A stretch of DNA of 64,000 nt from Streptomyces venezuelae (GTDB taxonomy: Bacteria; Actinomycetota; Actinomycetes; Streptomycetales; Streptomycetaceae), in NCBI RefSeq assembly GCF_008642335.1, contig NZ_CP029191.1, positions 4,960,001 to 5,024,000 of the forward strand. The letters are read 5' to 3'. Below the pieces are notes generated by a model that ran no database searches, was not told the origin of the DNA, and was given only the letters and a program-made list of their open reading frames with translations. The position numbers and the translations under genes are program-made. Positions 1 to 64,000 of this stretch are shown in pieces. Position 1 is the first letter of the stretch, and each line of letters starts with the position of its first letter.

Positions 1-753
1 GAACTGCGCCGCCACCGCGCCGCCATGGTCTTCCAGCACTTCGGGCTCCTGCCGCACCGCTCGGTCCTCGACAACGTCGCGTACGGCCTGGAGATCCAGG
101 GCGTCGGCAAGGCCGAACGCCGTGCCAAGGCCCTCGAAGTCGTCAAGAAGGTCGGCCTGGAAGGGCTCGAACAGCGCAAGCCCGGCCAGCTCTCCGGCGG
201 CCAGCAGCAGCGCGTCGGCCTCGCCCGCGCCCTCGCCGTCGATCCCGAAGTCCTCCTGTTCGACGAGCCGTTCAGCGCCCTCGACCCGCTGATCCGCCGC
301 GACATGCAGGAAGAGGTCGTCCGCCTGCACCGCGACGAGGGCCGCACCATGGTCTTCATCACCCACGACCTCAGCGAGGCCCTCAAGCTCGGCGACCGCA
401 TCGCCCTGATGCGCGACGGCCGCGTCGTCCAGGTCGGCACCCCCGAGGAGATCGTCGGCTCCCCGGCCGACGACTACGTCCGCGACTTCGTCCGCGACGT
501 CGTGCGTGCCGACGTCATGAGCGTCCGCAGCGCCATGCGCCCGGCCGAGGGCGACGAGGAGAGCGGCGGTGCGGCGCTCGCCCCCGACGCCAAGGTGACC
601 GAGGCCATCGAGGCCGTCGCCCGCACCGGCTCCCCGGTGCGCGTCATGGACGGCAAGCGCTGCCTCGGCGTCGTCGACCACGCGGGGCTGCTCGCCGTGG
701 TCGCGGGCACGGCCCCCGGATCGGCCTCCGACAAGGGCGAGGTGGTCGCCTGA
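1..753 (+). CDS. Glycine betaine/proline ABC transporter ATP-binding protein, 5'-truncated
   Basis: This is the ATPase subunit of an osmoprotectant (glycine betaine/choline type, OpuA/ProU family) importer. The reading frame is open to base 1 ([14 protein letters not shown]), which is the Q-loop region of this family, so the Walker A part lies outside the window. The ATG at 25 is internal. Visible motifs are the ABC signature [15 protein letters not shown], Walker [13 protein letters not shown] and the switch histidine in VFITHD. After the nucleotide-binding domain comes a short CBS-like tail (about the last 80 residues), which in OpuA-type importers senses ionic strength; here only one degenerate copy is seen. 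The stop shares one base with the start of the permease gene (TGATG), implying translational coupling. Substrate choice between betaine, choline and proline cannot be settled from sequence. Confidence 0.93.
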
Positions 754-2729
754 TGGCCACCGCCACCGCCTCCAGCCCCGTACGAGATACGGGAATCGGC
801 GCGCTCCTGCGTCACCGTGCCGTCGGCAAGCTCCTGCTGCTCGCCCTCGCCGCGGCGATCCTCGTGCCGATCGCCAACGCCAAGTGGGCCTCCGGCGCCT
901 GGCCGGACGCCCTCACCGTCGACCTGACCGAGCCGCTGGCCAAGACCACCGACTGGATCATCGACAACCGCGACAGCCACCCGCTGTTCATCTACTTCCT
1001 GGGCCACGTCAGCAACGCCATCGTGCTCTCCGTGCGCGGCGTCTACCTCGTGCTGCTCGCCGCGGGCTGGGCCGGCGTGACCATCGGCGCCGGGCTGGTC
1101 GCCTGGCGCGTCGCGGGCGTCAAGCTCGCCGTCCTCGCCTCGTCGGCGTTCGCCGTGTGCGGCCTGCTCGGCATGTGGGTGCCGACCATGCAGACCCTCG
1201 CGCTGATGATCGTGGCCGTCCTCGCCTCGGTCGTCATCGGCCTGCTCCTCGGCCTCGCGGGCGGCCTCAACGACCGGATGTTCCGCATCCTGCGGCCGGT
1301 CCTCGACACCATGCAGGTGCTGCCCGCCTACGCCTACCTGCTGCCGTTCGCCCTCGTCTTCGGCATGGGCGTCCCGGCCGCCATCATCGCGACCGTCGTC
1401 TACGCGGCCCCGCCCATGGCCCGCCTCACCGCGCTCGGCCTGCGCGGCGCCGACGGCGGCGTCATGGAGGCCGTGACCTCGCTCGGCGCGACCGGCAGGC
1501 AGCGCCTCTTCTCCGCGCGCCTGCCCCTCGCCCGCAAGGAACTCCTGCTCGGCCTCAACCAGACGATCATGATGGCGCTCTCCATGGCCGTCATCGCCTC
1601 GGTGATCGGCGCGGGCGGCCTCGGCGACCGCGTCTACCAGGCCCTCTCCACCGTCGACGTCGGCCAGGCGCTCGCCGCCGGCATCCCGATCGTGCTGCTC
1701 GCCGTGGTCCTCGACCGCGTGACCGGCGCGGCAGGGGAGCGCACGGGCGCCCACGCCGAGAGCACCTCGCCGCTGCGCGGCTGGCGCGGCTGGTCGGTCG
1801 CCGCCGTCGCGACGGTCGTCGCCGCGCTCGCCGCCCGCTTCGCGGACCGCGTGGACTGGCCGACCGGCTGGGTCGTCAACATCGCCCCCTCGGTCAACAC
1901 CGGCAAGGAGTGGATGGTCGACCACATCTACACCGGCGTGCCCGTCGTCGGCGGCACCGCGGACTGGGCGGCCAACTTCACCACCTGGTTCCTCAACCCG
2001 CTCAGGGACGGCCTGCAGGGCCTGCCCTGGTGGTCGGTGCTGCTCGTCGTCGCCGCGCTCGCCTGGCTGATCGGCACCTGGCAGACCGCGCTCACCGCCG
2101 TCGCCGCGATGGCCGCGATCGGCGTGCTCGGCGTGTGGGACAAGTCCCTCGACACGCTCGCCCAGGTCCTCGCCGGTGTCGCCGTCACGCTGGTTCTCGG
2201 CTTCGCCATCGGTATCGCGGCCTCCCGCAGCAAGCGGTTCGAGAGCCTGCTGCGCCCGGTGCTCGACGTGTTCCAGACGATGCCGCAGTTCGTGTACCTC
2301 ATCCCGGTCGTCGCCCTCTTCGGCATCGGCCGCGCCCCCGCGGTCGCCGCCGCCGTCGTCTACGCGCTGCCCGCCGTCGTCCGCATCACCACGCAGGGCC
2401 TGAGCCAGGTCGACGCCGCCGCGATGGAGTCCACGCGCTCCCTCGGCGCCACGAGCTGGCAGCAGCTGCGCAAGGTCCAGCTGCCGCTGGCCCGTCCCGC
2501 GCTCATGCTCGCCCTCAACCAGGGCGTCGTCCTGGTCCTCGCCGTCGTCGTCATCGGCGGCCTGGTCGGCGGTGGCGCGCTCGGCTACGACGTCGTCTTC
2601 GGCATCGCGCAGGGCGACCTCGCGACCGGCCTGGTGGCCGGCGCCGCCATCGTCTGCCTCGGCCTCATGCTCGACCGGGTCACGCAGCCGACGACACGTC
2701 GCGGACACAGCGTCAAGAAGGGAGCGTGA
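753..2729 (+). CDS. Glycine betaine ABC transporter permease, two fused permease domains
   Basis: This 658-residue integral membrane protein forms the channel of the betaine importer. It holds two complete binding-protein-dependent permease domains. Each has the family pattern of a DTMQVLP/DVFQTMP segment followed by an EAA-type cytoplasmic loop (AVTSLGATGRQRLFSARLPLARKE near residue 240 and ESTRSLGATSWQQLRKVQLPLARP near 565). Typical ProW-type subunits have one domain, so this is an internal duplication or fusion. One polypeptide could therefore supply both halves of the channel. The extra stretches between domains contain Trp-rich extracytoplasmic segments. It starts inside the stop codon of the ATPase gene and is followed one base later by the binding-protein gene, so all three are one operon. 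Family assignment is firm. Confidence 0.94.
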   Translation: MATATASSPVRDTGIGALLRHRAVGKLLLLALAAAILVPIANAKWASGAWPDALTVDLTEPLAKTTDWIIDNRDSHPLFIYFLGHVSNAIVLSVRGVYLVLLAAGWAGVTIGAGLVAWRVAGVKLAVLASSAFAVCGLLGMWVPTMQTLALMIVAVLASVVIGLLLGLAGGLNDRMFRILRPVLDTMQVLPAYAYLLPFALVFGMGVPAAIIATVVYAAPPMARLTALGLRGADGGVMEAVTSLGATGRQRLFSARLPLARKELLLGLNQTIMMALSMAVIASVIGAGGLGDRVYQALSTVDVGQALAAGIPIVLLAVVLDRVTGAAGERTGAHAESTSPLRGWRGWSVAAVATVVAALAARFADRVDWPTGWVVNIAPSVNTGKEWMVDHIYTGVPVVGGTADWAANFTTWFLNPLRDGLQGLPWWSVLLVVAALAWLIGTWQTALTAVAAMAAIGVLGVWDKSLDTLAQVLAGVAVTLVLGFAIGIAASRSKRFESLLRPVLDVFQTMPQFVYLIPVVALFGIGRAPAVAAAVVYALPAVVRITTQGLSQVDAAAMESTRSLGATSWQQLRKVQLPLARPALMLALNQGVVLVLAVVVIGGLVGGGALGYDVVFGIAQGDLATGLVAGAAIVCLGLMLDRVTQPTTRRGHSVKKGA

Positions 2730-2730
2730 C

Positions 2731-3696
2731 ATGCGAGTTCGTACGCGTGTCATGAGTGCCGTCACGGCCGGCGGCGCGCTCCTCGCGCTCTCCGGCTGCG
2801 GCGCCGCCGACATGAGCAAGCAGGCGTCGCCGTACGCGAACGCCGAGGGCGCCAAGACGGTGACCCTCTCGGTCCAGTCGTGGGTCGGCGCGCAGGCGGA
2901 CGTCGCCGTCGCCGAGTACCTGCTCAAGAACGAGCTGGACTACCGCGTCGACAAGGTCCAGATCGACGAGGTCCCGGCCTGGGACGCGCTGAGCCAGGGC
3001 CGCGTCGACGCGATCATGGAGGACTGGGGCCACCCGGACCAGGAACAGCGGTACGTCAAGGACAAGAAGACGATCGTGCCCGGCGGCGACGTCGGCGTGA
3101 CCGGGCACATCGGCTGGTACGTCCCCACGTACTTCGCGAAGAAGCACCCGGACGTCACGGACTGGAAGAACCTCAACAAGTACGCGGACCAGTTCAAGAC
3201 GTCCGAGAGCGGCAGCAAGGGCCAGCTCATGGACGGCTCCCCGTCGTACGTGACGAACGACAAGGCGCTCGTGCAGAACCTCGACCTGGACTACCAGGTC
3301 GTCTTCGCGGGCTCCGAGGCGGCGCAGATCACCCAGATCGAGCAGTTCGCCAAGCAGAAGAAGCCGTTCCTCACCTACTGGTACAAGCCGCAGTGGCTCT
3401 TCGAGAAGGTGCCGATGACGGAGGTGAAGCTGCCCGCGTACAAGGAGGGCTGCGACGCCGACCCGGCGAAGATCAAGTGTGCCTATCCGCACACCCCGTT
3501 GCAGAAGTACTTCAACGCGGACTTCGCGAAGAACGGCGGCAAGGCCGCGGAGTTCCTGAAGAACTTCACGTGGTCGGAGGAGGACCAGAACGAGGTCTCC
3601 CTGATGATCGCCGACAAGAAGATGTCGCCGGACGACGCCGCGAAGGCATGGATCGACAAGAACGAGTCGAAGTGGAAGGCGTGGCTGCCGAAGTAG
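2731..3696 (+). CDS. Glycine betaine ABC transporter substrate-binding lipoprotein
   Basis: This is an OpuAC-family extracellular solute receptor of 321 residues. It begins with a lipoprotein signal peptide ending in LSGC, so the mature protein is lipid-anchored at Cys near residue 23. The body matches the family: SVQSWVGAQADV at the start of lobe 1, VPAWDALSQGRVDAIMEDW, HIGWYVPTYF, and TYWYKPQWLF. These supply the tryptophan/tyrosine box that cages quaternary ammonium groups. The ATG at 2731 was chosen because it directly precedes the signal peptide and has the ribosome site AAGGGAG; an in-frame upstream extension would run through the permease gene. It is the last gene of the importer operon and is followed by a strong hairpin. 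Confidence 0.94.
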   Translation: MRVRTRVMSAVTAGGALLALSGCGAADMSKQASPYANAEGAKTVTLSVQSWVGAQADVAVAEYLLKNELDYRVDKVQIDEVPAWDALSQGRVDAIMEDWGHPDQEQRYVKDKKTIVPGGDVGVTGHIGWYVPTYFAKKHPDVTDWKNLNKYADQFKTSESGSKGQLMDGSPSYVTNDKALVQNLDLDYQVVFAGSEAAQITQIEQFAKQKKPFLTYWYKPQWLFEKVPMTEVKLPAYKEGCDADPAKIKCAYPHTPLQKYFNADFAKNGGKAAEFLKNFTWSEEDQNEVSLMIADKKMSPDDAAKAWIDKNESKWKAWLPK

Positions 3697-3716
3697 CGGC
3701 CTGCTGACTGTGTGAA

Positions 3717-3751
3717 GGTGCCGGGCTCCCGCTGGCCGGGGGCCCGGCACC
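3717..3751. terminator. Bidirectional hairpin terminator between convergent genes
   Basis: A perfect 10-bp inverted repeat (GGTGCCGGGC at 3717-3726 with GCCCGGCACC at 3742-3751) with a 15-base loop fills the 56-base gap between the betaine importer operon and the stop of the minus-strand PEP-mutase-like gene. It has no U-run, as is usual for actinobacterial terminators. Confidence 0.8.
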
Positions 3752-3752
3752 G

Positions 3753-4511
3753 TCATGCGTGGCGCAGTCCGTCGGTGATGTCGCGCAGCGCGGCCATGGT
3801 GCGGCGCAGCAGACCGGGGCCGAACGTGACGCGGTTCGCGCCGAGTTCGCCCAGCTGGCGGAGGGAGGGGCCGTCCGGCATGGCGAGGACGTTGAGCGGT
3901 CCCTCGATGCCCGCCCGCAGGACGGGGATCGCCTCGGGCGGCGCGAGGATCGGGTAGACGCAGTCCGCGCCCGCCGCCACGTACAGGCGGGCCCGCTCGA
4001 CGGCCCGCTCCGGATCGGTGACCCCGCGGACGAACGTGTCGACGCGCGCGTTGATCACCAGCCGGTCGCCCGCCGCATCCCGGACCTCGGCCAGCCAGTC
4101 GGCCTGCTCGCGCGGGTCCCGCAGGATGCCCGCGGTGCCGTCGCCGTCGCCGTCTTCGGCGTAGGAGTCCTCCAGGTTGCAGCCGACGGCGCCCGTTTCG
4201 AGGATGCGCTCGACCAGCTCCTTGGCAGGCAGGCCGTAACCGCCCTCGGCGTCCATCGTCACCGGTACGCCGACGGCCCGGGTGATGCGGCCCACCGCCT
4301 CGAACATCAGCTTCGGCGGCACCTGCCCGTCCTCGTACCCGAGGGAGAGCGCGATGCCCGCGCTGGGCGTGGCGAGTGCCTCGTGTCCGGCCTCCTCGAA
4401 GACCCGGGCGCTCGCGGCGTCCCAGGGTCCGGGCAGGACGAGCGGGTCGCCGGGTGCCCGGCCGTGGTGCAGGGCGCGCAGCGTGGCGGCAGCGTCCGCG
4501 GGGTTCACCAT
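3753..4511 (-). CDS. Isocitrate lyase/PEP mutase family protein
   Basis: The 252-residue protein belongs to the PEP mutase/isocitrate lyase superfamily (TIM barrel, Mg2+-dependent C-C or P-C bond lyases). Visible family features are a VLPGPWDAASARVFEEAG opening, SLGYEDGQ, the metal-binding VTMDAEGGYG region and the GCNLEDSY segment. The usual catalytic KCGH loop of true isocitrate lyases is absent, so it is one of the many short oxaloacetate- or carboxy-PEP-like lyases of unknown substrate. The ATG at 4511 starts the conserved N-terminus. A longer reading frame upstream merely runs through the neighbouring gene. Its first 7 bases overlap the 3' end of the AhpD-like gene upstream, so it is the third gene of a coupled three-gene operon. 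Confidence 0.88.
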   Translation of the reverse strand: MVNPADAAATLRALHHGRAPGDPLVLPGPWDAASARVFEEAGHEALATPSAGIALSLGYEDGQVPPKLMFEAVGRITRAVGVPVTMDAEGGYGLPAKELVERILETGAVGCNLEDSYAEDGDGDGTAGILRDPREQADWLAEVRDAAGDRLVINARVDTFVRGVTDPERAVERARLYVAAGADCVYPILAPPEAIPVLRAGIEGPLNVLAMPDGPSLRQLGELGANRVTFGPGLLRRTMAALRDITDGLRHA

Positions 4512-4951
4512 GCCGGGCCTCCCGGGGCGATGCGGCGGCTGACCATCAGCCGGTTCCAGCTGTTGATGACGGTGATCACGCCGAGGAGATGGGCGAGTTC
4601 GCCTTCGCCGAAGAGCTCGGCGGCCTTCGCGTACGCGGCGTCGGGCACGTATCCCTCGGTGAGGACGGTGACGGCCTCGGTGAGGGCGAGGGCCGCGCGT
4701 TCGCGCTCGCTGAAGAGGTCGCCCGCCTCCTCCCAGGCGTTGAGGAGCGCGATGCGCTTCGGGGTCTCGCCGTGCTCCAGGGCGACGTCCACGTGCATGT
4801 CGAGGCAGAAGGCGCAGGCGTTGATCTGCGAGGCCCGCACCATCACGAGCTCGGCGAGCACCGGGTCGCCGAGGCCCTTCTTCGCGGCGGCGCTCAGCGC
4901 GCTCATGGCGCCGGCGACGCCGCGGTCCAAGTGCGTGGTGCGAGGGGTCAC
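4505..4951 (-). CDS. Carboxymuconolactone decarboxylase/AhpD-like protein, second copy
   Basis: A small all-alpha protein (about 148 residues) of the AhpD-like family. It carries the redox-active motif in INACAFCLDMH, i.e. CAFC followed by a histidine three residues on, the signature of alkylhydroperoxidase-type peroxidatic cysteines. The GTG at 4951 overlaps the stop of the preceding paralogue by four bases (GTGA), a classic coupled start; upstream ATG-initiated extensions would intrude into that gene. It is clearly a duplicate of the neighbour (shared ELVMVRASQIN-CAFCLDMH, ALTEAVTVLT, VITVINSWNR), but diverged enough to be an old duplication. It probably functions as a peroxidase or disulfide reductase, or as part of a heteromer with its neighbour. 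Substrate is unknown. Confidence 0.88.
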   Translation of the reverse strand: MTPRTTHLDRGVAGAMSALSAAAKKGLGDPVLAELVMVRASQINACAFCLDMHVDVALEHGETPKRIALLNAWEEAGDLFSERERAALALTEAVTVLTEGYVPDAAYAKAAELFGEGELAHLLGVITVINSWNRLMVSRRIAPGGPAW

Positions 4952-5442
4952 TTGTCGCCCTCGGCCTTGTAGTGGCCCGGCACCATCCGCGTGCTGACAC
5001 CGAAGCGGTTCCACGCGTTGATGACGGTGATCGCGGCGATCAGCTGGGTCAGCTCCGCCTCGTCGAAGTGCGCGGCGGCCTTCGCGTACACCTCGTCGGG
5101 CACGAAGCCGTCGGTCAGTACGGTGATGGCCTCGGTCAGCTCGATCGCGGCGATCTCCTTCGCCGTGTAGAAGTGCTGCGACTCCTCCCAGGCGCTGAGC
5201 TGGATGATCCGCTCGACGCTCTCGCCCGCCGCGAGGGCGTCCTTGGAGTGCATGTCGAGGCAGAACGCGCAGTGGTTGATCTGTGATGCGCGGATCTTGA
5301 CCAGTTCGAAGATGACCGGGTCGAGGCCCTTACGGGCGGCCGCGTCGAGTCTGATCATCGCCTTGTAGACCTCGGGGGCGTGCTGGGACCAGGCGAGGCG
5401 GGGGGTGTGCTCGTGGACGTGAGGTTCGGAGGAAGTGCTCAT
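4948..5442 (-). CDS. Carboxymuconolactone decarboxylase/AhpD-like protein, first copy
   Basis: First gene of the minus-strand operon, 164 residues from the ATG at 5442. Same family and the same active-site pattern (INHCAFCLDMH) as the downstream copy, with the conserved Glu upstream (FELVKIRASQ). The N-terminal 15 residues are His-rich (HVHEHTP) and could bind metal or simply be a tail. The start lies 47 bases from the divergently transcribed MocR regulator, so the two probably share a control region and the regulator likely governs this operon (inference from layout). A longer upstream frame exists but overlaps the regulator coding region on the other strand. Confidence 0.88.
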   Translation of the reverse strand: MSTSSEPHVHEHTPRLAWSQHAPEVYKAMIRLDAAARKGLDPVIFELVKIRASQINHCAFCLDMHSKDALAAGESVERIIQLSAWEESQHFYTAKEIAAIELTEAITVLTDGFVPDEVYAKAAAHFDEAELTQLIAAITVINAWNRFGVSTRMVPGHYKAEGDK

Positions 5443-5489
5443 GGTGTCGACGGTACGGCGGGAGTAGCCCACGGGTATGGTCCATTTCC
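5443..5489. promoter_or_regulatory. Divergent control region for AhpD-like operon and MocR regulator
   Basis: This 47-base gap holds a TATGGT -10-like hexamer at 5476-5481, eight bases ahead of the MocR ATG, with no purine-rich ribosome site between them; this fits a leaderless MocR mRNA. It also contains the direct repeat CCAT-TT-CCAT (5482-5491), of the kind MocR proteins bind. No convincing -35 was found, so the promoter call is tentative. Confidence 0.4.
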
Positions 5490-6896
5490 ATGGGAGAAAC
5501 GTGGGCCACTCTGGGCGTCGACCTTCACCTGGAGACCGGCGGCGACGCGTCGCGCCACGGCGTCCGCAAGGGCCTGACGGACGCGCTGCGCCAGGCCGTG
5601 CGCGGCGGCCGCCTCGCTCCCGGCACCCGCCTGCCGTCGTCGCGCTCGCTCGCCGTCGACCTCGGCATCGCACGGAACACGGTCGCCGACGCGTACGCCG
5701 ATCTGGTCGCCGAGGGCTGGCTCACGGCGCGCCAGGGTTCGGGCACGCGCGTCGCGGAGCGTGTGGTCACGCCCCCGGTGCGGCCCGCGCCGCCGCGCAG
5801 GACGGGCGGGACGCCCACGTACAACCTGACCCCCGGCTCGCCTGACCTCGCCTCGTTCCCGCGCGCGGAGTGGCTCAAGGCGGCCCGGCGCGCGCTGGCG
5901 GCGGCCCCGCACAGTGCCCTCGGGTACGCGGACCCGCGCGGCCGCGTCGAGCTGCGCACCGCACTCGCCGGGTACCTCGCGCGGGCGCGGGGCGTCCACG
6001 CCGACCCCGACCGCATCGTCGTCACCGCCGGGTTCGTGCACGCCCTCGCCGTCATGGGCCGGGTGCTGCGGGCGCGCGGGGAGCGGGAGGTCACCGTCGA
6101 GTCGTACGGCCTCGACCTCCACTGGAACCTGCTGCACCACGCGGGCCTGCGCACGGTGCCCCTCGCCTTCGACGCGCTTGGCACCGACGTGTCGAGGCTC
6201 GGCCCCGGCTCGGCGAAGGCGGTGCTGCTCACCCCCGCGCACCAGTTCCCGATGGGCGTGCCGCTCCACCCCGACCGGCGCGCCGCCGCCGTCGACTGGG
6301 CGCGGCGCGAGGGCGGGGTGATCATCGAGGACGACTACGACGGGGAGTTCCGCTACGACCGCCAGCCGGTCGGCGCGCTTCAGGGTCTCGATCCCGAGCA
6401 CGTGATCTACCTCGGCACGGCGAGCAAGTCCCTCGCGCCCGGTCTGCGCCTCGGCTGGATGGTGCTGCCGTCCGCCCTGCACGCGGAGGTCCTCGCGGAG
6501 AAGGAGGCCGCGGGCGCGTCCTGCGGCGTGCTCGACCAGCTGACGCTCGCGGAGTTCATCACGTCGGGGGCGTACGACCGCCATGTCCGTGCCGCACGGC
6601 TGCGGTACCGGCGCCGCAGGGACCAACTGGTGGAGGCGGTGGCGGGGCGGGCGCCCGAGGTCCGCGCGACCGGCATCGCGGCGGGCCTGCACGCGGTGCT
6701 CCAACTGCCGCCGGGCACCGAACAGTCCGTCGTCCAGGCCGCCAACTGGGAGCGGCTCGCGGTCCACGGCCTGACCCGCTTCCGCCACCCGCTGACGACG
6801 ACACCACGGCAGGACGCGCTGGTGGTGGGGTACGGGACACCTGCGGAGCATGCGTGGGCGGGGGCGTTGGGGGCGTTGGGCCGGGCGTTGCCGTGA
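5490..6896 (+). CDS. MocR-type transcriptional regulator (GntR HTH fused to PLP aminotransferase fold)
   Basis: The 468-residue protein has an N-terminal GntR winged helix (about residues 10-80: LTDALRQAVRGGRLAPGTRLPSS, then ARNTVADAYADLVAEGWLTARQGSGT). A linker follows, then a fold-type I aminotransferase-like domain (about 110-460) containing EDDYDGEFRYD and the PLP-lysine region YLGTASKSLAPGLRLGW. MocR proteins sense PLP or an amino acid-PLP adduct rather than catalyse. PdxR and GabR are the studied members. Its divergence from the AhpD/PEP-mutase operon suggests that operon as the target and an amine or vitamin B6-linked signal, which is inference. The ATG at 5490 gives the family's usual N-terminus; lack of an upstream ribosome site suggests leaderless translation. 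Confidence 0.9.
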   Translation: MGETWATLGVDLHLETGGDASRHGVRKGLTDALRQAVRGGRLAPGTRLPSSRSLAVDLGIARNTVADAYADLVAEGWLTARQGSGTRVAERVVTPPVRPAPPRRTGGTPTYNLTPGSPDLASFPRAEWLKAARRALAAAPHSALGYADPRGRVELRTALAGYLARARGVHADPDRIVVTAGFVHALAVMGRVLRARGEREVTVESYGLDLHWNLLHHAGLRTVPLAFDALGTDVSRLGPGSAKAVLLTPAHQFPMGVPLHPDRRAAAVDWARREGGVIIEDDYDGEFRYDRQPVGALQGLDPEHVIYLGTASKSLAPGLRLGWMVLPSALHAEVLAEKEAAGASCGVLDQLTLAEFITSGAYDRHVRAARLRYRRRRDQLVEAVAGRAPEVRATGIAAGLHAVLQLPPGTEQSVVQAANWERLAVHGLTRFRHPLTTTPRQDALVVGYGTPAEHAWAGALGALGRALP

Positions 6897-6904
6897 GGGC
6901 AGGC

Positions 6905-7050
6905 AGAATCAGCCCCTTGGGGGTCCCCCCAACTCCTTCAGAGCTTGGGGGAGATTGAGGAGCGGGGTCCGGGGCGGAGCCCCGGGGCGGTGCCTCCAGG
7001 CCTCCGGTTCCGTGCATCACCGGCTCCGCCGGTTCGTCCTCAAACGCCGG
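6905..7050. repeat. Dispersed Streptomyces-type intergenic palindrome cluster
   Basis: The gap between two convergent genes is packed with short inverted repeats: CCCCCAA/TTGGGGG around 6926-6955, CCGGGGC-GGA-GCCCCGG (6969-6985) and ACCGGC-TCC-GCCGGT (7019-7033). They are followed by a TCAAACGCCGGACGGGCTGG segment. I recognise these strings as ones recurring between genes in many Streptomyces genomes. The last part supplies the final codons and stop of the minus-strand gene. Likely roles are transcription termination or mRNA end protection. Confidence 0.6.
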
Positions 7051-7897
7051 ACGGGCTGGTACTCGTATCCGCCGCCGCCTCGCCGAACCGCGCCAGCGCC
7101 AACGCCCCCGCGACCGCCACCGCGAAGCCCGAAATCGCCAGCCAGCCCAGGCCGTCCCGCGTGCGGTCGCCGAGCCAGACGACGCCCACCAGCGCGGGGC
7201 CGATCGTCTCGCCGATCACCATGCCCGCCGTCGCCGTCGTCACCGACCCGCGCTGCAGCGCCGACGTGAGCAGCAGGAACGCCGCGCCTCCGCCCACCAG
7301 CAGCGCGTACGTCGCCGGGTTGGCGAGCAGCGCGCCCGGCGACACGTCGTCGATGAGGCGCACGGTCACCTCGACGACCCCGAACCCGCATCCCGCCCCG
7401 AGGCCCAGCGCCAGCGCCCGCCCCCGGTCGGGCAGCCGCCCCGCGACGGCGCCGAGCGCAAGCACGGCGACGGCGATGCCGAGCATCACGTACCGCAGCG
7501 TCGTCGATCCGGTCCGGTCGCCCTCGTCGCCGGACGCGAGGCCCAGCATCGCGAGGCCCGCGCAGACGACGCCGACCGCGCCCCACTCGACGCCGCTGAG
7601 CCGCACCCGGAGCAGCCGCGCCGCGACCACCGCCGTGACGGCGAGACTCGCCGCGAGCGCCGCGCCCACGGCGTAGATCGGGACGGAGCGCAGCGCCACG
7701 ATCTGCAGCAGGAAGCCGAGTCCGTCGAGGGCGAGCCCCGCGACGTACCGCCACTGGCGCACGGCGCGCAGCAGCAGCGCCGGGTCGACCCCGGAGCCGG
7801 TGCCCGGCGCGGTGGCGCGCGTGGCGACCGCCTGGAGAACCGAGGCCGTACCGAAGCAGACCGCTGAGCCGAGCGCGCACATCATCCCAAGAGACAC
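7040..7897 (-). CDS. DMT/EamA-like membrane transporter
   Basis: A 285-residue hydrophobic protein with about nine to ten predicted transmembrane helices arranged as two similar halves, typical of drug/metabolite (EamA-like) exporters; e.g. GSAVCFGTASVLQAVATRA at the N-terminus and MVIGETIGPALVGVVWLGD in the C-terminal half. No substrate motif is visible. The start is a GTG at 7897. The last five residues (SPSGV) and the TGA are encoded by the intergenic repeat that begins here, so the natural C-terminus may have been captured by that repeat. It is followed upstream by an apparently unrelated hydrolase gene on the same strand with a 93-base gap. Confidence 0.75.
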   Translation of the reverse strand: MSLGMMCALGSAVCFGTASVLQAVATRATAPGTGSGVDPALLLRAVRQWRYVAGLALDGLGFLLQIVALRSVPIYAVGAALAASLAVTAVVAARLLRVRLSGVEWGAVGVVCAGLAMLGLASGDEGDRTGSTTLRYVMLGIAVAVLALGAVAGRLPDRGRALALGLGAGCGFGVVEVTVRLIDDVSPGALLANPATYALLVGGGAAFLLLTSALQRGSVTTATAGMVIGETIGPALVGVVWLGDRTRDGLGWLAISGFAVAVAGALALARFGEAAADTSTSPSGV

Positions 7898-7931
7898 GAA
7901 GTGACTGTAGAGGAAGGTGGGTCAAAGGAGG

Positions 7932-7962
7932 CCCAAAGGACATCGGAGACCCAAGGGACATC
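7932..7962. repeat. Short imperfect direct repeat
   Basis: CCCAAAGGACATC (7932-7944) is repeated 18 bases on as CCCAAGGGACATC (7950-7962), between the DMT transporter and the serine hydrolase gene. It is probably replication slippage; an operator role for the downstream transporter gene cannot be excluded. Confidence 0.45.
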
Positions 7963-7990
7963 CGGTGCGGGCGGAGCCGGACCGGCATGC

Positions 7991-9136
7991 TCAGCGACGG
8001 CGGCAGAGAGCCGTGTCCACGACCTCCTCCACATGCGGTATGACCGCCTTGTCCGTCGGCTGCACGGTCACCGCGACATTGGCTGCACGCCCGTCGTCCG
8101 TGGCACCGCCCCGCGTCTCGTATCCGGGGTAGCTTCCGCCGTGCCCCCAGTACAGACCGCCGCAGGACAGCGGCCTGCTCACGATCCCGAGGCCGTACCT
8201 GGCGCCCTTGCCGAAGTAGTCGGCACGGACCGTGGTGCGCATCTGGTCGAGCTGGGGCGCCGGCAGGAGACGGCCCGGCGTGAGCAGCGCGGTGAAGAAC
8301 CGGTTGAGGTCGGAGTTGGTGGAGATCAACTGCCCGGCCGCCCACGTCCACGAGGGGTCCAGTTCCGTGATGTCCCGCAGGGGCGCATCCGGCGTCTCCT
8401 GGTAGTACCCCTTCGGGTGGGGTTCGCGGATCGTCGCGTCCCCGGGCGCGGGGAAGTAGGTGTGGCGCAGTCCGAGCCGCTTGATGATCCGCCGGTCGAT
8501 CTCCTCGGCGAAGGGGCGCTTCGTGACCTCCTCGACGATCAGCCCGGCCAGGACGTAGTTCGTGTTGCTGTACGCCCAGCTCTCCCCGGGGTCGAACTCC
8601 GACTCGTACTCCAGCGCGATGTCCAGCAACTCCCGCGGCTCGTAGTACCGCGGCTGCAGATCGCGCTTCGTGTAGTTGGGCAGCCCGCTCGTCTGCTGCA
8701 GCACCTGGCGGATCTTGATCTTCCGGCCGTCGATCCCGTCCCCGCGCACCACCCCCGGCAGATACGTGTCCACCGTGTCGTCGAGGCTGATCTTCCCCTC
8801 GGCGACCAGCTGCAGCACGACCACCGCGGTGAACGTCTTCGTGTTGCTGCCGATCCGCACCTGCCCGTCCCTGGGCACGGCCGCCCCGGTCGCCAGGTCT
8901 CCCACGCCGGCCGTATAGGTCCGGGCACGCCCTCCCTTCCCTTCCCCCTTCACACTCGCCAGCGCGGCGGGCACGCCATCGGCACGCACCAGCCGGTCGA
9001 GACCCCGCTGGACGGAGTCCGCCCCGGGGGCGACGGAGGCGGCCGACGCACCGGGCGCCACCAGCACGCCCGCCGCCACGACACCTGCCGCCATCGCCGC
9101 CGCACGACGGAACCTCTGTCCTGTCTGCCCACGCAC
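7991..9136 (-). CDS. Secreted serine hydrolase, beta-lactamase/DD-peptidase family (S12)
   Basis: This 381-residue exported protein has a signal peptide (RRAAAMAAGVVAAGVLVAPGASA, residues 10-32) and an S12 (class C beta-lactamase-like) fold. The active-site triad motifs are present: SNTK (Ser97-Lys100), YSN (Tyr189) and HGG in YWGHGGSYPGYETRGG near the C-terminus. This pattern is that of Streptomyces R61-type D-alanyl-D-alanine carboxypeptidases and related esterases. It therefore probably acts outside the cell on peptidoglycan stems or small esters. Start is GTG 9136, with the ribosome site TAGGAG upstream on this strand. It appears monocistronic. Confidence 0.88.
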   Translation of the reverse strand: MRGQTGQRFRRAAAMAAGVVAAGVLVAPGASAASVAPGADSVQRGLDRLVRADGVPAALASVKGEGKGGRARTYTAGVGDLATGAAVPRDGQVRIGSNTKTFTAVVVLQLVAEGKISLDDTVDTYLPGVVRGDGIDGRKIKIRQVLQQTSGLPNYTKRDLQPRYYEPRELLDIALEYESEFDPGESWAYSNTNYVLAGLIVEEVTKRPFAEEIDRRIIKRLGLRHTYFPAPGDATIREPHPKGYYQETPDAPLRDITELDPSWTWAAGQLISTNSDLNRFFTALLTPGRLLPAPQLDQMRTTVRADYFGKGARYGLGIVSRPLSCGGLYWGHGGSYPGYETRGGATDDGRAANVAVTVQPTDKAVIPHVEEVVDTALCRRR

Positions 9137-9260
9137 TGGCCACTCCTAGGGGTCTGGATCTGTCGGGAACCCGGCGCCGTGTACGACGCCGGGCCCCAAC
9201 ATTTCCGGATCCCGCGGCCCAGGACGATCCTGCCAACCGCCCACTGCCAGTAGGGGTAAC

Positions 9261-9305
9261 CCCCGTAACCCTCGTGACCCCCGTGAGCTCCGTGACCCCC
9301 GTGAC
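9261..9305. repeat. Five-copy 9-bp minisatellite
   Basis: Five consecutive 9-base units of consensus CCCCGTGAC (9261, 9270, 9279, 9288, 9297) fill the space just after the rocD stop. Units differ at one or two positions. No hairpin is formed. This looks like slippage-driven expansion of spacer DNA. Confidence 0.8.
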
Positions 9306-10543
9306 TAGCTCAGCACCGCCCGCAGATGCCCGAGCCCCCAGTCCAGATCCTCCTTGCTGATCACCAGCGGGGGAGCGATCCGGATCGTCGACCCGTGGGT
9401 GTCCTTGACCAGCACCCCGCGCTCCATCAGCTGCTCCGAGATCTCCCGTCCCGTGCCGTATGACGGGGCGATGTCGAGGCCCGCCCACAGCCCGCGCCCG
9501 CGCACCTCGGTCACCGCGCCCGTACCGGCCAGCGACGCCAGTTCGGCGTGGAGATGTTCACCGAGCTCCGTGGCCCGCTCCTGGAACTCGCCCGTCGACA
9601 GCATGTCGACCACCTCCAGCGCCACCGCGCAGGCGAGGGGGTTGCCGCCGAACGTCGAGCCGTGCTCACCCGGCTTGAACACGCCGAGCACATCGGTGTC
9701 GGCCACCACCGCCGACACCGGCACGACCCCGCCCCCGAGCGCCTTGCCCAGCAGATACACGTCCGGCACCACGTCCTCGTGCTCGCACGCGAACGTACGC
9801 CCCGTCCTGCCGAGCCCCGACTGGATCTCGTCCGCGATGAACAGGACCCCGCGCTCACGGGTCAACTCCCGCACCCCGGGCAGATATCCGGCCGGCGGAA
9901 CGAGCACCCCGGCCTCGCCCTGGATCGGCTCGATCAGCACGGCGACGGTGTCGTCGGTGACCGCCGCCCGCAACGCCTCCAGGTCGCCGTACGGCACGAT
10001 GTCGAACCCCGGCGTGTACGGCCCGTAGTCCGCCCGCGCCTCGTCGTCCGTGGAGAAACTGATGACGGTCGTCGTTCTGCCGTGGAAGTTGCCGGCCGCG
10101 ACCACGATCCTCGCCCGGCCGTCCGGCACCCCCTTGACCTGGTACCCCCACTTCCGCGCGGTCTTCACGGCCGTCTCGACGGCCTCCGCGCCGGTGTTCA
10201 TCGGCAGCACCATGTCCTTGCCGCAGAGCTCCGCCAGGCGCGTACAGAACTCGGCGAACCGGTCGTGGTGGAACGCCCGCGAGGTCAGCGTCACCCGGTC
10301 CAGCTGCGCCTTCGCGGCATCGATCAGGCGGCGGTTGCCGTGCCCGAAGTTGAGCGCGGAGTACCCGGCGAGCATGTCGAGATAGCGGCGCCCCTCGACG
10401 TCGGTCATCCACGCCCCGTCGGCCGAGGAGACGACGATGGGCAGCGGATGGTAGTTGTGCGCGCTGTGCGCCTCGGCGGAGGCGATGAGCCGCTCGCCGG
10501 CCGTCCGGGAACTGTTCGTGGTGGAAGATGACGTACTCGACAC
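9305..10543 (-). CDS. rocD: Ornithine--oxo-acid aminotransferase
   Basis: The 412-residue PLP enzyme converts L-ornithine and 2-oxoglutarate to glutamate-5-semialdehyde and glutamate, linking arginine catabolism to proline and glutamate. Diagnostic stretches are AHNYHPLPIVVSSADGAW and the ornithine-aminotransferase hallmark YSALNFGHGNRRL. Others are MNTGAEAVETAVKTARKW, the cofactor Asp in LFIADEIQSGLGRTG, and the Schiff-base Lys in LLGKALGGG. GTG 10543 was chosen because ACGGAGA lies at proper spacing before it; the ATG 45 bases upstream lacks one. It stands alone, with a minisatellite behind it, and is divergent from the glyA leader. Confidence 0.93.
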   Translation of the reverse strand: MSSTSSSTTNSSRTAGERLIASAEAHSAHNYHPLPIVVSSADGAWMTDVEGRRYLDMLAGYSALNFGHGNRRLIDAAKAQLDRVTLTSRAFHHDRFAEFCTRLAELCGKDMVLPMNTGAEAVETAVKTARKWGYQVKGVPDGRARIVVAAGNFHGRTTTVISFSTDDEARADYGPYTPGFDIVPYGDLEALRAAVTDDTVAVLIEPIQGEAGVLVPPAGYLPGVRELTRERGVLFIADEIQSGLGRTGRTFACEHEDVVPDVYLLGKALGGGVVPVSAVVADTDVLGVFKPGEHGSTFGGNPLACAVALEVVDMLSTGEFQERATELGEHLHAELASLAGTGAVTEVRGRGLWAGLDIAPSYGTGREISEQLMERGVLVKDTHGSTIRIAPPLVISKEDLDWGLGHLRAVLS

Positions 10544-10654
10544 GGGGTCTCCGTTCGTCCTGCGGCTGGGGGCGGGTGTGGCGCCCAATTCCTATCGTCG
10601 CTCGCATCGCGGACGAAGAAACCTGCCGGAACGGCGTGCCCGCTAGGGTGGCCC

Positions 10655-10742
10655 TGACAGCACGGTGACTGGCGCACGGGGAACGAACCCCGATGAAGCC
10701 GTGCGAAGCACGACCTTCGAGGTGCCGCCCGCCTGGGCACCC
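10655..10742 (+). promoter_or_regulatory. ZTP (pfl motif) riboswitch upstream of glyA
   Basis: The glyA leader carries both hallmark conserved blocks of the ZTP-sensing pfl RNA: GTGACTGGCG at 10665-10674 and CCGCCTGGGCA at 10729-10739. The latter is held in a hairpin with arms GGTGCC (10721-10726) and GGCACC (10736-10741). Between them lie a GGGG/CCCC stem and a variable linker, as in the family. ZTP/ZMP accumulates when 10-formyl-THF is short, and pfl RNAs switch on one-carbon genes such as glyA. No U-tract terminator follows, so control is more likely at translation. A TAGGGT -10-like box sits just upstream at 10644-10649. Confidence 0.87.
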
Positions 10743-10784
10743 CGGGACCCGACCGGACACTCACCGCTCGCCCCGGAGGACACC

Positions 10785-12080
10785 ATGACTCTCTCTCCCT
10801 CTCCTTCCTCCTCTCCTGCGCGGAACCACCCCGCCCTCGCCGCCGAGGACCCCGAACTCGCCGCCCTCGTCGGCGCCGAGGAGCAGCTCCAGGCCGACAC
10901 CCTGCGGCTGATCCCCAGCGAGAACTACGTCTCCGCCGCCGTACTGGAAGCCTCGGGCACCGTCCTGCAGAACAAGTACAGCGAGGGCTACCCCGGCCGC
11001 CGCTACTACGAGGGCCAGCAGAACATCGACCCCGTGGAACGCCTGGCCATCGCCCGCGCCAAGGCCGTCTTCGGCGTCGAGCACGCCAACGTCCAGCCCT
11101 ACTCCGGCTCCCCGGCCAACCTCGCCGTCTACCTCGCCTTCGCCGAGCCCGGCGACACCGTGATGGGCATGGCCCTGCCGATGGGCGGCCACCTCACCCA
11201 CGGCTGGGGCGTCTCCGCCACCGGCAAGTGGTTCCGCGGCGTCCAGTACGGCGTCCGTCACGACACGGGCCGCGTCGACTTCGACGAGGTCCGCGACCTG
11301 GCTCTCAAGGAGCGCCCCAAGCTGATCTTCTGCGGCGGCACCGCCCTCCCGCGCACCATCGACTTCGCGGCCTTCGCCGAGATCGCCCGGGAGGCCGGCG
11401 CCGTCCTCGTCGCCGACATCGCGCACATCGCCGGCCTGATCGCGGGCGGCGCGCACCCCTCACCGGTGCCGCACGCCGACGTGATCTCCACGACCACCCA
11501 CAAGACCCTGCGCGGCCCGCGCGGCGCGATGCTCATGTCCCGCGAGGAGCACGCCAAGGCCATCGACAAGGCCGTCTTCCCCGGCCTGCAGGGCGGCCCG
11601 CACAACCAGACGACCGCCGCCATCGCCGTCGCCCTCCACGAGGCGTCCCGCCCCTCCTTCCGCGACTACGCGCACGCGATCGTCGACAACGCCAAGGCCC
11701 TCGCCGACGCCCTGCTCACCCGTGGCTTCGACCTGGTCTCGGGCGGCACCGACAACCACCTGATCCTGATGGACCTCACCCCCAAGGACGTCCCCGGCAA
11801 GATCGCCGCCAAGGCCCTCGACCGCGCCGGGATCGTCGTCAACCACAACACCGTCCCGTACGACCCGCGGAAGCCCTTCGACCCCTCGGGCGTCCGCATC
11901 GGCACCCCCTCCCTCACCTCCCGCGGGCTGCGCCCCGAGCACATGGCGACCGTCGCCGAATGGATCGACCGCGGTGTCACCGCCGCCCGCACGGGTGACG
12001 AGGACGCCCTGACGAAGATCAGGTCCGAGGTCGCCGACCTGATGGCCGCGCACTCCGCCCCGGGCCTCCCGACCGCCTGA
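10785..12080 (+). CDS. glyA: Serine hydroxymethyltransferase
   Basis: This PLP enzyme of 431 residues interconverts serine plus tetrahydrofolate with glycine plus 5,10-methylene-THF. It carries LIPSENYVSAAVLEASG, NKYSEGYPGRRYYEGQQNID, the cofactor region VADIAHIAGLIAGG and the catalytic lysine in STTTHKTLRGPRG. ATG 10785 is preceded by GGAGGA at 10775-10780; upstream in-frame ATGs fall inside the riboswitch and are not plausible starts. The N-terminus has a short Ser/Pro-rich tail not needed for catalysis. Expression is probably controlled by the ZTP riboswitch in its leader, tying synthesis to folate one-carbon status. trpS follows after 76 bases, possibly with its own promoter. Confidence 0.95.
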   Translation: MTLSPSPSSSPARNHPALAAEDPELAALVGAEEQLQADTLRLIPSENYVSAAVLEASGTVLQNKYSEGYPGRRYYEGQQNIDPVERLAIARAKAVFGVEHANVQPYSGSPANLAVYLAFAEPGDTVMGMALPMGGHLTHGWGVSATGKWFRGVQYGVRHDTGRVDFDEVRDLALKERPKLIFCGGTALPRTIDFAAFAEIAREAGAVLVADIAHIAGLIAGGAHPSPVPHADVISTTTHKTLRGPRGAMLMSREEHAKAIDKAVFPGLQGGPHNQTTAAIAVALHEASRPSFRDYAHAIVDNAKALADALLTRGFDLVSGGTDNHLILMDLTPKDVPGKIAAKALDRAGIVVNHNTVPYDPRKPFDPSGVRIGTPSLTSRGLRPEHMATVAEWIDRGVTAARTGDEDALTKIRSEVADLMAAHSAPGLPTA

Positions 12081-12132
12081 CCCCACCCGCCATTCGGTTC
12101 CCACCCGTCACACACCTGTTTCCGAGCTATGA

Positions 12133-13170
<1,038 letters not shown>

Positions 13171-13271
13171 GTCACCGCACCCGGCACGACGAAAACCGCA
13201 TTCGCACCGCCCGCCGGGCTGCGCCCCTGCCCCTCGACACGACGACACCGACACGACGACAGGAGTACGAC

Positions 13272-13853
13272 GTGGGGACCGTAACGATCGGCGTTTCGAT
13301 CGCGGTCCCGGAGCCTCACGGCAGCCTGCTCCAGGAGCGGCGTGCGGGCTTCGGGGACCCCGCGGCGCACGGCATCCCCACGCACGTGACCCTGCTGCCG
13401 CCCACCGAGGTGGACGCGTCGGCGCTGCCCGCGGTCGAGGCGCATCTGCTCTCGGTCGCGGCGGCCGGCCGTCCCTTCCCCATGCGCCTCTCCGGAACGG
13501 GCACGTTCCGTCCGCTGTCCCCTGTGGTCTACGTACAGGTGGTGGCGGGCGGGTCGGCCTGCTCCTGGCTGCAGGAGCGGGTGCGCGACGCGTCCGGGCC
13601 GATGGCACGCGAACTGCAGTTCCCCTACCACCCGCACGTCACGGTGGCGCACGGCATCTCCGAAGAGGCCATGGACCGTGCGTACGAAGAGCTCTCGGAG
13701 TACGAGGCCGAGTGGCCGTGCACCGGCTTCGCCCTGTACGAGCAGGGTGCCGACGGTGTCTGGCGCAAGCTGCGCGACTTCGCCTTCGGCGGCACCGTGG
13801 TGCCCCCTCAGGCCCCGGCCCGTTCGGTGCGGGGTACGCTGCCCGCTCGCTGA
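13272..13853 (+). CDS. 2'-5' RNA ligase family protein (2H phosphoesterase)
   Basis: A 193-residue protein of the 2H phosphoesterase superfamily. The two catalytic H-x-T motifs are visible as THVTLLPPTEVD near residue 37 and PHVTVAHGI near residue 122. Bacterial members are annotated RNA 2',3'-cyclic phosphodiesterases or 2'-5' ligases, though the cellular substrate is usually unknown. Translation starts at GTG 13272 after AGGAG at 13261. It follows trpS in the same direction with a 101-base gap and precedes a lipoprotein gene. Confidence 0.85.
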   Translation: MGTVTIGVSIAVPEPHGSLLQERRAGFGDPAAHGIPTHVTLLPPTEVDASALPAVEAHLLSVAAAGRPFPMRLSGTGTFRPLSPVVYVQVVAGGSACSWLQERVRDASGPMARELQFPYHPHVTVAHGISEEAMDRAYEELSEYEAEWPCTGFALYEQGADGVWRKLRDFAFGGTVVPPQAPARSVRGTLPAR

Positions 13854-13887
13854 CCGGGGAGCCCCGGCCGATCGTGCTGGGGGGACC

Positions 13888-15066
13888 ATGCGCAATGCGG
13901 TGGCGGCCGTTGCCGTACTCGCTCTGCTGACGGCCGGCTGCGGGGCGCGGAAGTCCGGCGGGGACGTGGACGACAGGTCCGGCAAGCGCCGTGCGGCCGG
14001 GCTCTCCTGGGCGTACGAGCGCATCGACGACCGGGACGGCGAGCTGATCGACGGGGCCGCGCGGGCCGCGGACGACATCTGGGCCCTCGGCAGCGACGAC
14101 GTCGGCGACGGGCGGCTCGCGCGGGGGCATCTGCTCCACTTCGACGGCAAGAAATGGGCGCGTGTGCCGATGCCGGTCGACGGCGACCCCCATCTCTCGC
14201 GGCTCGACTCGCTGGGGTCGGCGGGCGTCCGCCTGAGCACCGTGGAGAAGGGCGGGGCTTCGGAGACGCGGCGGTACGCGCACTGGGACGGCACGCGGTG
14301 GACGCCCATGGACGGTGCCGCGCTCGCGGACGTCGAGGTCATCACTCGGGATGACGTGTGGGTGCTCCAGGGCGACGGCACGGTGACGCACTGGGACGGC
14401 GACCGGTGGACGGTGACGCCGATGCCCGCGAAGGTCGTCGCCCTCGCGGGCTCCGCCTCGGACGACGTGTGGGCGGTCGGGTCGCGTACGACGGGACCGG
14501 GCATCGGCGGCCGGGGCGGCGAGGTGAGGCAGCCCGCCGCGATGCGCTTCGACGGGAAGAAGTGGTCGCTGACCAGGACACCCACGTACCGCTTCCCCGA
14601 CCCGGTGCCGTCCGAGCCGTACGCGGAGTTCACCGGGATCGACGTCGCCTCGAAAACGTACGTCCGTGCCCACGGAGGGCACTCCTACAAGGGGTACGAC
14701 GGCGAGGAGGTCCGCGACCCCGAGTCGCAGACCGTCGAGCTGAGCTGGGACGGCACCCGCTGGACGGACTCAGAGCCCTTCCCCGGAGCGTGCGCGTACC
14801 GGAATCCCGTGGCCCGGGACGGTGACCGCGGCTTCTTCATGGACGGCAACTGGCACCTGACCACCGACGGCACCTGCTCCAAGATCAGGAAGCGGCGGCT
14901 GCCGAAGGGGCAGGGCGCCCGCCCGGAGTCCGAGCAGCAGCTGTGGCTCAAGAAGATCGTCGCCGTGCCGGGCACGGACCGGGTGCTCGGCTTCGGCACG
15001 GTCGAGGTCCTGCAGAGCGGCGCGGCCCCGCGCAGGGCCGTCGTGGTCTCCCTGCGGCGCTCCTGA
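13888..15066 (+). CDS. Lipoprotein with beta-propeller-like repeats, function unknown
   Basis: The 392-residue protein begins with a lipoprotein signal peptide (MRNAVAAVAVLALLTAGC; lipobox LTAGC) and is therefore predicted to be anchored outside the membrane. The body contains repeats of the form DDIWALGS, DDVWVLQG and DDVWAVGS spaced about 60-70 residues apart, with DGTRWTPM / GDRWTVTPM / GKKWSLTRT partners. This is typical of beta-propeller blades. No catalytic residues are recognisable. ATG 13888 was chosen for the signal peptide and the GGGGGG ribosome site; longer frames run back into the preceding gene. Homologues are likely confined to actinomycetes. Confidence 0.75.
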   Translation: MRNAVAAVAVLALLTAGCGARKSGGDVDDRSGKRRAAGLSWAYERIDDRDGELIDGAARAADDIWALGSDDVGDGRLARGHLLHFDGKKWARVPMPVDGDPHLSRLDSLGSAGVRLSTVEKGGASETRRYAHWDGTRWTPMDGAALADVEVITRDDVWVLQGDGTVTHWDGDRWTVTPMPAKVVALAGSASDDVWAVGSRTTGPGIGGRGGEVRQPAAMRFDGKKWSLTRTPTYRFPDPVPSEPYAEFTGIDVASKTYVRAHGGHSYKGYDGEEVRDPESQTVELSWDGTRWTDSEPFPGACAYRNPVARDGDRGFFMDGNWHLTTDGTCSKIRKRRLPKGQGARPESEQQLWLKKIVAVPGTDRVLGFGTVEVLQSGAAPRRAVVVSLRRS

Positions 15067-15092
15067 TGCGCAGACTGAAGCGCTCCTGAGGG

Positions 15093-15848
15093 CTAGAGAG
15101 GCAGGCGGCGGAACACCGGTCGCGGCGCGTGCCGCAGCGCCGACATGACGAGGCGCAGCGCCCCCGGCACCCACACCGTCTCCGAGCGCCGCCGCAGCCC
15201 GGTCTCGATGGCCGCGGCCACCGCGTCCGGCGTGGTCGCCATGGGGGCCTCCTCCAGGCCCGCCGTCATCTTCGAGCGCACGAAGCCGGGCCGGACGACC
15301 ATCACGTGGACCCCCGTGCCGTGCAGCGCGTCGCCGAGGCCCTGCGCGAACGCGTCGAGGCCAGCCTTGCTGGAGCCGTAGATGAAGTTCGAGCGGCGCG
15401 CCCGCTCGCCCGCCACCGAGGAGAGCACCACCAGGGAGCCGTGGCCCTGGGACTGCAGGGCCCGCGCGCAGACCAGGCCGGCCGAGACCGCGCCTGTGTA
15501 GTTGGTCTGGGCGACGCGCACCGCCGCGAGGGGCTCGTCCTCGTCGCGTGCCTGGTCGCCGAGGACGCCGAAGGCGAGGAGCACCATGTCGATGTCACCC
15601 TCGGTGAAGATCTTGCCGAGGGACTCCTCGTGGGACTCGGGGTCGAGCGCGTCGAAGGCGACGGTCTTGACGTCCGCGCCCATGTCGCGCAGTCCCGCGG
15701 CGGCCTTCTCCAGGGCGGGCGACGGGCGCCCGGCGAGCCACACGGTGCGGGTGCGGCGGGCGACGAGGCGCCGTGCGGTGGCGAGGCCGATCTCGGAGGT
15801 GCCGCCGAGGACGAGCAGGGACTGAGGGGTGCCGAAGGCGTCTTTCAT
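15093..15848 (-). CDS. dprE2: DprE2-like decaprenylphospho-keto-pentose reductase (SDR)
   Basis: This is a short-chain dehydrogenase of 251 residues. It has the NAD-binding LVLGGTSEIGLATA motif, the NYTG segment, catalytic Ser in VVLSSVAGERAR and YGSSK (Y-x-x-x-K). The LGGTSEIG start and the C-terminal RLVMSALRHAPRPVFRRLPL extension match DprE2, the second half of the epimerase that turns polyprenyl-phosphoryl-ribose into polyprenyl-phosphoryl-arabinose. It follows dprE1 at 40 bases and divergent genes encode the earlier steps, which supports this reading over a generic SDR. ATG 15848 has AGGAG upstream. NADH dependence is known for the family, not shown here. Confidence 0.85.
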   Translation of the reverse strand: MKDAFGTPQSLLVLGGTSEIGLATARRLVARRTRTVWLAGRPSPALEKAAAGLRDMGADVKTVAFDALDPESHEESLGKIFTEGDIDMVLLAFGVLGDQARDEDEPLAAVRVAQTNYTGAVSAGLVCARALQSQGHGSLVVLSSVAGERARRSNFIYGSSKAGLDAFAQGLGDALHGTGVHVMVVRPGFVRSKMTAGLEEAPMATTPDAVAAAIETGLRRRSETVWVPGALRLVMSALRHAPRPVFRRLPL

Positions 15849-15888
15849 GTGTACCGGTCTCCTAGGGGGCTCAGAGAACTCAGAGGAC

Positions 15889-17325
15889 TCAGAGGGTGAG
15901 GCGGCGGGAGAGGTCCGAGCGGAAGACGCCGCGCGGGTCGAGCTCGGCCCGCAGGGCGCGGAAGTCGTCGAGCCGCGGATACATCGCGGCGAGCATCTCG
16001 GGCCGCAGGCGCGAGTCCTTGGCGAGGTAGACACGCCCGTCGGCGGCGGCCACCTCCTCGTCGAGCTCGTCGAGGAAGGCGCCGAGCCCCGGGAGGTTCG
16101 CCGGGATGTCGAGTGCGAGGGTCCAGCCCGGCATGGGGAAGGAGAGCCAGCCCGGATCGCTTTCTCCGAAGCGCTTCAGCACGGCGAGGAAGGACGGGCA
16201 GCCGCGCTCCGAGATGCGCCGCACGATGTGGCGCAGGGCCTCCTCCTTGCCGTACCCGACGACGAATTGGTACTGCACGAAGCCACTGCGGCCGTAGACG
16301 CGGTTCCAGTGGGGGACGCCGTCCAGCGGGTGGAAGAAGGTGGAGATCTTCTGCAGCTCACCGGTGCGGGAGCGGGGCGCCTTGCGGTACCAGAGCTCGT
16401 TGAAGAGGCCCACCGACGCCTTGCCGAGCAGCCCCTCCGGGAGGAAGGAGGGGGCGGCGGGCAACTGTCCGGGGCGGAACGCGAGGGGGGCTCTACGCGC
16501 GCGTGCCCGTTCCGGGAGCGCGTCCAGAGGGGCGTGGTCGCCGCGGGTCAGGACCGAGCGGCCCATGGCGGCGCCGCGCGCGAGGAGGTCGATCCAGGCG
16601 ACCGAGTAGCGGTAGCGGTGGTCGGTCGCGGTGAGGCGGGCCATCAAGTCGTCGAGGTCCGTGGCCCGTTCCGTGTCGACCGCCATCAAGGAGGTCTCCA
16701 CGGGGAGGAGTTGCACGGTCGCCGAGAGGATGACGCCGGTCAGGCCCATGCCTCCGGCCGTCGCGTCGAACAGGGCGTCGCCCGGCCCGACCGTACGGAC
16801 CGTGCCGTCGGCGGTCAGGACGTCCATCGCGAGGACGTGCCGGGAGAAGGACCCCGAGACGTGGTGGTTCTTGCCGTGGATGTCGGCGCCGATGGCCCCG
16901 CCGACCGTCACGTAACGGGTCCCGGGCGTCACGGGGACGAACCAGCCGAGCGGGAGCAGGACTTCCATCAGGTGGTGCAGCGAGACGCCCGCGTCGCAGA
17001 CGACGGTGGCCGCGGGGGCACCGGTGTCCGACGTGCGCGTGGTGTCGATGACGCGGATGCGGTCGAGGCCCGTCATGTCGAAGACGGCGCCGCCCGCGTT
17101 CTGTGCCGCGTCTCCGTAGGCACGCCCCAGGCCGCGTGCGATGCCGCCGCGCTCCCCGCACTCGCGCACCGCGGCCGCGGCCTCCTCCTGCGTCCGGGGT
17201 CTCACCAGCATCGCGGTGGTCGGTGCGGTGCGGCCCCACCCCGAGACGGACACGGCGGGCGACGTGGGGGCCGAGGTGGGGGCCGAGGCGCGGGTACGGG
17301 AATCGGCGGGGGAGTCGGCAGGCAT
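15889..17325 (-). CDS. dprE1: DprE1-like FAD-dependent decaprenylphosphoryl-ribose 2'-oxidase
   Basis: This FAD-binding (PCMH/VAO type) oxidoreductase has about 478 residues. Matches to the DprE1 family are ARGLGRAYGDAAQN, the TVGGAIGADIHGKNHHVSG flavin-binding segment, FVQYQFVVGYG, GCPSFLAVLKRFG and the C-terminal YLAKDSRLRPE. The last includes the lysine that contacts substrate in the mycobacterial enzyme. DprE1 oxidises the 2'-OH of polyprenyl-phosphoryl-ribose; DprE2 then reduces the ketone. A cysteine sits in the GCPSFL segment, near where mycobacteria have the benzothiazinone-reactive cysteine, but alignment is needed. ATG 17325 is chosen; a GTG at 17361 is an alternative giving 12 more residues. 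A Thr/Ser/Ala-rich N-terminal tail precedes the domain. Confidence 0.88.
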   Translation of the reverse strand: MPADSPADSRTRASAPTSAPTSPAVSVSGWGRTAPTTAMLVRPRTQEEAAAAVRECGERGGIARGLGRAYGDAAQNAGGAVFDMTGLDRIRVIDTTRTSDTGAPAATVVCDAGVSLHHLMEVLLPLGWFVPVTPGTRYVTVGGAIGADIHGKNHHVSGSFSRHVLAMDVLTADGTVRTVGPGDALFDATAGGMGLTGVILSATVQLLPVETSLMAVDTERATDLDDLMARLTATDHRYRYSVAWIDLLARGAAMGRSVLTRGDHAPLDALPERARARRAPLAFRPGQLPAAPSFLPEGLLGKASVGLFNELWYRKAPRSRTGELQKISTFFHPLDGVPHWNRVYGRSGFVQYQFVVGYGKEEALRHIVRRISERGCPSFLAVLKRFGESDPGWLSFPMPGWTLALDIPANLPGLGAFLDELDEEVAAADGRVYLAKDSRLRPEMLAAMYPRLDDFRALRAELDPRGVFRSDLSRRLTL

Positions 17326-17416
17326 GCCTGCGACCGTATCGCCCAAACCCGGGCAATTCACTCAAACACGTCCTGGCTCTCACCGAAATGGGTGATTGAG
17401 CGAGTGTCATCCTAGA

Positions 17417-17447
17417 TTGACGTAATTATTCGGATGTTGCCTAGAAG
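17417..17447 (+). promoter_or_regulatory. Candidate promoter for PAP2-ubiA-gtrA operon
   Basis: TTGACG (17417-17422) and TAGAAG (17442-17447) are 19 bases apart in a locally AT-rich stretch between the divergent dprE1 and PAP2 genes. The spacing is slightly long for a housekeeping promoter, so the call is tentative. Confidence 0.4.
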
Positions 17448-17509
17448 AGTCGAGATGCCGAGATGCCCGGCCACCGAACGCTCTCGAATGTCTTCGGAAT
17501 AGAGGCGAC

Positions 17510-18046
17510 ATGCACGACATGGACCACCGGTTGCTGTCGGCCCTGCGCGACTGCGGCAGCGACGCGCGCGTGGCGGCCGCCGCCCGCGCCCTGTCCCGCA
17601 CCGGCGAGCACGGCGCACTCTGGATCGCCGCAGGCCTGGCGGGCGCCGCCGTCGACCGCGAACGCCGGGGCGCCTGGCTGCGCGGCACCGCCCTCACCGC
17701 CGCCGCCCACCTGGCCAGTATGGGCGTCAAGCGCGTCGTGCGCCGCCCGCGCCCCGCCGCCCTGGGGGGCATCGAACCTCTCGTACGCACCGCGGGCCGG
17801 CACTCCTTCCCCAGCTCGCACGCCACCTCCGCCGCCGCGGCCGTCGTCGCGTACGGCGCGCTGCGCCCCGTCGGAGCCCACCTCCTGCCGCCACTGGCCG
17901 CCGCGATGTGCGTCTCCCGGATGGTCGTCGGCGTCCACTACCCCTCGGACGTGGCCGCGGGCGCGGCGCTCGGCGCGCTCACCGCGCGCGCGGGCGCGGG
18001 CTGGATGAACGCGGCCCGGATGAACGGAGGCCGCACCGATGCCTGA
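17510..18046 (+). CDS. PAP2-family phosphatase, probable 5'-phosphoribosyl-polyprenyl-phosphate phosphatase
   Basis: A 178-residue membrane phosphatase with all three PAP2 signature motifs: KRVVRRPRP, SFPSSHAT, and SRMVVGVHYPSDV with the catalytic histidine. Three to four membrane helices surround them. The gene overlaps the UbiA-like gene by eight bases and is divergent from dprE1/dprE2. In mycobacteria a PAP2 protein next to UbiA removes the 5-phosphate from decaprenyl-phosphoryl-5-phosphoribose, so the same step is proposed here by context. A general undecaprenyl-pyrophosphatase role is the alternative. Confidence 0.82.
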   Translation: MHDMDHRLLSALRDCGSDARVAAAARALSRTGEHGALWIAAGLAGAAVDRERRGAWLRGTALTAAAHLASMGVKRVVRRPRPAALGGIEPLVRTAGRHSFPSSHATSAAAAVVAYGALRPVGAHLLPPLAAAMCVSRMVVGVHYPSDVAAGAALGALTARAGAGWMNAARMNGGRTDA

Positions 18047-18995
18047 ACCCGTCGCCACGCTCCTCGAACGGCCCGGACCGCCCCGGACACCGCGCCAGGG
18101 CGCCGTCGGCCTGCCGCTCGGCCTCCTGAGGACCGCACGCCCCCGCCAGTGGGTGAAGAACGTCCTCGTCGTCGCCGCCCCCGCGGCCGCCGGTGAACTC
18201 TTCTCGCGGCACGCCGTCACTCAAGTCGCGATCGTTTTCGTCCTGTTCACCGCCGCCGCGTCCGCCGTCTACCTGATCAACGACGCCCGCGACGCCGACG
18301 CCGACCGCGCGCACCCCACCAAGTGCCGCAGACCGGTCGCCTGCGGACAGGTGCCGGTGCCCGTCGCGTACGCCGTGGGAGGGCTCCTCGCCGTCCTCGC
18401 GCCGACGGCCGCCACCATCCTGTGCACGCCGCTCACCGCGGCGCTCCTGGCCGCGTACGTGGGCATGCAACTCGCCTACTGCATCAGCCTCAAGCACGTC
18501 CTCGTCGTCGACCTCACCATCGTCACGACCGGCTTCCTGATGCGTGCCATGATCGGCGGCCTCGCGCTCGACATCCCGCTGTCGCGCTGGTTCCTGATCA
18601 CCACGGGCTTCTGCGCGCTCTTCATGGTCTCCGCCAAGCGCTACTCCGAAGCCGTCCAGATGTCCGCGAGCTCCGGGGAGCTGGGCGCCACGCGCGCGTT
18701 GCTCACCGAGTACACCACCGGGTACCTGCGCTTCGTGTGGCAACTGGCCGCGGGCGTCGCCGTCCTCGCGTACTGCCTGTGGGCGATGGAGGAGGGCGGC
18801 ACCGCCGACGGCGGCTCCCTGCCCTGGCGCCAGCTGTCCATGGCCGCGTTCATCCTCGCCATCCTGCGCTACGCCGTCTTCGCCGACCGCGGCACCGCCG
18901 GAGAGCCCGAGGACGTCGTCCTGCGGGACAGGGCGCTCGCCGTGATCGGCGTGGTGTGGCTCGCCATGTACGGGCTCGCGGTCGCGGACTGGTGA
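18039..18995 (+). CDS. ubiA: UbiA-type decaprenyl-phosphate phosphoribosyltransferase (DPPR synthase)
   Basis: The 318-residue polytopic membrane protein belongs to the UbiA prenyltransferase superfamily, with about nine helices. The first Asp motif reads YLINDARDADADRAHPTK, followed by CRRPVACG. This N-D-x-x-D-x-x-x-D-x-x-HPxK-x-x-RP pattern is that of decaprenyl-phosphate:PRPP phosphoribosyltransferases rather than of quinone or heme O enzymes. A second motif region around VDLTIVTTGFLMRAMIGG is also typical. It would transfer phosphoribose from PRPP to a polyprenyl phosphate, the first committed step. ATG 18039 overlaps the PAP2 stop and its own stop overlaps the next start (GTGA), so PAP2-ubiA-gtrA are coupled. 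Confidence 0.88.
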   Translation: MPEPVATLLERPGPPRTPRQGAVGLPLGLLRTARPRQWVKNVLVVAAPAAAGELFSRHAVTQVAIVFVLFTAAASAVYLINDARDADADRAHPTKCRRPVACGQVPVPVAYAVGGLLAVLAPTAATILCTPLTAALLAAYVGMQLAYCISLKHVLVVDLTIVTTGFLMRAMIGGLALDIPLSRWFLITTGFCALFMVSAKRYSEAVQMSASSGELGATRALLTEYTTGYLRFVWQLAAGVAVLAYCLWAMEEGGTADGGSLPWRQLSMAAFILAILRYAVFADRGTAGEPEDVVLRDRALAVIGVVWLAMYGLAVADW

Positions 18996-19489
18996 GTCGC
19001 CGACCGGTGAGTGTGACGTCCCTGCGCGTACGGCTGCGCGCGCTCGGGCCCGAACTGCTCGGCTTCGCCGCCGCCGGGATCTGCGCGTACGCCGCCGACC
19101 TCGGCCTCTTCATCTGGCTGCGTGGACCCGTCGGCCTGGACCCGCTCACCGCCAAATCCCTCTCCTTCGTGGCGGGGTGTTCCGTGGCGTACGCCGGCAA
19201 CGCCCTCGGCACCTACCGCGGGAAGACCGCGGAGATCTCGCGGCTGCGCCAGTACGCGGTGTTCTTCGCCGTCAACATCGCGGGCGCCCTCGTCCAGCTG
19301 CTGTGCATCGCCGTGTCCCACTACGGACTCGGTCACACCTCGCAGCGCGCGGACACCGTCTCGGGCGCCGGCATCGGTATGGCACTCGCCACTGTTCTGC
19401 GCTTCTGGGGTACCCGGACCTTGGTCTTCCGCACAACGGGCAGGACAACAGGCAGGACACCAGGCACGGAGGCGTCATGGACTGGCTGA
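18992..19489 (+). CDS. GtrA-family membrane protein
   Basis: A 165-residue protein with four transmembrane helices of the GtrA family (FAAAGICAYAADLGLFIWL, NALGTYRGKTAEISRLRQYAVFF). GtrA proteins help move polyprenyl-linked sugars across the membrane or act as scaffolds; the mycobacterial example next to dprE1 has been linked to arabinosyl-phosphoryl-decaprenol use. GTG 18992 overlaps the ubiA stop by four bases; GTG 19007 is an alternative. The last 13 bases overlap the YihY-family gene. Placement makes it the probable flippase or accessory of this pathway, which is inference. Confidence 0.85.
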   Translation: MSRRPVSVTSLRVRLRALGPELLGFAAAGICAYAADLGLFIWLRGPVGLDPLTAKSLSFVAGCSVAYAGNALGTYRGKTAEISRLRQYAVFFAVNIAGALVQLLCIAVSHYGLGHTSQRADTVSGAGIGMALATVLRFWGTRTLVFRTTGRTTGRTPGTEASWTG

Positions 19490-20376
19490 AGAAACTTCCC
19501 GGCATCGGGCCGCTCGTCGCGAAAGGCATGCGCACACACGCGTGGCAGTCCTACGAACGACTCGACGAGGTGCACTGGACGCGCCTCGCCGCCGCCATGA
19601 CGTTCATCAGTTTCCTCGCGCTCTTCCCGCTGCTCACCGTCGCCGCCGCGATCGCCGCGGCGACGCTCTCGAAGAAGCAGCAGGACACGCTGGAGAGCAA
19701 GATCTCCGAGCAGGTCCCCGGCATCTCCGACCAGCTGAACCTGGACGCCCTCGTCGAGAACGCGGGCACCGTCGGCCTCGTCGCGGGCGCCCTGCTGCTC
19801 TTCACCGGCATCGGCTGGGTCGGCTCGATGCGGGAGTGCCTGCGGGCCGTCTGGGAGCTGCCGGACGAGGAGGAGAATCCCGTCCTGCGCAAGGTCAAGG
19901 ACGCGGGCGTGCTGTTCGGGCTCGGCGGCGCGGGACTCGCGTCGTTCGCCGCGTCCGCGCTCGCGTCGACCGCCGTCGGCCGGACCGCCGACCTGTTCGG
20001 CATCGACGAGCGGGGCTGGGGCACGGTGCTGCTCCAGGTCCTCGCGTTCGCCATCGCCGTCCTCGCGGACTTCCTGCTGCTGCTCTACGTCCTGACGCTG
20101 CTGCCCGGCGTACAGCCGGACCGGCGGCGGCTGATCACCGCCGCGCTGATCGGCGCGGCCGGCTTCGAACTGCTCAAGCTGTTGCTCGGCGGCTACATGA
20201 AGGGCGTCGCCGCGAAGAACATGTACGGCGCCTTCGGAGTGCCCGTCGCGCTCCTCCTGTGGATCAACTTCACGGCGAAGCTGCTGTTGTTCTGCGCGGC
20301 GTGGACGGCGACGCACAGCGCGTCGTCGTCCACGCCGAAGGAAGAGGAGGCGTCAGGCCCCTCACGTCAGTCCTGA
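19477..20376 (+). CDS. YihY/BrkB-family inner membrane protein
   Basis: This 299-residue protein with six membrane helices belongs to the YihY/BrkB family, once misannotated as ribonuclease BN. The conserved AAAMTFISFLALFPLLTV opening and the YGAFGVPVALLLWINFTAKLLLF ending are present, together with GIGWVGSMRECLRAVW. Molecular function is unknown. ATG 19477 follows GGAGG by four bases and lies inside gtrA, so it is co-translated with the polyprenyl-sugar genes. It may belong to that pathway or simply share the operon. Its last ten bases overlap the 3' end of the convergent carboxypeptidase gene. Confidence 0.87.
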   Translation: MDWLKKLPGIGPLVAKGMRTHAWQSYERLDEVHWTRLAAAMTFISFLALFPLLTVAAAIAAATLSKKQQDTLESKISEQVPGISDQLNLDALVENAGTVGLVAGALLLFTGIGWVGSMRECLRAVWELPDEEENPVLRKVKDAGVLFGLGGAGLASFAASALASTAVGRTADLFGIDERGWGTVLLQVLAFAIAVLADFLLLLYVLTLLPGVQPDRRRLITAALIGAAGFELLKLLLGGYMKGVAAKNMYGAFGVPVALLLWINFTAKLLLFCAAWTATHSASSSTPKEEEASGPSRQS

Positions 20377-21629
20377 GACGTACGCCGGCCCGCCTGGCCC
20401 GGCAGCGGCAGCCGGCGCCGGATCACGAAGGCGCCGCCCGCGAGCACCACGAGCACGCCGCCCGTGATCGCGAGCGCGGTGCCCATGCCGCTGCCCCCGC
20501 TGTCGGAGGAGTGCGCGGCCTTCTCCGTGTCCGTTCCCTCACCGCCGCTGCCCGGGGCGCCCTTGCCGGCGCCGCCCGCGGCACCCTTCGGAGCGACCAG
20601 CTGACCCACGGGGTCGACCTTGCCCGCGGCCTTGAAGCCCCAGTCGAAGAGGCTGGCGGTCTCCTTGTAGACCGCGTGCGCCTCACCGGAGGAGGGGTTC
20701 ATGACGGTGACGAGGAGGACCTTGCCGTTCCGTTCGGCGACACCGGTGAACGTGTTTCCCGCGTTCGAGGTGTAGCCGTTCTTGACGCCCGCGATGCCCT
20801 TGTACGCGCTGATGCCGGGCGCGCCCGTGAGCAGCCGGTTGGTGTTCTGGATCTCGAAGGTGCCGCGCTTCGTCTTGCCCTTGTCCTTGCCCTTCTCGAC
20901 CTTCTTGGTCTCCCCGGGGAACTGGGCCGTCGCCGTCGCGCAGTACTCGCGGAAGTCCTTCTTCTGCAGCCCCGACCGGGCGAACAGCGACAGGTCGTAC
21001 GCCGAGGAGACCTGCCCCTTGGCGTCGTAACCGTCCGGGGAGACGACGTGCGTGTCGAGGGCCTGGAGCTCCTCGGCGTGCTTCTGCATGTCCTTGACGG
21101 TCCGCGGGACACCCTCGTTCATCGCGGACAGGACGTGCACCGCGTCGTTGCCCGACTTCAGGAAGACGCCGAGCCACAGGTCGTGGACGCTGTACGTCTC
21201 GTTCTCCTTGATGCCGACCATGCTGCTGCCCGCGCCGATGCCCGCCAGGTCGGCGAGCGTGACCTTGTGCTTCTGCGACTTGGGGAACTTCGGCAGGACC
21301 GTGTCGGCGAAGAGCATCTTCAGGGTGCTCGCCGGAGGCAGCCGCCAGTGCGCGTTGTGCGAGGCCATGACCTCGCCCGTCTCGGCGTCCGAGACGATCC
21401 ACGAACGCCCCGTCAGCTCCTTCGGCAGCACCGGCGCGCCCGGCTTGAGCTGCACCTGGGTGCCCGCCTCGCCGAGCCGCGCACCGCCCACGGTGGACAT
21501 CTTGGCGGGCGGCTTCGGTTGGTTGTCGTCGCCTCCGGGCTTTCCGTCCGCGAGCGCGGGCGCTGCGGTCGACATGGTCAGCAATGCGGCGGAAGCGACC
21601 AAGATGGCGGTCTTTTTTACGGCAGGCAC
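20367..21629 (-). CDS. dacA: D-alanyl-D-alanine carboxypeptidase (PBP5/S11 family), membrane-anchored
   Basis: A 420-residue exported DD-peptidase that trims terminal D-Ala from peptidoglycan stems. A signal peptide (residues 1-28, ending ALADG) precedes the S11 domain. The motifs are STLK (Ser101-Lys104), SGN (159-161) and KNG (283-285), where most family members have KTG. After a Gly/Ala/Ser linker comes a C-terminal membrane helix (TALAITGGVLVVLAGGAFV) and an Arg-rich cytoplasmic tail. GTG 21629 is fixed by the signal peptide. No ribosome site precedes it, but TACGTT lies seven bases upstream, suggesting a leaderless transcript. Downstream it overlaps the convergent YihY gene by ten bases. 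Confidence 0.92.
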   Translation of the reverse strand: MPAVKKTAILVASAALLTMSTAAPALADGKPGGDDNQPKPPAKMSTVGGARLGEAGTQVQLKPGAPVLPKELTGRSWIVSDAETGEVMASHNAHWRLPPASTLKMLFADTVLPKFPKSQKHKVTLADLAGIGAGSSMVGIKENETYSVHDLWLGVFLKSGNDAVHVLSAMNEGVPRTVKDMQKHAEELQALDTHVVSPDGYDAKGQVSSAYDLSLFARSGLQKKDFREYCATATAQFPGETKKVEKGKDKGKTKRGTFEIQNTNRLLTGAPGISAYKGIAGVKNGYTSNAGNTFTGVAERNGKVLLVTVMNPSSGEAHAVYKETASLFDWGFKAAGKVDPVGQLVAPKGAAGGAGKGAPGSGGEGTDTEKAAHSSDSGGSGMGTALAITGGVLVVLAGGAFVIRRRLPLPGQAGRRTSQD

Positions 21630-21738
21630 GGACGAGAACGTACAGGGCGGGGCCGGGCGAGTCGGCTCCGAGGTCCACTGTGTCCCCTCGTCCCCACCCC
21701 GGCGGCGGTGCGGCAGGGAGGCTCGCGATACTGAACGT

Positions 21739-21981
21739 ATGAAGCTCAGCCGCCCTGTCTCCTGGTTCCTGCTCGCCTTCGGGGTGTGGAGCTGGTTCAT
21801 CTGGATCACTTTCGTCAAGAACCTGTGGAAGGACGGCAGCGGGCTCGCCTTCGACGACGCGGACAACCCGACCGGGTACTTCTGGGTGCACCTGACGCTT
21901 GCCGTTGTCTCCTTTGTCTTGGGGACGGTGGTAGGCACCATCGGGTTCCGCGGAGTCCGTGCTCTGCGCAGAACGTCATAG
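21739..21981 (+). CDS. Small two-helix membrane protein (SCO4848-like)
   Basis: An 80-residue protein with two membrane helices (VSWFLLAFGVWSWFIWITFV and HLTLAVVSFVLGTVVGTIGF) and a short polar loop NLWKDGSGLAFDDADNPTGY between them. I recognise it as the small actinobacterial family named after SCO4848, which sits beside the DD-carboxypeptidase gene in S. coelicolor; function is unknown. ATG 21739 was chosen as the first start that gives a clean helix; the long upstream frame is antisense to the carboxypeptidase gene. The next gene begins two bases after its stop. Confidence 0.82.
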   Translation: MKLSRPVSWFLLAFGVWSWFIWITFVKNLWKDGSGLAFDDADNPTGYFWVHLTLAVVSFVLGTVVGTIGFRGVRALRRTS

Positions 21982-21983
21982 CC

Positions 21984-23273
21984 GTGGTTGCCCTCATGGT
22001 CCTCGTGGGCGTGGCCGTCCTGGCGGCCTTCGCGGCCCTCCACTGGTACGCGTGGCGCCGCCTCGTCCGGGACACCACGGCCGGGCCCGGGTTCGCCCGG
22101 CGCGCCGGGACGGTGGTCTTCGTCGCGGCGCCGCTGACGATGTTCGCGGCGCTCGTGGCCGAGCGGACCGGGGCGCCGTTCCTGCTCCAGCGGGTCCTCG
22201 CCTGGCCGGGCTTCCTGTGGATGGCCCTGTCGCTCTACCTGCTGCTCGCGCTGATCGTGGGGGAGCTCGCGCGTCCGCTGCTGCGGCGGTGGGTGGAGCG
22301 GAAGGAACGGGTGGAGGCTGCCCCCGAGGGCGAAAAGGCTGCCCCCGCACCTGCCCCGGTGACTGCACCCGAACCCGCCCCGGTGACCGCCCCCGCACCT
22401 GCCCCGGTGACCGCACCCGAACCTGCCCCCGAGAAGAAGATCACCGCCCCCTCCCGCCGCCTCTTCGTCTCCCGCGTCGTCGGCGGCACCGCTGCCGCCG
22501 TCGCCGCCGGAACCGTGGGCTACGGAACGTACGGCGTCCTGCGCGGCCCCAAGGTGAAGCGCGTCACCGTGCCGCTGGCGAAACTGCCGCGCGCGGCGCA
22601 CGGGTTCAGGATCGCCGTGGTCAGCGACATCCACCTCGGCCCGATCCTCGGCCGCGGCTTCACGCAGCGCGTGGTCGACACCGTCAACGCCACACAGCCC
22701 GACCTGATCGCCGTGGTGGGCGACCTGGTGGACGGCAGCGTCGAACACCTCGCCCCCGCGGCGGCGCCGCTGGCCGGAATGCGCGCGCGGCACGGCGCGT
22801 ACTTCGTCACCGGCAACCACGAGTACTTCTCCGGCGCCGAGCAGTGGGTCGACCACGTACGCGAACTCGGCCTGCACCCCCTGCGCAACGCCCGCACCGA
22901 GCTCCCCGGCTTCGACCTCGCGGGCGTCGACGACGTGGCGGGCGAGGACGAGGGCAAGGGCCCCGACTTCGCCGAGGCGCTCGGCGACCGGGACCGCTCA
23001 CGGGCCTCCGTGCTCCTCGCCCACCAGCCCGTCGTCATCCACGACGCGGTGGAACACGGCGTGGACCTGCAACTGTCCGGCCACACGCACGGCGGCCAGC
23101 TCTGGCCGGGCAACCTGATCGCCGACCTGGCCAACCCCACGCTCGCGGGCCTGGAACGGTACGGCGACACACAGCTCTACGTCACCCGCGGCGCGGGCGC
23201 GTGGGGCCCGCCGGTACGCGTCGGGGCGCCCTCGGACATCACGGTCGTGGAACTGGCGTCCCGCAGAGCCTGA
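21984..23273 (+). CDS. Membrane-anchored metallophosphoesterase
   Basis: This protein of about 429 residues has an N-terminal block of three or four membrane helices (residues 1-95), a Pro/Ala-rich linker of 8-residue repeats, another hydrophobic helix after a twin-arginine-like SRRLFVSRVVGG, and a calcineurin-like phosphoesterase domain. The full metal-site series is present: VVSDIHLGP, VGDLVDG, TGNHEYF, LLAHQP and SGHTHGGQ. This layout resembles the YaeI/YkuE-type lipid phosphoesterases, so a lipid or nucleotide diphosphate substrate at the membrane is likely. The start is GTG 21984 (ATG 21996 possible), two bases after the preceding stop, so the two genes are one operon. Confidence 0.86.
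   Translation: MVALMVLVGVAVLAAFAALHWYAWRRLVRDTTAGPGFARRAGTVVFVAAPLTMFAALVAERTGAPFLLQRVLAWPGFLWMALSLYLLLALIVGELARPLLRRWVERKERVEAAPEGEKAAPAPAPVTAPEPAPVTAPAPAPVTAPEPAPEKKITAPSRRLFVSRVVGGTAAAVAAGTVGYGTYGVLRGPKVKRVTVPLAKLPRAAHGFRIAVVSDIHLGPILGRGFTQRVVDTVNATQPDLIAVVGDLVDGSVEHLAPAAAPLAGMRARHGAYFVTGNHEYFSGAEQWVDHVRELGLHPLRNARTELPGFDLAGVDDVAGEDEGKGPDFAEALGDRDRSRASVLLAHQPVVIHDAVEHGVDLQLSGHTHGGQLWPGNLIADLANPTLAGLERYGDTQLYVTRGAGAWGPPVRVGAPSDITVVELASRRA
22350..22433 (+). repeat. 24-bp in-frame tandem repeat coding a PAPVTAPx linker
   Basis: Three full 24-base units (22350, 22374, 22398) and a half unit encode PAPVTAPE/A repeats in the metallophosphoesterase linker. Units differ by a few bases and keep frame, so copy number may vary between strains and change linker length. 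Confidence 0.85.
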
Positions 23274-23427
23274 GCTACCGGCGACCGCGTGGTCCAGAAC
23301 TGGCCAGATGTGCGTGGGCCGGGGGTGCCGCAGTGACACGCGGGGGGACGCCGCGCAGCATTGACACCTCAGCGGGGGTACGGGGAGGCAGGGACCACAG
23401 GGGCCATGGGGTGGGGGTACAGAGGAC

Positions 23428-23829
23428 GTGCTGAGACGTGAGGCCTTCAGATTGCCGCCGCACCCGGCGTCGGTGCCGCTGGCCCGCACCCGGGTGTACG
23501 ACCATCTGTCGGCCTGGGGACACACCGCGGACGACGGGGCGCTCGACGACACCGTGCTCCTCGTGTCGGAGCTGGCGACCAACGCGATCGTCCACGGGTA
23601 CGTGGCCGAGGGGGAGTTCGAGGTCGCGGTGACCGTGCTCGCCGACGGCGCCTGCTTCATAGAGGTGTCCGACGAGAGCCCCTCGGAGCCGGAGATCAGG
23701 AAACCCGGCGCGTGGGAGGACGAACACGGCCGCGGTCTGCGTCTGCTCGACGCGACGGCGGAGGCGTGGGGGGTGTGTCGTCGCGGGGGCTGCGGGAAGA
23801 CGGTGTGGGCGCTGGTGCGGGGAGCGTGA
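23428..23829 (+). CDS. ATP-binding protein, RsbW/anti-sigma HATPase family
   Basis: This 133-residue HATPase_c-only protein is of the kind abundant in Streptomyces as anti-sigma factors or serine kinases. The N-box is SELATNAIVHGYV, the G1 box EVSDESPSEPEI and the G2 box EDEHGRGLRLLDATAEAWG, all well formed. So it should bind ATP and probably partner with an anti-sigma antagonist encoded elsewhere. The GTG at 23428 begins VLRREAFRLPPHPASVPLAR, the usual N-terminus. Its final 134 bases overlap the 3' end of the convergent MFS gene. The conserved C-terminal strand (KTVWALVRGA) is within that overlap, so this gene is the authentic one there. Confidence 0.85.
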   Translation: MLRREAFRLPPHPASVPLARTRVYDHLSAWGHTADDGALDDTVLLVSELATNAIVHGYVAEGEFEVAVTVLADGACFIEVSDESPSEPEIRKPGAWEDEHGRGLRLLDATAEAWGVCRRGGCGKTVWALVRGA

Positions 23830-25048
23830 AGCGGCGCACGCCGGGAACCGCCGCCGTGCCCGCACAGGCCGCGCCCACGACCGCCGCCGCGACCCACAGC
23901 GGCGGCCCGGCACCCCAGACGCTCGCCGCGAGCGGCGCGAGGACGTAGCCGAGGGGCATCGCCGCCATCGAGAGCAGCCAGTCGTACGAGGTGACGCGGG
24001 CCAGCACCGGGGCCGGTATCGCCGCCTGCACCGAGGTCTCCCAGACGGGGCTGAGGAACCCGAGCCCCGCCTGCGCGAGGCCGTAGGCGGCGATGACGGC
24101 GGGGGCGGGCGCCCCGGCGGCGAGCAGGGCGAGCGGCAGGGCGTACGTCGCGAGCCCCAGGTTGGCCACCAGGACCGGACGCCGCGGCCTGGCCTTCCCG
24201 GCGAGCAGCGAACCGAGCAACAGCCCGACGGCGCCCACCTGAAGGAACCAGATCCACACGCCCTCACCACCCAACTCCTGGACGGCCAGGGCGGGCCCGA
24301 GGGTCATGAGGACCGCGGCGGCACCGTTCCAGGCGGCGTGGGCGACCAGGCTCGTCCAGTACCAGTCCCGGCTCCGCACCTCCTGCCAGCCTTCGACCAG
24401 GTCGTCGCGCAGGGACTTCGAGGGCCGGGACGGCGCCGCGGCGCCGCTGTGCGCGTACGGCAGCCGTACGGCCGAGAGCAGGCAGGCGCTGACCGCGAAC
24501 GAGACGGCGTCGAGCACGAACGCCCAGCCCGGACCCGCGGTGGCGATGAGGAGACCGGCGAGGGCGGGGCCGCCCAGGACCGTGCCGCTGCGGACCACGC
24601 CGAACAGGGCGTTGGCGCCGTGCCGGTCCTGGGGCGCGACCGTGCCCGTGATCAGCGAGGGCAACGTCGGCATGGCGAAGGCGGACGCGGCGCCGCCGAC
24701 GGCCTCGGCGACGGCGATGTGCCACAACCCCGGTGAGCCGCCGAGCAGTTCGACTCCCACGAAGAGCTGGGTGCCGCAGCGCGCCAGGTCCGTGACGAGC
24801 GCGACGGTACGCGGGTCGAAGCGGTCCGCGACCACCCCGCCGAGCGGCAGCAGGAGCAGGCGCGGCCCCATCGCGCAGCCGAGGACGAGGGCCAGCGCGG
24901 AGCTGGATCCGGTGGCGCGGAGCACGGCGAGGGCGAGGGCCGCGGGGATCACCGCGTCGCCGACGAGGGAGAGGGTGCGGCCGGTCAGCAGGAGCCGGAA
25001 GGGCCGGTTGCGCAGCAGGGGATACGACGACGGTCGTGGGAGCGGCAT
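23696..25048 (-). CDS. MFS transporter with read-through C-terminal tail
   Basis: A 12-helix major facilitator protein of 450 residues, most like the enterobactin/macrolide-type exporters (RNRPFRLLLTGRTLSLVGDAVIPAALALAV at the N-terminus; VVADRFDPR loop). The last membrane helix ends near residue 395. The final 55 or so residues are Pro/Ser/Arg-rich and are encoded antisense to the neighbouring HATPase gene, suggesting that an original stop was lost. The ATG at 25048 has no ribosome site. A TTGACG/TACCGT promoter puts the transcript start at or next to the ATG, so leaderless expression is likely. Divergent MarR repressor and operators lie upstream, indicating drug-efflux control (inference). 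Confidence 0.85.
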   Translation of the reverse strand: MPLPRPSSYPLLRNRPFRLLLTGRTLSLVGDAVIPAALALAVLRATGSSSALALVLGCAMGPRLLLLPLGGVVADRFDPRTVALVTDLARCGTQLFVGVELLGGSPGLWHIAVAEAVGGAASAFAMPTLPSLITGTVAPQDRHGANALFGVVRSGTVLGGPALAGLLIATAGPGWAFVLDAVSFAVSACLLSAVRLPYAHSGAAAPSRPSKSLRDDLVEGWQEVRSRDWYWTSLVAHAAWNGAAAVLMTLGPALAVQELGGEGVWIWFLQVGAVGLLLGSLLAGKARPRRPVLVANLGLATYALPLALLAAGAPAPAVIAAYGLAQAGLGFLSPVWETSVQAAIPAPVLARVTSYDWLLSMAAMPLGYVLAPLAASVWGAGPPLWVAAAVVGAACAGTAAVPGVRRFTLPAPAPTPSSRSPRDDTPPTPPPSRRADADRGRVRPPTRRVS

Positions 25049-25055
25049 GGAGGGG

Positions 25056-25089
25056 ACGGTATTTCGTCACCGAACTATTCGTCAACGAA
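25056..25089. promoter_or_regulatory. MarR-type operator pair inside the MFS promoter
   Basis: On the minus strand TTGACG (25085-25080) and TACCGT (25061-25056) form a promoter with an 18-base spacer for the MFS gene. Overlapping it are two copies of a dyad: TTCGTCACCGAA (25063-25074, one mismatch) and TTCGTCAACGAA (25078-25089, perfect TTCGT/ACGAA arms). Copies are 15 bases apart. Binding by the divergently encoded MarR protein would block the transporter promoter. Confidence 0.72.
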
Positions 25090-25113
25090 ATATCGGAAAC
25101 CGAAGGACCGCAG

Positions 25114-25119
25114 TAGAGT
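25114..25119 (+). promoter_or_regulatory. -10 box for leaderless marR transcript
   Basis: TAGAGT ends six bases before the ATG of the MarR gene, and no ribosome site lies between. That spacing fits a transcript starting at the ATG. A matching -35 is weak; it would fall at the edge of the operator region. Confidence 0.5.
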
Positions 25120-25125
25120 CCTGAC

Positions 25126-25731
25126 ATGGCGGATGACACGAGGGATGACACGACGGGTGACGCGGCGGAAGACACGGCGAGGGACATGACGCACGGCCCT
25201 CAGGGCGGTCCGGCGGCGGACGGAACTCCCCGGGACTGGACGGACGGTCACGTCGAGCGCTGGCTGCCCGTCCTGCCCACGCTCGACCCGGACATCGAGG
25301 GCGCGGTCACCCGCATGGAGAAGCTCACCGTCCATCTGCGCCGCGTCCGCGAGCAGTCCCTCGTCGACTTCGACCTGGAGCGCCACGAGTTCGACACCCT
25401 GCACAAGCTCGCGGGCCGGGGCGGCGCGGCAAGCCCCTCGGAGCTCGCCGCGGACCTGGACCTCGCGCCCGCCTCCGTCACGGGCCGCCTCGACGGCCTG
25501 GAACGCCGGGGGCTCGTCCGCCGGACGCCGTCGAGGAGGGACCGGCGCCGGGTCGACGTCGAACTGACGGAGTCGGGCACGACGGCGTGGGAGGGCGCGA
25601 TGGAGATCCTGGGCCGCGAGGAGGAGCGCCTCCTCCACGTTCTCCCCGCGGAGGAGCGGCGGCGGCTCTCCGACATGCTGCGCCGGATCATGACGGTGGC
25701 CGAGAAGGGCGGAGACGCGGGGTGGCGGTGA
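25126..25731 (+). CDS. MarR-family transcriptional repressor
   Basis: A 201-residue winged-helix regulator. After a polar 40-residue N-terminal tail rich in Asp and Thr, the MarR core runs from about residue 55 to 190, with helix-turn-helix SPSELAADLDLAPASVTGRLDGLERRGLVRR and wing TPSRRDRRRVDVELTESG. It is divergent from an MFS exporter with a 77-base gap containing two dyads. The simplest reading is a ligand-responsive repressor of the pump and of itself. The gene is probably translated from a leaderless mRNA. It is followed 19 bases later by the convergent VOC gene. Confidence 0.88.
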   Translation: MADDTRDDTTGDAAEDTARDMTHGPQGGPAADGTPRDWTDGHVERWLPVLPTLDPDIEGAVTRMEKLTVHLRRVREQSLVDFDLERHEFDTLHKLAGRGGAASPSELAADLDLAPASVTGRLDGLERRGLVRRTPSRRDRRRVDVELTESGTTAWEGAMEILGREEERLLHVLPAEERRRLSDMLRRIMTVAEKGGDAGWR

Positions 25732-25750
25732 GCGGCGAGCCGCGGTGACG

Positions 25751-26161
25751 TCAGGCGGTCCGGGCCAGTTCCGGGCGTTTCAGGTAGTCCGTGAAGCCGA
25801 CGACGTTCCCCCATGCGTCGGTGATCTCCACGGTCCAGCCGGTGGCCACGGAGAACGGTTCGTTCAGGAGGGGGATGCCCGCCGCCGCCAGGGCCTGGCC
25901 CTTCGCGCGGGCGTCGGGGACCTCAAGCCAGATGCGGGGGGAGGGCCACGGCGGCGTACGCGGCACGATGCCGTCCTCCACGCGCAGGAGCAGGCCCGGT
26001 GTCTCCTTGCCGACCTTCAGGATCGCGAGCCCGAGTTCGTCGATGCGGGCCTCGACCGGGAAGCCGGCCCGCTCGTAGAAGCCGACGGCCTCGCCGAGGT
26101 CGCCGACGGGGAACAGGACGTTGTCGAAGCCGAGCAGTCCGACCGGCTGGTTGTCTGACAT
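25751..26161 (-). CDS. VOC-superfamily (glyoxalase/bleomycin-resistance-like) protein
   Basis: A 136-residue single-domain VOC protein. The beta-alpha-beta-beta-beta pattern is clear: NVLFPVGDLGEAVGFYERAGFPVEARI, then RIWLEVPDARAKGQALAAAGI and WTVEITDAWGNVVGFTDY. Substrate or metal cannot be predicted; members include lyases, dioxygenases and drug-binding proteins. The ATG at 26161 is the natural start (MSDNQPVGLLGFDN). About 100 bases separate it from the secreted-protein gene end at 26262. Confidence 0.82.
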   Translation of the reverse strand: MSDNQPVGLLGFDNVLFPVGDLGEAVGFYERAGFPVEARIDELGLAILKVGKETPGLLLRVEDGIVPRTPPWPSPRIWLEVPDARAKGQALAAAGIPLLNEPFSVATGWTVEITDAWGNVVGFTDYLKRPELARTA

Positions 26162-26261
26162 TCCGTCAGGGTAGGACGGGGGCCGCCGCGGCGGCGCAGG
26201 CGCGCATGAAGCGCACCGTGCGCGCACGATTCTTCGGCCGCACGGCCCCCATGCCGCCCGC

Positions 26262-27206
26262 CTAGCGGTTGATGGACTGGATCTCCTGGACGTCGACGTC
26301 CTGGGTGCCTTCGAAAGTGCCGTCGGGCAGGTCGCCCCCGGCACCGCCGTTGCCCGTCCAGGTGATCTCCCATGTGAGGGAAGCCTTCATCCGGTACGGG
26401 TCGCCGCCCGTGGCCCGCAGGTACTTGATGCCGCACGGCGGGTCCTCCTTCGCGGAGCCCTTCCTGTACGGCGTACCGATGCTGCCGTCGTCATTGACCG
26501 CGCACTCGCCGTCCGCCGGGAACGTCTCGGCGTCCGGAGTGCCGGGGTCCAGGTGGAGGCTGACGGGCTTGGCGGTGGTCTCGGCCCACAGCCCCGTCCC
26601 GGGCAACTCGGCACGGACCTTCACGGGCTCGAACTTCCCCTTGTCCAGCCACACCCAGGTGGGCAGATTCACGGTCGACTCGCCGACCGGCTTCATCTCG
26701 ACCTTGGTGTCCGGGACCTTGATCTTGTTGTACGCATACCCGGCCAGGATCTTCGGCGTGGGCGCGTTCTTGATGCCGGGGATCTCCCGGGCGTCCTGCC
26801 AGAAGAGGTTGGTCTCGCACTGCCGGGCCTCGAACGTGTTCTCGACGTCGGGGTTCATGACTCCGCGCCAGAACTTCCCGTCCTTGCCGATGTTGAAGTC
26901 CTTGTAGCCCTCGGCCCCGTCCGACTGGTCCTCGCCCTTCTCATAGTGGTTCACCATGAGCTCTTCGCCCCAGCTCAGCGAGGGCGTGACGTGGACCAAA
27001 TCGCCGCCCTTTCCGCCATTGACCTGCTTGACCGTGATGCTCGTGCCGACGCCGGCCGTGAGCGTGTTGCCGGAGGCGCCGCCGGACGGCCCGGTCGGCG
27101 GGTGGTCCTCGTCCTCGCCGAACGCGTGCGCCGTCGCGGGCCAGGCGCCGAGCGCGAGAACGGTCGCGGTCACCAGAGGGAGAGCCCTCCGCACCGACTG
27201 CCTCAC
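26262..27206 (-). CDS. Secreted protein of unknown function
   Basis: A 314-residue exported protein with a Sec signal peptide (VRQSVRRALPLVTATVLALGAWPATAHA) and a mature part rich in Thr, Asp and Trp. It contains four cysteines that could pair (ARQCETN, DGECAVN, DPPCGIK). No family is recognised; the extended strands (TWVWLDKGKFEPVKVRAELPGTG, MKASLTWEITWTG) suggest beta-sandwich domains. The GTG at 27206 overlaps the stop of the preceding lipoprotein gene by four bases (GTGA), so the two were a coupled pair. It is the last member of the run that begins with the Rhs toxin gene on this strand. Confidence 0.7.
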   Translation of the reverse strand: MRQSVRRALPLVTATVLALGAWPATAHAFGEDEDHPPTGPSGGASGNTLTAGVGTSITVKQVNGGKGGDLVHVTPSLSWGEELMVNHYEKGEDQSDGAEGYKDFNIGKDGKFWRGVMNPDVENTFEARQCETNLFWQDAREIPGIKNAPTPKILAGYAYNKIKVPDTKVEMKPVGESTVNLPTWVWLDKGKFEPVKVRAELPGTGLWAETTAKPVSLHLDPGTPDAETFPADGECAVNDDGSIGTPYRKGSAKEDPPCGIKYLRATGGDPYRMKASLTWEITWTGNGGAGGDLPDGTFEGTQDVDVQEIQSINR

Positions 27207-27573
27207 TTGTCGCACCCCCCGCGCTCCGTCTCCAGTGACACCGTGCTCCACACGCCGTCGGGCGTCTTCTTCAGCGTCGTGCGGTACTGCAGGACCGGGT
27301 TGACGTCGTCCGGGGTGCCCGTGCGCTTCTTCGTCCTGCGGTCCTCGGTGAAGCCCTTGCTCTCGTCCACGCAGTAGAAGAGCACGCCGCCGGCGTCGGA
27401 GAGGCTGACCTGCGGGTTGAACACCCGTGCGGCGCCGACCAGGGTGTGGTTGTTGCCCACGTACCCCTTGATGTACGTCCGGCCTCACTCCCTCCCGAAC
27501 CACACGCGGTCAACAACAGGGCGGCGGACGCGGTCAGTGCGGCCGTCATGAGGCGAAGGGGAGGGCGGTTCAA
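27203..27573 (-). pseudogene. Lipoprotein gene with an apparent frameshift
   Basis: The 5' part starts at TTG 27573 after AGGAG and encodes a perfect lipoprotein signal peptide (MTAALTASAALLLTACGSGGSE, in shorter view LLLTAC). The continuing protein (YIKGYVGNNHTLVGAARVF onward to 27203) lies in a different frame, and the switch falls near 27480-27490 (GTGAGGCCGGACG on this strand). Adding one G to the GAGGCC run would restore one frame of roughly 120 residues ending ETERGGCDK. So this is either a true frameshift mutation or a one-base sequencing error in a GC-rich run. The downstream part has two cysteines. Its stop couples to the secreted protein gene. Confidence 0.75.
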
Positions 27574-27628
27574 TCTGAACTCCTGGTGGGGGGGAGGGGA
27601 CAAAGCGGGGAATGTGGGGGGGGTGGGG

Positions 27629-28030
27629 CTACTGACAGGTGGAAAGGAAGGCTCGGACGGCGTCGATGGTCGTCCGCCATTCGGAGATCTCGTTTCCGTC
27701 CTCGTCGACCGTGCCGCGCGGCTCCACCGAGAGCCACGGCTCCGCGGGCCGGAACGCCTCGGCGAGTTCGTCGAGGAAGATGACCGCGTTCTGCACGTAC
27801 ACGTCCGTGCCGCGCCGGTAGAGCGGCCAGCCGAAGACGAAGTTCGCGGTCGCCGGATCGGTGATCGAGGTGATCAGGCAGGAGTCGACCTCGTCCTGCG
27901 CCGCGTCGAGGCGGCGCAGAGCACGCACCCAGCTGTCCCGGTAGTCGCCGGCGCTCCAGTAGGAGAGGTCCATCGGAAAGTCCTCCGAGAAATCCCCCAC
28001 CGTGATCCTGCCGACGGCCTCCGAGACCAC
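27629..28030 (-). CDS. Probable immunity protein (CdiI-like) for the Rhs toxin
   Basis: A small acidic protein (about 133 residues) directly downstream of the Rhs toxin gene. The pattern SYWSAGDYRDSWVRALRRL, CLITSITDPATANFVFGWPLY, NAVIFLDEL and the ISEWRTTIDAVRAFLS ending matches a family I know as contact-dependent-inhibition immunity proteins (CdiI-type). It should stay in the cytoplasm and neutralise the toxin's C-terminal domain. Start is uncertain: GTG 28030 (16 bases after the toxin stop) is used because it retains GRITVGDFSEDF; GTG 28000 has the better ribosome site (CAGGA). Position immediately behind the toxin tip is the strongest evidence. Confidence 0.78.
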   Translation of the reverse strand: MVSEAVGRITVGDFSEDFPMDLSYWSAGDYRDSWVRALRRLDAAQDEVDSCLITSITDPATANFVFGWPLYRRGTDVYVQNAVIFLDELAEAFRPAEPWLSVEPRGTVDEDGNEISEWRTTIDAVRAFLSTCQ

Positions 28031-28046
28031 CTGGATCGAGAAGGCG

Positions 28047-31000
28047 TCACTTCTTGATGTAGTTGAGGTCCGCGTCGTAGGTGCCAATCCTCTGCCCCTT
28101 CTTGTTGAACACCTTCCAGCCGTCGGAGACGTTGTGGCCGTCGACGTCAGGAGTGATGTAGTTCTTGCCGTTGGAGAACACCTCTTGGCCATGGGAGTGG
28201 AAAGGCGCCCGCTGCGGAGGAATCCGGGTCTTGTAACCGAGTTCGGCCGCACGGTCCTTCGGCGTCGCGGCGTAGAGCTCCCTGCTCTTCTCGCTCCGCT
28301 TTCCGACCATGTCTGGGTGGTAGGGGTCCTTTTCCAGCGCGGGAGACGAGGTGTACCCCTTCGGAAGGATCTCGTCTTCGCAGGGGGTCAGCCCGAGCGG
28401 GTCGGACCACGTGTGCGGGTTGTGTACGTAGGTGGCGTGGTTCGGGTCGGGGGTGAGCCCGAGCGGGTCGGGGGTGAGGTACCGGGCCGTCTCGGGGTCG
28501 TAGTGCCGGAAGTAGTTGTAGTGGAGGCCGGTCTCGACGTCGTGGTACTGGCCGGGGAAGCGCAGCGGCGTGTACGCGGTCGCCCCCCGGTTCCAGGCGG
28601 TCGCGCCCCAGAGGCTGGACCGCGTGCGCCAGACGATGCCGCCGTGTTCGTCGAGGAGTTCGGTCGGGGCGCCGACGAGGTCGGTGACGATCGCGTAGAA
28701 GCGGCAGTCGACCTCGTGCTGCGTCGCGGTGGCGGCGTCGGAGGTCCTCTTGCTCTCGGCCTGCGTCAGCGGGTGCAGGCCGTTGTGCTCCCAGGTGAGG
28801 GTGACCGTGTCCAACCCGCCGGAGGCATGGCTGGTCTGCTCGCACAGATTGGTCTCGTCCCAGGTGAAGTCCACCTGCTCGACGACGCTCTCCCCGTCGG
28901 CCGCCAGCCGCTGCTTCGCCGTCCGCCGCCCCAGCGGGTCGTACTGGTAGCGCCAGCGGGTCCCGTCCGGCGTGACCACCGACGTGAGCCGGTCCTGCAC
29001 GTCCCACGCGTAGCGCCAGGTGTCCGGCTTGCGGGACAGCCGGGTCTTCTGGCGCAGGACGATGCGCCCGGCCCTGTCGTATTCGTAGCGGACGCCTCCG
29101 GCGGTGCGGATACGCGTGCCGGTGTACGTGCGTGCGCCGACGGCTTCCCGTCCCGGCATGGGGGAGGGCCAGGAGGCGCTGGTCTGGTTGCCGGCCGCGT
29201 CATAGGCGTACGACTCGGACCAGCCCGCCGCGTGGACGGCGGTGACCCGTCCTGCCGGGTCGAGGTCGAAGCGGCGCGCTCCGTTGAGCAGGTCGTCGAC
29301 GCCGACGAGGTGACCGTCCGCACGGTAGGTGTAGGCACGGCTCTGGACCCGGCCCGCCGCTCCGTCGATCTCCTGGCTGGTCAACCGGCCCAGGACGTCG
29401 AAGCCCTGCGTGAAGGCGACGTCCTCGCCGAGCCTGCGGGACAGCTCACGACCGTCCGCGTCGTGGGTGAAGCTCAGGCGACGGCCGGAGGTGACGAGCT
29501 CCGCGCGGTTGCCCGCCGCGTCGTACGTCCACGTGCTCACCGCGCCGGACGGCGTGGTCCTGCCGGTGCGGCGGCCCAGGGCGTCGTAGGTGTACGTCGA
29601 CGTGCGTCCGGCGACCGTCTCCGACGTGATGTGACCCGCCGCGTCGCGCTCCAGTGTGAGGACGACGTCCGGTCCGTGCGCGCCGATCAGGTCGCCCGCG
29701 TCGTCGTACGTGTATGTGGTGACGTCCCCGGCCGCGTCCTTCGCCACCGTGCGCCCCAGCACGTCCCGCTCGAAGCGGATCGTCTCGCCGGACGGCAGGG
29801 TGCGCGCCGTCAACCGGTCCGCCGCGTCGTGGACGTAGTGCAGGGCCCGGCCGTCGAAGTCGTCCTCCGCCACGAGGCGCCCCGCGGAGTCGTACTCGTA
29901 GCTCCAGGTCAGCCCGAGCGGGTTGACGACCTTGCGCAGCTGGAGCTCCGCGTCGTGCTCGAACGTGTAGCGGGCGCCGTCGGGGCCGGTGCGGGCCGAC
30001 AGGAGGTCGAAGTGCGTGTACTCGAAGGTCGACACGCCGCCCACGGCGTCGGTGTGGGTGGTGCAGTTGCCCTCGCCGTCGTACGTCCACGACTCGGTGC
30101 CGCCGTCCGCGGCGACGTGCCGGGCGATGCGGCCCTCGACGGTCCACTCCAGGCGCGTGACGGCGCCGGACGGTGCGGTCACCGCCGTCGGGCGGCCGAA
30201 GCCGTCCCGCTCGTACCGGGTCGCCCCGCCCAGCGGGTCGACGGTCCGCAGGGGAAGTCCCGCCGCGTCGCACTCGATCCGCGCGGTGTGGCCGAGCGGG
30301 TCGGTGACCGAGGTCAGCCGCCCGCGGTCGTCGTAGGCGAACCGGGTCAGCGCGGCGGCGGGGGAGAGGGTGCTGAGGTGGTTGCCCCGCTCGTCGTAGG
30401 TGTAGTGCCAGACCCTGCCATCGGACTCGTGGACCTCCACGGGCCGGCTGTGCTCGTTGTAGACGATCCTGCTGCTGGTTCTGTCGGGGTGGTGCACCGC
30501 GACGAGGTTGCCGAGGGCGTCCCACTCGTAGCGTGTGGTGCGACCCAGACCGTCGGTCCTGGAGATGACCTCGTCACGCTCGTCGAACGTGTGCAGGACG
30601 GTGTGGCCCAGCGGGTTCGTCTCGGCGACGATCAGACAGCGGTCGTTGATGACGAAGCGTGAGGTGGCACCCGCGGAGGTGGTGACCTCCGTGACGCGGT
30701 GGCCGGGCCGGTCGGGGTCGGGCACGTCGTAGGTGAAGGTGTTGGCGAGGTGGCCGGCCTCACCGCCCTGGGCGACACACCGGTCCCGGTCGTCGTACAT
30801 GTAGTCGTAGCGGTTGCCGTTGGAGTCCGTCCACGAGGTGATGCGCAGCCCGTCGTCGTACGTGAAGCGGGTCGGAAGCCCGGACGAGTCGGCGACGGCG
30901 GTGAGGTTGCCGTCCGTGTAGTCGTACCGCTTGAGCACGACGTCCGCGCCGTCCGGACCCGCACCGGCCAGGGCGAGCGCCGTGACCCGGTCGCCCGTGA

Positions 31001-32540
31001 CGGCGAAGGTGAGGCGGTAGCCGTGGGAGTGCCGGAAGGCCAGCGGCCTGCCGTCGTCGTCGTACTCGATGTCGACGGTGTTGCCGTTGCGGTCCGACAT
31101 CCGGGTGAGCGACGCCGTGTCGTCGTCGGGCGCGGTGAAGCGCAGGGTGCGGCCGCCGACAGGGTCGCTGATGAGGTAGCCGCCGTTGTCCAGCCGCTCC
31201 AGCGGCCTGCGCGGTCCTGCGTCGGGCAGGACGGGGGCGTCCGGCCCCGCGGGGTGCGGATACGTGAGCAGCATGCCGTCCTCGGTGACGAAGACGACGC
31301 CGTCCTCGTCGAGTTCGAGGCGCTGGTCGACCGTGGAGGTCCAGCTGGGGCCGAACCAGCCGCCGGTGCGGTACCCGGAGGTCATGCGGCGGGTGAAGGA
31401 CAGCGGCAGCGTGCCGGGCAGGGTGACGTCCGTGGCCTGGAGGAACATGTGGCCGGTGGCGACGTCGACCGGGTCGCCGCAGCCCTTGATCTTGCTCTTG
31501 GTGCGGTTGTACGCGCCCTTCGCCCCGTCCTTCAGAGCGGTGCGCGCCGACTTCATCCCCTTGAGGCCGCCCTTCAGCCCCTTCATGCCCTTGGCGAGTT
31601 TGGCGGCGGTGGTGATGCCCTTCATGCCGGGCACGCAGTCCATCGCCGCGAACGCCACATCCATCAGGCCCGCCTGGCCCTTTGCGTATTTGCTCAAGGT
31701 GTCGGCAAGCACGATGGCGCCCGCGACGATGACGATGGCGGCGAGGATCGGGCCGCCGACGATCATCGCGATGATCCCGACGACGGCGACGACGACCTTG
31801 CAGACGGCGACGATGGTGTCCCAGTTGTCGGAGACCCAGTCGCCGATCTCCTCCCACCACTTGCGGTTCCTGATGCCCGCGTCGGAGGCCTCGTCGATCT
31901 TCTTCTTCGCGGTGCCCGCGGCCTCCTCGCGCATCTTGCGCGCGTCGGCGGCCATCTTCTTCGCCGCCTCCAGCGCACTCTTGGCGGAGTCCACGTCACC
32001 TTGGGCGGACTTCTGCGCCTTCTCGGCGGAGTGCGCGTTGCGGGTGGCGGCCTTGACCTTGTCCTCGTCCGGCTTGGGGACGTCCTTGCCGCCGCCCGGC
32101 TTGTCCTTGTACTTGTCCGCTTCCTTGCCCGCCCGCTCCACCCAGGAATCGGCCGAGGAGAGCCGGGACTTGGCGCTGCTCAGGTCGGCCTGCGCCTCAC
32201 GGCCCTTGACCAGCGCCTTGTCGGCCAGCGACTGGGCACGCTCCAGCTCCGGCCAGTACGCGGACAGCGCGTCGCCCGCCATCTCGTAGCTCTTCTTGAG
32301 CTTCTTCAGCTTGCTGGGCGCGTCCTCGAACTTCTCCGTGAACGCGTCCGCGGTCTTGCCCACCCACTTCAGGATGGCCTCATCGCCCGCCATCCCCTTG
32401 ATGTCCCGCAGGACCCTGCCGACGTCGTCCGCGAAGTCGTGGAGGTTCTTGGCCAGCGACCGCACCCGGTGCGGATCACCCGGCGTCGGATCCTTCTCAA
32501 GATCAAGGACATGCCAATCCGACGGCCGATGGCCCCCCAT
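28047..32540 (-). CDS. Rhs/YD-repeat polymorphic toxin with C-terminal nuclease-like tip
   Basis: A 1497-residue toxin delivery protein. Residues 1-215 form a charged helical, WXG100-like N-terminus (MGGHRPSDWHVLDLEKDPTPGD). A hydrophobic segment follows at about 243-282, then a DUF6531-type entry domain (CGDPVDVATGHMFLQATDV) near 353. Next come dozens of YD repeats (e.g. TRYEWDALGNLVAVHH) and the Rhs core end RYLTPDPLGLTPDPNHATYVHNPHTWSDPLGLTP. The last ~113 residues are the variable tip, with RIPPQRAPFHSHGQ, FSNGKNYITPDVDGHN and GQRIGTYDADLNYIKK. This resembles the Ntox21-like toxin C-termini (family name from memory), probably RNases. ATG 32540 follows GGGGGAAG. The core forms a shell that encloses the tip before release. 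Confidence 0.9.
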   Translation of the reverse strand: MGGHRPSDWHVLDLEKDPTPGDPHRVRSLAKNLHDFADDVGRVLRDIKGMAGDEAILKWVGKTADAFTEKFEDAPSKLKKLKKSYEMAGDALSAYWPELERAQSLADKALVKGREAQADLSSAKSRLSSADSWVERAGKEADKYKDKPGGGKDVPKPDEDKVKAATRNAHSAEKAQKSAQGDVDSAKSALEAAKKMAADARKMREEAAGTAKKKIDEASDAGIRNRKWWEEIGDWVSDNWDTIVAVCKVVVAVVGIIAMIVGGPILAAIVIVAGAIVLADTLSKYAKGQAGLMDVAFAAMDCVPGMKGITTAAKLAKGMKGLKGGLKGMKSARTALKDGAKGAYNRTKSKIKGCGDPVDVATGHMFLQATDVTLPGTLPLSFTRRMTSGYRTGGWFGPSWTSTVDQRLELDEDGVVFVTEDGMLLTYPHPAGPDAPVLPDAGPRRPLERLDNGGYLISDPVGGRTLRFTAPDDDTASLTRMSDRNGNTVDIEYDDDGRPLAFRHSHGYRLTFAVTGDRVTALALAGAGPDGADVVLKRYDYTDGNLTAVADSSGLPTRFTYDDGLRITSWTDSNGNRYDYMYDDRDRCVAQGGEAGHLANTFTYDVPDPDRPGHRVTEVTTSAGATSRFVINDRCLIVAETNPLGHTVLHTFDERDEVISRTDGLGRTTRYEWDALGNLVAVHHPDRTSSRIVYNEHSRPVEVHESDGRVWHYTYDERGNHLSTLSPAAALTRFAYDDRGRLTSVTDPLGHTARIECDAAGLPLRTVDPLGGATRYERDGFGRPTAVTAPSGAVTRLEWTVEGRIARHVAADGGTESWTYDGEGNCTTHTDAVGGVSTFEYTHFDLLSARTGPDGARYTFEHDAELQLRKVVNPLGLTWSYEYDSAGRLVAEDDFDGRALHYVHDAADRLTARTLPSGETIRFERDVLGRTVAKDAAGDVTTYTYDDAGDLIGAHGPDVVLTLERDAAGHITSETVAGRTSTYTYDALGRRTGRTTPSGAVSTWTYDAAGNRAELVTSGRRLSFTHDADGRELSRRLGEDVAFTQGFDVLGRLTSQEIDGAAGRVQSRAYTYRADGHLVGVDDLLNGARRFDLDPAGRVTAVHAAGWSESYAYDAAGNQTSASWPSPMPGREAVGARTYTGTRIRTAGGVRYEYDRAGRIVLRQKTRLSRKPDTWRYAWDVQDRLTSVVTPDGTRWRYQYDPLGRRTAKQRLAADGESVVEQVDFTWDETNLCEQTSHASGGLDTVTLTWEHNGLHPLTQAESKRTSDAATATQHEVDCRFYAIVTDLVGAPTELLDEHGGIVWRTRSSLWGATAWNRGATAYTPLRFPGQYHDVETGLHYNYFRHYDPETARYLTPDPLGLTPDPNHATYVHNPHTWSDPLGLTPCEDEILPKGYTSSPALEKDPYHPDMVGKRSEKSRELYAATPKDRAAELGYKTRIPPQRAPFHSHGQEVFSNGKNYITPDVDGHNVSDGWKVFNKKGQRIGTYDADLNYIKK

Positions 32541-32642
32541 GTGCTTCCCCCGTCGAGCCTCGCTCACCGCCGCGGCGGCGATGTTCCGGTGCGAACTTTC
32601 CCTGTGCGAACTCACGATATCCACGCCGTGGCCGGAAACACA

Positions 32643-32679
32643 CCGTGGGCCCTGCTCCGGTCTGGAGCAGGGCCCACGG
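32643..32679 (-). terminator. Strong terminator hairpin behind sdhB
   Basis: A perfect 16-bp stem (CCGTGGGCCCTGCTCC at 32643-32658 with GGAGCAGGGCCCACGG at 32664-32679) and a five-base loop sits 33 bases past the sdhB stop and 102 bases before the rhs start. It should end the sdhCDAB message and insulate the toxin gene. Confidence 0.9.
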
Positions 32680-32711
32680 GGGCGTACGGGACGTACAGGC
32701 GTAAGGAACGG

Positions 32712-33482
32712 TCAGAAGCGGCGCGTGATCAGGGCGCGCTTCACTTCCTGGATCGCCTTCGTGACCTCGATGCCACGCGGGCACGCGTCCGTGCAGTTGA
32801 ACGTCGTGCGGCAACGCCACACGCCGTCCTTGTCGTTCAGGATCTCCAGGCGCTGCTCGCCCGCCTCGTCACGCGAGTCGAAGATGAAGCGGTGGGCGTT
32901 CACGATCGCGGCCGGCCCGAAGTACTGGCCGTCGTTCCAGAACACCGGGCACGAGGAGGTGCAGGCGGCGCAGAGGATGCACTTCGTCGTGTCGTCGAAG
33001 CGCTCGCGGTCCTCGGCGGACTGGAGGCGCTCACGCGTGGGCTCGTTGCCCTTGGTGACCAGGAACGGCATCACGTCGCGGTACGCCTGGAAGAACGGGT
33101 CCATGTCGACGACCAGGTCCTTCAGGACCGTCAGACCCTTGATCGGCTCGACCGTGATCGGCTTCGCCGGGTTGATGTCCTTGATCAGGGTCTTGCAGGC
33201 AAGACGGTTCTTGCCGTTGATCCGCATGGCGTCCGAGCCGCAGATGCCGTGCGCGCAGGAGCGGCGGAACGTGAGCGTGCCGTCCAGCTCCCACTTGACC
33301 TTGTGGAGGGCGTCGAGGACACGCTCCTTGGGGTCGATCTCCAGATGGAAGTCCTCCCACGTGGCGTCCGCGGAGACCTCGGGGTTGAAGCGGCGCACCC
33401 GCAGGGTGATCGTGATGTACGGGGAGTCGGCGAAGCCCGCCTCGGGCTTGACGTCTTCCTTGTCGAGGGTCGGGGTAGCCAT
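32712..33482 (-). CDS. sdhB: Succinate dehydrogenase iron-sulfur subunit
   Basis: A 256-residue electron-transfer subunit of complex II. The N-terminal plant-type domain has the [2Fe-2S] ligands in RRSCAHGICGSD and RLACKT. The C-terminal part has CILCAACTSSCPV for [4Fe-4S] and CRTTFNCTDACPRGI for [3Fe-4S]. It passes electrons from FAD to menaquinone. The ATG at 33482 shares a base with the sdhA stop. It is the last gene of sdhCDAB. Confidence 0.97.
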   Translation of the reverse strand: MATPTLDKEDVKPEAGFADSPYITITLRVRRFNPEVSADATWEDFHLEIDPKERVLDALHKVKWELDGTLTFRRSCAHGICGSDAMRINGKNRLACKTLIKDINPAKPITVEPIKGLTVLKDLVVDMDPFFQAYRDVMPFLVTKGNEPTRERLQSAEDRERFDDTTKCILCAACTSSCPVFWNDGQYFGPAAIVNAHRFIFDSRDEAGEQRLEILNDKDGVWRCRTTFNCTDACPRGIEVTKAIQEVKRALITRRF

Positions 33483-35236
33483 CAGTACTTACGCTCCATC
33501 GGCTGGTAGCGGGTCTGGACGACCGGCTTGTAGTCGAGACGGATCGTCTCCGTGCCGTCGTCGCCGACCTCGCGGTACGCCATGGTGTGGCGCATGAAGT
33601 TGACGTCGTCGCGGTTGGGGAAGTCCTCGCGGTAGTGACCGCCGCGCGACTCCTTGCGGGCGAGCGCGGACTGCGCCATGACCTCGGCCAGGTCGAGCAG
33701 GTTGCCCAGCTCGATGGCCTCGAGGAGGTCCGTGTTGAACCGCTTGCCCTTGTCCTGGATCGAGACGTTGAGGTAGCGCTTGCGCAGCTCCGCGATCTTC
33801 TCCACGGCCGTCTTGATCGTCTGCTCCGTGCGGAACACCATGACGTTGGCGTCCATGGTCTCCTGGAGCTCCTTGCGGATCTCGTGGACCCGCTCGTTGC
33901 CCGAGGCGTCGCGCAGGCGCTCGACCTGGGAGACGACGAGCTCCTCCGGGTTCTCCGGCAGCTCGACGAAGTCGTTCTTCGCGGCGTACTCCGCGGCGGC
34001 GATGCCGGCGCGGCGCCCGAAGACGTTGATGTCCAGGAGCGAGTTGGTGCCGAGGCGGTTGGCGCCGTGCACCGAGACGCAGGCGACCTCACCGGCGGCG
34101 TACAGGCCCGGGACGACCGTCGAGTTGTCCGCGAGGACCTCGCCCTCGACGTTCGTCGGGATGCCGCCCATGGCGTAGTGCGCGGTCGGCTGGATCGGGA
34201 TCGGGTCCGTGTAGGGCTCGATGCCGAGGTACGTACGCGCGAACTCCGTGATGTCGGGGAGCTTCGCGTCCAGCTGCTCCGGCGGGAGGTGCGTGAGGTC
34301 GAGGTAGACGTGGTCGCCCTCGGGACCGCAGCCGCGGCCCTCACGGATCTCCGTGTAGATGGAGCGGGACACGACGTCACGGGACGCGAGGTCCTTCATG
34401 ACCGGCGCGTACTTCTCCATGAAGCGCTCGCCGTCCTTGTTGCGGAGGATGCCGCCCTCACCGCGGGCGCCCTCCGTGAGAAGGATGCCCATGCGCCAGA
34501 TGCCGGTCGGGTGGAACTGGAAGAACTCCATGTCCTCCAGCGGAAGACCGCGCCGGTAGCAGGCCGCCTGGCCGTCACCGGTGAGCGTGTGCGCGTTCGA
34601 GGTCACCTTGAAGAACTTGCCGGTGCCGCCGGACGCGTAGATCACGGACTTCGCCTGGAAGACGTGGATCTCGCCGGTCGCCAGTTCGTACGCGACGACG
34701 CCCGCGCTCTTCTTGACCCCGTCGACCTCGACGATGAGCTGGTCGAGGACGTAGAACTCGTTGAAGAACTCCACACCCTCCTTGACGCAGTTCTGGTAGA
34801 GGGTCTGGAGGATCATGTGGCCGGTGCGGTCCGCGGCGTAGCAGGAGCGGCGCACGGCGGCCTCGCCGTGGTTACGGGTGTGACCGCCGAAGCGGCGCTG
34901 GTCGATGGTGCCGTCCGGCGTGCGGTTGAACGGCAGGCCCATCTTCTCCAGGTCGAGGACCGCGTCGATGGCCTCCTTCGCCAGGATCTCGGCGGCGTCC
35001 TGGTCGACCAGGTAGTCGCCGCCCTTGATCGTGTCGAAGGTGTGCCACTCCCAGTTGTCCTCCTCCACGTTGGCGAGCGCGGCGGCCATGCCGCCCTGCG
35101 CGGCGCCCGTGTGGGAACGCGTGGGGTAGAGCTTGGTGAGCACGGCGGTGCGGCTGCGCTTCGTCGCCTCGATGGCGGCGCGCATGCCGGCGCCGCCCGC
35201 GCCGACGATGACGGTGTCGTACTTGTGAATCTTCAC
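33482..35236 (-). CDS. sdhA: Succinate dehydrogenase flavoprotein subunit
   Basis: The 584-residue catalytic subunit oxidises succinate to fumarate. It has the dinucleotide motif VIVGAGGAGMRAAIEA, SHTGAAQGGMAAAL and FGGHTRNHGEAAVRRSC. In this region FAD is covalently bound to a histidine in the family (the usual attachment is near residue 44, SHT). Catalytic loop HPTGIWRMGILLTEGARGEGG and the C-terminal REDFPNRDD are present. The start is GTG 35236, 17 bases after the sdhD stop. Confidence 0.97.
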   Translation of the reverse strand: MKIHKYDTVIVGAGGAGMRAAIEATKRSRTAVLTKLYPTRSHTGAAQGGMAAALANVEEDNWEWHTFDTIKGGDYLVDQDAAEILAKEAIDAVLDLEKMGLPFNRTPDGTIDQRRFGGHTRNHGEAAVRRSCYAADRTGHMILQTLYQNCVKEGVEFFNEFYVLDQLIVEVDGVKKSAGVVAYELATGEIHVFQAKSVIYASGGTGKFFKVTSNAHTLTGDGQAACYRRGLPLEDMEFFQFHPTGIWRMGILLTEGARGEGGILRNKDGERFMEKYAPVMKDLASRDVVSRSIYTEIREGRGCGPEGDHVYLDLTHLPPEQLDAKLPDITEFARTYLGIEPYTDPIPIQPTAHYAMGGIPTNVEGEVLADNSTVVPGLYAAGEVACVSVHGANRLGTNSLLDINVFGRRAGIAAAEYAAKNDFVELPENPEELVVSQVERLRDASGNERVHEIRKELQETMDANVMVFRTEQTIKTAVEKIAELRKRYLNVSIQDKGKRFNTDLLEAIELGNLLDLAEVMAQSALARKESRGGHYREDFPNRDDVNFMRHTMAYREVGDDGTETIRLDYKPVVQTRYQPMERKY

Positions 35237-35252
35237 GGAAGTCGCCTCGGCT

Positions 35253-35756
35253 TTAGCGGATGTTCGGGTCGAAGGTGAAGATCACCAGCGTGCCCAGAAG
35301 GATGGTGAACACCGTGGCGGTGTACAGCAGGCCCTTGAGCCACAGACGCGTGTTCGGGCGCTCCGCGTAGTCGTTGATGACCGTGCGCAGGCCGTTGGCG
35401 CCGTGCAGCATCGCGAGCCACAGCATCAGCAGGTCCCAGACCTGCCAGAACGGCGAGGCCCAGCGACCGGCGACGAACGCGAAGCCGATCTTCGAGACAC
35501 CGCCGTCGAGCACCAGCTGGATCAGCAGGTGGCCGAGGACGAGGACGACCAGGACGACGCCGGACAGGCGCATGAAGAGCCATGCGGCCATCTCGAAGTT
35601 GCCGCGGGTCGAGCGCGGGGTCTTGGAGGTGCGCTTGCGCGGCGCCTCGATGACCGGGGCCGGGTTGTCGGAGTCGTAGAGCGAAGCGCCCTCGACGGGA
35701 CCGATACCGGACGTTCCGGACTTCTCAAGCGTGGTGTCAGCAGACATGTCCGGCAT
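35253..35756 (-). CDS. sdhD: Succinate dehydrogenase membrane anchor subunit
   Basis: A 167-residue hydrophobic anchor with three membrane helices (AAWLFMRLSGVVLVVLVLGHLLIQL, VWDLLMLWLAMLHGANGLR, LLYTATVFTILLGTLVIFTF). The histidines in GHLLIQ and LHGANGLR are candidate heme b ligands. A 45-residue polar tail precedes the first helix. ATG 35756 shares a base with the sdhC stop, so the four genes are tightly coupled. MSADTT at 35747 is another possible start. Confidence 0.92.
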   Translation of the reverse strand: MPDMSADTTLEKSGTSGIGPVEGASLYDSDNPAPVIEAPRKRTSKTPRSTRGNFEMAAWLFMRLSGVVLVVLVLGHLLIQLVLDGGVSKIGFAFVAGRWASPFWQVWDLLMLWLAMLHGANGLRTVINDYAERPNTRLWLKGLLYTATVFTILLGTLVIFTFDPNIR

Positions 35757-36136
35757 CAGCTCCCGAAGACTTCGCGTACGGCGTGGCCGAGGACGGGGTA
35801 GAGCGCCCCGACCATCAGGACGACCCAGATGCCGACGACGGTCCAGAGCATCTGCTTCTGGTAGCGGGGACCCTTCGACCAGAAGTCGACGGCGATGACA
35901 CGCAGGCCGTTGAGCGCGTGGAAGAGGATGGCGGCGACCAGGCCGTACTCGAGGAGTGCGACGATCGGCGTCTTGTAGGTGCTGACGACATCGTCATACG
36001 CCTCCGGGGAGACGCGGACGAGAGCGGTGTCCAGCACATGCACGAACAGGAAGAAGAAGATGAGGACGCCGGTGACTCGGTGAGCCACCCAGGACCACAT
36101 TCCTTCCCGGCCGCGGTACAGCGTTCCAGCCGGCAC
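35756..36136 (-). CDS. sdhC: Succinate dehydrogenase cytochrome b556 subunit
   Basis: A 126-residue heme-binding anchor with three helices. Typical stretches are WSWVAHRVTGVLIFFFLFVHVLDTALV and LVAAILFHALNGLRVIAVDFW; His in HVLDTAL and FHALNGLR probably ligate heme. GTG 36136 is preceded by GGAGGG at good spacing. A longer ATG-initiated frame reaches into the upstream gap, but its extra residues are not family-like. First gene of the operon; its promoter should lie in 36137-36285, where I found no clear -35/-10 pair. Confidence 0.92.
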   Translation of the reverse strand: MPAGTLYRGREGMWSWVAHRVTGVLIFFFLFVHVLDTALVRVSPEAYDDVVSTYKTPIVALLEYGLVAAILFHALNGLRVIAVDFWSKGPRYQKQMLWTVVGIWVVLMVGALYPVLGHAVREVFGS

Positions 36137-36272
36137 GGCAGAACCCTCCGGGAGCGGGGATTGGGGCCAGCCGGCTTGGGTGGTCGGACGGGCCCGGCCG
36201 GGTACGGTCCACCGGCCGCTCGTCATCGTATCGACGAGTTGTCGGTAGCCCTGCCCCGGGTCCGCAGGTGTG

Positions 36273-36296
36273 ATCAAACAGGCAATCAAACAGGCA
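36273..36296. repeat. Perfect 12-bp tandem repeat upstream of sdhCDAB
   Basis: ATCAAACAGGCA occurs twice head to tail (36273-36284, 36285-36296). The second copy contains the TGA of the OHCU decarboxylase gene. It lies about 140 bases before sdhC and is AT-richer than its surroundings, so a regulator site for sdh is possible. Confidence 0.7.
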
Positions 36297-36822
36297 CGTA
36301 CGGGCTATCGGGAAGCGGTTGCGATCGCTGTCCGCGGGCGGCGTGTCCTGGCACGTCGCCGAGGGTGAGCCGGGTCAGGCGGCCGCGGACGAGGCGGCGC
36401 AGCTCCTCGGCCGCGAGGGCGCGCTCGTCCTCAGGATCGTTGCCGAGGCGTGACCGGATGCCGGCGAGCAGCTGGCCCAGGGCCTCGCTCGGCGGGACGT
36501 CGTCGAGGCAGATGACGAACGTGTGTCCGAAACGGCTCTCGTATGCGGCATGGGCGGCGCGCAGGGCGGTGTGGGCCGCGGTGGAGCCGGTTCTGGGTGC
36601 GCCCTGGTGCGGGACCTGGGGCAGCACGGTATCGAGGGGCTCGCAGGCGAGGGCCTCGGTGAGGTCGGCGTCCGACAAGTCGTACGCCGCCTCGTCGGAG
36701 GCCGCGAGCAGGGCTTCCAGGTCGGGGTAGGGCCGGTGGGCGGCGACGCGGCGGGCCCAGCGTCGGCTGCCGCAGCAGGTGAGCAGGGCGGCTTCGGCCG
36801 CGTCCGGCGTGGCGGAGTTCAA
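36286..36822 (-). CDS. 2-oxo-4-hydroxy-4-carboxy-5-ureidoimidazoline (OHCU) decarboxylase
   Basis: This enzyme of about 178 residues catalyses the last step of urate breakdown to S-allantoin. Family marks are AALLTCCGSRRWARRVAAHRPY, the VPHQGAPRTGSTAAHTALRAAHAAYESRFGHTFVIC block and the ELRRLVRGRLTRLTLGDV ending. The E-SRFGH-FVICL segment holds the active-site Glu, Arg and His. The start is unclear: TTG 36822 lacks a ribosome site, while an in-frame CTG at 36837 has AGGAG six bases upstream. Other urate genes are not in this window. It sits alone ahead of sdhCDAB on the same strand and might read into it. Confidence 0.82.
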   Translation of the reverse strand: MNSATPDAAEAALLTCCGSRRWARRVAAHRPYPDLEALLAASDEAAYDLSDADLTEALACEPLDTVLPQVPHQGAPRTGSTAAHTALRAAHAAYESRFGHTFVICLDDVPPSEALGQLLAGIRSRLGNDPEDERALAAEELRRLVRGRLTRLTLGDVPGHAARGQRSQPLPDSPYVPV

Positions 36823-37097
36823 CTGGTGCGGGTGCAGCGTGCGCTCCTGGGCAGGGGGCGGCAGGGGTGGGGCCCTGCGGAGGTGGGGCCGGGTGGGTGT
36901 GGGGGTGTCACAACGGTATCGAGGCGTGCTGTCGGCCGTGCGACGGGTGAGCGAATTTCACCCGAATGGGAGAGTTTGGCTCCACGATGTGGACGAGCCG
37001 CCCGTGGCGACGCGTCGTAGCGTGGCGGCATGGCTCCGACTCTGGATTCGACTCCGACGTCAGATTCGGCCCGCCGCCCAGTGGCGCGGGGTGACCG

Positions 37098-38702
37098 GTG
37101 AGGCGCGGGCCCGTCGCCGCGGCGGGCGGTGTCGCCGTCGTGGGGGCGGTGGTGCTGGCCGTCGGGTTCTGGCCCGGCGGCGACGGCGCGGGCTCCGGCC
37201 GCGCGGCGCCGTCGGGCGGCAGATCGGCCGCCGCGCCCTCGGCGAGCCCCACCAAGAGCTACGCGCTCTCCAAGGCTCCCGCCACCATCCCCGCCGTGCG
37301 CGAGCACACCGCGGCACGCGGCCCCGGCTGGCGCCCCGACGAGGGCAAGGGCCGGGTCGTGGTCGGCGACGGCGCCCTCGCCGACGAGGCGAAGCTGCTC
37401 GCGGGAGAGCTGAAACTGAAGTACGGGGGAGAGTCCGACCCCGGCAAGGGCGACGTACAGCTGACGCTGGACGACGACGGAGAGCAGGACGGGTCCAAGG
37501 GCGGCGACGAGTCGTACACCCTGACCGTCAAGGGCGAGCGGGTCCGCATATCCGCGCCCGCCGAGGCCGGTGTCTTCTACGGCACCCGCACCCTCAAGCA
37601 GGCGGTGAGCGGCGGCAGGACCGCTCCCGAGGGCGTCGTACGGGACCGCCCGGCCAAGCCGCAGCGCGGCTTCATGATCGACATAGCCAGGAAGCACTTC
37701 GACCTGAAGTGGCTGGAGGACCGCGTACGCGAACTCGGCGACCTCAAGTACAACCAGCTCGGCCTGCACTTCTCCGACGACCAGGCGTTCCGCATCGAGT
37801 CGGACTCGCACCCCGAGATCGTCTCCTCCGACCACCTCACCAAAGACCAGGTGCGCGGCCTCGTGAAGCTGGCCGAGAGCCGCCACATCACCGTCGTCCC
37901 GGAGATCGACTCGCCCGGACACCTCGGCGCCGTCACCCGCGAGCACCCCTCCCTGCAGCTCCGCAACGCGCGGGGCTCGGTCACGCGCGGTGCCGTCGAC
38001 ATCTCGAAGCCGGAGGCGGCGAAGATCGTCGACGAGCTCCTCAAGGAGTACGCCGAGCTGTTCCCCGGCGCGTACTGGCACCTCGGAGCCGATGAATACC
38101 TCGCGCTCACGGCCAGGGACCCCGAGGCGTCCTACCCGCAGCTGGCCGCCGCCGCCCGCGAGCGCTACGGCGCGGGCGGACGCGTCCAGGACCTCGCCAC
38201 GGGCTGGCTCAACGACCGCGCCGACACGGTGCGCCCCTTCGGCAAGAAGCCGAAGGCCTGGAACGACGGGTTCTTCCGGGGCGGCAGCACCCAGGCCGCG
38301 GACGACATCGAAGTCGCCTACTGGACCGGCAAGGAGATCGGCGCGCGCGAGCCCGACGAGTACCTGAAGGCGGGCCGCAAGCTCGTCAACTACAACGACG
38401 AGTACCTCTACTACGTCCTCGGCCAGCCCCAGACCTTCCGCTACCCGACCGGGCAGCGCATCTACGAGAGCTGGACCCCGCTGGTCGTCCGCGGCACGAA
38501 GCCGGTGAGCGAGCGGTACGACGACCAGATCCTCGGCGGCACGTTCGCGGTCTGGGGCGACCTGGCGGACGCGCAGACCCAGGAGCAGGTGGCGGCGGGC
38601 ATCCGCATGCCGCTGCGCGCGACCGTCCAGAAGCTCTGGGACCCGAGGAAACCGGCACGTGCCTGGAAGGACTTCGTGAAGCTCGCCGACGAGGTCCGAT
38701 AA
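37098..38702 (+). CDS. Beta-N-acetylhexosaminidase (GH20), membrane-anchored or secreted
   Basis: A 534-residue glycoside hydrolase family 20 enzyme that removes GlcNAc or GalNAc from chitobiose or glycans. An N-terminal hydrophobic helix (VAAAGGVAVVGAVVLAVGF) acts as signal or anchor, followed by an Ala/Ser/Pro linker and the GH20b-like domain (about 70-190). The TIM barrel begins at RGFMIDIARKHFDLKWLEDRV. The catalytic pair is Asp-Glu in YWHLGADEYL; the substrate-assisted mechanism of the family uses these. Trp in SWTPLV and AVWGDLAD lines the sugar site. GTG 37098 was used. The 275-base gap before it shows no gene. Confidence 0.9.
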   Translation: MRRGPVAAAGGVAVVGAVVLAVGFWPGGDGAGSGRAAPSGGRSAAAPSASPTKSYALSKAPATIPAVREHTAARGPGWRPDEGKGRVVVGDGALADEAKLLAGELKLKYGGESDPGKGDVQLTLDDDGEQDGSKGGDESYTLTVKGERVRISAPAEAGVFYGTRTLKQAVSGGRTAPEGVVRDRPAKPQRGFMIDIARKHFDLKWLEDRVRELGDLKYNQLGLHFSDDQAFRIESDSHPEIVSSDHLTKDQVRGLVKLAESRHITVVPEIDSPGHLGAVTREHPSLQLRNARGSVTRGAVDISKPEAAKIVDELLKEYAELFPGAYWHLGADEYLALTARDPEASYPQLAAAARERYGAGGRVQDLATGWLNDRADTVRPFGKKPKAWNDGFFRGGSTQAADDIEVAYWTGKEIGAREPDEYLKAGRKLVNYNDEYLYYVLGQPQTFRYPTGQRIYESWTPLVVRGTKPVSERYDDQILGGTFAVWGDLADAQTQEQVAAGIRMPLRATVQKLWDPRKPARAWKDFVKLADEVR

Positions 38703-38818
38703 CGCGGGGCGGGACAATCACGGGTGGTCCTCTTCTTCCCTTCTGGTAGCGAACTTGCCGGTATCTGTGGTGTATTCGGCCGGGAACGACAAGATTGCGA
38801 TGCGGCGGGGGAAGCGGC

Positions 38819-39340
38819 ATGGGCTACTGGGGGTACTACGTCGTCGGCAGAAGCGAGCGGCCGCTCGTGGAGCTCGCGGCGGTGGAGGGCCTGCGCGACG
38901 AGCTGACCCTCCTGGACCGGCGGCCCGACGGGTGGCAGGTGTGGGAGGTGCCGGGCGGCAACGGCGCCGACGGGGACGGCGCGCCGGACGTCGGCAACAT
39001 GAACACGCTGGCCCGCGAGTCGGGCGCGCCCGCGCTCTTCGGGTACGTCATGGACAGCTCCTGCGTGATCATCGAGGCGGCCGCGCCCGAGAGCGGGGCG
39101 TGGACCACGTGTCTGGCGCGGCGCGCGATGGCGGGCTACATCGACGGCTCCGAACTGACCGTCGAGGACTACTTCCTGGAGCCGCGCGACGCCGCCGAGC
39201 GGGCGGTGGCGTGGGCGGCGGAGTCGGGCAGGACGGTGCCCGCGGGCCCGCTGCTCGACGTACTGAACGCGGACGCCGAGCCCTCCGCGGAGGAACTCTT
39301 CTTCCGCTTCCTCGACCGCCTCGGCGTCGTGCCGCAGTGA
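38819..39340 (+). CDS. Hypothetical protein, 173 residues
   Basis: No family recognised. The protein opens MGYWGYYVVGRSERPL and has an acidic, Ala-rich C-terminal half with ALFGYVMDSSCVIIEAA in the middle. It contains no signal peptide or membrane helix. ATG 38819 is supported by GGGGGAAG six to thirteen bases upstream. Codon use is strongly streptomycete. It lies between the hexosaminidase and another small unknown gene on the same strand. Confidence 0.7.
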   Translation: MGYWGYYVVGRSERPLVELAAVEGLRDELTLLDRRPDGWQVWEVPGGNGADGDGAPDVGNMNTLARESGAPALFGYVMDSSCVIIEAAAPESGAWTTCLARRAMAGYIDGSELTVEDYFLEPRDAAERAVAWAAESGRTVPAGPLLDVLNADAEPSAEELFFRFLDRLGVVPQ

Positions 39341-39392
39341 CGTTCCCGGGGCGTCGCACGCAGTAAGGGGCAGCGCAGGGCCGGTGACGGGC

Positions 39393-39447
39393 GATCCGTG
39401 ACGAGATGCCTGCGGCGAGGGATCCGCGACGAGGGATCCGTGACGGG
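39393..39447. repeat. Three-copy 13-bp direct repeat
   Basis: GATCCGTGACGAG (39393), GATCCGCGACGAG (39421) and GATCCGTGACGGG (39435) occur in the leader of the next gene. The spacing is irregular (28 and 14 bases). They could be regulator half-sites or leftovers of duplication. Confidence 0.55.
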
Positions 39448-39460
39448 GGAGACGTACGGC

Positions 39461-40006
39461 ATGAGCCTGGTGGAACTGATCGCGCAGGCGGACGAGCGGG
39501 GCCTCGCGGCGAGCGGGCTCGCCTGCCTGGACCGGTGCGTGCCGGTGCTCGGCGGCGACGACGACGTACTGCGGCCGCTGTGGGCGAGGCTCGCGGAGGG
39601 CGGCGACTGGCGGGGTCCCCTGGCCGAGGCGCGCTCGGCGCTCGGCGCAGCCCCCGGCACGGGTACGTCCCACGAGGCCGCCACGCTGACCCGCCGCATG
39701 CTCGACGCGGTCCCGGCCGGCCCGTCCGGCGCCGAGATCCGGGAGTGGGCCGACGGCTGCTCCGTCGCCGCGCTCCAGGTCCACCGCCTCCTGGACACCG
39801 CACCCACCGACGGCACGGACGCCGTGTCCACGCTCACCTCCCCGCTGGTCGCGGCCGAACTCCGCCGCCAGGTCCGGATCCTCGAACTCCTCGCCAACAA
39901 GGGCGCGGGCCCGGCGGGCGGACTGCGGCAGGCCCTGGACGTGTCCATGGAGGGACGGCGCGTACTGCGGGCGGTGGTGTCGCGCCGATCACGAGTCCGC
40001 CTCTGA
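39461..40006 (+). CDS. Hypothetical protein, 181 residues
   Basis: Soluble, mostly helical protein without recognised domain. It has a leucine-rich N-terminus (LVELIAQADERGLAASGLACLDRCVPVLGG) and a basic end (VLRAVVSRRSRVRL). ATG 39461 follows GGGGGAGA at eight bases; an in-frame GTG at 39440 is possible. It may be co-transcribed with the preceding unknown gene (120-base gap). Confidence 0.65.
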   Translation: MSLVELIAQADERGLAASGLACLDRCVPVLGGDDDVLRPLWARLAEGGDWRGPLAEARSALGAAPGTGTSHEAATLTRRMLDAVPAGPSGAEIREWADGCSVAALQVHRLLDTAPTDGTDAVSTLTSPLVAAELRRQVRILELLANKGAGPAGGLRQALDVSMEGRRVLRAVVSRRSRVRL

Positions 40007-40035
40007 GAACTCCGCTCCCTTCCGCTCCCTCCGGC

Positions 40036-40551
40036 TCACTCCCTCTTGCCCGGCAACTCGGCGGAGCACGTCGCTCGCCCGTAGGCGCCGGACGCGGTGG
40101 CGCGCTGCCGGTGCTCCCCGCCGACGGAGAGGGTGCAACTCACCTCGCCGCCCTGCTTGCCGAGCCGGATGCTGAGGGCCGGGTCCTTGCCGAGCGGGAC
40201 GCGCACGGTCTTCTGCCACGGAAGCTCGACACGCGTCCCGCCGTCGGCGTCCCCCGCGGCATCCTCCGCGACGTACGAGACGTCGGCGGCGCCCGTACCC
40301 GTCCCGGTGACGCGGTACGTCACCGACGCCGTGGGCGCGGGACGCCGCTCGGGCTCGTCACCGCCGACGAAGCCGTAGACGACGAACCCGGCACAGATAC
40401 CGAACAGCACCCCGCCCACGGCCAATACCCGCCGGTTCGATATCTCGCCGACCACCGTCGGATCGTCCGGATCTTCCGGAACGACGACTTCCCCCAGCCC
40501 GTCGCTTTCTCTGCCCCTCATCACGTTTTCGGTCACGCTCTCGGTCCGCAT
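40036..40551 (-). CDS. MmpS-like membrane-tethered protein
   Basis: A 171-residue protein with a cytoplasmic acidic tail (PEDPDDPTVVGEI), one membrane helix (VLAVGGVLFGICAGFVVYGFV) and an external beta-sandwich: ASVTYRVTGTGTGAADVSYV, RVELPWQKTVRVPL and GGEVSCTLSVGG with a second Cys in GRATCSAEL. This matches MmpS-family domains, which in mycobacteria partner MmpL lipid exporters. No MmpL is nearby. ATG 40551 has GGGGGA before it. A candidate peptide gene and hairpin lie just upstream on the same strand. Confidence 0.72.
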   Translation of the reverse strand: MRTESVTENVMRGRESDGLGEVVVPEDPDDPTVVGEISNRRVLAVGGVLFGICAGFVVYGFVGGDEPERRPAPTASVTYRVTGTGTGAADVSYVAEDAAGDADGGTRVELPWQKTVRVPLGKDPALSIRLGKQGGEVSCTLSVGGEHRQRATASGAYGRATCSAELPGKRE

Positions 40552-40629
40552 GTTCCCCCACCCCTGGATGAATCGGGGGCGGTTATACAGCATGGGGAAG
40601 GGTGAATACCAGGCTGCGGAGAAATCGGA

Positions 40630-40653
40630 CTTTTTCGCGGCGCCGAGAAAAAG
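40630..40653. terminator. 24-bp near-perfect palindrome, terminator or attenuator hairpin
   Basis: Arms CTTTTTC and GAAAAAG flank the self-complementary core CGGCGCCG with one mismatched pair (40630-40653). The AT-rich ends are unusual in this genome. It lies 25 bases past the candidate peptide stop and 79 bases before the mmpS-like start on the minus strand, so it could terminate or attenuate reading into that gene. Confidence 0.6.
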
Positions 40654-40677
40654 CTTTCCCGTGCGCGGTGAGACGCT

Positions 40678-40749
40678 TCAGATGTGCCGATGGTTGTACG
40701 TGGCGCGGCACTTCTCCATGTGAAAAGAAGCACTGGCCGAAGCCGTCAT
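40678..40749 (-). CDS. Candidate 23-residue peptide gene
   Basis: A short frame with an ATG at 40749 preceded by AAGGAAGG at eight bases, one of the best ribosome sites in the window. It encodes MTASASASFHMEKC followed by a basic, His-rich end (TYNHRHI). There is one cysteine and no leader-type run of one amino acid. It is followed by a palindrome and then the mmpS-like gene on the same strand, so it may be a regulatory leader peptide or a small secreted or structural peptide. Coding status is unproven. Confidence 0.4.
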   Translation of the reverse strand: MTASASASFHMEKCRATYNHRHI

Positions 40750-40872
40750 GGCAGGGACCTTCCTTCCGCTTGTTGAGTGGAGGGCGCGGTGTGTGCTCTC
40801 GGGGGTCGCGGGCGAAGGGGTGGGGCCGTGGGTGGAGAGGGCGGGCGTGAACAGGTCGACGGGGCTGCGGAG

Positions 40873-41271
40873 ATGAGGGGGCGGGCGCAGGGGTTCGTCT
40901 CCCGTGTGACCGCTCGGAATCGGCTGCCGCTCGATTTCTCCGTCGCCAGCCTCCGCATCGTCGACTTTCTCATCGACGGACTCCGCAAGGGCGGCAGGCC
41001 GCGGGCCGAGATCGCCGGGACGCTCTTCGGGCTCGGCGCCTATGTCGGGGAAGTCCTTGTGCGGCGGGCCGGTGCCGTGTGGGTCGACTTCGACCAGGAG
41101 CAGCGGCAATTCTTCGGGCAGTCCGTCGGTGTCCGGATGCCGGACGGGCGGGTGTGGAATCCCCTCGGCAAGGTCGTCAATTGCCTCGAGCGAGGCGGAA
41201 CGAACGGCTCCGAAGTCTCGCTCCAGACCTTTTACCTCACCTTGCCGGGCCGCGTGCGCCATGTGGCGTGA
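40873..41271 (+). CDS. Hypothetical protein, about 132 residues
   Basis: Function not recognised. The core RLPLDFSVASLRIVDFLIDGLRKGG, GLGAYVGEVLVRRAGAVW and RMPDGRVWNPLGKVVNCLERG has the look of small single-domain proteins common beside toxin or sensor genes in actinomycetes. It ends TFYLTLPGRVRHVA. The start is uncertain: ATG 40873 is used, but GTG 40828 with a G-rich stretch before it is possible. It is followed 107 bases later by an ECF sigma gene in the same direction. Confidence 0.6.
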   Translation: MRGRAQGFVSRVTARNRLPLDFSVASLRIVDFLIDGLRKGGRPRAEIAGTLFGLGAYVGEVLVRRAGAVWVDFDQEQRQFFGQSVGVRMPDGRVWNPLGKVVNCLERGGTNGSEVSLQTFYLTLPGRVRHVA

Positions 41272-41378
41272 AGTCGGTGGCGTCGGCATGCGGTCGGTTT
41301 ATTGAGGCTTCTTGAAATATGGGCGGTCACGGCAGAGTTGGCCGCAGTAAACGGTGTCGGCGGGGTGAAGAGGAGAGC

Positions 41379-41999
41379 GTGGCGCAGGGTGGGGTGCATC
41401 GCCGTCCGACGGCTTCCGACGAGGAGCTGACGCGGGCTCTGGGAGCGGCGCGGGAAGGGGACGAGAGCGCTTTCGCCTACGTTTACCGGCGTGTTCATCC
41501 CGGGCTTCTCGGGCAGGTGCGCGGCCTGGTCCGCGACGACGCGGAGGACGTGGCCTCGGAGGCCTGGCTGCAGATCGTGCGCGACCTGGACCGGTTCCGG
41601 GGCAGCGGCGCGGACTTCCGCCGCTGGGCCGCGACCGTCGCACGCCATCGCGCGATCGACCACCTGCGGCGGGTCCGGAGCAGGCCCCGCGGCACGCTGA
41701 TCGAGCAGGAACTGCTCGACATCCCGGCCGAGGACGACACGGCCGCCCGCGCCCTGGAGAAGCTGTCGACGGAACGCATGCTGCGCATGGTCGCCTCGCT
41801 GCCGCCCGACCAGGGCGCGGCGGTCCTGCTGCGGGTGGTCGTGGGGCTCGACGGCCCGTCCGCCGCGCGGATCCTCGGCAAGCGGCCCGGCGCGGTGCGG
41901 GCGGCGGCACGGCGCGGGATCGCGCGGCTGGCACGGCACGAGTTCGGCTCGTGGCTGTGTGGCGCGGAGCCCCACCGGGCCACGAGCCCCTGCCGGTGA
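41379..41999 (+). CDS. ECF-type RNA polymerase sigma factor, copy 1 of 3
   Basis: A 206-residue group 4 sigma factor. Region 2 runs FAYVYRRVHPGLLGQVRGLVRDDAEDVASEAWLQIVRDLDRF with FRRWAATVARHRAIDHLRR. Region 4 is LPPDQGAAVLLRVVVGLDGPSAARILGKRPGAVRAAARRGIARL. It is clearly paralogous to the sigma genes at 50527 and 51356 (same VVVGLD and LGKRPGAVR helices). No anti-sigma gene is adjacent. GTG 41379 follows AGGAGA, with short spacing; GTG 41394 is an alternative. The TGA stop forms the loop of the following terminator. Confidence 0.88.
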   Translation: MAQGGVHRRPTASDEELTRALGAAREGDESAFAYVYRRVHPGLLGQVRGLVRDDAEDVASEAWLQIVRDLDRFRGSGADFRRWAATVARHRAIDHLRRVRSRPRGTLIEQELLDIPAEDDTAARALEKLSTERMLRMVASLPPDQGAAVLLRVVVGLDGPSAARILGKRPGAVRAAARRGIARLARHEFGSWLCGAEPHRATSPCR

Positions 42000-42011
42000 C
42001 CGGCAGGGGCT
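41985..42011. terminator. Hairpin terminator whose loop is a stop codon
   Basis: AGCCCCTGCCGG (41985-41996) pairs perfectly with CCGGCAGGGGCT (42000-42011). The three-base loop TGA (41997-41999) is the stop codon of the sigma gene. It lies between convergent genes and should act in both directions. Confidence 0.88.
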
Positions 42012-42035
42012 CCACGGGCTTCAGAAACGTACGGC

Positions 42036-42425
42036 TTACTCGTTGAACCATTCCGACGTGACCGTCGCCCCGCCGCCGTTCCACTTCAGCGTCATCTGGT
42101 ACCAACCGTCGTTGCCGACGTTGTACGGGTGCTTGTCGCAGCCGTTGTCGCCGCCGTCGCCGTCGGTCCACAGCGTGGAGATGTTTCCGGCCACGTACTG
42201 CTTCTTCAGGGTGCCGGTGACACCGTTGCCGTCCGCCTTCGTGTCACAGATCTCGAAGACGTCGCCGTCGTCGATGAACTTCATGTAGCCGCGGCCGTCG
42301 GGCAGCTTGATCGTCTTGTCGCTGACGCGGACGTCGGCGGCCAGAGCCGGGCCCGAGGAGACGGCGAACAGCGTGGCGGCGGCAGCGCCGATCACGGCGG
42401 CACGGGTGAACGTGGATCTGGCCAT
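42036..42425 (-). CDS. Small secreted protein, function unknown
   Basis: A 129-residue exported protein: Sec signal (RAAVIGAAAATLFAVSSGPALA) then a mature domain of about 95 residues with DVRVSDKTIKLPDGRGYMKFIDDGDVFEICDTKADG and a second Cys in NGCDKHPYN. The two cysteines probably form a disulfide. The end WYQMTLKWNGGGATVTSEWFNE suggests a small beta-sandwich. ATG 42425 was chosen; an ATG 15 bases upstream is possible. Similar small secreted proteins occur in many Streptomyces. Confidence 0.75.
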   Translation of the reverse strand: MARSTFTRAAVIGAAAATLFAVSSGPALAADVRVSDKTIKLPDGRGYMKFIDDGDVFEICDTKADGNGVTGTLKKQYVAGNISTLWTDGDGGDNGCDKHPYNVGNDGWYQMTLKWNGGGATVTSEWFNE

Positions 42426-42707
42426 GGGGTGTCCCATCATCTCGGTTCATCTCGGCGGGCCGCGGAACGGCCCGAATGCGGCGGACGATTTCCGCCAGGG
42501 CGGAAGGTTCGCGCCATGGCTGAGAGTGTGGTGGCGGGGTGTCCATGTTTCCTTGATTCCCGCTGGAGATCCTGAGACGGGTGGTGACAACGGTCGAGGA
42601 GTGGTGAACTCTCCTCAAATGGCCGGTCACGCCGCTAATCTGACGGCCCCTCATGTTCTGGCGGGGAGACCACGTGTCGACCGGCCGACCCCGCCACGGA
42701 GAGGCCC

Positions 42708-44924
42708 GTGCCTGACGAACTCGGATTCGACGAGCTGCTCGACGACGGCGGCCTGATCGCCCGGCTGCTCGGGAAGACCGCGGCCGGGCGCAAACGGGAG
42801 CTGCTCCACGGCCACGGCACCGACCTGCCCGTCGTGCTCCTCGTCGGCGGACCCGGCATGGGCAAGGGACGGCTGCTGCGCTGCATACGGACGCGGTTCG
42901 GGCCGCGCGTGCCCACCGCGTACCTGGACTGCGCCCAGACCGACGCGCGGGAACTGGCCGAGGAGCGGCCCGGCAGCCGTTCGGAGGTGACCGAGGTGCT
43001 GCGCAAGATCGCGCTGCAGTACGGCGACTGGGGCGGCGACGGCGGCGGGATCGCCGTGCCGCGGCTGTACGCGGGACTCGCGGCCGTGGCCGCAAGCGAC
43101 CGGCTCGCCCGCGCCGCACCCCTGGTCGACGAGGTGGGGCGGCTCGACGGGATCCTGCCGCCCGGTTCCTTCTGGCGCGGCGTGCTGAAGGGGACGGCCA
43201 AGAACTACGTGGGGTATCTGGCGGGGCTCGTCACCAGCCCGCTCGCCTCGCCCTTCCTCAACGCGCTGCTGGAGGGGCTCTTCGCCCGCGTCTCCACGGA
43301 GGGCAGGGCCGCGCTCGCCGCCTGCTACGGCGAGTACCCCGGCGCGGGCGGCCACCCGCAGGCCGGACTGCGGGCGCTCGGCGAGGATTTCCAGCAGGGC
43401 GGCGAGGCGCGCAGGATCGCCGAGGGCTTCCTGTTCCGGGCGCTGCGGCAGGACATCGACGCCGCCTACCACGGGGTGCGCGGCCGCATGTCGCGCGTGG
43501 GGCGCCCCGCCCTGCTCCTCGACCACGCCGACGGCTCCCTCGGCCGGCGCCTGCTGAAACCGGCCCTGGAGGACCGGGAGCGCGGGCACCACGACCGGCT
43601 CGTCATCTTCGCGACGGCCCGGCGCGAGGACGGCGGCCGCTTCCTCCACCGGGCCGGCAGCACCCACGAGTCCATGGCGACCTGGCAGCCCTTCACCGGG
43701 ACGCTCCCCGAGTGGAGCAGGCCGCCCGGCGGCGTCCCCGACCACGCGCCCCTGTGGCGCGGCGTCCTCCTCGTCCGCATGCCCGTGCTCACCCGCGACC
43801 GGCAGAAGGACGAGATCGGCCGGCTGCGCGGCGGCCACGAGCAGCCCGACAACGCCGTCCGGCTCCGCATCCACAGCGGTGTGCACCGGCTGAGCGGCGG
43901 CCGGCCCCGGTTCGTGACCCGGCTCGGCGAGGCCACCGCCGCCACCGTCTTCCCGACGCCCGAGGAGTGCACCGACTGGGCGATCCTGGACGCCCGGGTC
44001 CGCGCGGGCGAGGACGAGCAGGGCCGTCCCGTCGCCGACCGCCCCGTGGCCGACGTACTCGTCGACGAACTCATCGACGGGGAACGCCCCGAGGAGCTGC
44101 CGCCCGAACACCGCAGCCACTGGCTCGACCTCCTCACCCATCTGTCCGTCGCGCACGACGTGGAGTGCGCCCAGACGCTGATGCGCGCCGTCCAGGAGGG
44201 CCGCACCGAGCGGCTGAACGCCTACCGCATCGCCGAACTCCTGGAGGACACCGGCTGGCCCCGCTGCCCCCGGCACTTCATCGGCGACCTCGGCCTGCGC
44301 AGGCTCCTCACCCGACGCCTTTACCGGCTGCGCGACGGGGGAGCCGCCTGGCACGCCGACCACGCCCTGCTCCAGGGCCACTACCGCGACCTGGGCGACC
44401 GCCACCCCGACCCGCTGTTCGTCACCGCCGCCGCCCACCGCATGCACCATCTCCTCGCCTCCGACGGCGCGGACCTCGTCACCCGCTATCTCGCGGACGC
44501 CTTCCGCACCCGGCCCGTCGACGAGTGGTGCGAGGAACTCCTCGCTATCGCCGACGCCGCGCTGATCGGCGTCGCCGACGAGCGGTACGCGCGTGCCCTC
44601 GGCGAGACGCAGGTGCGCGGCGACACCCTGCGGCGCCAGGTCGACCGGCTCCTGCACGCCGTGTGGCTCACCGAGGACCGGACGCAGCCGCTGGAGGAGA
44701 TCGTGCCGGGCGTCCTGCGCGGGCCCCTGCGGGAGCTCAGCGAGGAGCTGGCGCGGATCGCCGACGAGGCCGTGCGGTACCAGGGGCTCGAGGGGGCCGA
44801 CGTGGCACGGGCGGCGGACGGGGCCGCGCTCCTCATCCGCATGGCCCGCGACTGGGGGGACCGGGCCGAGGACAAACAGCCGCTGAAGCGGTGCGTGTGC
44901 ACGGAACACATCGGCTTCGGCTGA
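42708..44924 (+). CDS. Large P-loop ATPase of unknown role, paired with a tethered binding protein
   Basis: A 738-residue protein with a clear Walker A (VVLLVGGPGMGKGRLL, Lys53) and a likely Walker B in GRPALLLDHADGSLG near residue 275. No membrane helix is certain, though KNYVGYLAGLVTSPLASPFLNALLEGLF (about 165-195) is hydrophobic. The C-terminal 350 residues are helical and rich in Arg and Glu, resembling the regulatory arms of STAND/NACHT-type ATPases, but no TPR, WD or LRR repeats are evident. GTG 42708 has GGAGAGG. The next gene begins 45 bases later after its own strong ribosome site and encodes an extracytoplasmic binding domain. The pair probably works as one unit; function unknown. 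Confidence 0.72.
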   Translation: MPDELGFDELLDDGGLIARLLGKTAAGRKRELLHGHGTDLPVVLLVGGPGMGKGRLLRCIRTRFGPRVPTAYLDCAQTDARELAEERPGSRSEVTEVLRKIALQYGDWGGDGGGIAVPRLYAGLAAVAASDRLARAAPLVDEVGRLDGILPPGSFWRGVLKGTAKNYVGYLAGLVTSPLASPFLNALLEGLFARVSTEGRAALAACYGEYPGAGGHPQAGLRALGEDFQQGGEARRIAEGFLFRALRQDIDAAYHGVRGRMSRVGRPALLLDHADGSLGRRLLKPALEDRERGHHDRLVIFATARREDGGRFLHRAGSTHESMATWQPFTGTLPEWSRPPGGVPDHAPLWRGVLLVRMPVLTRDRQKDEIGRLRGGHEQPDNAVRLRIHSGVHRLSGGRPRFVTRLGEATAATVFPTPEECTDWAILDARVRAGEDEQGRPVADRPVADVLVDELIDGERPEELPPEHRSHWLDLLTHLSVAHDVECAQTLMRAVQEGRTERLNAYRIAELLEDTGWPRCPRHFIGDLGLRRLLTRRLYRLRDGGAAWHADHALLQGHYRDLGDRHPDPLFVTAAAHRMHHLLASDGADLVTRYLADAFRTRPVDEWCEELLAIADAALIGVADERYARALGETQVRGDTLRRQVDRLLHAVWLTEDRTQPLEEIVPGVLRGPLRELSEELARIADEAVRYQGLEGADVARAADGAALLIRMARDWGDRAEDKQPLKRCVCTEHIGFG

Positions 44925-44969
44925 CCGGCTCAGGACGGCCGACCGTTTCACCGAGAGGGAGGGGCAGCG

Positions 44970-46559
44970 TTGAGGCAGTTCGGGAACTGGCTGTACAACA
45001 CGTTCTTGGCCAACTGGATGCGCAGGATCGTCACGCTGGCCGGCCTCGTGGCCGCGGGCGTGCTCCTGTACGTCTTCCTGCCCCCGATCGGCGAAGCCGA
45101 GAGCTGTGCCGCGGGCGTGGAGAAGCACGGCGGCGAGTGCATCGGCGTCAACGGCAGCGGCTACGCCTTCGGGACGCCGGAGATCGACAAGGTGGCGCGG
45201 GCCATCGCCAAGGAGAACGAGGAGTTCGTCGGCGACAAACCGCACGTCACCGTCGCCCTGATGGTGCCCCTCCAGCCCGACATCGACGCCGAACGCATCC
45301 AGCTGCGCAGCGAGATCCAGGGCGCCTACCTGGCCCAGTACCGCGCCAACCGCGAGGAGAACACCCCGCTGCTGCGACTCGTCCTCGCCAACCCCGGAGA
45401 CTCGTACGCCCAACAGGACCGCGTCGTCGACCAGCTGGCGGAGCTGGCGGACGACAAGAAGGACAACCTCCGCGCCGTCACCGGCTTCAACCTCAGCCTG
45501 GACGCCACGAAGAAGGCCATCACGCGCCTCACCGGCGAACTGCACATCCCGGTCCTCGCGAGCCGCGTCAGCGCGGACGAGCTCGCCAACCCCGAGGGCG
45601 GCGGCAAGGACCCCTATCCCGGTCTCGCCCGCATCATCCCGACCAACCGCCAGCAGGCCGACGCGCTGGCCAGCTTCCACGGCGAGCTCAGGGACGAACA
45701 GACCGTGCTCGTCAGGGACAAGCGGGCGCACGACATCTACAACGACTCGCTCGCCAAGGCCTTCAGCCGCGACGAGGACGGCCCGCCGGGACCCAAGGAC
45801 CAGACCTTCGAATCACCGTCCATCACCGACCCCGGTGACACGGGCAACGACTTCACGCTCATCGCCCAGAACATCTGCCAGTCCACGGCACGCTACGTCT
45901 ACTTCGCGGGACGCCCCGTCCACCTGCGGCTCTTCGCCCTGAAACTCGCCGACGTGCAGTGCCGCGGCAAGAAGTACACGATCGTCAGCGGCTCCGGCGC
46001 GGCCACGCTCAACCGCTACATGAAGGACGACGACTGGGAGCGGCTGCGCGGCGGCGGCAAGGAACCCGTCGTCAGGGTGCAGTACGCGGCGCCGGGCCAC
46101 CCCGACGCCTGGGACCGCGAGCTGCGCGACCCGAAGCGCGCGGGGGAACGCCGCGACCACTTCACCGAGCCCCGGGCCGAGCTGAACAAGCTCCGCACAC
46201 TGATCGACAAGGGCAGCGCCGGGGACATCGGGCCCGTCCCGCTGGAGGACTCGCGCACGATGCTGGTGTACGACGGCACGCGCACGATCGCCAAGGCGGT
46301 GCTGCTCGCCAACGCCCAGACCGAGGGCACGGTGCCGCCCCTGAAGCGGGTCTCCGACATGTGGCAGCGCCTCGAAGCGGTCAACCGCGTCCGTGGGACC
46401 AGCGGCTGGATCTGTCTGACCAACGCGGGGAACGCCTACGACAAGCCCGTCGCCGTCGTCGAACTCGACCCGCGCACCGAGAAGCTCCGGTACGTCGGCG
46501 TCGGCTGGCCCACGGGCAGGCCTCAGCCCGACGACTGCCGGGTGCCCAGCGACACCTGA
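44970..46559 (+). CDS. Membrane-tethered periplasmic-binding-like protein
   Basis: A 529-residue protein with one N-terminal helix (IVTLAGLVAAGVLLYVFLPPI) and a large outside domain of the type I periplasmic-binding fold. Supporting stretches are KPHVTVALMVPLQ, GAYLAQYRANRE, the ANPGDSY turn, LDATKKAITRLTGELHIPVLASRVSAD and ARIIPTNRQQADALASFHGEL. This is the pattern of Leu/Ile/Val-type receptors and of ligand sensors. Two Cys pairs (CAAGV/GECIG; QNICQ/DVQCRG) may be disulfides. It starts at TTG 44970 after GAGGGAGGGG. No ABC permease is nearby, so it is likely a sensor feeding the ATPase encoded upstream. Confidence 0.75.
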   Translation: MRQFGNWLYNTFLANWMRRIVTLAGLVAAGVLLYVFLPPIGEAESCAAGVEKHGGECIGVNGSGYAFGTPEIDKVARAIAKENEEFVGDKPHVTVALMVPLQPDIDAERIQLRSEIQGAYLAQYRANREENTPLLRLVLANPGDSYAQQDRVVDQLAELADDKKDNLRAVTGFNLSLDATKKAITRLTGELHIPVLASRVSADELANPEGGGKDPYPGLARIIPTNRQQADALASFHGELRDEQTVLVRDKRAHDIYNDSLAKAFSRDEDGPPGPKDQTFESPSITDPGDTGNDFTLIAQNICQSTARYVYFAGRPVHLRLFALKLADVQCRGKKYTIVSGSGAATLNRYMKDDDWERLRGGGKEPVVRVQYAAPGHPDAWDRELRDPKRAGERRDHFTEPRAELNKLRTLIDKGSAGDIGPVPLEDSRTMLVYDGTRTIAKAVLLANAQTEGTVPPLKRVSDMWQRLEAVNRVRGTSGWICLTNAGNAYDKPVAVVELDPRTEKLRYVGVGWPTGRPQPDDCRVPSDT

Positions 46560-46571
46560 GACACCCGGCAG
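46535..46571. terminator. Bidirectional hairpin spanning a stop codon
   Basis: CTGCCGGGTG (46535-46544) pairs perfectly with CACCCGGCAG (46562-46571). The 17-base loop contains the TGA of the binding-protein gene. It separates convergent genes only 21 bases apart. Confidence 0.75.
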
Positions 46572-46580
46572 GAGGAGCGG

Positions 46581-49319
46581 CTACGGCGTCAGCGACTGGC
46601 CCAGCTTCGCGCCCGCCGGAGTGCCCAGGAGCGTACGGCCGTAGTAGACGCCGCTCGCCCCGGGAACGCCCGAACTTCCGCTGTCCAGCTGGAGGATCGT
46701 GCCGTCACCCGTGTCCTCGCCCTCGACACCGATCGCCAGGTCGGCGCGCCCGTTGCCGGACAGGTCGGCCAGCGTCACCGACGAGCCGAGCCGGTCGCCC
46801 GCCTCGGTGGAGCCGTGCACGTCGGGCTCGTCCTGCGAGAAGGCCTTCGCGCCCGTGCCGGTCAGGCCGGACCCCGAACCCTTCAGGAGCAGCGACGTGC
46901 CCGCGTCCGCGCGGTTCTTGTCGGCGCGGGTGATGTCCTCGCCCGGGGCGCCCGTCAGGACGTCCGCGTAGCCGTCGAGGTCGTAGTCGCCCGCCGCGAC
47001 CGACCAGCCCATCGCGTCGCCCGACTCGGCGGCGCCGGGCACCCCGGACGTCGCCTGGTGGACCGTCTTCATCCCGGTCGTCGTGAACCCCGTCGACGTG
47101 CCCGGGACCACCGTGACCTGGCCGCCCGCGTGGGCGCCCGACTCGGCGGTGTACGGCTGGCCGATGACCAGGTCGTCGTAGCCGTTGCCGTTGACGTCGC
47201 CCACGGCGACCGAGCGGCCGCCGGGCACGGAGAGCACGCCGACCCGGCTGAGGCCCGAGCGGCCGCCCCTGAACCAGGCGACCTTGCCCTTGCCCGCCTG
47301 GTCGCGGTAGGTCAGCGCGACGTCCGCGTAACCGTCCCGGTTGAAGTCGCCGGACGCGGCGTCGGGGTACGAGATGGCCGTGTCGCCCGAGGTGAGGCTG
47401 CCGCCCGACTCGCGCTCCGGGTCGAGCCGGGCGGCCCAGGAGCCGCCGGTGCCCGTCGACGCGGCGAACACATCCGCCTTGCCGTCGGCGTTGAAGTCGC
47501 CGGACGCGACCGCGGCGCCGAACCGGGCGCCGGGGTAGTGGAAGTCGGGCGACAGCTGCATGTCCGTGCCGGACGTGAACGTCGGCCCGTACAGCATGGT
47601 GACCGCGCCGCGGTCCTTGTGGGAGTCGTCGTCCTCGCCCGGGGCGCCGATGACGAGGTCGGCGTACCCGTCGGCGTTCAGATCGCCCCACGCGGTGGCG
47701 GCGCCCCAGTCGTCGCCGGTCTCGGAGGCGCCGGGGACGCCCTCGCTCGCCTGCGTCAGGGAGATCTTCGACGCGCCGACAGGACCGCCGAGGCCGCCGG
47801 GGACGACCGTCACGCGGCCGCGGTTCGAGGACGCCTTCGGGGTGCCCGCGATCAGGTCCGTGATGCCGTCGCGGTTGTAGTCGGCGGTCGGGACGGCGGA
47901 GTTGCGGCCCGCGCTGCTCGCGAAGCGGCGTATCTCACCGAGCTTCGCGTACAGGTTCTTGCCGGGGCAGAGCGTCGCGAAGCCGTCCCGGTGGCCGGAG
48001 ACGGTGTTCAGCGACGCCTGGTCGCCCTTCTTCCACACGCCGGTGTCGCCCGCCGCGGTCAGCGTCACCTTGCCGGCCGGGTCGCCGCCGTACTGGCCGA
48101 GCTTCCACGCCGCCACGCGCGCCACCGACTCCAGGGCGGCGCGGCTCGGCTTCCCGGCGGGCTTGTCCGTCGCCGGGTCGCCCTCGAAGTCGCCGAGGAC
48201 GGCGATGCCGGTGGAGTCGCCGTCGAAGCCGTCGGTGTGCGCGCCGCGCACCGGCAGGTCGATGCCGCCCGCGCGGCCCTCGAAGATCTGGCCGCACTTG
48301 TCCACGAGGAAGTTGTAGCCGAGGTCGTTCCCGTGCTCGACCTCCAGCTGGTACGCCATGATGCCGCGGACCAGCGACGGGGACTCGGCGCAGCTGTAGT
48401 CGTTCGAGCCGGCCGTGTGGTGGACGAAGACCGCCTTGACCTTCTCGATGTACTCCGGCGGGCCCTCGACCTTGGACTCGTCGGCGCCCCAGGCCGCGCG
48501 GCCGATCACGGGCGGCTGCGTGACGGTCGACGGCGGGGCCGTCGGCTTGGTGGGGGTCGGGTCCGGTTCGGCGGGCGGGGTGTCGGACGGGTCCGCGGTC
48601 GGGGTGCCGGAGGGGTCCGCGGACTCCGAGGGGGCGGACGGGTCCGGCTCGCCCGGCGTCGGGGTGGGGGCGTCGGCGGCGAACGCCGCGGGAGCCATGG
48701 CGGTGCCCTTGGTGGACTTGCCGTTGGACGTCCCGCTGCCCCCGTCGAGCGCCGGGTTCTTCGCCTCCTTGGTGGTCACGCCCGGGTCCACGAGGTCGAC
48801 CTGGAGCCCCTCGGGCAGCTCGGCGCCCGCGGACCCGTCGGCCGCGACGACGCGGACCTCGACACCGTCGGAAGGACCGACCCACAGCGGACCGGACGCG
48901 GCGCGACTGCCGCCCTCGCCCTTCTCCACGGGATGCGTCTCCAGGTCGAGGGCCCGCCAGGCGCTCCACACCTCGGAGCCGACGGCACGCGTACGCACCT
49001 GCGCCGTGCCCGGCAGCTCCTTGCCGGCCCCGTCCCACGAGACACCGAGGAGGGAGAACAGCTCGGTCGACGTGCGCGACAGCCCCCGCTTCGTCGCGCC
49101 GTCGGCCTCCAGCGGAAGATCGTGCACGCTCGTCGGCCGTGTGGCGCGCGGGTCGACGCCGGGGGCCTCCCCGTCGCTGGGACCGGCCACGGCGTACGTC
49201 ACCGCACCCGCGCCGCTCAGTGCGACGGCCCCGATCGTCAGCCACGCCCTGCGTTTGAGACTCAACGGTCGGTACGCATGCGTGGTACGCGCCTTTTGGC
49301 GCGGTTTGCGCGGGCTCAA
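46581..49319 (-). CDS. N-acetylmuramoyl-L-alanine amidase (PGRP type) with FG-GAP propeller
   Basis: A 912-residue exported wall protein. After a basic twin-Arg N-terminus and helix (LKRRAWLTIGAVALSGAGAVTYAVAG) come a propeptide-like domain, a long Pro/Thr/Asp linker (residues ~210-270) and an amidase_2/PGRP domain (about 275-465) with zinc ligands in VFVHHTAGSNDYSC and SGHRDGFATLCPG. C-terminal are seven FG-GAP blades such as GDLNADGYADLVIGAPGED and GDFNADGKADVFAAS, with calcium-binding D-x-D-x-D-G-x-x-D loops. It probably cleaves peptidoglycan while its propeller binds wall or protein. The start is TTG 49319 after GAGGGGTAAGG. Confidence 0.92.
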   Translation of the reverse strand: MSPRKPRQKARTTHAYRPLSLKRRAWLTIGAVALSGAGAVTYAVAGPSDGEAPGVDPRATRPTSVHDLPLEADGATKRGLSRTSTELFSLLGVSWDGAGKELPGTAQVRTRAVGSEVWSAWRALDLETHPVEKGEGGSRAASGPLWVGPSDGVEVRVVAADGSAGAELPEGLQVDLVDPGVTTKEAKNPALDGGSGTSNGKSTKGTAMAPAAFAADAPTPTPGEPDPSAPSESADPSGTPTADPSDTPPAEPDPTPTKPTAPPSTVTQPPVIGRAAWGADESKVEGPPEYIEKVKAVFVHHTAGSNDYSCAESPSLVRGIMAYQLEVEHGNDLGYNFLVDKCGQIFEGRAGGIDLPVRGAHTDGFDGDSTGIAVLGDFEGDPATDKPAGKPSRAALESVARVAAWKLGQYGGDPAGKVTLTAAGDTGVWKKGDQASLNTVSGHRDGFATLCPGKNLYAKLGEIRRFASSAGRNSAVPTADYNRDGITDLIAGTPKASSNRGRVTVVPGGLGGPVGASKISLTQASEGVPGASETGDDWGAATAWGDLNADGYADLVIGAPGEDDDSHKDRGAVTMLYGPTFTSGTDMQLSPDFHYPGARFGAAVASGDFNADGKADVFAASTGTGGSWAARLDPERESGGSLTSGDTAISYPDAASGDFNRDGYADVALTYRDQAGKGKVAWFRGGRSGLSRVGVLSVPGGRSVAVGDVNGNGYDDLVIGQPYTAESGAHAGGQVTVVPGTSTGFTTTGMKTVHQATSGVPGAAESGDAMGWSVAAGDYDLDGYADVLTGAPGEDITRADKNRADAGTSLLLKGSGSGLTGTGAKAFSQDEPDVHGSTEAGDRLGSSVTLADLSGNGRADLAIGVEGEDTGDGTILQLDSGSSGVPGASGVYYGRTLLGTPAGAKLGQSLTP

Positions 49320-49534
49320 TTGCCTTACCCCTCAGCGAAAACAGGTGAACACAGCGATTCCGTAAGACTGATCAAGTGGTGAAAGGGTTGTAGGGGCGCG
49401 GACCATTTGTCGCGTGATCTATCCCGCACGCCCGAGCGGTGACACGGAGGCGGGCCGCCGCGCTGGGTCATGTGAGAGTTGTGTGCGCTGATGCGCGTGT
49501 ACGGACGCGCGTTGGGCTTGAAGTGGGGGAACGG

Positions 49535-50413
49535 GTGGGGAACCGAGTGCGGGCCGGGGCGCGGGCGGCCGGAGGGCGGCTGCGCAGGACCGCGGTCTGT
49601 GCCGTCGCGGTGGGCGCGGCGGTGGGCGGTCTCGTCTCGTGCGGCATGGACCGCGAGGTGACGTACGCCGGAGGGACCCTCGAAGAGCTCGTGCCCGAGG
49701 ACGAGAAGCGCGGCAGGGAGCTCGCGACCGAGGCGATGACGCTGTTCCGGGACGCGGAATCCGTCCGCGTCGGCGTCGAGATGAACACCCCGAAGGGCCA
49801 CCAGAAGGTGTCGCTCCTCATGGACCGGAACAGCAACTGCACGGGGACCTTCGACGCCGGTCCCGCGCAGCGCGGCGACATCATCATGGTCGCGGGCGGT
49901 TCGACGTACGTGCGGTTCAGCGACGCGGCGCTCGCGGAGATCCGACGCATGGCGACGGCCCGGAGCCCCGAGACGGCGGCGCGGGTCCGGGAGCGGACGG
50001 CGCTGGCGAGCGGGAAGTACCTGAAGATTCCGACGGGTCCCGGCGGCGGCGCGAAGCGCGTGATGCCGGTGAACACCTGCGATCTCGACAAGTTCACCAG
50101 CGCGATGCCCGGGAGTCCGGGCCCCGACGACGTCATCAAGGCCCTCCCCGAGACCCGCAGGCACGGCACGGCCGTCATCCCGCTCGTCGAGAACGAGGAC
50201 GAGAACGAGGCGGCGGGGGACAGGACGTCGGTGTACGTGGCGGCGAAGGGCAAGCCCTACCTCCTCGGCGCCGACGTCGAGCAGAACGGCCAGATCATGA
50301 AGATGCGCATGTCCGAGTACGGGGAACCGGTCTCCGCGGTGGCCCCCACGGCCGCCGAGACGATCGACCTCTCGAAGTTCGGCCCCGGCGGCGGAGGCCT
50401 CTTCGAGGTCTGA
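49535..50413 (+). CDS. Lipoprotein of unknown function (LppX/LprG-like size)
   Basis: A 292-residue protein with a basic signal (RLRRTAVCAVAVGAAVGGLVSC, lipobox LVSC) and a mature domain resembling the large actinobacterial lipoproteins that carry SVRVGVEMNTPKGHQKVSLLMDRNSNCTG-type sheets. It has two further Cys (NSNCTG and NTCDLD). The pattern of GDIIMVAGGSTYVRFS and a Gly-rich end FGPGGGGLFEV is common beside ECF sigma genes, as here (next gene at 50527), but a role in signalling is inference. The start is one of two GTGs, 49535 or 49547. Confidence 0.7.
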   Translation: MGNRVRAGARAAGGRLRRTAVCAVAVGAAVGGLVSCGMDREVTYAGGTLEELVPEDEKRGRELATEAMTLFRDAESVRVGVEMNTPKGHQKVSLLMDRNSNCTGTFDAGPAQRGDIIMVAGGSTYVRFSDAALAEIRRMATARSPETAARVRERTALASGKYLKIPTGPGGGAKRVMPVNTCDLDKFTSAMPGSPGPDDVIKALPETRRHGTAVIPLVENEDENEAAGDRTSVYVAAKGKPYLLGADVEQNGQIMKMRMSEYGEPVSAVAPTAAETIDLSKFGPGGGGLFEV

Positions 50414-50526
50414 CACCCGCATCCGAGGTCGGACACCCGCTGTGACATTTCCGCCCCCTCCGACGCAGTCGACCGTGAAGGCACAGGCACGGGGACCTGT
50501 GCCCGAGCGGGCCGGATGGGAGCGGG

Positions 50527-51114
50527 TTGGGCCAGGGTGGGGGACCCCGTCGAGCACAGGCGCACGACGAGGAGCTGGGCAGGGCCGTCGCGGCGGCGCA
50601 GGAAGGCGACGAGGCGGCGTTCGCGGTCGCGTACCGCCTGGTCCAGCCGGGGCTCGTCGGCTATCTGCGCGGCCTCGTCGGCACGGACGGGGAGACGGCC
50701 GAGGACGTCGCCGCCGACGCGTGGCTGGAGATCGCGAGGGACCTCGGGCGGTTCCGCGGGGACGGTGCGGGGTTCCGCGGCTGGACCGCGACGATCGCCC
50801 GCCACCGCGCGTTCGACCACTTGCGCCGCCTGAAGACCCGCCCGCGCCCCGCCCCGCTCCACCCGGAACTCCTCGAACTCCCGGACCCCGCGAGCACATC
50901 GGCGGCGGCCCTGGAATCGATCTCCACGGAACGCGTACTGACCCTGATCGCCGCCCTGCCCCGCGACCAGGCGGAGGCGGTCCTGCTCCGCGTCGTCGTC
51001 GGCCTGGACGCGCCGACCGCGGCCCACGTCCTCGGCAAACGCCCCGGCGCGGTACGCACGGCGGCGCATCGGGGGCTGCGGAGGCTGGGGGAGTGGCTGG
51101 GGGCGTCGGAATGA
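50527..51114 (+). CDS. ECF-type RNA polymerase sigma factor, copy 2 of 3
   Basis: A 195-residue sigma factor. Region 2: FAVAYRLVQPGLVGYLRGLVGTDGETAEDVAADAWLEIARDLGRF and FRGWTATIARHRAFDHLRR. Region 4: LPRDQAEAVLLRVVVGLDAPTAAHVLGKRPGAVRTAAHRGLRRL. It begins at TTG 50527 preceded by GGGAG. A lipoprotein gene lies just upstream and a third sigma gene 242 bases downstream. The closeness of copies 2 and 3 suggests tandem duplication. No recognisable zinc anti-sigma partner is adjacent. Confidence 0.87.
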   Translation: MGQGGGPRRAQAHDEELGRAVAAAQEGDEAAFAVAYRLVQPGLVGYLRGLVGTDGETAEDVAADAWLEIARDLGRFRGDGAGFRGWTATIARHRAFDHLRRLKTRPRPAPLHPELLELPDPASTSAAALESISTERVLTLIAALPRDQAEAVLLRVVVGLDAPTAAHVLGKRPGAVRTAAHRGLRRLGEWLGASE

Positions 51115-51355
51115 CGGAGAGAACCGAGCCGGCCGGGGCCGCCACCCCCCACAGGAGAGGCCCCGGCCGGTACACGGTACGAACCGCGTGCGGCCCGTAC
51201 TCTCTTCAGCGCCGCGCGTGCGTTTTCTGTCACACCGCGTTCTGTCACCCGCTAGTTGCACGTTGTACAAACATGGACGTAGGCCTGTCCGAGCCCGTAG
51301 CGTGCTGGTTCGCGCCGGGGCCGGGCGCAGATCTCCGAGTGGCAGGATTGAGAGA

Positions 51356-52021
51356 GTGCTGGGGGACGACGCGGAGCTGACCGCCGCGGTGCTTGCGGCA
51401 CAGGACGGGGACGAGACCGCGTTCCGGACTGTGTACCGCGCCGTGCACCCGCGGCTGTTGGGGTACGTACGCACGCTGGTCGCCGACCCGGACGCCGAGG
51501 ACGTCGCTTCCGAGGCCTGGCTGCAGATAGCGCGCGATCTCGACCGGTTCAGCGGTGACGCGGACCGGTTCCGGGGCTGGGCGGCGCGCATAGCGCGCAA
51601 CCGCGCCCTCGACCACATACGCATGCGGGGCCGCAGGCCCGCCGTGGGCGGCGACGAGTCGGAGCTGACGGGGAAGCCGGCCGACGCGGACACCGCGGGC
51701 GAGGCGATGGAGTCCCTCGCCACCAGTGAGGCGCTGGCCCTGATAGCGCAGCTGCCGCAGGACCAGGCGGAGGCCGTCGTGCTCCGCGTCGTCGTCGGTC
51801 TCGACGCGAAGACCGCGGCGCAGACCCTCGGCAAGCGGCCCGGAGCCGTCCGTACGGCGGCGCACCGAGGCCTCAAGCGGCTCGCGGAACTTCTCGGTCC
51901 GGAGGGGGCCGATCCCAAGGAGGCGCTGGGCGCCGTACCGCCACAGAGAGAGCCGCGCGGGTGCGCGGTGACGTCCGCCGGTGTGACGCAATCGCGTACG
52001 CGGACGCAGAAGGACATGTGA
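51356..52021 (+). CDS. ECF-type RNA polymerase sigma factor, copy 3 of 3
   Basis: A 221-residue sigma factor. Region 2 is FRTVYRAVHPRLLGYVRTLVADPDAEDVASEAWLQIARDLDRF and FRGWAARIARNRALDHIRMR. Region 4 is LPQDQAEAVVLRVVVGLDAKTAAQTLGKRPGAVRTAAHRGLKRLAELLG. It has a longer polar C-terminal tail than the other two. GTG 51356 is used; AGGA lies nine bases upstream. Its stop shares a base with the next start (TGATG), so the membrane protein downstream is translationally coupled and is the obvious anti-sigma candidate. Confidence 0.88.
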   Translation: MLGDDAELTAAVLAAQDGDETAFRTVYRAVHPRLLGYVRTLVADPDAEDVASEAWLQIARDLDRFSGDADRFRGWAARIARNRALDHIRMRGRRPAVGGDESELTGKPADADTAGEAMESLATSEALALIAQLPQDQAEAVVLRVVVGLDAKTAAQTLGKRPGAVRTAAHRGLKRLAELLGPEGADPKEALGAVPPQREPRGCAVTSAGVTQSRTRTQKDM

Positions 52022-53241
52022 TGGCCGACGAGCACCACAAGTGGCTGGACCGCGACGCGGCGGAGCGTCTGCTGCGCGGGGAGCCCCTCGAAGGCATCGA
52101 TTCCTCCGCGGACGTGAATGCGGACGTGAACGCGGACGTACAGGCGAACGCACCGGCGGACGCGCCTTCGGACGCGCGGGCGAACGCGGCGGCCGAGCGG
52201 CTCGCGCGGGCGCTCTCGGCGCTGGGCGGCGCGGGCGAGCAGGGCATGGCGGCTTCCTCCCGTGGACCGGCCTCTTCCGGTGGACCGGGTTCCTCCGGTG
52301 GACCGGGTTCCTCCGGTGAACTCCCGGGTGAGGCCGCCGCGTTGGCCGCCTTCCGTGCCGCACGCGCGGAGCGTGCGGACGCCGCCGGCGCCGTGCGGGG
52401 CGGCAGCTCCAGGACCGCGCCCTACGCGACGCCCGCGCACGAGGCCGCAGCGGGCGAGACCGTACGCCTGGGGCGGGCGGGCTACCGTCCGCGCCCCACC
52501 CGCTGGGGAAGACCCGTGCGCCTCGGCGTCGCCGCGGCCCTCGCGGCCTGCATGCTCGGCGGCGTCGCGGTGGCCGCGGGGACGGGCGTGCTGCCCTCGC
52601 CGTTCGGCGGGCACAGCAGCCCGGGACCCGCGGCGTCCGCGTCTCCCAAGACCACTCCGGAGGAGTCGCCGGCCTCTCCGACCGGCGCGGCCCGCGAGCC
52701 GTCCGAGGACCTCTCGCCCGACGAGACCACGGCACCCGACGACACCCCGACGGCGTCCCAGGAGCCGGTGAACAGCCCGCCGCCGGAGGCCGAGGCGGAC
52801 GACGACCACACCGGTGTCCCCCAGCAGCCGAGCGGCGACAGGACGCCGCCGCCCCGCCGCGACGAGGCGCGCAAGTGGTACCGCAAGGTGGTCGTCGCCT
52901 GCCGCGCCTACCGCAGCGGCGACCTCCAGGGCAAGAAGCGCCGCCGCCTGGAAGAGGCGGCCAAGGGGCCGGAGCGGGTGGAGGAGTTCTGCGGCCGGGT
53001 CCTCGGCGGCGGTGGCGCCGGTGGCGGCCGCCCCGGTGGCGGCGGCCAGCACGGCGGACAGGGCGGCGGCGACGGCGGCCACGACGGGGACGACGGCGAG
53101 AACGGCGGTGAGGAGGACGGGGGCTCCGGCGACGGCGGGGGCTCCGGCGGCGACGGTGGCCAGGTGCCGCCCGTCACCTCTCCCACCGCTCCGTACCCCG
53201 GCCCCACGACGTCGCGCAGCGCGCTGCCCTACTTCTCCTGA
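52021..53241 (+). CDS. Single-helix membrane protein coupled to ECF sigma gene, candidate anti-sigma factor
   Basis: A 406-residue low-complexity protein: acidic N-terminus starting ADEHHKWLDRDAAERLLRGEP, Ala/Asp repeats and Gly/Ser/Pro repeats, one membrane helix (LGVAAALAACMLGGVAVAAGTG, about residues 165-187), then a Pro/Thr/Glu-rich outside region. A small folded part follows (RKWYRKVVVACRAYRSGDLQGKKRRRLEEAAKGPERVEEFCGRVL) with two Cys, then a Gly/Asp tail. The layout (cytoplasmic N-terminus, one helix, coupled to a sigma gene) is that of an anti-sigma factor, but no conserved anti-sigma motif is seen. So the role is inferred from coupling only. Confidence 0.7.
   Translation: MADEHHKWLDRDAAERLLRGEPLEGIDSSADVNADVNADVQANAPADAPSDARANAAAERLARALSALGGAGEQGMAASSRGPASSGGPGSSGGPGSSGELPGEAAALAAFRAARAERADAAGAVRGGSSRTAPYATPAHEAAAGETVRLGRAGYRPRPTRWGRPVRLGVAAALAACMLGGVAVAAGTGVLPSPFGGHSSPGPAASASPKTTPEESPASPTGAAREPSEDLSPDETTAPDDTPTASQEPVNSPPPEAEADDDHTGVPQQPSGDRTPPPRRDEARKWYRKVVVACRAYRSGDLQGKKRRRLEEAAKGPERVEEFCGRVLGGGGAGGGRPGGGGQHGGQGGGDGGHDGDDGENGGEEDGGSGDGGGSGGDGGQVPPVTSPTAPYPGPTTSRSALPYFS
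52108..52143 (+). repeat. 12-bp in-frame tandem repeat
   Basis: GCGGACGTGAAT, GCGGACGTGAAC and GCGGACGTACAG follow one another (52108, 52120, 52132) and encode ADVN-ADVN-ADVQ in the membrane protein's N-terminus. Confidence 0.8.
52255..52320 (+). repeat. 18-bp in-frame tandem repeat
   Basis: Three full 18-base units starting at 52255, 52273 and 52291 (e.g. TCCTCCGGTGGACCGGGT) plus a partial fourth encode SS-G-GPG repeats in the same gene. Copy number is likely to vary between strains. Confidence 0.82.
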
Positions 53242-53373
53242 GGCCCGTCACTGCCCCGCTCCAGCAAAGGTGTGACGTTTTTCGAGGGCTCGGCGCAGTA
53301 AGAAGTGAGCCGACTGGTCATCGGCCCGCGCACGAGCCGGGGGTTCCCCCCGTACCTTCGGCTCCGTGCCACC

Positions 53374-53412
53374 GGCGTGGGCGGGATACGTTCCCCCGAT
53401 CCCGCCCACGCC
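53374..53412. terminator. Bidirectional hairpin terminator
   Basis: A perfect 14-bp stem (GGCGTGGGCGGGAT at 53374-53387 with ATCCCGCCCACGCC at 53399-53412) and 11-base loop lies in the 192-base gap between the convergent membrane-protein and L,D-transpeptidase genes. Confidence 0.88.
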
Positions 53413-53433
53413 GCCTTACGCGCAGATGACGCG

Positions 53434-54321
53434 TCACTTGTAGATGACGACCCGGTCGCCCTTCCGCACCTGCGCGAACAGGCTCGCGATCTTCTTCTCG
53501 TCCCTGACGTTCACGCACCCGTGCGACCCGCCCGCGTACCCCCTGGCCGCGAAGTCCGCCGAGAAGTGCACGGCCTGGCCGCCGCTGAAGAACATCGCGT
53601 ACGGCATCGGTGTGTCGTAGAGCGTCGAGACGTGGTGCCGGGACTTCCAGTAGACGTCGAACGTGCCCTCGCGGGTCGGCGTGTACTGCGACCCGAACCG
53701 CACGTCCATCGTCGACATCGCTCTGCCGTCGATCATCCACGTCAGGGTGCGGCTGCTCTTGGCGATGCACAGGACCCGCCCGGTCAGGCACCGCTTGTCG
53801 GGTTTCGCGGGCGGCATCCCGCCGCCCGCGTACAGCTCGGACCGCGTCGGCTCGCGCGTCATGCCGAGCAGCCGCTGCCAGGTGCCGGTGTCCGTGACGC
53901 CGGTGACGGCCAGGCCGCGCTTGGCCTGGAAGCCCTTGACGGCGGCGACGGTGACGGGCCCGTACGTCCCGGTGGGGTTCTCGCCGAACCAGGCGATCTG
54001 CCGCAGCCTCGCCTGCAGCTCCCGCACCTGCTTGCCCGCGTCCCCCTTCTCCATGAGCGTCTTCCCGGGTTCGGGGGCGGGCGCGGGCGTGGGGGCGGAC
54101 GTGGGGGTGTGCGGCGCCGGATCCCGCGCCGGGGTCTTCGTGGGTGTCCGCGCCGGAGTCCGTGGCGGGGCCTCGGCCGGCGTCGGCGTACGCGTCGCCG
54201 TCCTCCCGGGCTTCCCGTCCTCGGCGCCCGGCCCCCCTTCCGCGTCCACCGCGACCGCCTTGCACCCCGCCACCAGGACCAGTGCCGCCACGGCCCCCGC
54301 CGATATCGCGCCCCTGCCCAT
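53434..54321 (-). CDS. L,D-transpeptidase lipoprotein with peptidoglycan-binding domain
   Basis: A 295-residue exported enzyme that makes 3-3 crosslinks or attaches proteins to peptidoglycan. A lipobox (LVAGCK) follows a short signal; ATG 54321 fits this and has GGGGG before it, while a longer ATG frame at 54453 adds 44 unlikely residues. After a Pro/Thr linker comes a PG_binding_1 domain ([15 protein letters not shown] to TGTWQRLLG). The YkuD domain follows, with the catalytic motif in [23 protein letters not shown] (His, then S-H-G-C). All active residues are intact. Confidence 0.9.
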
Positions 54322-54444
54322 CACGCCCCCGTGCTCGTAGACGACTTCGCGGACCACTCGCTGAACACCATGCACCACACTCCTCGAAGTGTTTCCCGGT
54401 TTGCCGCGAGTGACGCGTCGCGTACGCGGGCGCAAGCTGGACGC

Positions 54445-56025
<1,581 letters not shown>

Positions 56026-56119
56026 GGACTCAGTCGGCACTCCGGACGGATTTCTCCTCCTGTGTCCGGCCGGCGGACACGACTGTTCCCGTGCCACACA
56101 CCCGTGCGACACTCCGGCC

Positions 56120-56782
56120 ATGCTGGGTGTCACCGATCTTCCGACCTATCTCGCGGGCCTCGCCCTGATCATTCTGCTTCCGGGGCCGAACTCGCTGTAC
56201 GTCCTCTCCGTCGCCGCCCGGCGCGGTGTCCGCACCGGCTATACGGCCGCCGCGGGCGTCTGGTGCGGCGACACCGTCCTGATGACGCTGTCGGCGGCCG
56301 GTGTCGCCTCGCTGCTGCAGGCCAACGCGCTGCTCTTCGGGATCGTGAAGTACGCGGGCGCCGGGTATCTGACCTGGCTCGCGATCGGGATGATGCGGGC
56401 CGCGTGGAGCATGTGGAAGGTGCGGCGGGAGCGGACCGCGGAGACCGCGGTCGGGCCCGAGCAGGGTGACGCCGCGGCGGGGGAGCGGCCGTTCCGCAGG
56501 GCGCTGGTGATCAGCCTGCTCAACCCGAAGGCGATCCTGTTCTTCATCGCCTTCTTCGTGCAGTTCGTCGACCCGGGCTACGCCTACCCCGCCCTCTCCT
56601 TCGTCGTGCTCGGCGCCTTCGCCCAGCTCGCGAGCTTCCTCTACCTCACCGCCCTGATCTTCAGCGGTACGAAGCTCTCCGCCGCGTTCCGCCGCCGCAA
56701 GCGGCTCTCGGCCGGGGCCACGTCGGCGGCGGGCGCGCTGTTCCTCGGCTTCGCGGTGAAGCTGTCGATCTCTAGCGTGTGA
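56120..56782 (+). CDS. LysE/RhtB-family amino-acid exporter
   Basis: A 220-residue protein with six membrane helices. The family opening YLAGLALIILLPGPNSLYVLSVAARRGVRTGYTAAAGVWCGD is clear, and a second block FRRALVISLLNPKAILFFIAFFVQF starts the C-terminal half. The sequence is closest in style to leucine-efflux (LeuE) members. A charged loop (residues 95-125) separates the halves. ATG 56120 has no clear ribosome site. Its last 11 bases overlap the end of the convergent merR gene. Confidence 0.87.
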   Translation: MLGVTDLPTYLAGLALIILLPGPNSLYVLSVAARRGVRTGYTAAAGVWCGDTVLMTLSAAGVASLLQANALLFGIVKYAGAGYLTWLAIGMMRAAWSMWKVRRERTAETAVGPEQGDAAAGERPFRRALVISLLNPKAILFFIAFFVQFVDPGYAYPALSFVVLGAFAQLASFLYLTALIFSGTKLSAAFRRRKRLSAGATSAAGALFLGFAVKLSISSV

Positions 56783-57167
56783 CGGTGTCGGTGAGCGGCG
56801 GGTAGCTGTCGCCGCCCATCCGGTCGGCCGCGTCGATGTACGCGGTCAGCGCCTCGCGGGACCGGGCGATCCGCTCCATCTGGTCGTCGAGCCGCCGCAG
56901 CCGCGACCGCATCGCGCCCAGCAGCTCGGGGCAGCCCGGCAGTTCGGGGACCTCCCCCACGGCGCAGGGCAGCACGTACGCGATGTCCTCGGAGGACAGA
57001 CCGGCGCCCAGCAGGTGCCGGATCTGCCGCACCCGCAGCACGGCGCTCTCGGCGTACTCGCGGTACCCGTTCGCGCCGCGCTCCGCCTCCAGCAGGCCCT
57101 GGGCCTCGTAGTAGCGCAACTGGTGGGCGTTGACGCCCGTCAGACGGCCCAGTTCCCCGATCCGCAT
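56772..57167 (-). CDS. MerR-family regulator
   Basis: A 131-residue MerR protein: winged helix MRIGELGRLTGVNAHQLRYYEAQGLLEAERGANGYREY, coiled-coil dimer helix RLRRLDDQMERIARSREALTAYI. Two cysteines (LPCAVG and PGCPE) might bind a metal or thiol reagent, but the Cys4 cluster of SoxR and the metal-site pattern of MerR/CueR are absent. It is divergent from an imine-reductase-like gene, whose promoter carries the 19-base spacer typical of MerR activation. The start has GAGGA five bases upstream. Confidence 0.88.
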   Translation of the reverse strand: MRIGELGRLTGVNAHQLRYYEAQGLLEAERGANGYREYAESAVLRVRQIRHLLGAGLSSEDIAYVLPCAVGEVPELPGCPELLGAMRSRLRRLDDQMERIARSREALTAYIDAADRMGGDSYPPLTDTVTR

Positions 57168-57179
57168 CAGAATCCTCGC

Positions 57180-57210
57180 TTGACCTTCATACCGGTATCA
57201 ACGTTGACGA
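57180..57210 (+). promoter_or_regulatory. MerR-type promoter with 19-bp spacer
   Basis: TTGACC (57180-57185) and TGACGA (57205-57210) are separated by 19 bases. A perfect ATACCGGTAT palindrome (57189-57198) sits within the spacer. A long spacer with central dyad is the hallmark of MerR-activated promoters. The -10 ends seven bases before the imine-reductase ATG, so its mRNA is probably leaderless. Confidence 0.65.
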
Positions 57211-57217
57211 TGCTGTC

Positions 57218-58150
57218 ATGAACAACGGACACGAGATCAGCGATTCCGCGCGGGCCATGCACGCCGAGCCCGCGCCCGTCACCGTCATCGGACTCGGGCT
57301 GATGGGTCAGGCCCTCGCCGGTGCCTTCCTGCGGGCCGGGCACCCCACCACCGTCTGGAACCGCACCGCCTCCAAGGCCGACCGGCTGGTCGCCGAGGGC
57401 GCCCGCCTCGCACCCACCGCCGGCGACGCGCTCCGGGCGGGCCCCTTGGCAGTCGTCTGCCTCACCGACTACGCCGCCGTCCGTGAACTCCTCGGTGCGA
57501 ACGAGGACGCCCTCGCCGGCACGACCCTGGTGAACCTCACCTCCGGCGACTCGGCCCAGGCGCGGGAGGCCGCGCGTTGGGCAAAGAAGCTGGGCGCGCG
57601 CTACCTCGACGGGGCCATCATGGCCATCCCGTCGGCCATCGGCACCGCCGATGCGGTCGTGCTGCACAGCGGTCCCGCCCCGGACTTCGCGGCGCACGAG
57701 CCGACGCTCGCCGCGCTCGGCACGGTCACCCACCTCGGCACGGACCACGGCCTGGCGGCCCTGTACGACGTGGCGGGCCTGGCCATGATGTGGAGCGTCC
57801 TGAACGCCTGGCTCCAGGGCACCGCCCTGCTCAGGACGGCCGGCGTGGACGCCGCCGCGTACGCGCCGTTCGCGCGGCAGATCGCCGCCGGTGTCGCCGA
57901 GTGGCTGCCGGGCTACGCCGAGCAGATCGACGGCGGATCCTTCCCCGCCGAGGTGTCCGCCCTGGAGACCGACGCGCGGGCGATGGCGCACATGGTCGAG
58001 GAGAGCGAGGCGGCGGGTGTCAACGCCGAACTGCCCAGACTGATCCAGTCGATGGCGGCCCGCGCGATCGCGGCGGGGCACGGCGCGGAGCAGTACCCCG
58101 TGCTGATCGAGGAGTTCAGCAGGCCCGGGGTACCTGACACCGGTCAGTGA
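57218..58150 (+). CDS. NADPH-dependent imine reductase/beta-hydroxyacid-dehydrogenase-like protein
   Basis: A 310-residue protein. A Rossmann fold with TVIGLGLMGQALAGAFLRAGHPTTVWNRTASKAD (the NRT after the second strand suits NADPH) is followed by VNLTSGDSAQAREAARWAKKLGARYLDGAIMAIPSAIG, typical of imine reductases. The C-terminal helical dimer domain starts near residue 175. The catalytic Lys of hydroxyisobutyrate dehydrogenases is not kept in place, which also favours imine reductase. Natural substrate unknown. Divergent MerR gene and a 19-base-spacer promoter indicate inducible expression. Its end overlaps the convergent MarR gene by seven bases. Confidence 0.83.
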   Translation: MNNGHEISDSARAMHAEPAPVTVIGLGLMGQALAGAFLRAGHPTTVWNRTASKADRLVAEGARLAPTAGDALRAGPLAVVCLTDYAAVRELLGANEDALAGTTLVNLTSGDSAQAREAARWAKKLGARYLDGAIMAIPSAIGTADAVVLHSGPAPDFAAHEPTLAALGTVTHLGTDHGLAALYDVAGLAMMWSVLNAWLQGTALLRTAGVDAAAYAPFARQIAAGVAEWLPGYAEQIDGGSFPAEVSALETDARAMAHMVEESEAAGVNAELPRLIQSMAARAIAAGHGAEQYPVLIEEFSRPGVPDTGQ

Positions 58151-58614
58151 TGCCAGGCCGAACCCCCCACGTTGTGGATCATGCGCTGGAGGACCTTCAG
58201 CGTGCGGACGTAGTCCTCGTCCGTGATGCCCTCGTGGATCTGCGCGCGGACCGCCTTCTGGCGTTCGGCCACGCGGGCCTGGAGGGCGCGGCCCTCGTCG
58301 GTGAGGGCGATGCGGTCCGTACCGGAGACGCCGCTGACGAGGCCGCGGTCGCGCAGGGCGTCGACGCTGTGCACCAGGGCGCCCTCGCCGACCTCCAGGT
58401 ACCCCTTCAGGACGGCCACGACCTCGTCCCGGGGTCTTCCCTCGGGGGCGTGGAGGAGCTGGTTCAGGATCCACCACTGGGGCTGGGTGAGTCCCATCTC
58501 GGCGAGCATCGTGCGGATGTGGTGGACGACGGCCGCGCCGGCGGCGGAACTCCAGTAGCCGACGGGCTGGTTGGCGAGGTCCTGGTCACTGTGCGAGTAC
58601 GCGAATGCTGTCAT
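58144..58614 (-). CDS. MarR-family regulator under a SoxR-type promoter
   Basis: A 156-residue winged-helix protein: AAGAAVVHHIRTMLAEMGLTQPQWWILNQLL, recognition helix region DEVVAVLKGYLEVGEGALVHSVDALRDRGLV, and DRIALTDEGRALQARVAER. The start ATG 58614 has GAGGG upstream. Its promoter carries a SoxR-like dyad, so it may be switched on by redox-active compounds. Whether the gene controls the adjacent monooxygenase, the imine reductase or distant genes is open. It overlaps the imine reductase end by seven bases. Confidence 0.85.
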   Translation of the reverse strand: MTAFAYSHSDQDLANQPVGYWSSAAGAAVVHHIRTMLAEMGLTQPQWWILNQLLHAPEGRPRDEVVAVLKGYLEVGEGALVHSVDALRDRGLVSGVSGTDRIALTDEGRALQARVAERQKAVRAQIHEGITDEDYVRTLKVLQRMIHNVGGSAWHH

Positions 58615-58621
58615 GCCCTCG

Positions 58622-58652
58622 AACGTAGAACCTCAAGGAGACTTGAGGTCAA
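58622..58652 (-). promoter_or_regulatory. SoxR-box-like promoter of the marR gene
   Basis: On the minus strand TTGACC (58652-58647) and TACGTT (58627-58622) are 19 bases apart. Within and overlapping lies ACCTCAAGTCTCCTTGAGGT (58649-58630), with perfect 8-bp arms. CCTCAAG-N4-CTTGAGG is the arm pattern of the E. coli soxS SoxR box and of Streptomyces SoxR targets. The stop codon of the upstream monooxygenase gene lies in the box. Confidence 0.78.
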
Positions 58653-60118
58653 GAGGTGAAGGGGACACCGCAGCGTGCCAGGTACGCGGTGAGGCCGTCC
58701 CGGGCGTCCGCGCCCGCCCAGCCGACGTATCCGTCCGGGCGGACCAGGAACAGGCCCTTCCCGTAGGGCTCGTACGCCGGGATCGCGTGGACGTGGACCG
58801 ACTCGCCCGGCAGCGGCGGCAGGTCCGCGTCCGTCCCCACCGCAAGCAGCGTGAAGTGCGGACCCCGGAACGCGTCGAAGAGGGTGCCCGTGCCGTACGG
58901 GCCGTCCGGCGCCCGGTCGCCCGCCCGCAGCGACGCCTCCTCCGGCACGCCCTCGCGCGTGTCCACCGTCAGTGAACTCTCGCGGTAGCCGATGCCGAGC
59001 TGACGCGTGGCCGCGCCGCGGCGCGCCTCGCCGCGGTGGATGCGGGTGGACAGGCCCAGCATCTGCGCGGCGTTGGGCAGCCGCTCCTCCTCGTACGTGT
59101 CGAGGAGGGCGTCCGGCGCGCCGTGCCGGAGCACCGCGCCGAGCTTCCAGCCCAGGTTGTACGCGTCCTGGACGCTCGTGTTCAGGCCCTGGCCGCCCGC
59201 CGGCGAGTGGACGTGCGCCGCGTCCCCGGCCAGGAAGACGCGGCCCTCGCGGAAGCGGTCCGCCAGCGCCGCGCGCGGCCGGAAGTCGGAGGACCAGCGG
59301 ACTTCGGTGACGTCGTCCGCGGTCAGGTGCGTACGGGCGGCGACGAGGTCGCGTATGCCCTGGGGGGAGAGGTCGGGCGTGGTCCCGGCCGGGAACTGGG
59401 CGGTCAGCTGGAAGTCGGGCGTGCCGGCCAGCGGGCAGAGCGCCGTGTACAGGCCGCTGTCGTCGGTCGCGGGGAACATGTGCCAGTTGTCGCGGTCGAG
59501 CGCGGGGACGCGGACGTCGGCCACCAGGACCGGGTTCGGGTCCACCGTCTCGCCGGACATCGCGATGCCCAGCTCCCGGCGCAGGAAGGAGCGGCCGCCG
59601 TCCGCCGCCACGGCGTACGCCGCGCGCACCGAAGCCCCCGTCGAGAGGCGGGCGGTCACCCCTTCGGCGTCCTGGGCGAAGCCGGTGACCTCCGCGTCGA
59701 ACACCACGTCGCCGCCCAGCTCCCGCAGGCGGGCCAGGAGGATCTCCTGCGTGCGCCACTGGGGGAGCATCCACGGGGTGGTGTACGGCGCGGTCTCCGT
59801 CGGCTCCGGTTCGTCGAACATCCGGTACTCGCCCTGCCGTTCGCCGTCCCGCCACACCATGCCCACGGGGATGCGGCCGCCCGACGCGAGGACCGCGCCG
59901 ACGACGCCGAGGTCGTCGAAGACCTCCATGGTGCGGGGCTGCAGCCCCTTGCCGCGCGAGCCGGGGAACAGGGCGGGGGCGCGCTCGACGACGAGGGCGG
60001 GCACGTCGCGGCGCGCCAGGTCGCAGGCGAGGGCGAGGCCGGTGGGGCCCGCGCCGACGATGAGTACGCCGGTGGACAGGGCGTCGCCGACGGTTTCCTT
60101 AACGTTGTTAAGTGCCAT
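58649..60118 (-). CDS. FAD-dependent aromatic monooxygenase (PheA/TfdB type)
   Basis: A 489-residue class A flavin hydroxylase. The FAD motifs are VLIVGAGPTGLALACDLARRDVPALVVER, the DG motif YAVAADGGRSFLRRELG and GRVFLAGDAAHVHSPAGGQGLNTSVQDAYNLGWKL. The thioredoxin-like C-terminal domain runs from about 380. Family members act on phenols, polyketides or rifamycins; substrate is unknown here. It is divergent from a TetR repressor, and one operator copy falls inside its first codons, so it is likely induced by its substrate. ATG 60118 is preceded by GAGG at very short spacing. Confidence 0.9.
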   Translation of the reverse strand: MALNNVKETVGDALSTGVLIVGAGPTGLALACDLARRDVPALVVERAPALFPGSRGKGLQPRTMEVFDDLGVVGAVLASGGRIPVGMVWRDGERQGEYRMFDEPEPTETAPYTTPWMLPQWRTQEILLARLRELGGDVVFDAEVTGFAQDAEGVTARLSTGASVRAAYAVAADGGRSFLRRELGIAMSGETVDPNPVLVADVRVPALDRDNWHMFPATDDSGLYTALCPLAGTPDFQLTAQFPAGTTPDLSPQGIRDLVAARTHLTADDVTEVRWSSDFRPRAALADRFREGRVFLAGDAAHVHSPAGGQGLNTSVQDAYNLGWKLGAVLRHGAPDALLDTYEEERLPNAAQMLGLSTRIHRGEARRGAATRQLGIGYRESSLTVDTREGVPEEASLRAGDRAPDGPYGTGTLFDAFRGPHFTLLAVGTDADLPPLPGESVHVHAIPAYEPYGKGLFLVRPDGYVGWAGADARDGLTAYLARCGVPFTS

Positions 60119-60155
60119 GCCTCGAAGCCTGCGCTTAACGGTGTTAAATTGTCAA
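60099..60155. promoter_or_regulatory. Twin TetR operators and monooxygenase promoter
   Basis: TTAACGTTGTTAA (60099-60111) and TTAACGGTGTTAA (60135-60147) share the TTAAC-N3-GTTAA dyad. The second lies in the 18-base spacer of a minus-strand promoter (TTGACA 60155-60150, CAGGCT 60131-60126) for the monooxygenase. It also overlaps a TTAAAT -10-like box (60144-60149) for the divergent tetR. The first overlaps codons 3-7 of the monooxygenase gene. Confidence 0.82.
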
Positions 60156-60156
60156 G

Positions 60157-60828
60157 GTGGCGACGACGAAGCTGGACCGGACCCGAGTGGCGCGCACCGC
60201 GCTCGACCTGCTGAACGAGACAGGCCTCGAAGGGCTGACGCTGCGCGCCATCGCCCAGCGCCTCGACGTGAAGGCACCTGCCCTGTACTGGCACTTCAAG
60301 GACAAGCAGGCGCTGCTCGACGAGATGGCGACCGAGATGATGCGGCGGATGAGCGAGGACTTCCTGTCCGCGCCGGACGCCGACTGGCGGGTCGCGCTCA
60401 CCGAAGCGATGCGGGGCCTGCGCGCCCACCTGCTGCGCTACCGCGACGGCGCGAAGGTCTTCAGCGGCACGCACTACACGGACCTGTCGTACGCGGCCCC
60501 GATGGAGGCCCATCTGCGGGTCCTCGCCGGAGCCGGGTTCGCGCCGGACGCGGCCGCGCGCGCCTGGTTCACCGTGTACAACTACACGATCGGTTTCGTC
60601 ATCGAGGAGCAGGCCGCGGGCCCCGCACCCGGCCGGGGCGAGGGCGGCTACGACCTCGCGGCGCGCGCCGAGCGCCTCGCCGCGTACCCGCTGGCCGCGG
60701 CGGCGGGCGAAGTGATGTTCCGCTCGCACGACCGCGGCTTCGAGGAAGGCCTCGCGACGATCGTGACGGGGATCGGCGCGACGCTCGCTACTTCGACGCA
60801 GACGGGTTCGGAGCGGGGCCCCGGTTGA
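60157..60828 (+). CDS. TetR-family repressor (TetR/TetR_C-like)
   Basis: A 223-residue regulator. HTH: TRVARTALDLLNETGLEGLTLRAIAQRLDVKAPALYWHFKDKQALLDEMA. The C-terminal domain with FTVYNYTIGFVIEEQAAG is of the tetracycline-repressor subclass that controls efflux or hydroxylase genes. GTG 60157 gives the family N-terminus; the -10-like TTAAAT just upstream suggests a leaderless message. It probably represses the divergent monooxygenase and itself. Its last 41 bases overlap the end of the convergent acyltransferase gene. Confidence 0.9.
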   Translation: MATTKLDRTRVARTALDLLNETGLEGLTLRAIAQRLDVKAPALYWHFKDKQALLDEMATEMMRRMSEDFLSAPDADWRVALTEAMRGLRAHLLRYRDGAKVFSGTHYTDLSYAAPMEAHLRVLAGAGFAPDAAARAWFTVYNYTIGFVIEEQAAGPAPGRGEGGYDLAARAERLAAYPLAAAAGEVMFRSHDRGFEEGLATIVTGIGATLATSTQTGSERGPG

Positions 60829-61984
60829 GTCCGTTGCGGATCAGCGGGGTCAGCCGCTCCTCGACGCACCGGTTCAGGAGCCACGCGAGGACCAGCATGG
60901 CGACGATCGTCAGGCCGAACGTCGCGTAGGACGGCAGGCCCAGGTGCCGGTGGAGCGCCTCGACTGTCACCCAGCCCAGGTGCTCGTGCACCAGGTAGAA
61001 GGGGTACGTCAGCGCGCCGGCCACGGTCAGCCACCGCCAGTTCGCCCAGTCGAGGTGCCCGAGCGCGATGAGCAGCACCGCGAGGAAACCGGCCGTGACC
61101 ACCGCCATGATCACGACGGACGAGCGGTACGAGAAGAAGTCCGGGTTCGGCGCGTGCCAGAGCCGGTCGACGGCGTAGTGCTGGCCGATCAGCCAGCTCA
61201 CCCCCGTGATGCCCCACGCCGTGAGGTCGCGCCGGTCGCGGTGGATCAGGTAGATGCCGATGCCGCCGACGAAGAAGGGCGCGTACTCGGGCATCAGGAC
61301 CAGGTCGAGGAGCGGCTGGTTCGCGGCCTCCGACACCGCCGCCGCCAGCGTCCACACCGCGCAGAACAGCACCACCCGCGCGCGGGTCGCGCCCGGCATG
61401 ACCACGCAGAGGGCGAACAGCGCGTAGAAGCGCAGCTCGGCCCAGAGCGTCCAGCACACGCCGAGCACCCGGTCCGCGCCCAGCGGCTGCTGCAGCATGG
61501 TGAGGTTGACCAGCGCGTCGCTGGGCGAGACGGCCGCGTACGTCACGGCGGGCAGCGCGAAGACCGCCGTGACCAGGACGATCGCCGCCCAGTACGACGG
61601 CAGCAGACGGGACGCGCGGGACGCGAAGAACGAGCGCATGGGTCTGCCCCAGCCGCTCATGCAGATGACGAAACCGCTGATCACGAAGAAGATCTGCACA
61701 CCGAGACAGCCGTACGCGAACCACTCGCTCGCCGTCGGGAACTGCGCCTTGGGGGAACTGCCCCAGGCCTCGGAGATCTCTCCCTCACGGCCGCCGTAGT
61801 GGTACGCGGCGACCATCAGCGCGGCGACGAGCCGCAGCCCGTCGAGGGCGCGCAGCCGGGGCTTGCCGCGGGCGGGGGCAGGGGCGGCGGCAGGGACCGT
61901 ACGGGAGACGTGTTCCGCACCGTGGTCCGTGCCGTGTTCCGCCCCCGGTATGAGCGTCGGGAGCGCGGGTCCGGGAGTCGTCAT
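60788..61984 (-). CDS. Membrane acyltransferase (acyltransferase-3 family)
   Basis: A 398-residue protein with about ten membrane helices. Family marks are RLRALDGLRLVAALMVAAYHYGG (catalytic His in AAYHY), GVQIFFVISGFVICMSGWGRP, SFFASRASRLLPSYWAAIV and YPFYLVHEHLGW. Such enzymes O-acylate surface sugars or antibiotics. The ATG at 61984 overlaps the stop of the polysialyltransferase-like gene by four bases, so it likely decorates the polymer made by that cluster. The first 40 residues are a polar cytoplasmic tail. Confidence 0.88.
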   Translation of the reverse strand: MTTPGPALPTLIPGAEHGTDHGAEHVSRTVPAAAPAPARGKPRLRALDGLRLVAALMVAAYHYGGREGEISEAWGSSPKAQFPTASEWFAYGCLGVQIFFVISGFVICMSGWGRPMRSFFASRASRLLPSYWAAIVLVTAVFALPAVTYAAVSPSDALVNLTMLQQPLGADRVLGVCWTLWAELRFYALFALCVVMPGATRARVVLFCAVWTLAAAVSEAANQPLLDLVLMPEYAPFFVGGIGIYLIHRDRRDLTAWGITGVSWLIGQHYAVDRLWHAPNPDFFSYRSSVVIMAVVTAGFLAVLLIALGHLDWANWRWLTVAGALTYPFYLVHEHLGWVTVEALHRHLGLPSYATFGLTIVAMLVLAWLLNRCVEERLTPLIRNGLNRGPAPNPSASK

Positions 61985-63348
61985 CCGAGGGCGGTCCGCT
62001 TAAGCGAGCGCTGCACGGAGCGCGCACGGCGCGCGACGCGCCGGACGGCCGCGTTGCGCGGGATGAACGCGAGCTGCGAGGGGACGGCGCCGGGCAGCGC
62101 GAGCGCGGTGAGGCGGCGCCGCTTGAAGTAGCGCCAGGTGTGGGCGTCCAGGTGCCGGGCGAGGTAGCGCTCGGCCTCGGGGCGCAGCCGCGGATAGATC
62201 TGCGGCTGCATCGCGAAGCCGACGGCCTTGAGGAGGTTCGTCAGCTCGCCGGTGCCGAGACCGGCCTCCTGGGCGGCGACGGCCGTGCCGTCGGTGAGCT
62301 CGGGCAGCAGCGCGTCGACGATCGTGACGGGGACGCGGTTGCTGTTCTGGTAGGGCGCGAGACGCTCCAGGAGGAGGTCCGTGCCGGTGCGGGCGGCGGG
62401 CAGGCCGTACAGCGCGGACGCCGTGAGCAGCGCCGTGGAGAAGCAGCCGACGACGAGCGCGGGCCGCATCCGCTGGTAGAGCACCTCGGCGAGCACGGGC
62501 GAGTCGAGCACGGTCAGCTCGACGCCGATCGTCCGCGCCTCCTTCTCCAGGGCGCGCGACCAGCGGGCCGGCGCCGTGGGGTGCGGCTTGAACACCACGT
62601 GCGTGTGGCCGAGCGAGGCGACGCCGCGCACCATGCGGATGTGCAGCTCCTCCTCTTCCTCGGCGGTGAGGATGGAGAGCGCGGAGAGGTACTGGCCGAG
62701 GACGAGGACGGGCGCCTCGCCTTCGGGCAGCTCCGGCAACTCCACCGGGTCCTCCGCCAGTTCGGCGAGCACCTTCAGGAACGCGTCGGTCGGTACGACC
62801 TCGGGGGCGACGCCGAACTCGGTGAGCAGCAGCGGGGTGAGCCCCGGCACCAGGTCCAGGTGGAGCAGGCGCCGCACGCGCGTGCCGACCAGCGGGTCGA
62901 TCTTGTTGCGGGTGGGACCGTAGCTCATCAGGCCGTCGGCGTAGACGTCCACGGGGACGCCCGTGAAGATCTGCGCGAGCGCGAGCGCCGGGTTGACCTG
63001 GATGGACTCGACGGCCAGCTCGATCTCGTCGTCGCCGAGGTCCCACAGCATCCGTACGTAGCGCTCCCAGAGCACGACGTCGTCGCCGCGCGGGGCCCAG
63101 CCGCCCGGGTGGAAGGGGGCGATGGCCTCGTTCCAGGAGCGCACCTCGTCGAACCGGCCGCGCAGCCGCTCGAAGCCCGGCATCTCGTCGAGGGGCGTCG
63201 CCGTCTCGGGTGTCGCCGCGTTGTTGCTGATCAGGAGGATCCGCCGGTCGGCCGGCGCGAAACGGTCGGCGTCCAGGGCGGCGGCGAGCGTGGCGACGCC
63301 GTACAGCGTGGACGCGAGGAAGATCTGCGTCGTGCGGGGGGACGCCAT
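61981..63348 (-). CDS. Polysialyltransferase-like glycosyltransferase (POLYST family)
   Basis: A 455-residue cytosolic-type enzyme resembling bacterial alpha-2,8-polysialyltransferases (GT52/POLYST-like). The N-terminal TTQIFLASTLYGVATLAAALDADRF, the RILLISNNAATPE strand, VDVYADGLMSYGPTRN, THVVFKPHPTAP and GCFSTALLTASALYG are the expected blocks (H-P and S-T motifs that bind CMP-sugar). In S. coelicolor a similar cluster makes teichulosonic (Kdn-type) wall polymers, recalled from memory. The ATG at 63348 shares a base with the preceding stop (TAATG). Basic C-terminus RRVARRARSVQRSLKR may touch the membrane. Confidence 0.85.
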   Translation of the reverse strand: MASPRTTQIFLASTLYGVATLAAALDADRFAPADRRILLISNNAATPETATPLDEMPGFERLRGRFDEVRSWNEAIAPFHPGGWAPRGDDVVLWERYVRMLWDLGDDEIELAVESIQVNPALALAQIFTGVPVDVYADGLMSYGPTRNKIDPLVGTRVRRLLHLDLVPGLTPLLLTEFGVAPEVVPTDAFLKVLAELAEDPVELPELPEGEAPVLVLGQYLSALSILTAEEEEELHIRMVRGVASLGHTHVVFKPHPTAPARWSRALEKEARTIGVELTVLDSPVLAEVLYQRMRPALVVGCFSTALLTASALYGLPAARTGTDLLLERLAPYQNSNRVPVTIVDALLPELTDGTAVAAQEAGLGTGELTNLLKAVGFAMQPQIYPRLRPEAERYLARHLDAHTWRYFKRRRLTALALPGAVPSQLAFIPRNAAVRRVARRARSVQRSLKRTALG

Positions 63349-64000
63349 TACGCGGCCACCTCCGCCGACACCGGGCGCCGCCGCAGCCTGCGCAGCCGCG
63401 TCGCCCGCTGGAGGTCCATGGAGTCGAGCGCGTCGTCGAGAACGCCCTGCGGCATCCGCTTCAGGGCGGCCGCACTCATTGACTTCAATTTCCGCGCCAC
63501 GGGTGGCTCGAACCTTTCGATGGATCCCAAATGGTGGGAGATGATCGCGCAGTATGTTCGTACGGCTTTCGGCAGGAGTTCGTCCGCGTCCCTGTCCGCC
63601 GCCGTTTCCTGTACGACCTGGTCGAATGCCTTGATGAAATCGAGCTGGCGTACGTCGCCGATCTGGGTCAGTGAGGAGGCGACACCGCGCCGGTAGAACA
63701 CGCCGAGAAGCCCGACCGCGGCGAAGGATTCCGCCTCGCGGTGCAGCCGCCAGATCCACGGCCTGTCCTCGGCGGTGCGCAGCCCGTCGGTGAAGTGGAG
63801 CAGCCCCGCGTCGGCGAGGCGGCGGTGGTAGATGCCGGCCCAGGCGTACGCGTAGTCGACGGAGGTCGAGCGGTCGGCGGGCAGTATCACGTCGCGCGGG
63901 TTCATGACGACGCCGCGCCTGCCGTGCGGCACACGGTGCACGGTGCGGGCCCGCGCGGTGCACTGGACATGGTCGGTGCGGACGAAGTCGCAGCCCAACT
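63348..64000 (-). CDS. Glycosyltransferase (GT2-like), C-terminal part, truncated at window edge
   Basis: The visible 217 residues are the C-terminal portion of a larger protein; the frame is open to the window end, so its true start lies beyond 64000. GCDFVRTDHVQC, VDYAYAWAGIYHRRLADAGLLHF and the block TAEDRPWIWRLHREAESFA match the acceptor-side part of GT2 enzymes found in Streptomyces wall-polymer clusters. A helical tail ends RLRRLRRRPVSAEVAA. It is coupled to the polysialyltransferase-like gene by a one-base overlap. Donor sugar unknown. Confidence 0.75.
   Translation of the reverse strand, partial: LGCDFVRTDHVQCTARARTVHRVPHGRRGVVMNPRDVILPADRSTSVDYAYAWAGIYHRRLADAGLLHFTDGLRTAEDRPWIWRLHREAESFAAVGLLGVFYRRGVASSLTQIGDVRQLDFIKAFDQVVQETAADRDADELLPKAVRTYCAIISHHLGSIERFEPPVARKLKSMSAAALKRMPQGVLDDALDSMDLQRATRLRRLRRRPVSAEVAA

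Follow-up and report, generated by a model that had tools for sequence, protein, structure and literature searches.

What would a Streptomyces species do with a set of genes resembling those from which mycobacteria make lipid-linked arabinose, when arabinan is, to our knowledge, not known in the Streptomyces wall? We addressed this question for a locus of Streptomyces venezuelae within a window of 64,000 nucleotides (the whole stretch of DNA analysed; NZ_CP029191.1, positions 4,960,001-5,024,000, assembly GCF_008642335.1). The six genes in divergent arrangement that an earlier sequence-only reading had described were all present (Table 1), with DprE2 and DprE1 divergent from PAP2, UbiA, GtrA and YihY genes that overlap consecutively. 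Streptomyces are said in PMC4608729 to have no DprE1 orthologues. Our main reading, to which we give a probability of roughly 0.7, is that the locus makes polyprenyl-phosphoryl-D-arabinofuranose and that an AftB-family enzyme, and perhaps AftD as well, carries out arabinosylation outside the membrane, both the product and the receiving polymer being predicted.

Table 1. Features of the locus (positions in the 64,000-nt window) and the evidence for each.
Feature	Position	Strand	Evidence
DprE2, decaprenylphospho-beta-D-erythro-pentofuranosid-2-ulose 2-reductase, 251 aa	15093..15848	-	NF053786 387.8 bits, cut-off 250; start checked
DprE1, decaprenylphosphoryl-beta-D-ribose oxidase, up to 490 aa	15889..17361	-	NF053785 681.1 bits, cut-off 500; PDB 4aut E=8.7e-120
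Spacer separating the divergent dprE1 and PAP2 genes	17362..17509	.	gene ends
PAP2 phosphatase, proposed 5-phosphate phosphatase (Rv3807c place)	17510..18046	+	PF01569 59.2 bits; position directly before UbiA
DPPR synthase, UbiA fold, Rv3806c type	18039..18995	+	NF008978 420.2 bits, cut-off 207; PDB 8j8j E=2.7e-77
GtrA-family membrane protein, possible flippase/helper	18992..19489	+	PF04138 75.1 bits
YihY/YhjD-type membrane protein	19477..20376	+	PF03631 162.7 bits

Membership of the UbiA-like protein in a quinone or other UbiA clade, which the sequence-only reading had named as grounds for refutation, was checked, and the protein was instead placed as DPPR synthase by NCBIfam, PDB and active-site residues alike. 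It scored above the equivalog cut-off of the NCBIfam model 'decaprenyl-phosphate phosphoribosyltransferase' (NF008978), its PDB matches were 8j8j and 8j8k only, and 10 of the 11 PRPP-binding residues compared (R22, K28, Y70, N73, D77, K87, R90, Q135, Y138, K143 and Y157) were identical to those of the solved synthase. The sole difference was Phe at Y157, a replacement that the literature records in some mycobacteria. These findings support the identity of the window protein as DPPR synthase, with predicted phosphoribosyl transfer. Three other UbiA genes were found in the genome, of which one was MqnP-like and above its cut-off, a second had a SCO3242-type model as its nearest and scored slightly below that model's cut-off, and the third was typed by Pfam as UbiA.

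DprE1 and DprE2 likewise exceeded their NCBIfam cut-offs. All of the DprE1 active-site columns Y82, H162, K164, Q363, Q365 and K448 were present in the window protein; we take these to be Y60, H132, K134, Q334, Q336 and K418 in M. tuberculosis numbering. None of these six residue names was present in PMC4366402, where their roles were sought. DprE1 membership does not depend on the drug-binding Cys387; its alignment column holds Ala in the window protein, in 45/45 full-set Streptomyces sequences covering it and also in L058, the one mycobacterial-type sequence aligned. Given that a change of Cys387 to Ala confers resistance, according to PMC4608729, benzothiazinone sensitivity, which had been proposed as a check, would mislead as a readout here.

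The conserved DprE1 residues, at columns defined from outgroup sequences only, were intact in 45/45 full-set sequences and lost in 20/20 orphan sequences, the losses representing at least four independent events. (A first count, biased because its columns were defined by the full-set sequences, was superseded by this one.) These results bear on the question of whether the locus is a non-working relic in the S. venezuelae genome. Streptomyces have lost the PAP2-UbiA-GtrA cassette on several occasions, and neither DprE1 nor a strong DPPR synthase was found in 66 of the 150 Streptomyces genomes surveyed (presence counts here and below are without correction for kinship); both points favour a relic. 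Against this, all genes of the locus are open, the residues missing from orphan DprE1 are intact in the window protein, and dN/dS between the window and L098 was 0.14 for DprE1 and 0.16 for DprE2; we therefore regard a relic as highly unlikely.

The PAP2 and GtrA proteins reached no specific NCBIfam equivalog, and their roles are proposed by family and position only. The PAP2 protein has the domain and the place directly before DPPR synthase that are expected of an Rv3807c-type phosphatase, its activity being predicted. In 20/20 loci read from which PAP2 and UbiA are gone, GtrA is absent with them (one locus retains a short GtrA remnant), and YihY is still found beside DprE1. Because of this retention YihY was rejected as a pathway gene and is probably a neighbour. 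The one-to-one correspondence with the mycobacterial pathway that had been claimed for the gene set thus holds by equivalog scores for DprE2, DprE1 and UbiA, extends to PAP2 and GtrA as assignments without an equivalog match, and probably fails for YihY.

PAP2 also immediately precedes UbiA in loci of M. leprae, Nocardia and Corynebacterium, and a cluster of UbiA, DprE1 and DprE2 is found in many other actinobacterial loci. Since both features recur in other actinobacteria, the grouping of the genes is beyond chance. In Aeromicrobium and a Nocardioidaceae MAG, AftD or AftA adjoins UbiA-DprE1-DprE2.

By homology, UbiA would load polyprenyl phosphate with ribose-5-phosphate taken from PRPP. The 5-phosphate would next be removed by PAP2, and DprE1 would oxidize C2 before DprE2 reduces the product to the arabino form. 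The lipid-linked sugar would then be flipped, perhaps via GtrA, and outside the membrane a GT-C enzyme of the AftB family, and perhaps AftD as well, would move arabinofuranose onto a surface polymer.

Candidates for this last step were sought elsewhere in the genome. AftA (PF12250) and Emb (PF04602) gave no match in the S. venezuelae genome, the C. glutamicum control being positive for both. Mycobacterial arabinogalactan is consequently not expected from this genome, in agreement with its presumed absence in the sequence-only reading. A full-length AftB homologue was found at C1:2752130-2753935 (match to the solved AftB, PDB 9dlf, over residues 43-592, E=3.7e-77), and the conserved Asp pair (DD) of AftB was present in 15 sequences from Streptomyces and 6 from mycolic-acid bacteria. 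An AftD homologue was also present (759 bits; PDB 6w98, E=1.9e-151), with the domains GT-C_AftD (PF11847, 756.5 bits) and CBM_AftD (53.8 bits). Both genes lie far from the donor locus, AftB at a distance of 2.2 Mb and with no glycan genes adjoining it in S. venezuelae. The end use, previously described as unknown, is narrowed by these two homologues outside the locus, while the acceptor is still a matter of prediction. Row L150 of AftB alignment A2 was discarded as not an AftB (22% identity, branch 6.6); the S. venezuelae AftB is identified independently of it, by the 9dlf match. Of the GT87 proteins considered as donor users, three were set aside, L014 and L015 being PimE-like and L016 a GT87-PAP2 fusion. 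Only genes supported by BLAST, HMMER or Pfam were relied on, as simple gene callers gave some wrong-frame calls.

A strong DPPR synthase was found in 57/150 Streptomyces genomes, 56 of which also contained DprE1. AftB was found in 16/150, and all 16 were among the 57 strong-synthase genomes (kinship ignored). AftD did not track the synthase within the 83 DprE1 genomes (33/23/14/13), and 25 of the 61 AftD genomes were without it, which weakens AftD as the sole donor user; AftD fits this role less well than AftB. It is also conceivable that the working donor is polyprenyl-phosphoryl-ribose, produced by UbiA and PAP2, and that DprE1 and DprE2 act on another substrate, given that the pair remains in the 20/20 cassette-less loci and can serve something else in strains without DPPR synthase. 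The near-constant company of DprE1 and strong synthase, the conservation of DprE1 residues in those strains only and the AftB homologues accompanying the full set in 16/16 genomes make this very improbable. A divergent DPPR-synthase homologue as donor for orphan DprE1 was possible in 8 of 27 genomes, and none was found in the other 19.

The acceptors of mycobacterial AftB and AftD are polymers of the wall or lipoglycans, which argues against a donor that serves a natural product, glycolipid or glycoprotein. The locus, moreover, has glyA and trpS-like genes upstream, in an immediate order common to most Streptomyces loci read, and thus sits among housekeeping genes in conserved order and not in a biosynthetic gene cluster. 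Such a use is nevertheless favoured by the 21 of 57 synthase genomes in which neither AftB nor AftD was found, where another transferase or another use of the donor must exist, and by the transfer of lipid-linked arabinose to pilin in Pseudomonas, cited in PMC11127046. On balance we consider it unlikely. For the main reading we counted the equivalog scores, PDB matches, active site, gene order common with mycolic-acid bacteria, AftB/AftD, DprE1 conservation and the Aeromicrobium and Nocardioidaceae neighbourhoods; against it we counted the assignment of PAP2 and GtrA by family and place, the distance of AftB and AftD, the lack of glycan genes next to AftB, the failure of AftD to track the synthase and the same 21 genomes.

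Compared with the mycobacterial decaprenyl-phosphoryl-arabinose pathway (Rv3806c, Rv3807c, DprE1, DprE2, Rv3789; AftA-D, Emb), the Streptomyces system shares the UbiA, DprE1 and DprE2 equivalog families, the PAP2-UbiA order and AftB and AftD homologues, but differs in the lack of an AftA or Emb match, the remoteness of AftB/AftD from the donor genes, the Ala at the Cys387 column (shared with L058) and its patchy distribution. Azorhizobium Nod factors (noeC region) are arabinosylated from a polyprenyl-phosphate donor. Together with Pseudomonas pilin (TfpW), for which PMC11127046 cites such a donor, they place arabinose of this origin outside mycolic-acid bacteria; the acceptors and transferases are different ones. 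The three-component pentofuranose systems (Citrobacter youngae O1/O2, GT136; Kelly et al. 2024, PMC11127046, available portion) share a polyprenyl phosphoribose synthase and an extracytoplasmic GT-C enzyme; according to that paper, systems that use arabinofuranose also have DprE1/E2 homologues. Where they have a fused HAD domain, a MATE flippase and GT136 transferases, the S. venezuelae genome has a PAP2 phosphatase as a protein of its own, a GtrA-family gene inside the locus, and AftB/AftD-type candidates encoded elsewhere. Streptomyces is not mentioned in the available portion of that paper's main text.

The findings point to a possible new arabinose-bearing surface glycan in Streptomyces. 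Should both the donor and such an arabinosylated polymer prove real, one component of the wall of a much-studied genus has gone unnoticed, and the mycobacterial drug targets DprE1, UbiA and AftB could be studied in a harmless Streptomyces host. Strains in which the donor genes disappeared naturally, as happened more than once, offer a ready-made comparison. The retention of DprE1 and DprE2 in cassette-less strains raises the question of their role there. Tentatively, AftB-family enzymes might cap or decorate a polyol-phosphate chain of the teichoic-acid kind with arabinofuranose, and DprE1 might have been remodelled for another substrate where the cassette was lost. Gene order suggests a teichoic-acid-like polyol-phosphate polymer as the likely acceptor in one Streptomyces lineage: AftB directly follows teichoic-acid-polymerase-like genes in 5 of the 15 AftB loci read.

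The sequence-only reading had described this locus as a polyprenyl-phosphoryl-arabinose gene set, and Pfam and NCBIfam concur with its gene names. DprE2, DprE1 and UbiA all score above their NCBI equivalog cut-offs and are, as judged from sequence, the decaprenyl-phosphoryl-arabinose enzymes, the donor pathway being the same as in mycobacteria. The chemical product of the locus would be this lipid-linked sugar, and a flippase role in the pathway is putative. The PAP2, UbiA, GtrA and YihY genes each overlap their predecessor. Gene order was the same at named Streptomyces loci with UbiA at most 90% identical, and in M. leprae, Nocardia and Corynebacterium UbiA is likewise immediately preceded by PAP2.

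Features of the locus (window coordinates) and arabinosyltransferase genes elsewhere in the same genome (8.05 Mb, single contig C1; the window is C1:4960001-5024000)
Feature	Position	Strand	Support	Start
DprE2	15093-15848	-	NCBI equivalog 387.8 bits, cut-off 250	checked
DprE1	15889-17361	-	NCBI equivalog 681.1 bits, cut-off 500	checked
Gap, DprE1 to PAP2	148 bases			
PAP2	17510-18046	+	family and position only	checked
UbiA	18039-18995	+	NCBI equivalog 420.2 bits, cut-off 207	checked
GtrA	18992-19489	+	family and position only	checked
YihY	19477-20376	+		checked
AftD	C1:2425371-2427335		759 bits	
AftB	C1:2752130-2753935 (L180:14131-15936)		601 residues	

The possibility that UbiA belongs to another UbiA clade, raised in that reading, was checked against NCBIfam, PDB and active-site residues, all of which identify a DPPR synthase. 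The sole PDB matches are decaprenyl-phosphate phosphoribosyltransferase chains (8j8j, E = 2.7e-77; 8j8k, 1.2e-67), and 10 of the 11 Rv3806c residues named in the accessible sections of PMC10994848 are identical, the exception being Tyr157, replaced by Phe as in some mycobacteria according to those sections. The genome has three other UbiA genes: one MqnP-like (467.3 bits, cut-off 420), one whose nearest model is of the SCO3242 type (249.7 bits, under the cut-off of 260) and one with a strong generic UbiA match in Pfam. Some Streptomyces carry a divergent DPPR-synthase-like family (158-189 bits, 31-35% identity to the window UbiA; L092-L097, from G346, G107, G338, G430, G246 and G384), which is adjoined by GT2-like genes, labelled by eye only, in most of the six loci examined.

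Among 296 genomes of the phylum a clear DprE1 was found in 44 (at least 464 bits; next genome 90), AftD in 40 (E ≤ 1e-30) and both together in 30; when the eight genomes of family f3, taken from their high scores to be mycolic-acid bacteria, were removed (n = 288), the numbers were 36, 32 and 22. Among 150 Streptomyces genomes DprE1 was present in 83 (78 above the cut-off; one hit is a 308-bit fragment), which contradicts the conclusion, drawn from one species in the accessible sections of PMC4608729, that Streptomyces lack DprE1 orthologues. The strong DPPR synthase was found in 57, accompanied by DprE1 in 56, and the divergent homologue only in 11, with no further homologues down to E = 1e-13. 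AftD was found in 61 and AftB in at least 16, a lower bound because at most eight first-look candidates were scored per genome.

The strong synthase is missing in 27 of the 83 DprE1 genomes, eight of which carry the divergent homologue elsewhere. At all 20 of these orphan loci examined (L062-L077, L079-L081, L022; five with the divergent homologue) DprE2, DprE1 and YihY are adjacent without PAP2-UbiA-GtrA, the sole remnant being 30 residues of GtrA in L066. DprE1 has decayed where the cassette was lost: at 53 columns that never vary among 30 DprE1 sequences of other actinobacteria, the 20 orphans showed 2-15 departures (median 9) versus 0-2 (median 1) in 45 full-set Streptomyces. The column hit most was window K164, which we take to be Mtb K134, altered in 19 of the 20. 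DprE2 showed 0-2 departures in orphans versus none in the full set at 12 outgroup-invariant columns. The DprE1 tree requires five state changes, at least four of them forced by well-supported branches, with bootstrap values not fully settled. The dN/dS of DprE1 was 0.18-0.38 in six orphan pairs and 0.13-0.21 in eight full-set pairs, and that of DprE2 was similar in both types of pair. We read this as the UbiA product being what DprE1 works on in full-set strains, and DprE1 as partly freed or redirected to another use after UbiA loss, yet retained. Orphan DprE1 genes, with active-site columns altered, remain open and have dN/dS well below 1.

With C. glutamicum as a control that was positive in both searches, AftA and Emb gave no match in the genome of the window. 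Its AftD has 6w98, given as AftD in the accessible sections of PMC11127046, as top PDB match (E = 1.9e-151), and residues 43-592 of its AftB match the solved AftB 9dlf (E = 3.7e-77); a stop within a search match to this AftB is the end of the gene itself. Each of the 16 AftB genomes is one of the 57 that carry the strong synthase (hypergeometric 4.2e-8, without kinship correction). AftD is associated with DprE1 (47 both, 36 DprE1 only, 14 of 150 AftD only, 53 neither; Fisher 1.1e-5, not corrected for kinship) and, within the 83 DprE1 genomes, unrelated to the synthase (33 both, 23 synthase only, 14 AftD only, 13 neither); 25 of the 61 genomes with AftD lack a DPPR synthase. AftB is therefore the better candidate user of the donor, and transfer by either enzyme is putative; 21 of the 57 synthase-bearing genomes yielded neither. 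In the window's genome AftD is preceded by PgfA-like and GT4 genes and followed by a methyltransferase gene. The PgfA-like gene (L013:5834-7120, C1:2421833-2423119; "cell envelope lipid trafficking protein", 329.6 bits, cut-off 160) lies two genes ahead, and PgfA-related genes also lie close to AftD in genomes without DprE1 (e.g. G085, G139, G214). Six Streptomyces loci (L082-L087; G324, G341, G360, G379, G394, G417) have the entire AftD neighbourhood without DprE1. A 688-residue fusion of a GT87 glycosyltransferase domain and a PAP2-type phosphatase domain lies at L016:7705-9771 (C1:2346704-2348770).

The drug-binding cysteine of DprE1 (GWNVCVDF in 4aut) is Ala in the window protein and in all 45 full-set sequences covering the column (two partial ones excluded); the 20 orphans have Ala (15), Ser (4) or Thr (1), and 30 other actinobacterial sequences Ala (24) or Thr (6). 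Since Ser or Ala at this position makes M. tuberculosis resistant (PMC4608729, accessible sections), a benzothiazinone sensitivity test would probably be negative even with a working pathway.

The general idea that GT-C enzymes outside mycobacteria draw on lipid-linked pentofuranoses is already published (PMC11127046, accessible sections), with "Streptomyces" not found in its main text; full-text literature searches, including the accessible sections of PMC2610374, PMC7688586 and PMC5296602, turned up no account of this pathway, of AftB or of AftD in Streptomyces, subscription journals falling mostly outside their reach. For Streptomyces envelope polymers, the accessible sections of PMC3196553 describe a polymer of galactose and Kdn together with a lipoteichoic acid that carries glucosamine, mentioning arabinose just for lipoglycans in general, and those of PMC11481543 give teichulosonic acid as the main polymer, with no word starting "arabin" in its main text.

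The surroundings of 15 AftB loci, which represent 14 of the 16 AftB genomes (all but G326 and G373), may point to a candidate acceptor of the arabinose. At five (L188, L189, L190, L193, L195) AftB overlaps or lies at most about 60 bases behind a GT2 and CDP-glycerol glycerophosphotransferase-type gene, i.e. the teichoic-acid polymerase type, scored by Pfam in two L190 genes (PF04464, 392 and 396 bits) and identified by tblastn in the others. These five AftB form a single clade (support 98/100), and the adjacency may therefore reflect a single event. About 17 kb separate AftB from DprE1 in G171 and G425, which the AftB tree places as close relatives. The AftB of the window's genome has an AMP-ligase gene on one side and ABC-transporter-like genes on the other, and no glycan genes adjoin it. 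G339 has two AftB genes, one (L193) after teichoic-acid-polymerase-like genes and the other (L194) solitary, as in the window's genome.

Elsewhere in the phylum donor genes are physically linked to arabinosyltransferases: UbiA-DprE1-DprE2 is adjoined by AftD and GT4 in Aeromicrobium stalagmiti (L151) and by AftA in a Nocardioidaceae MAG (L152). A single distant family has six genomes (G031, G091, G113, G156, G188, G252) in which AftD lies within about 25 kb of DprE1. The AftA-like gene of the MAG, which is outside the mycolic-acid bacteria, spans L152:4549-6456 (PF12250, 121.8 bits).
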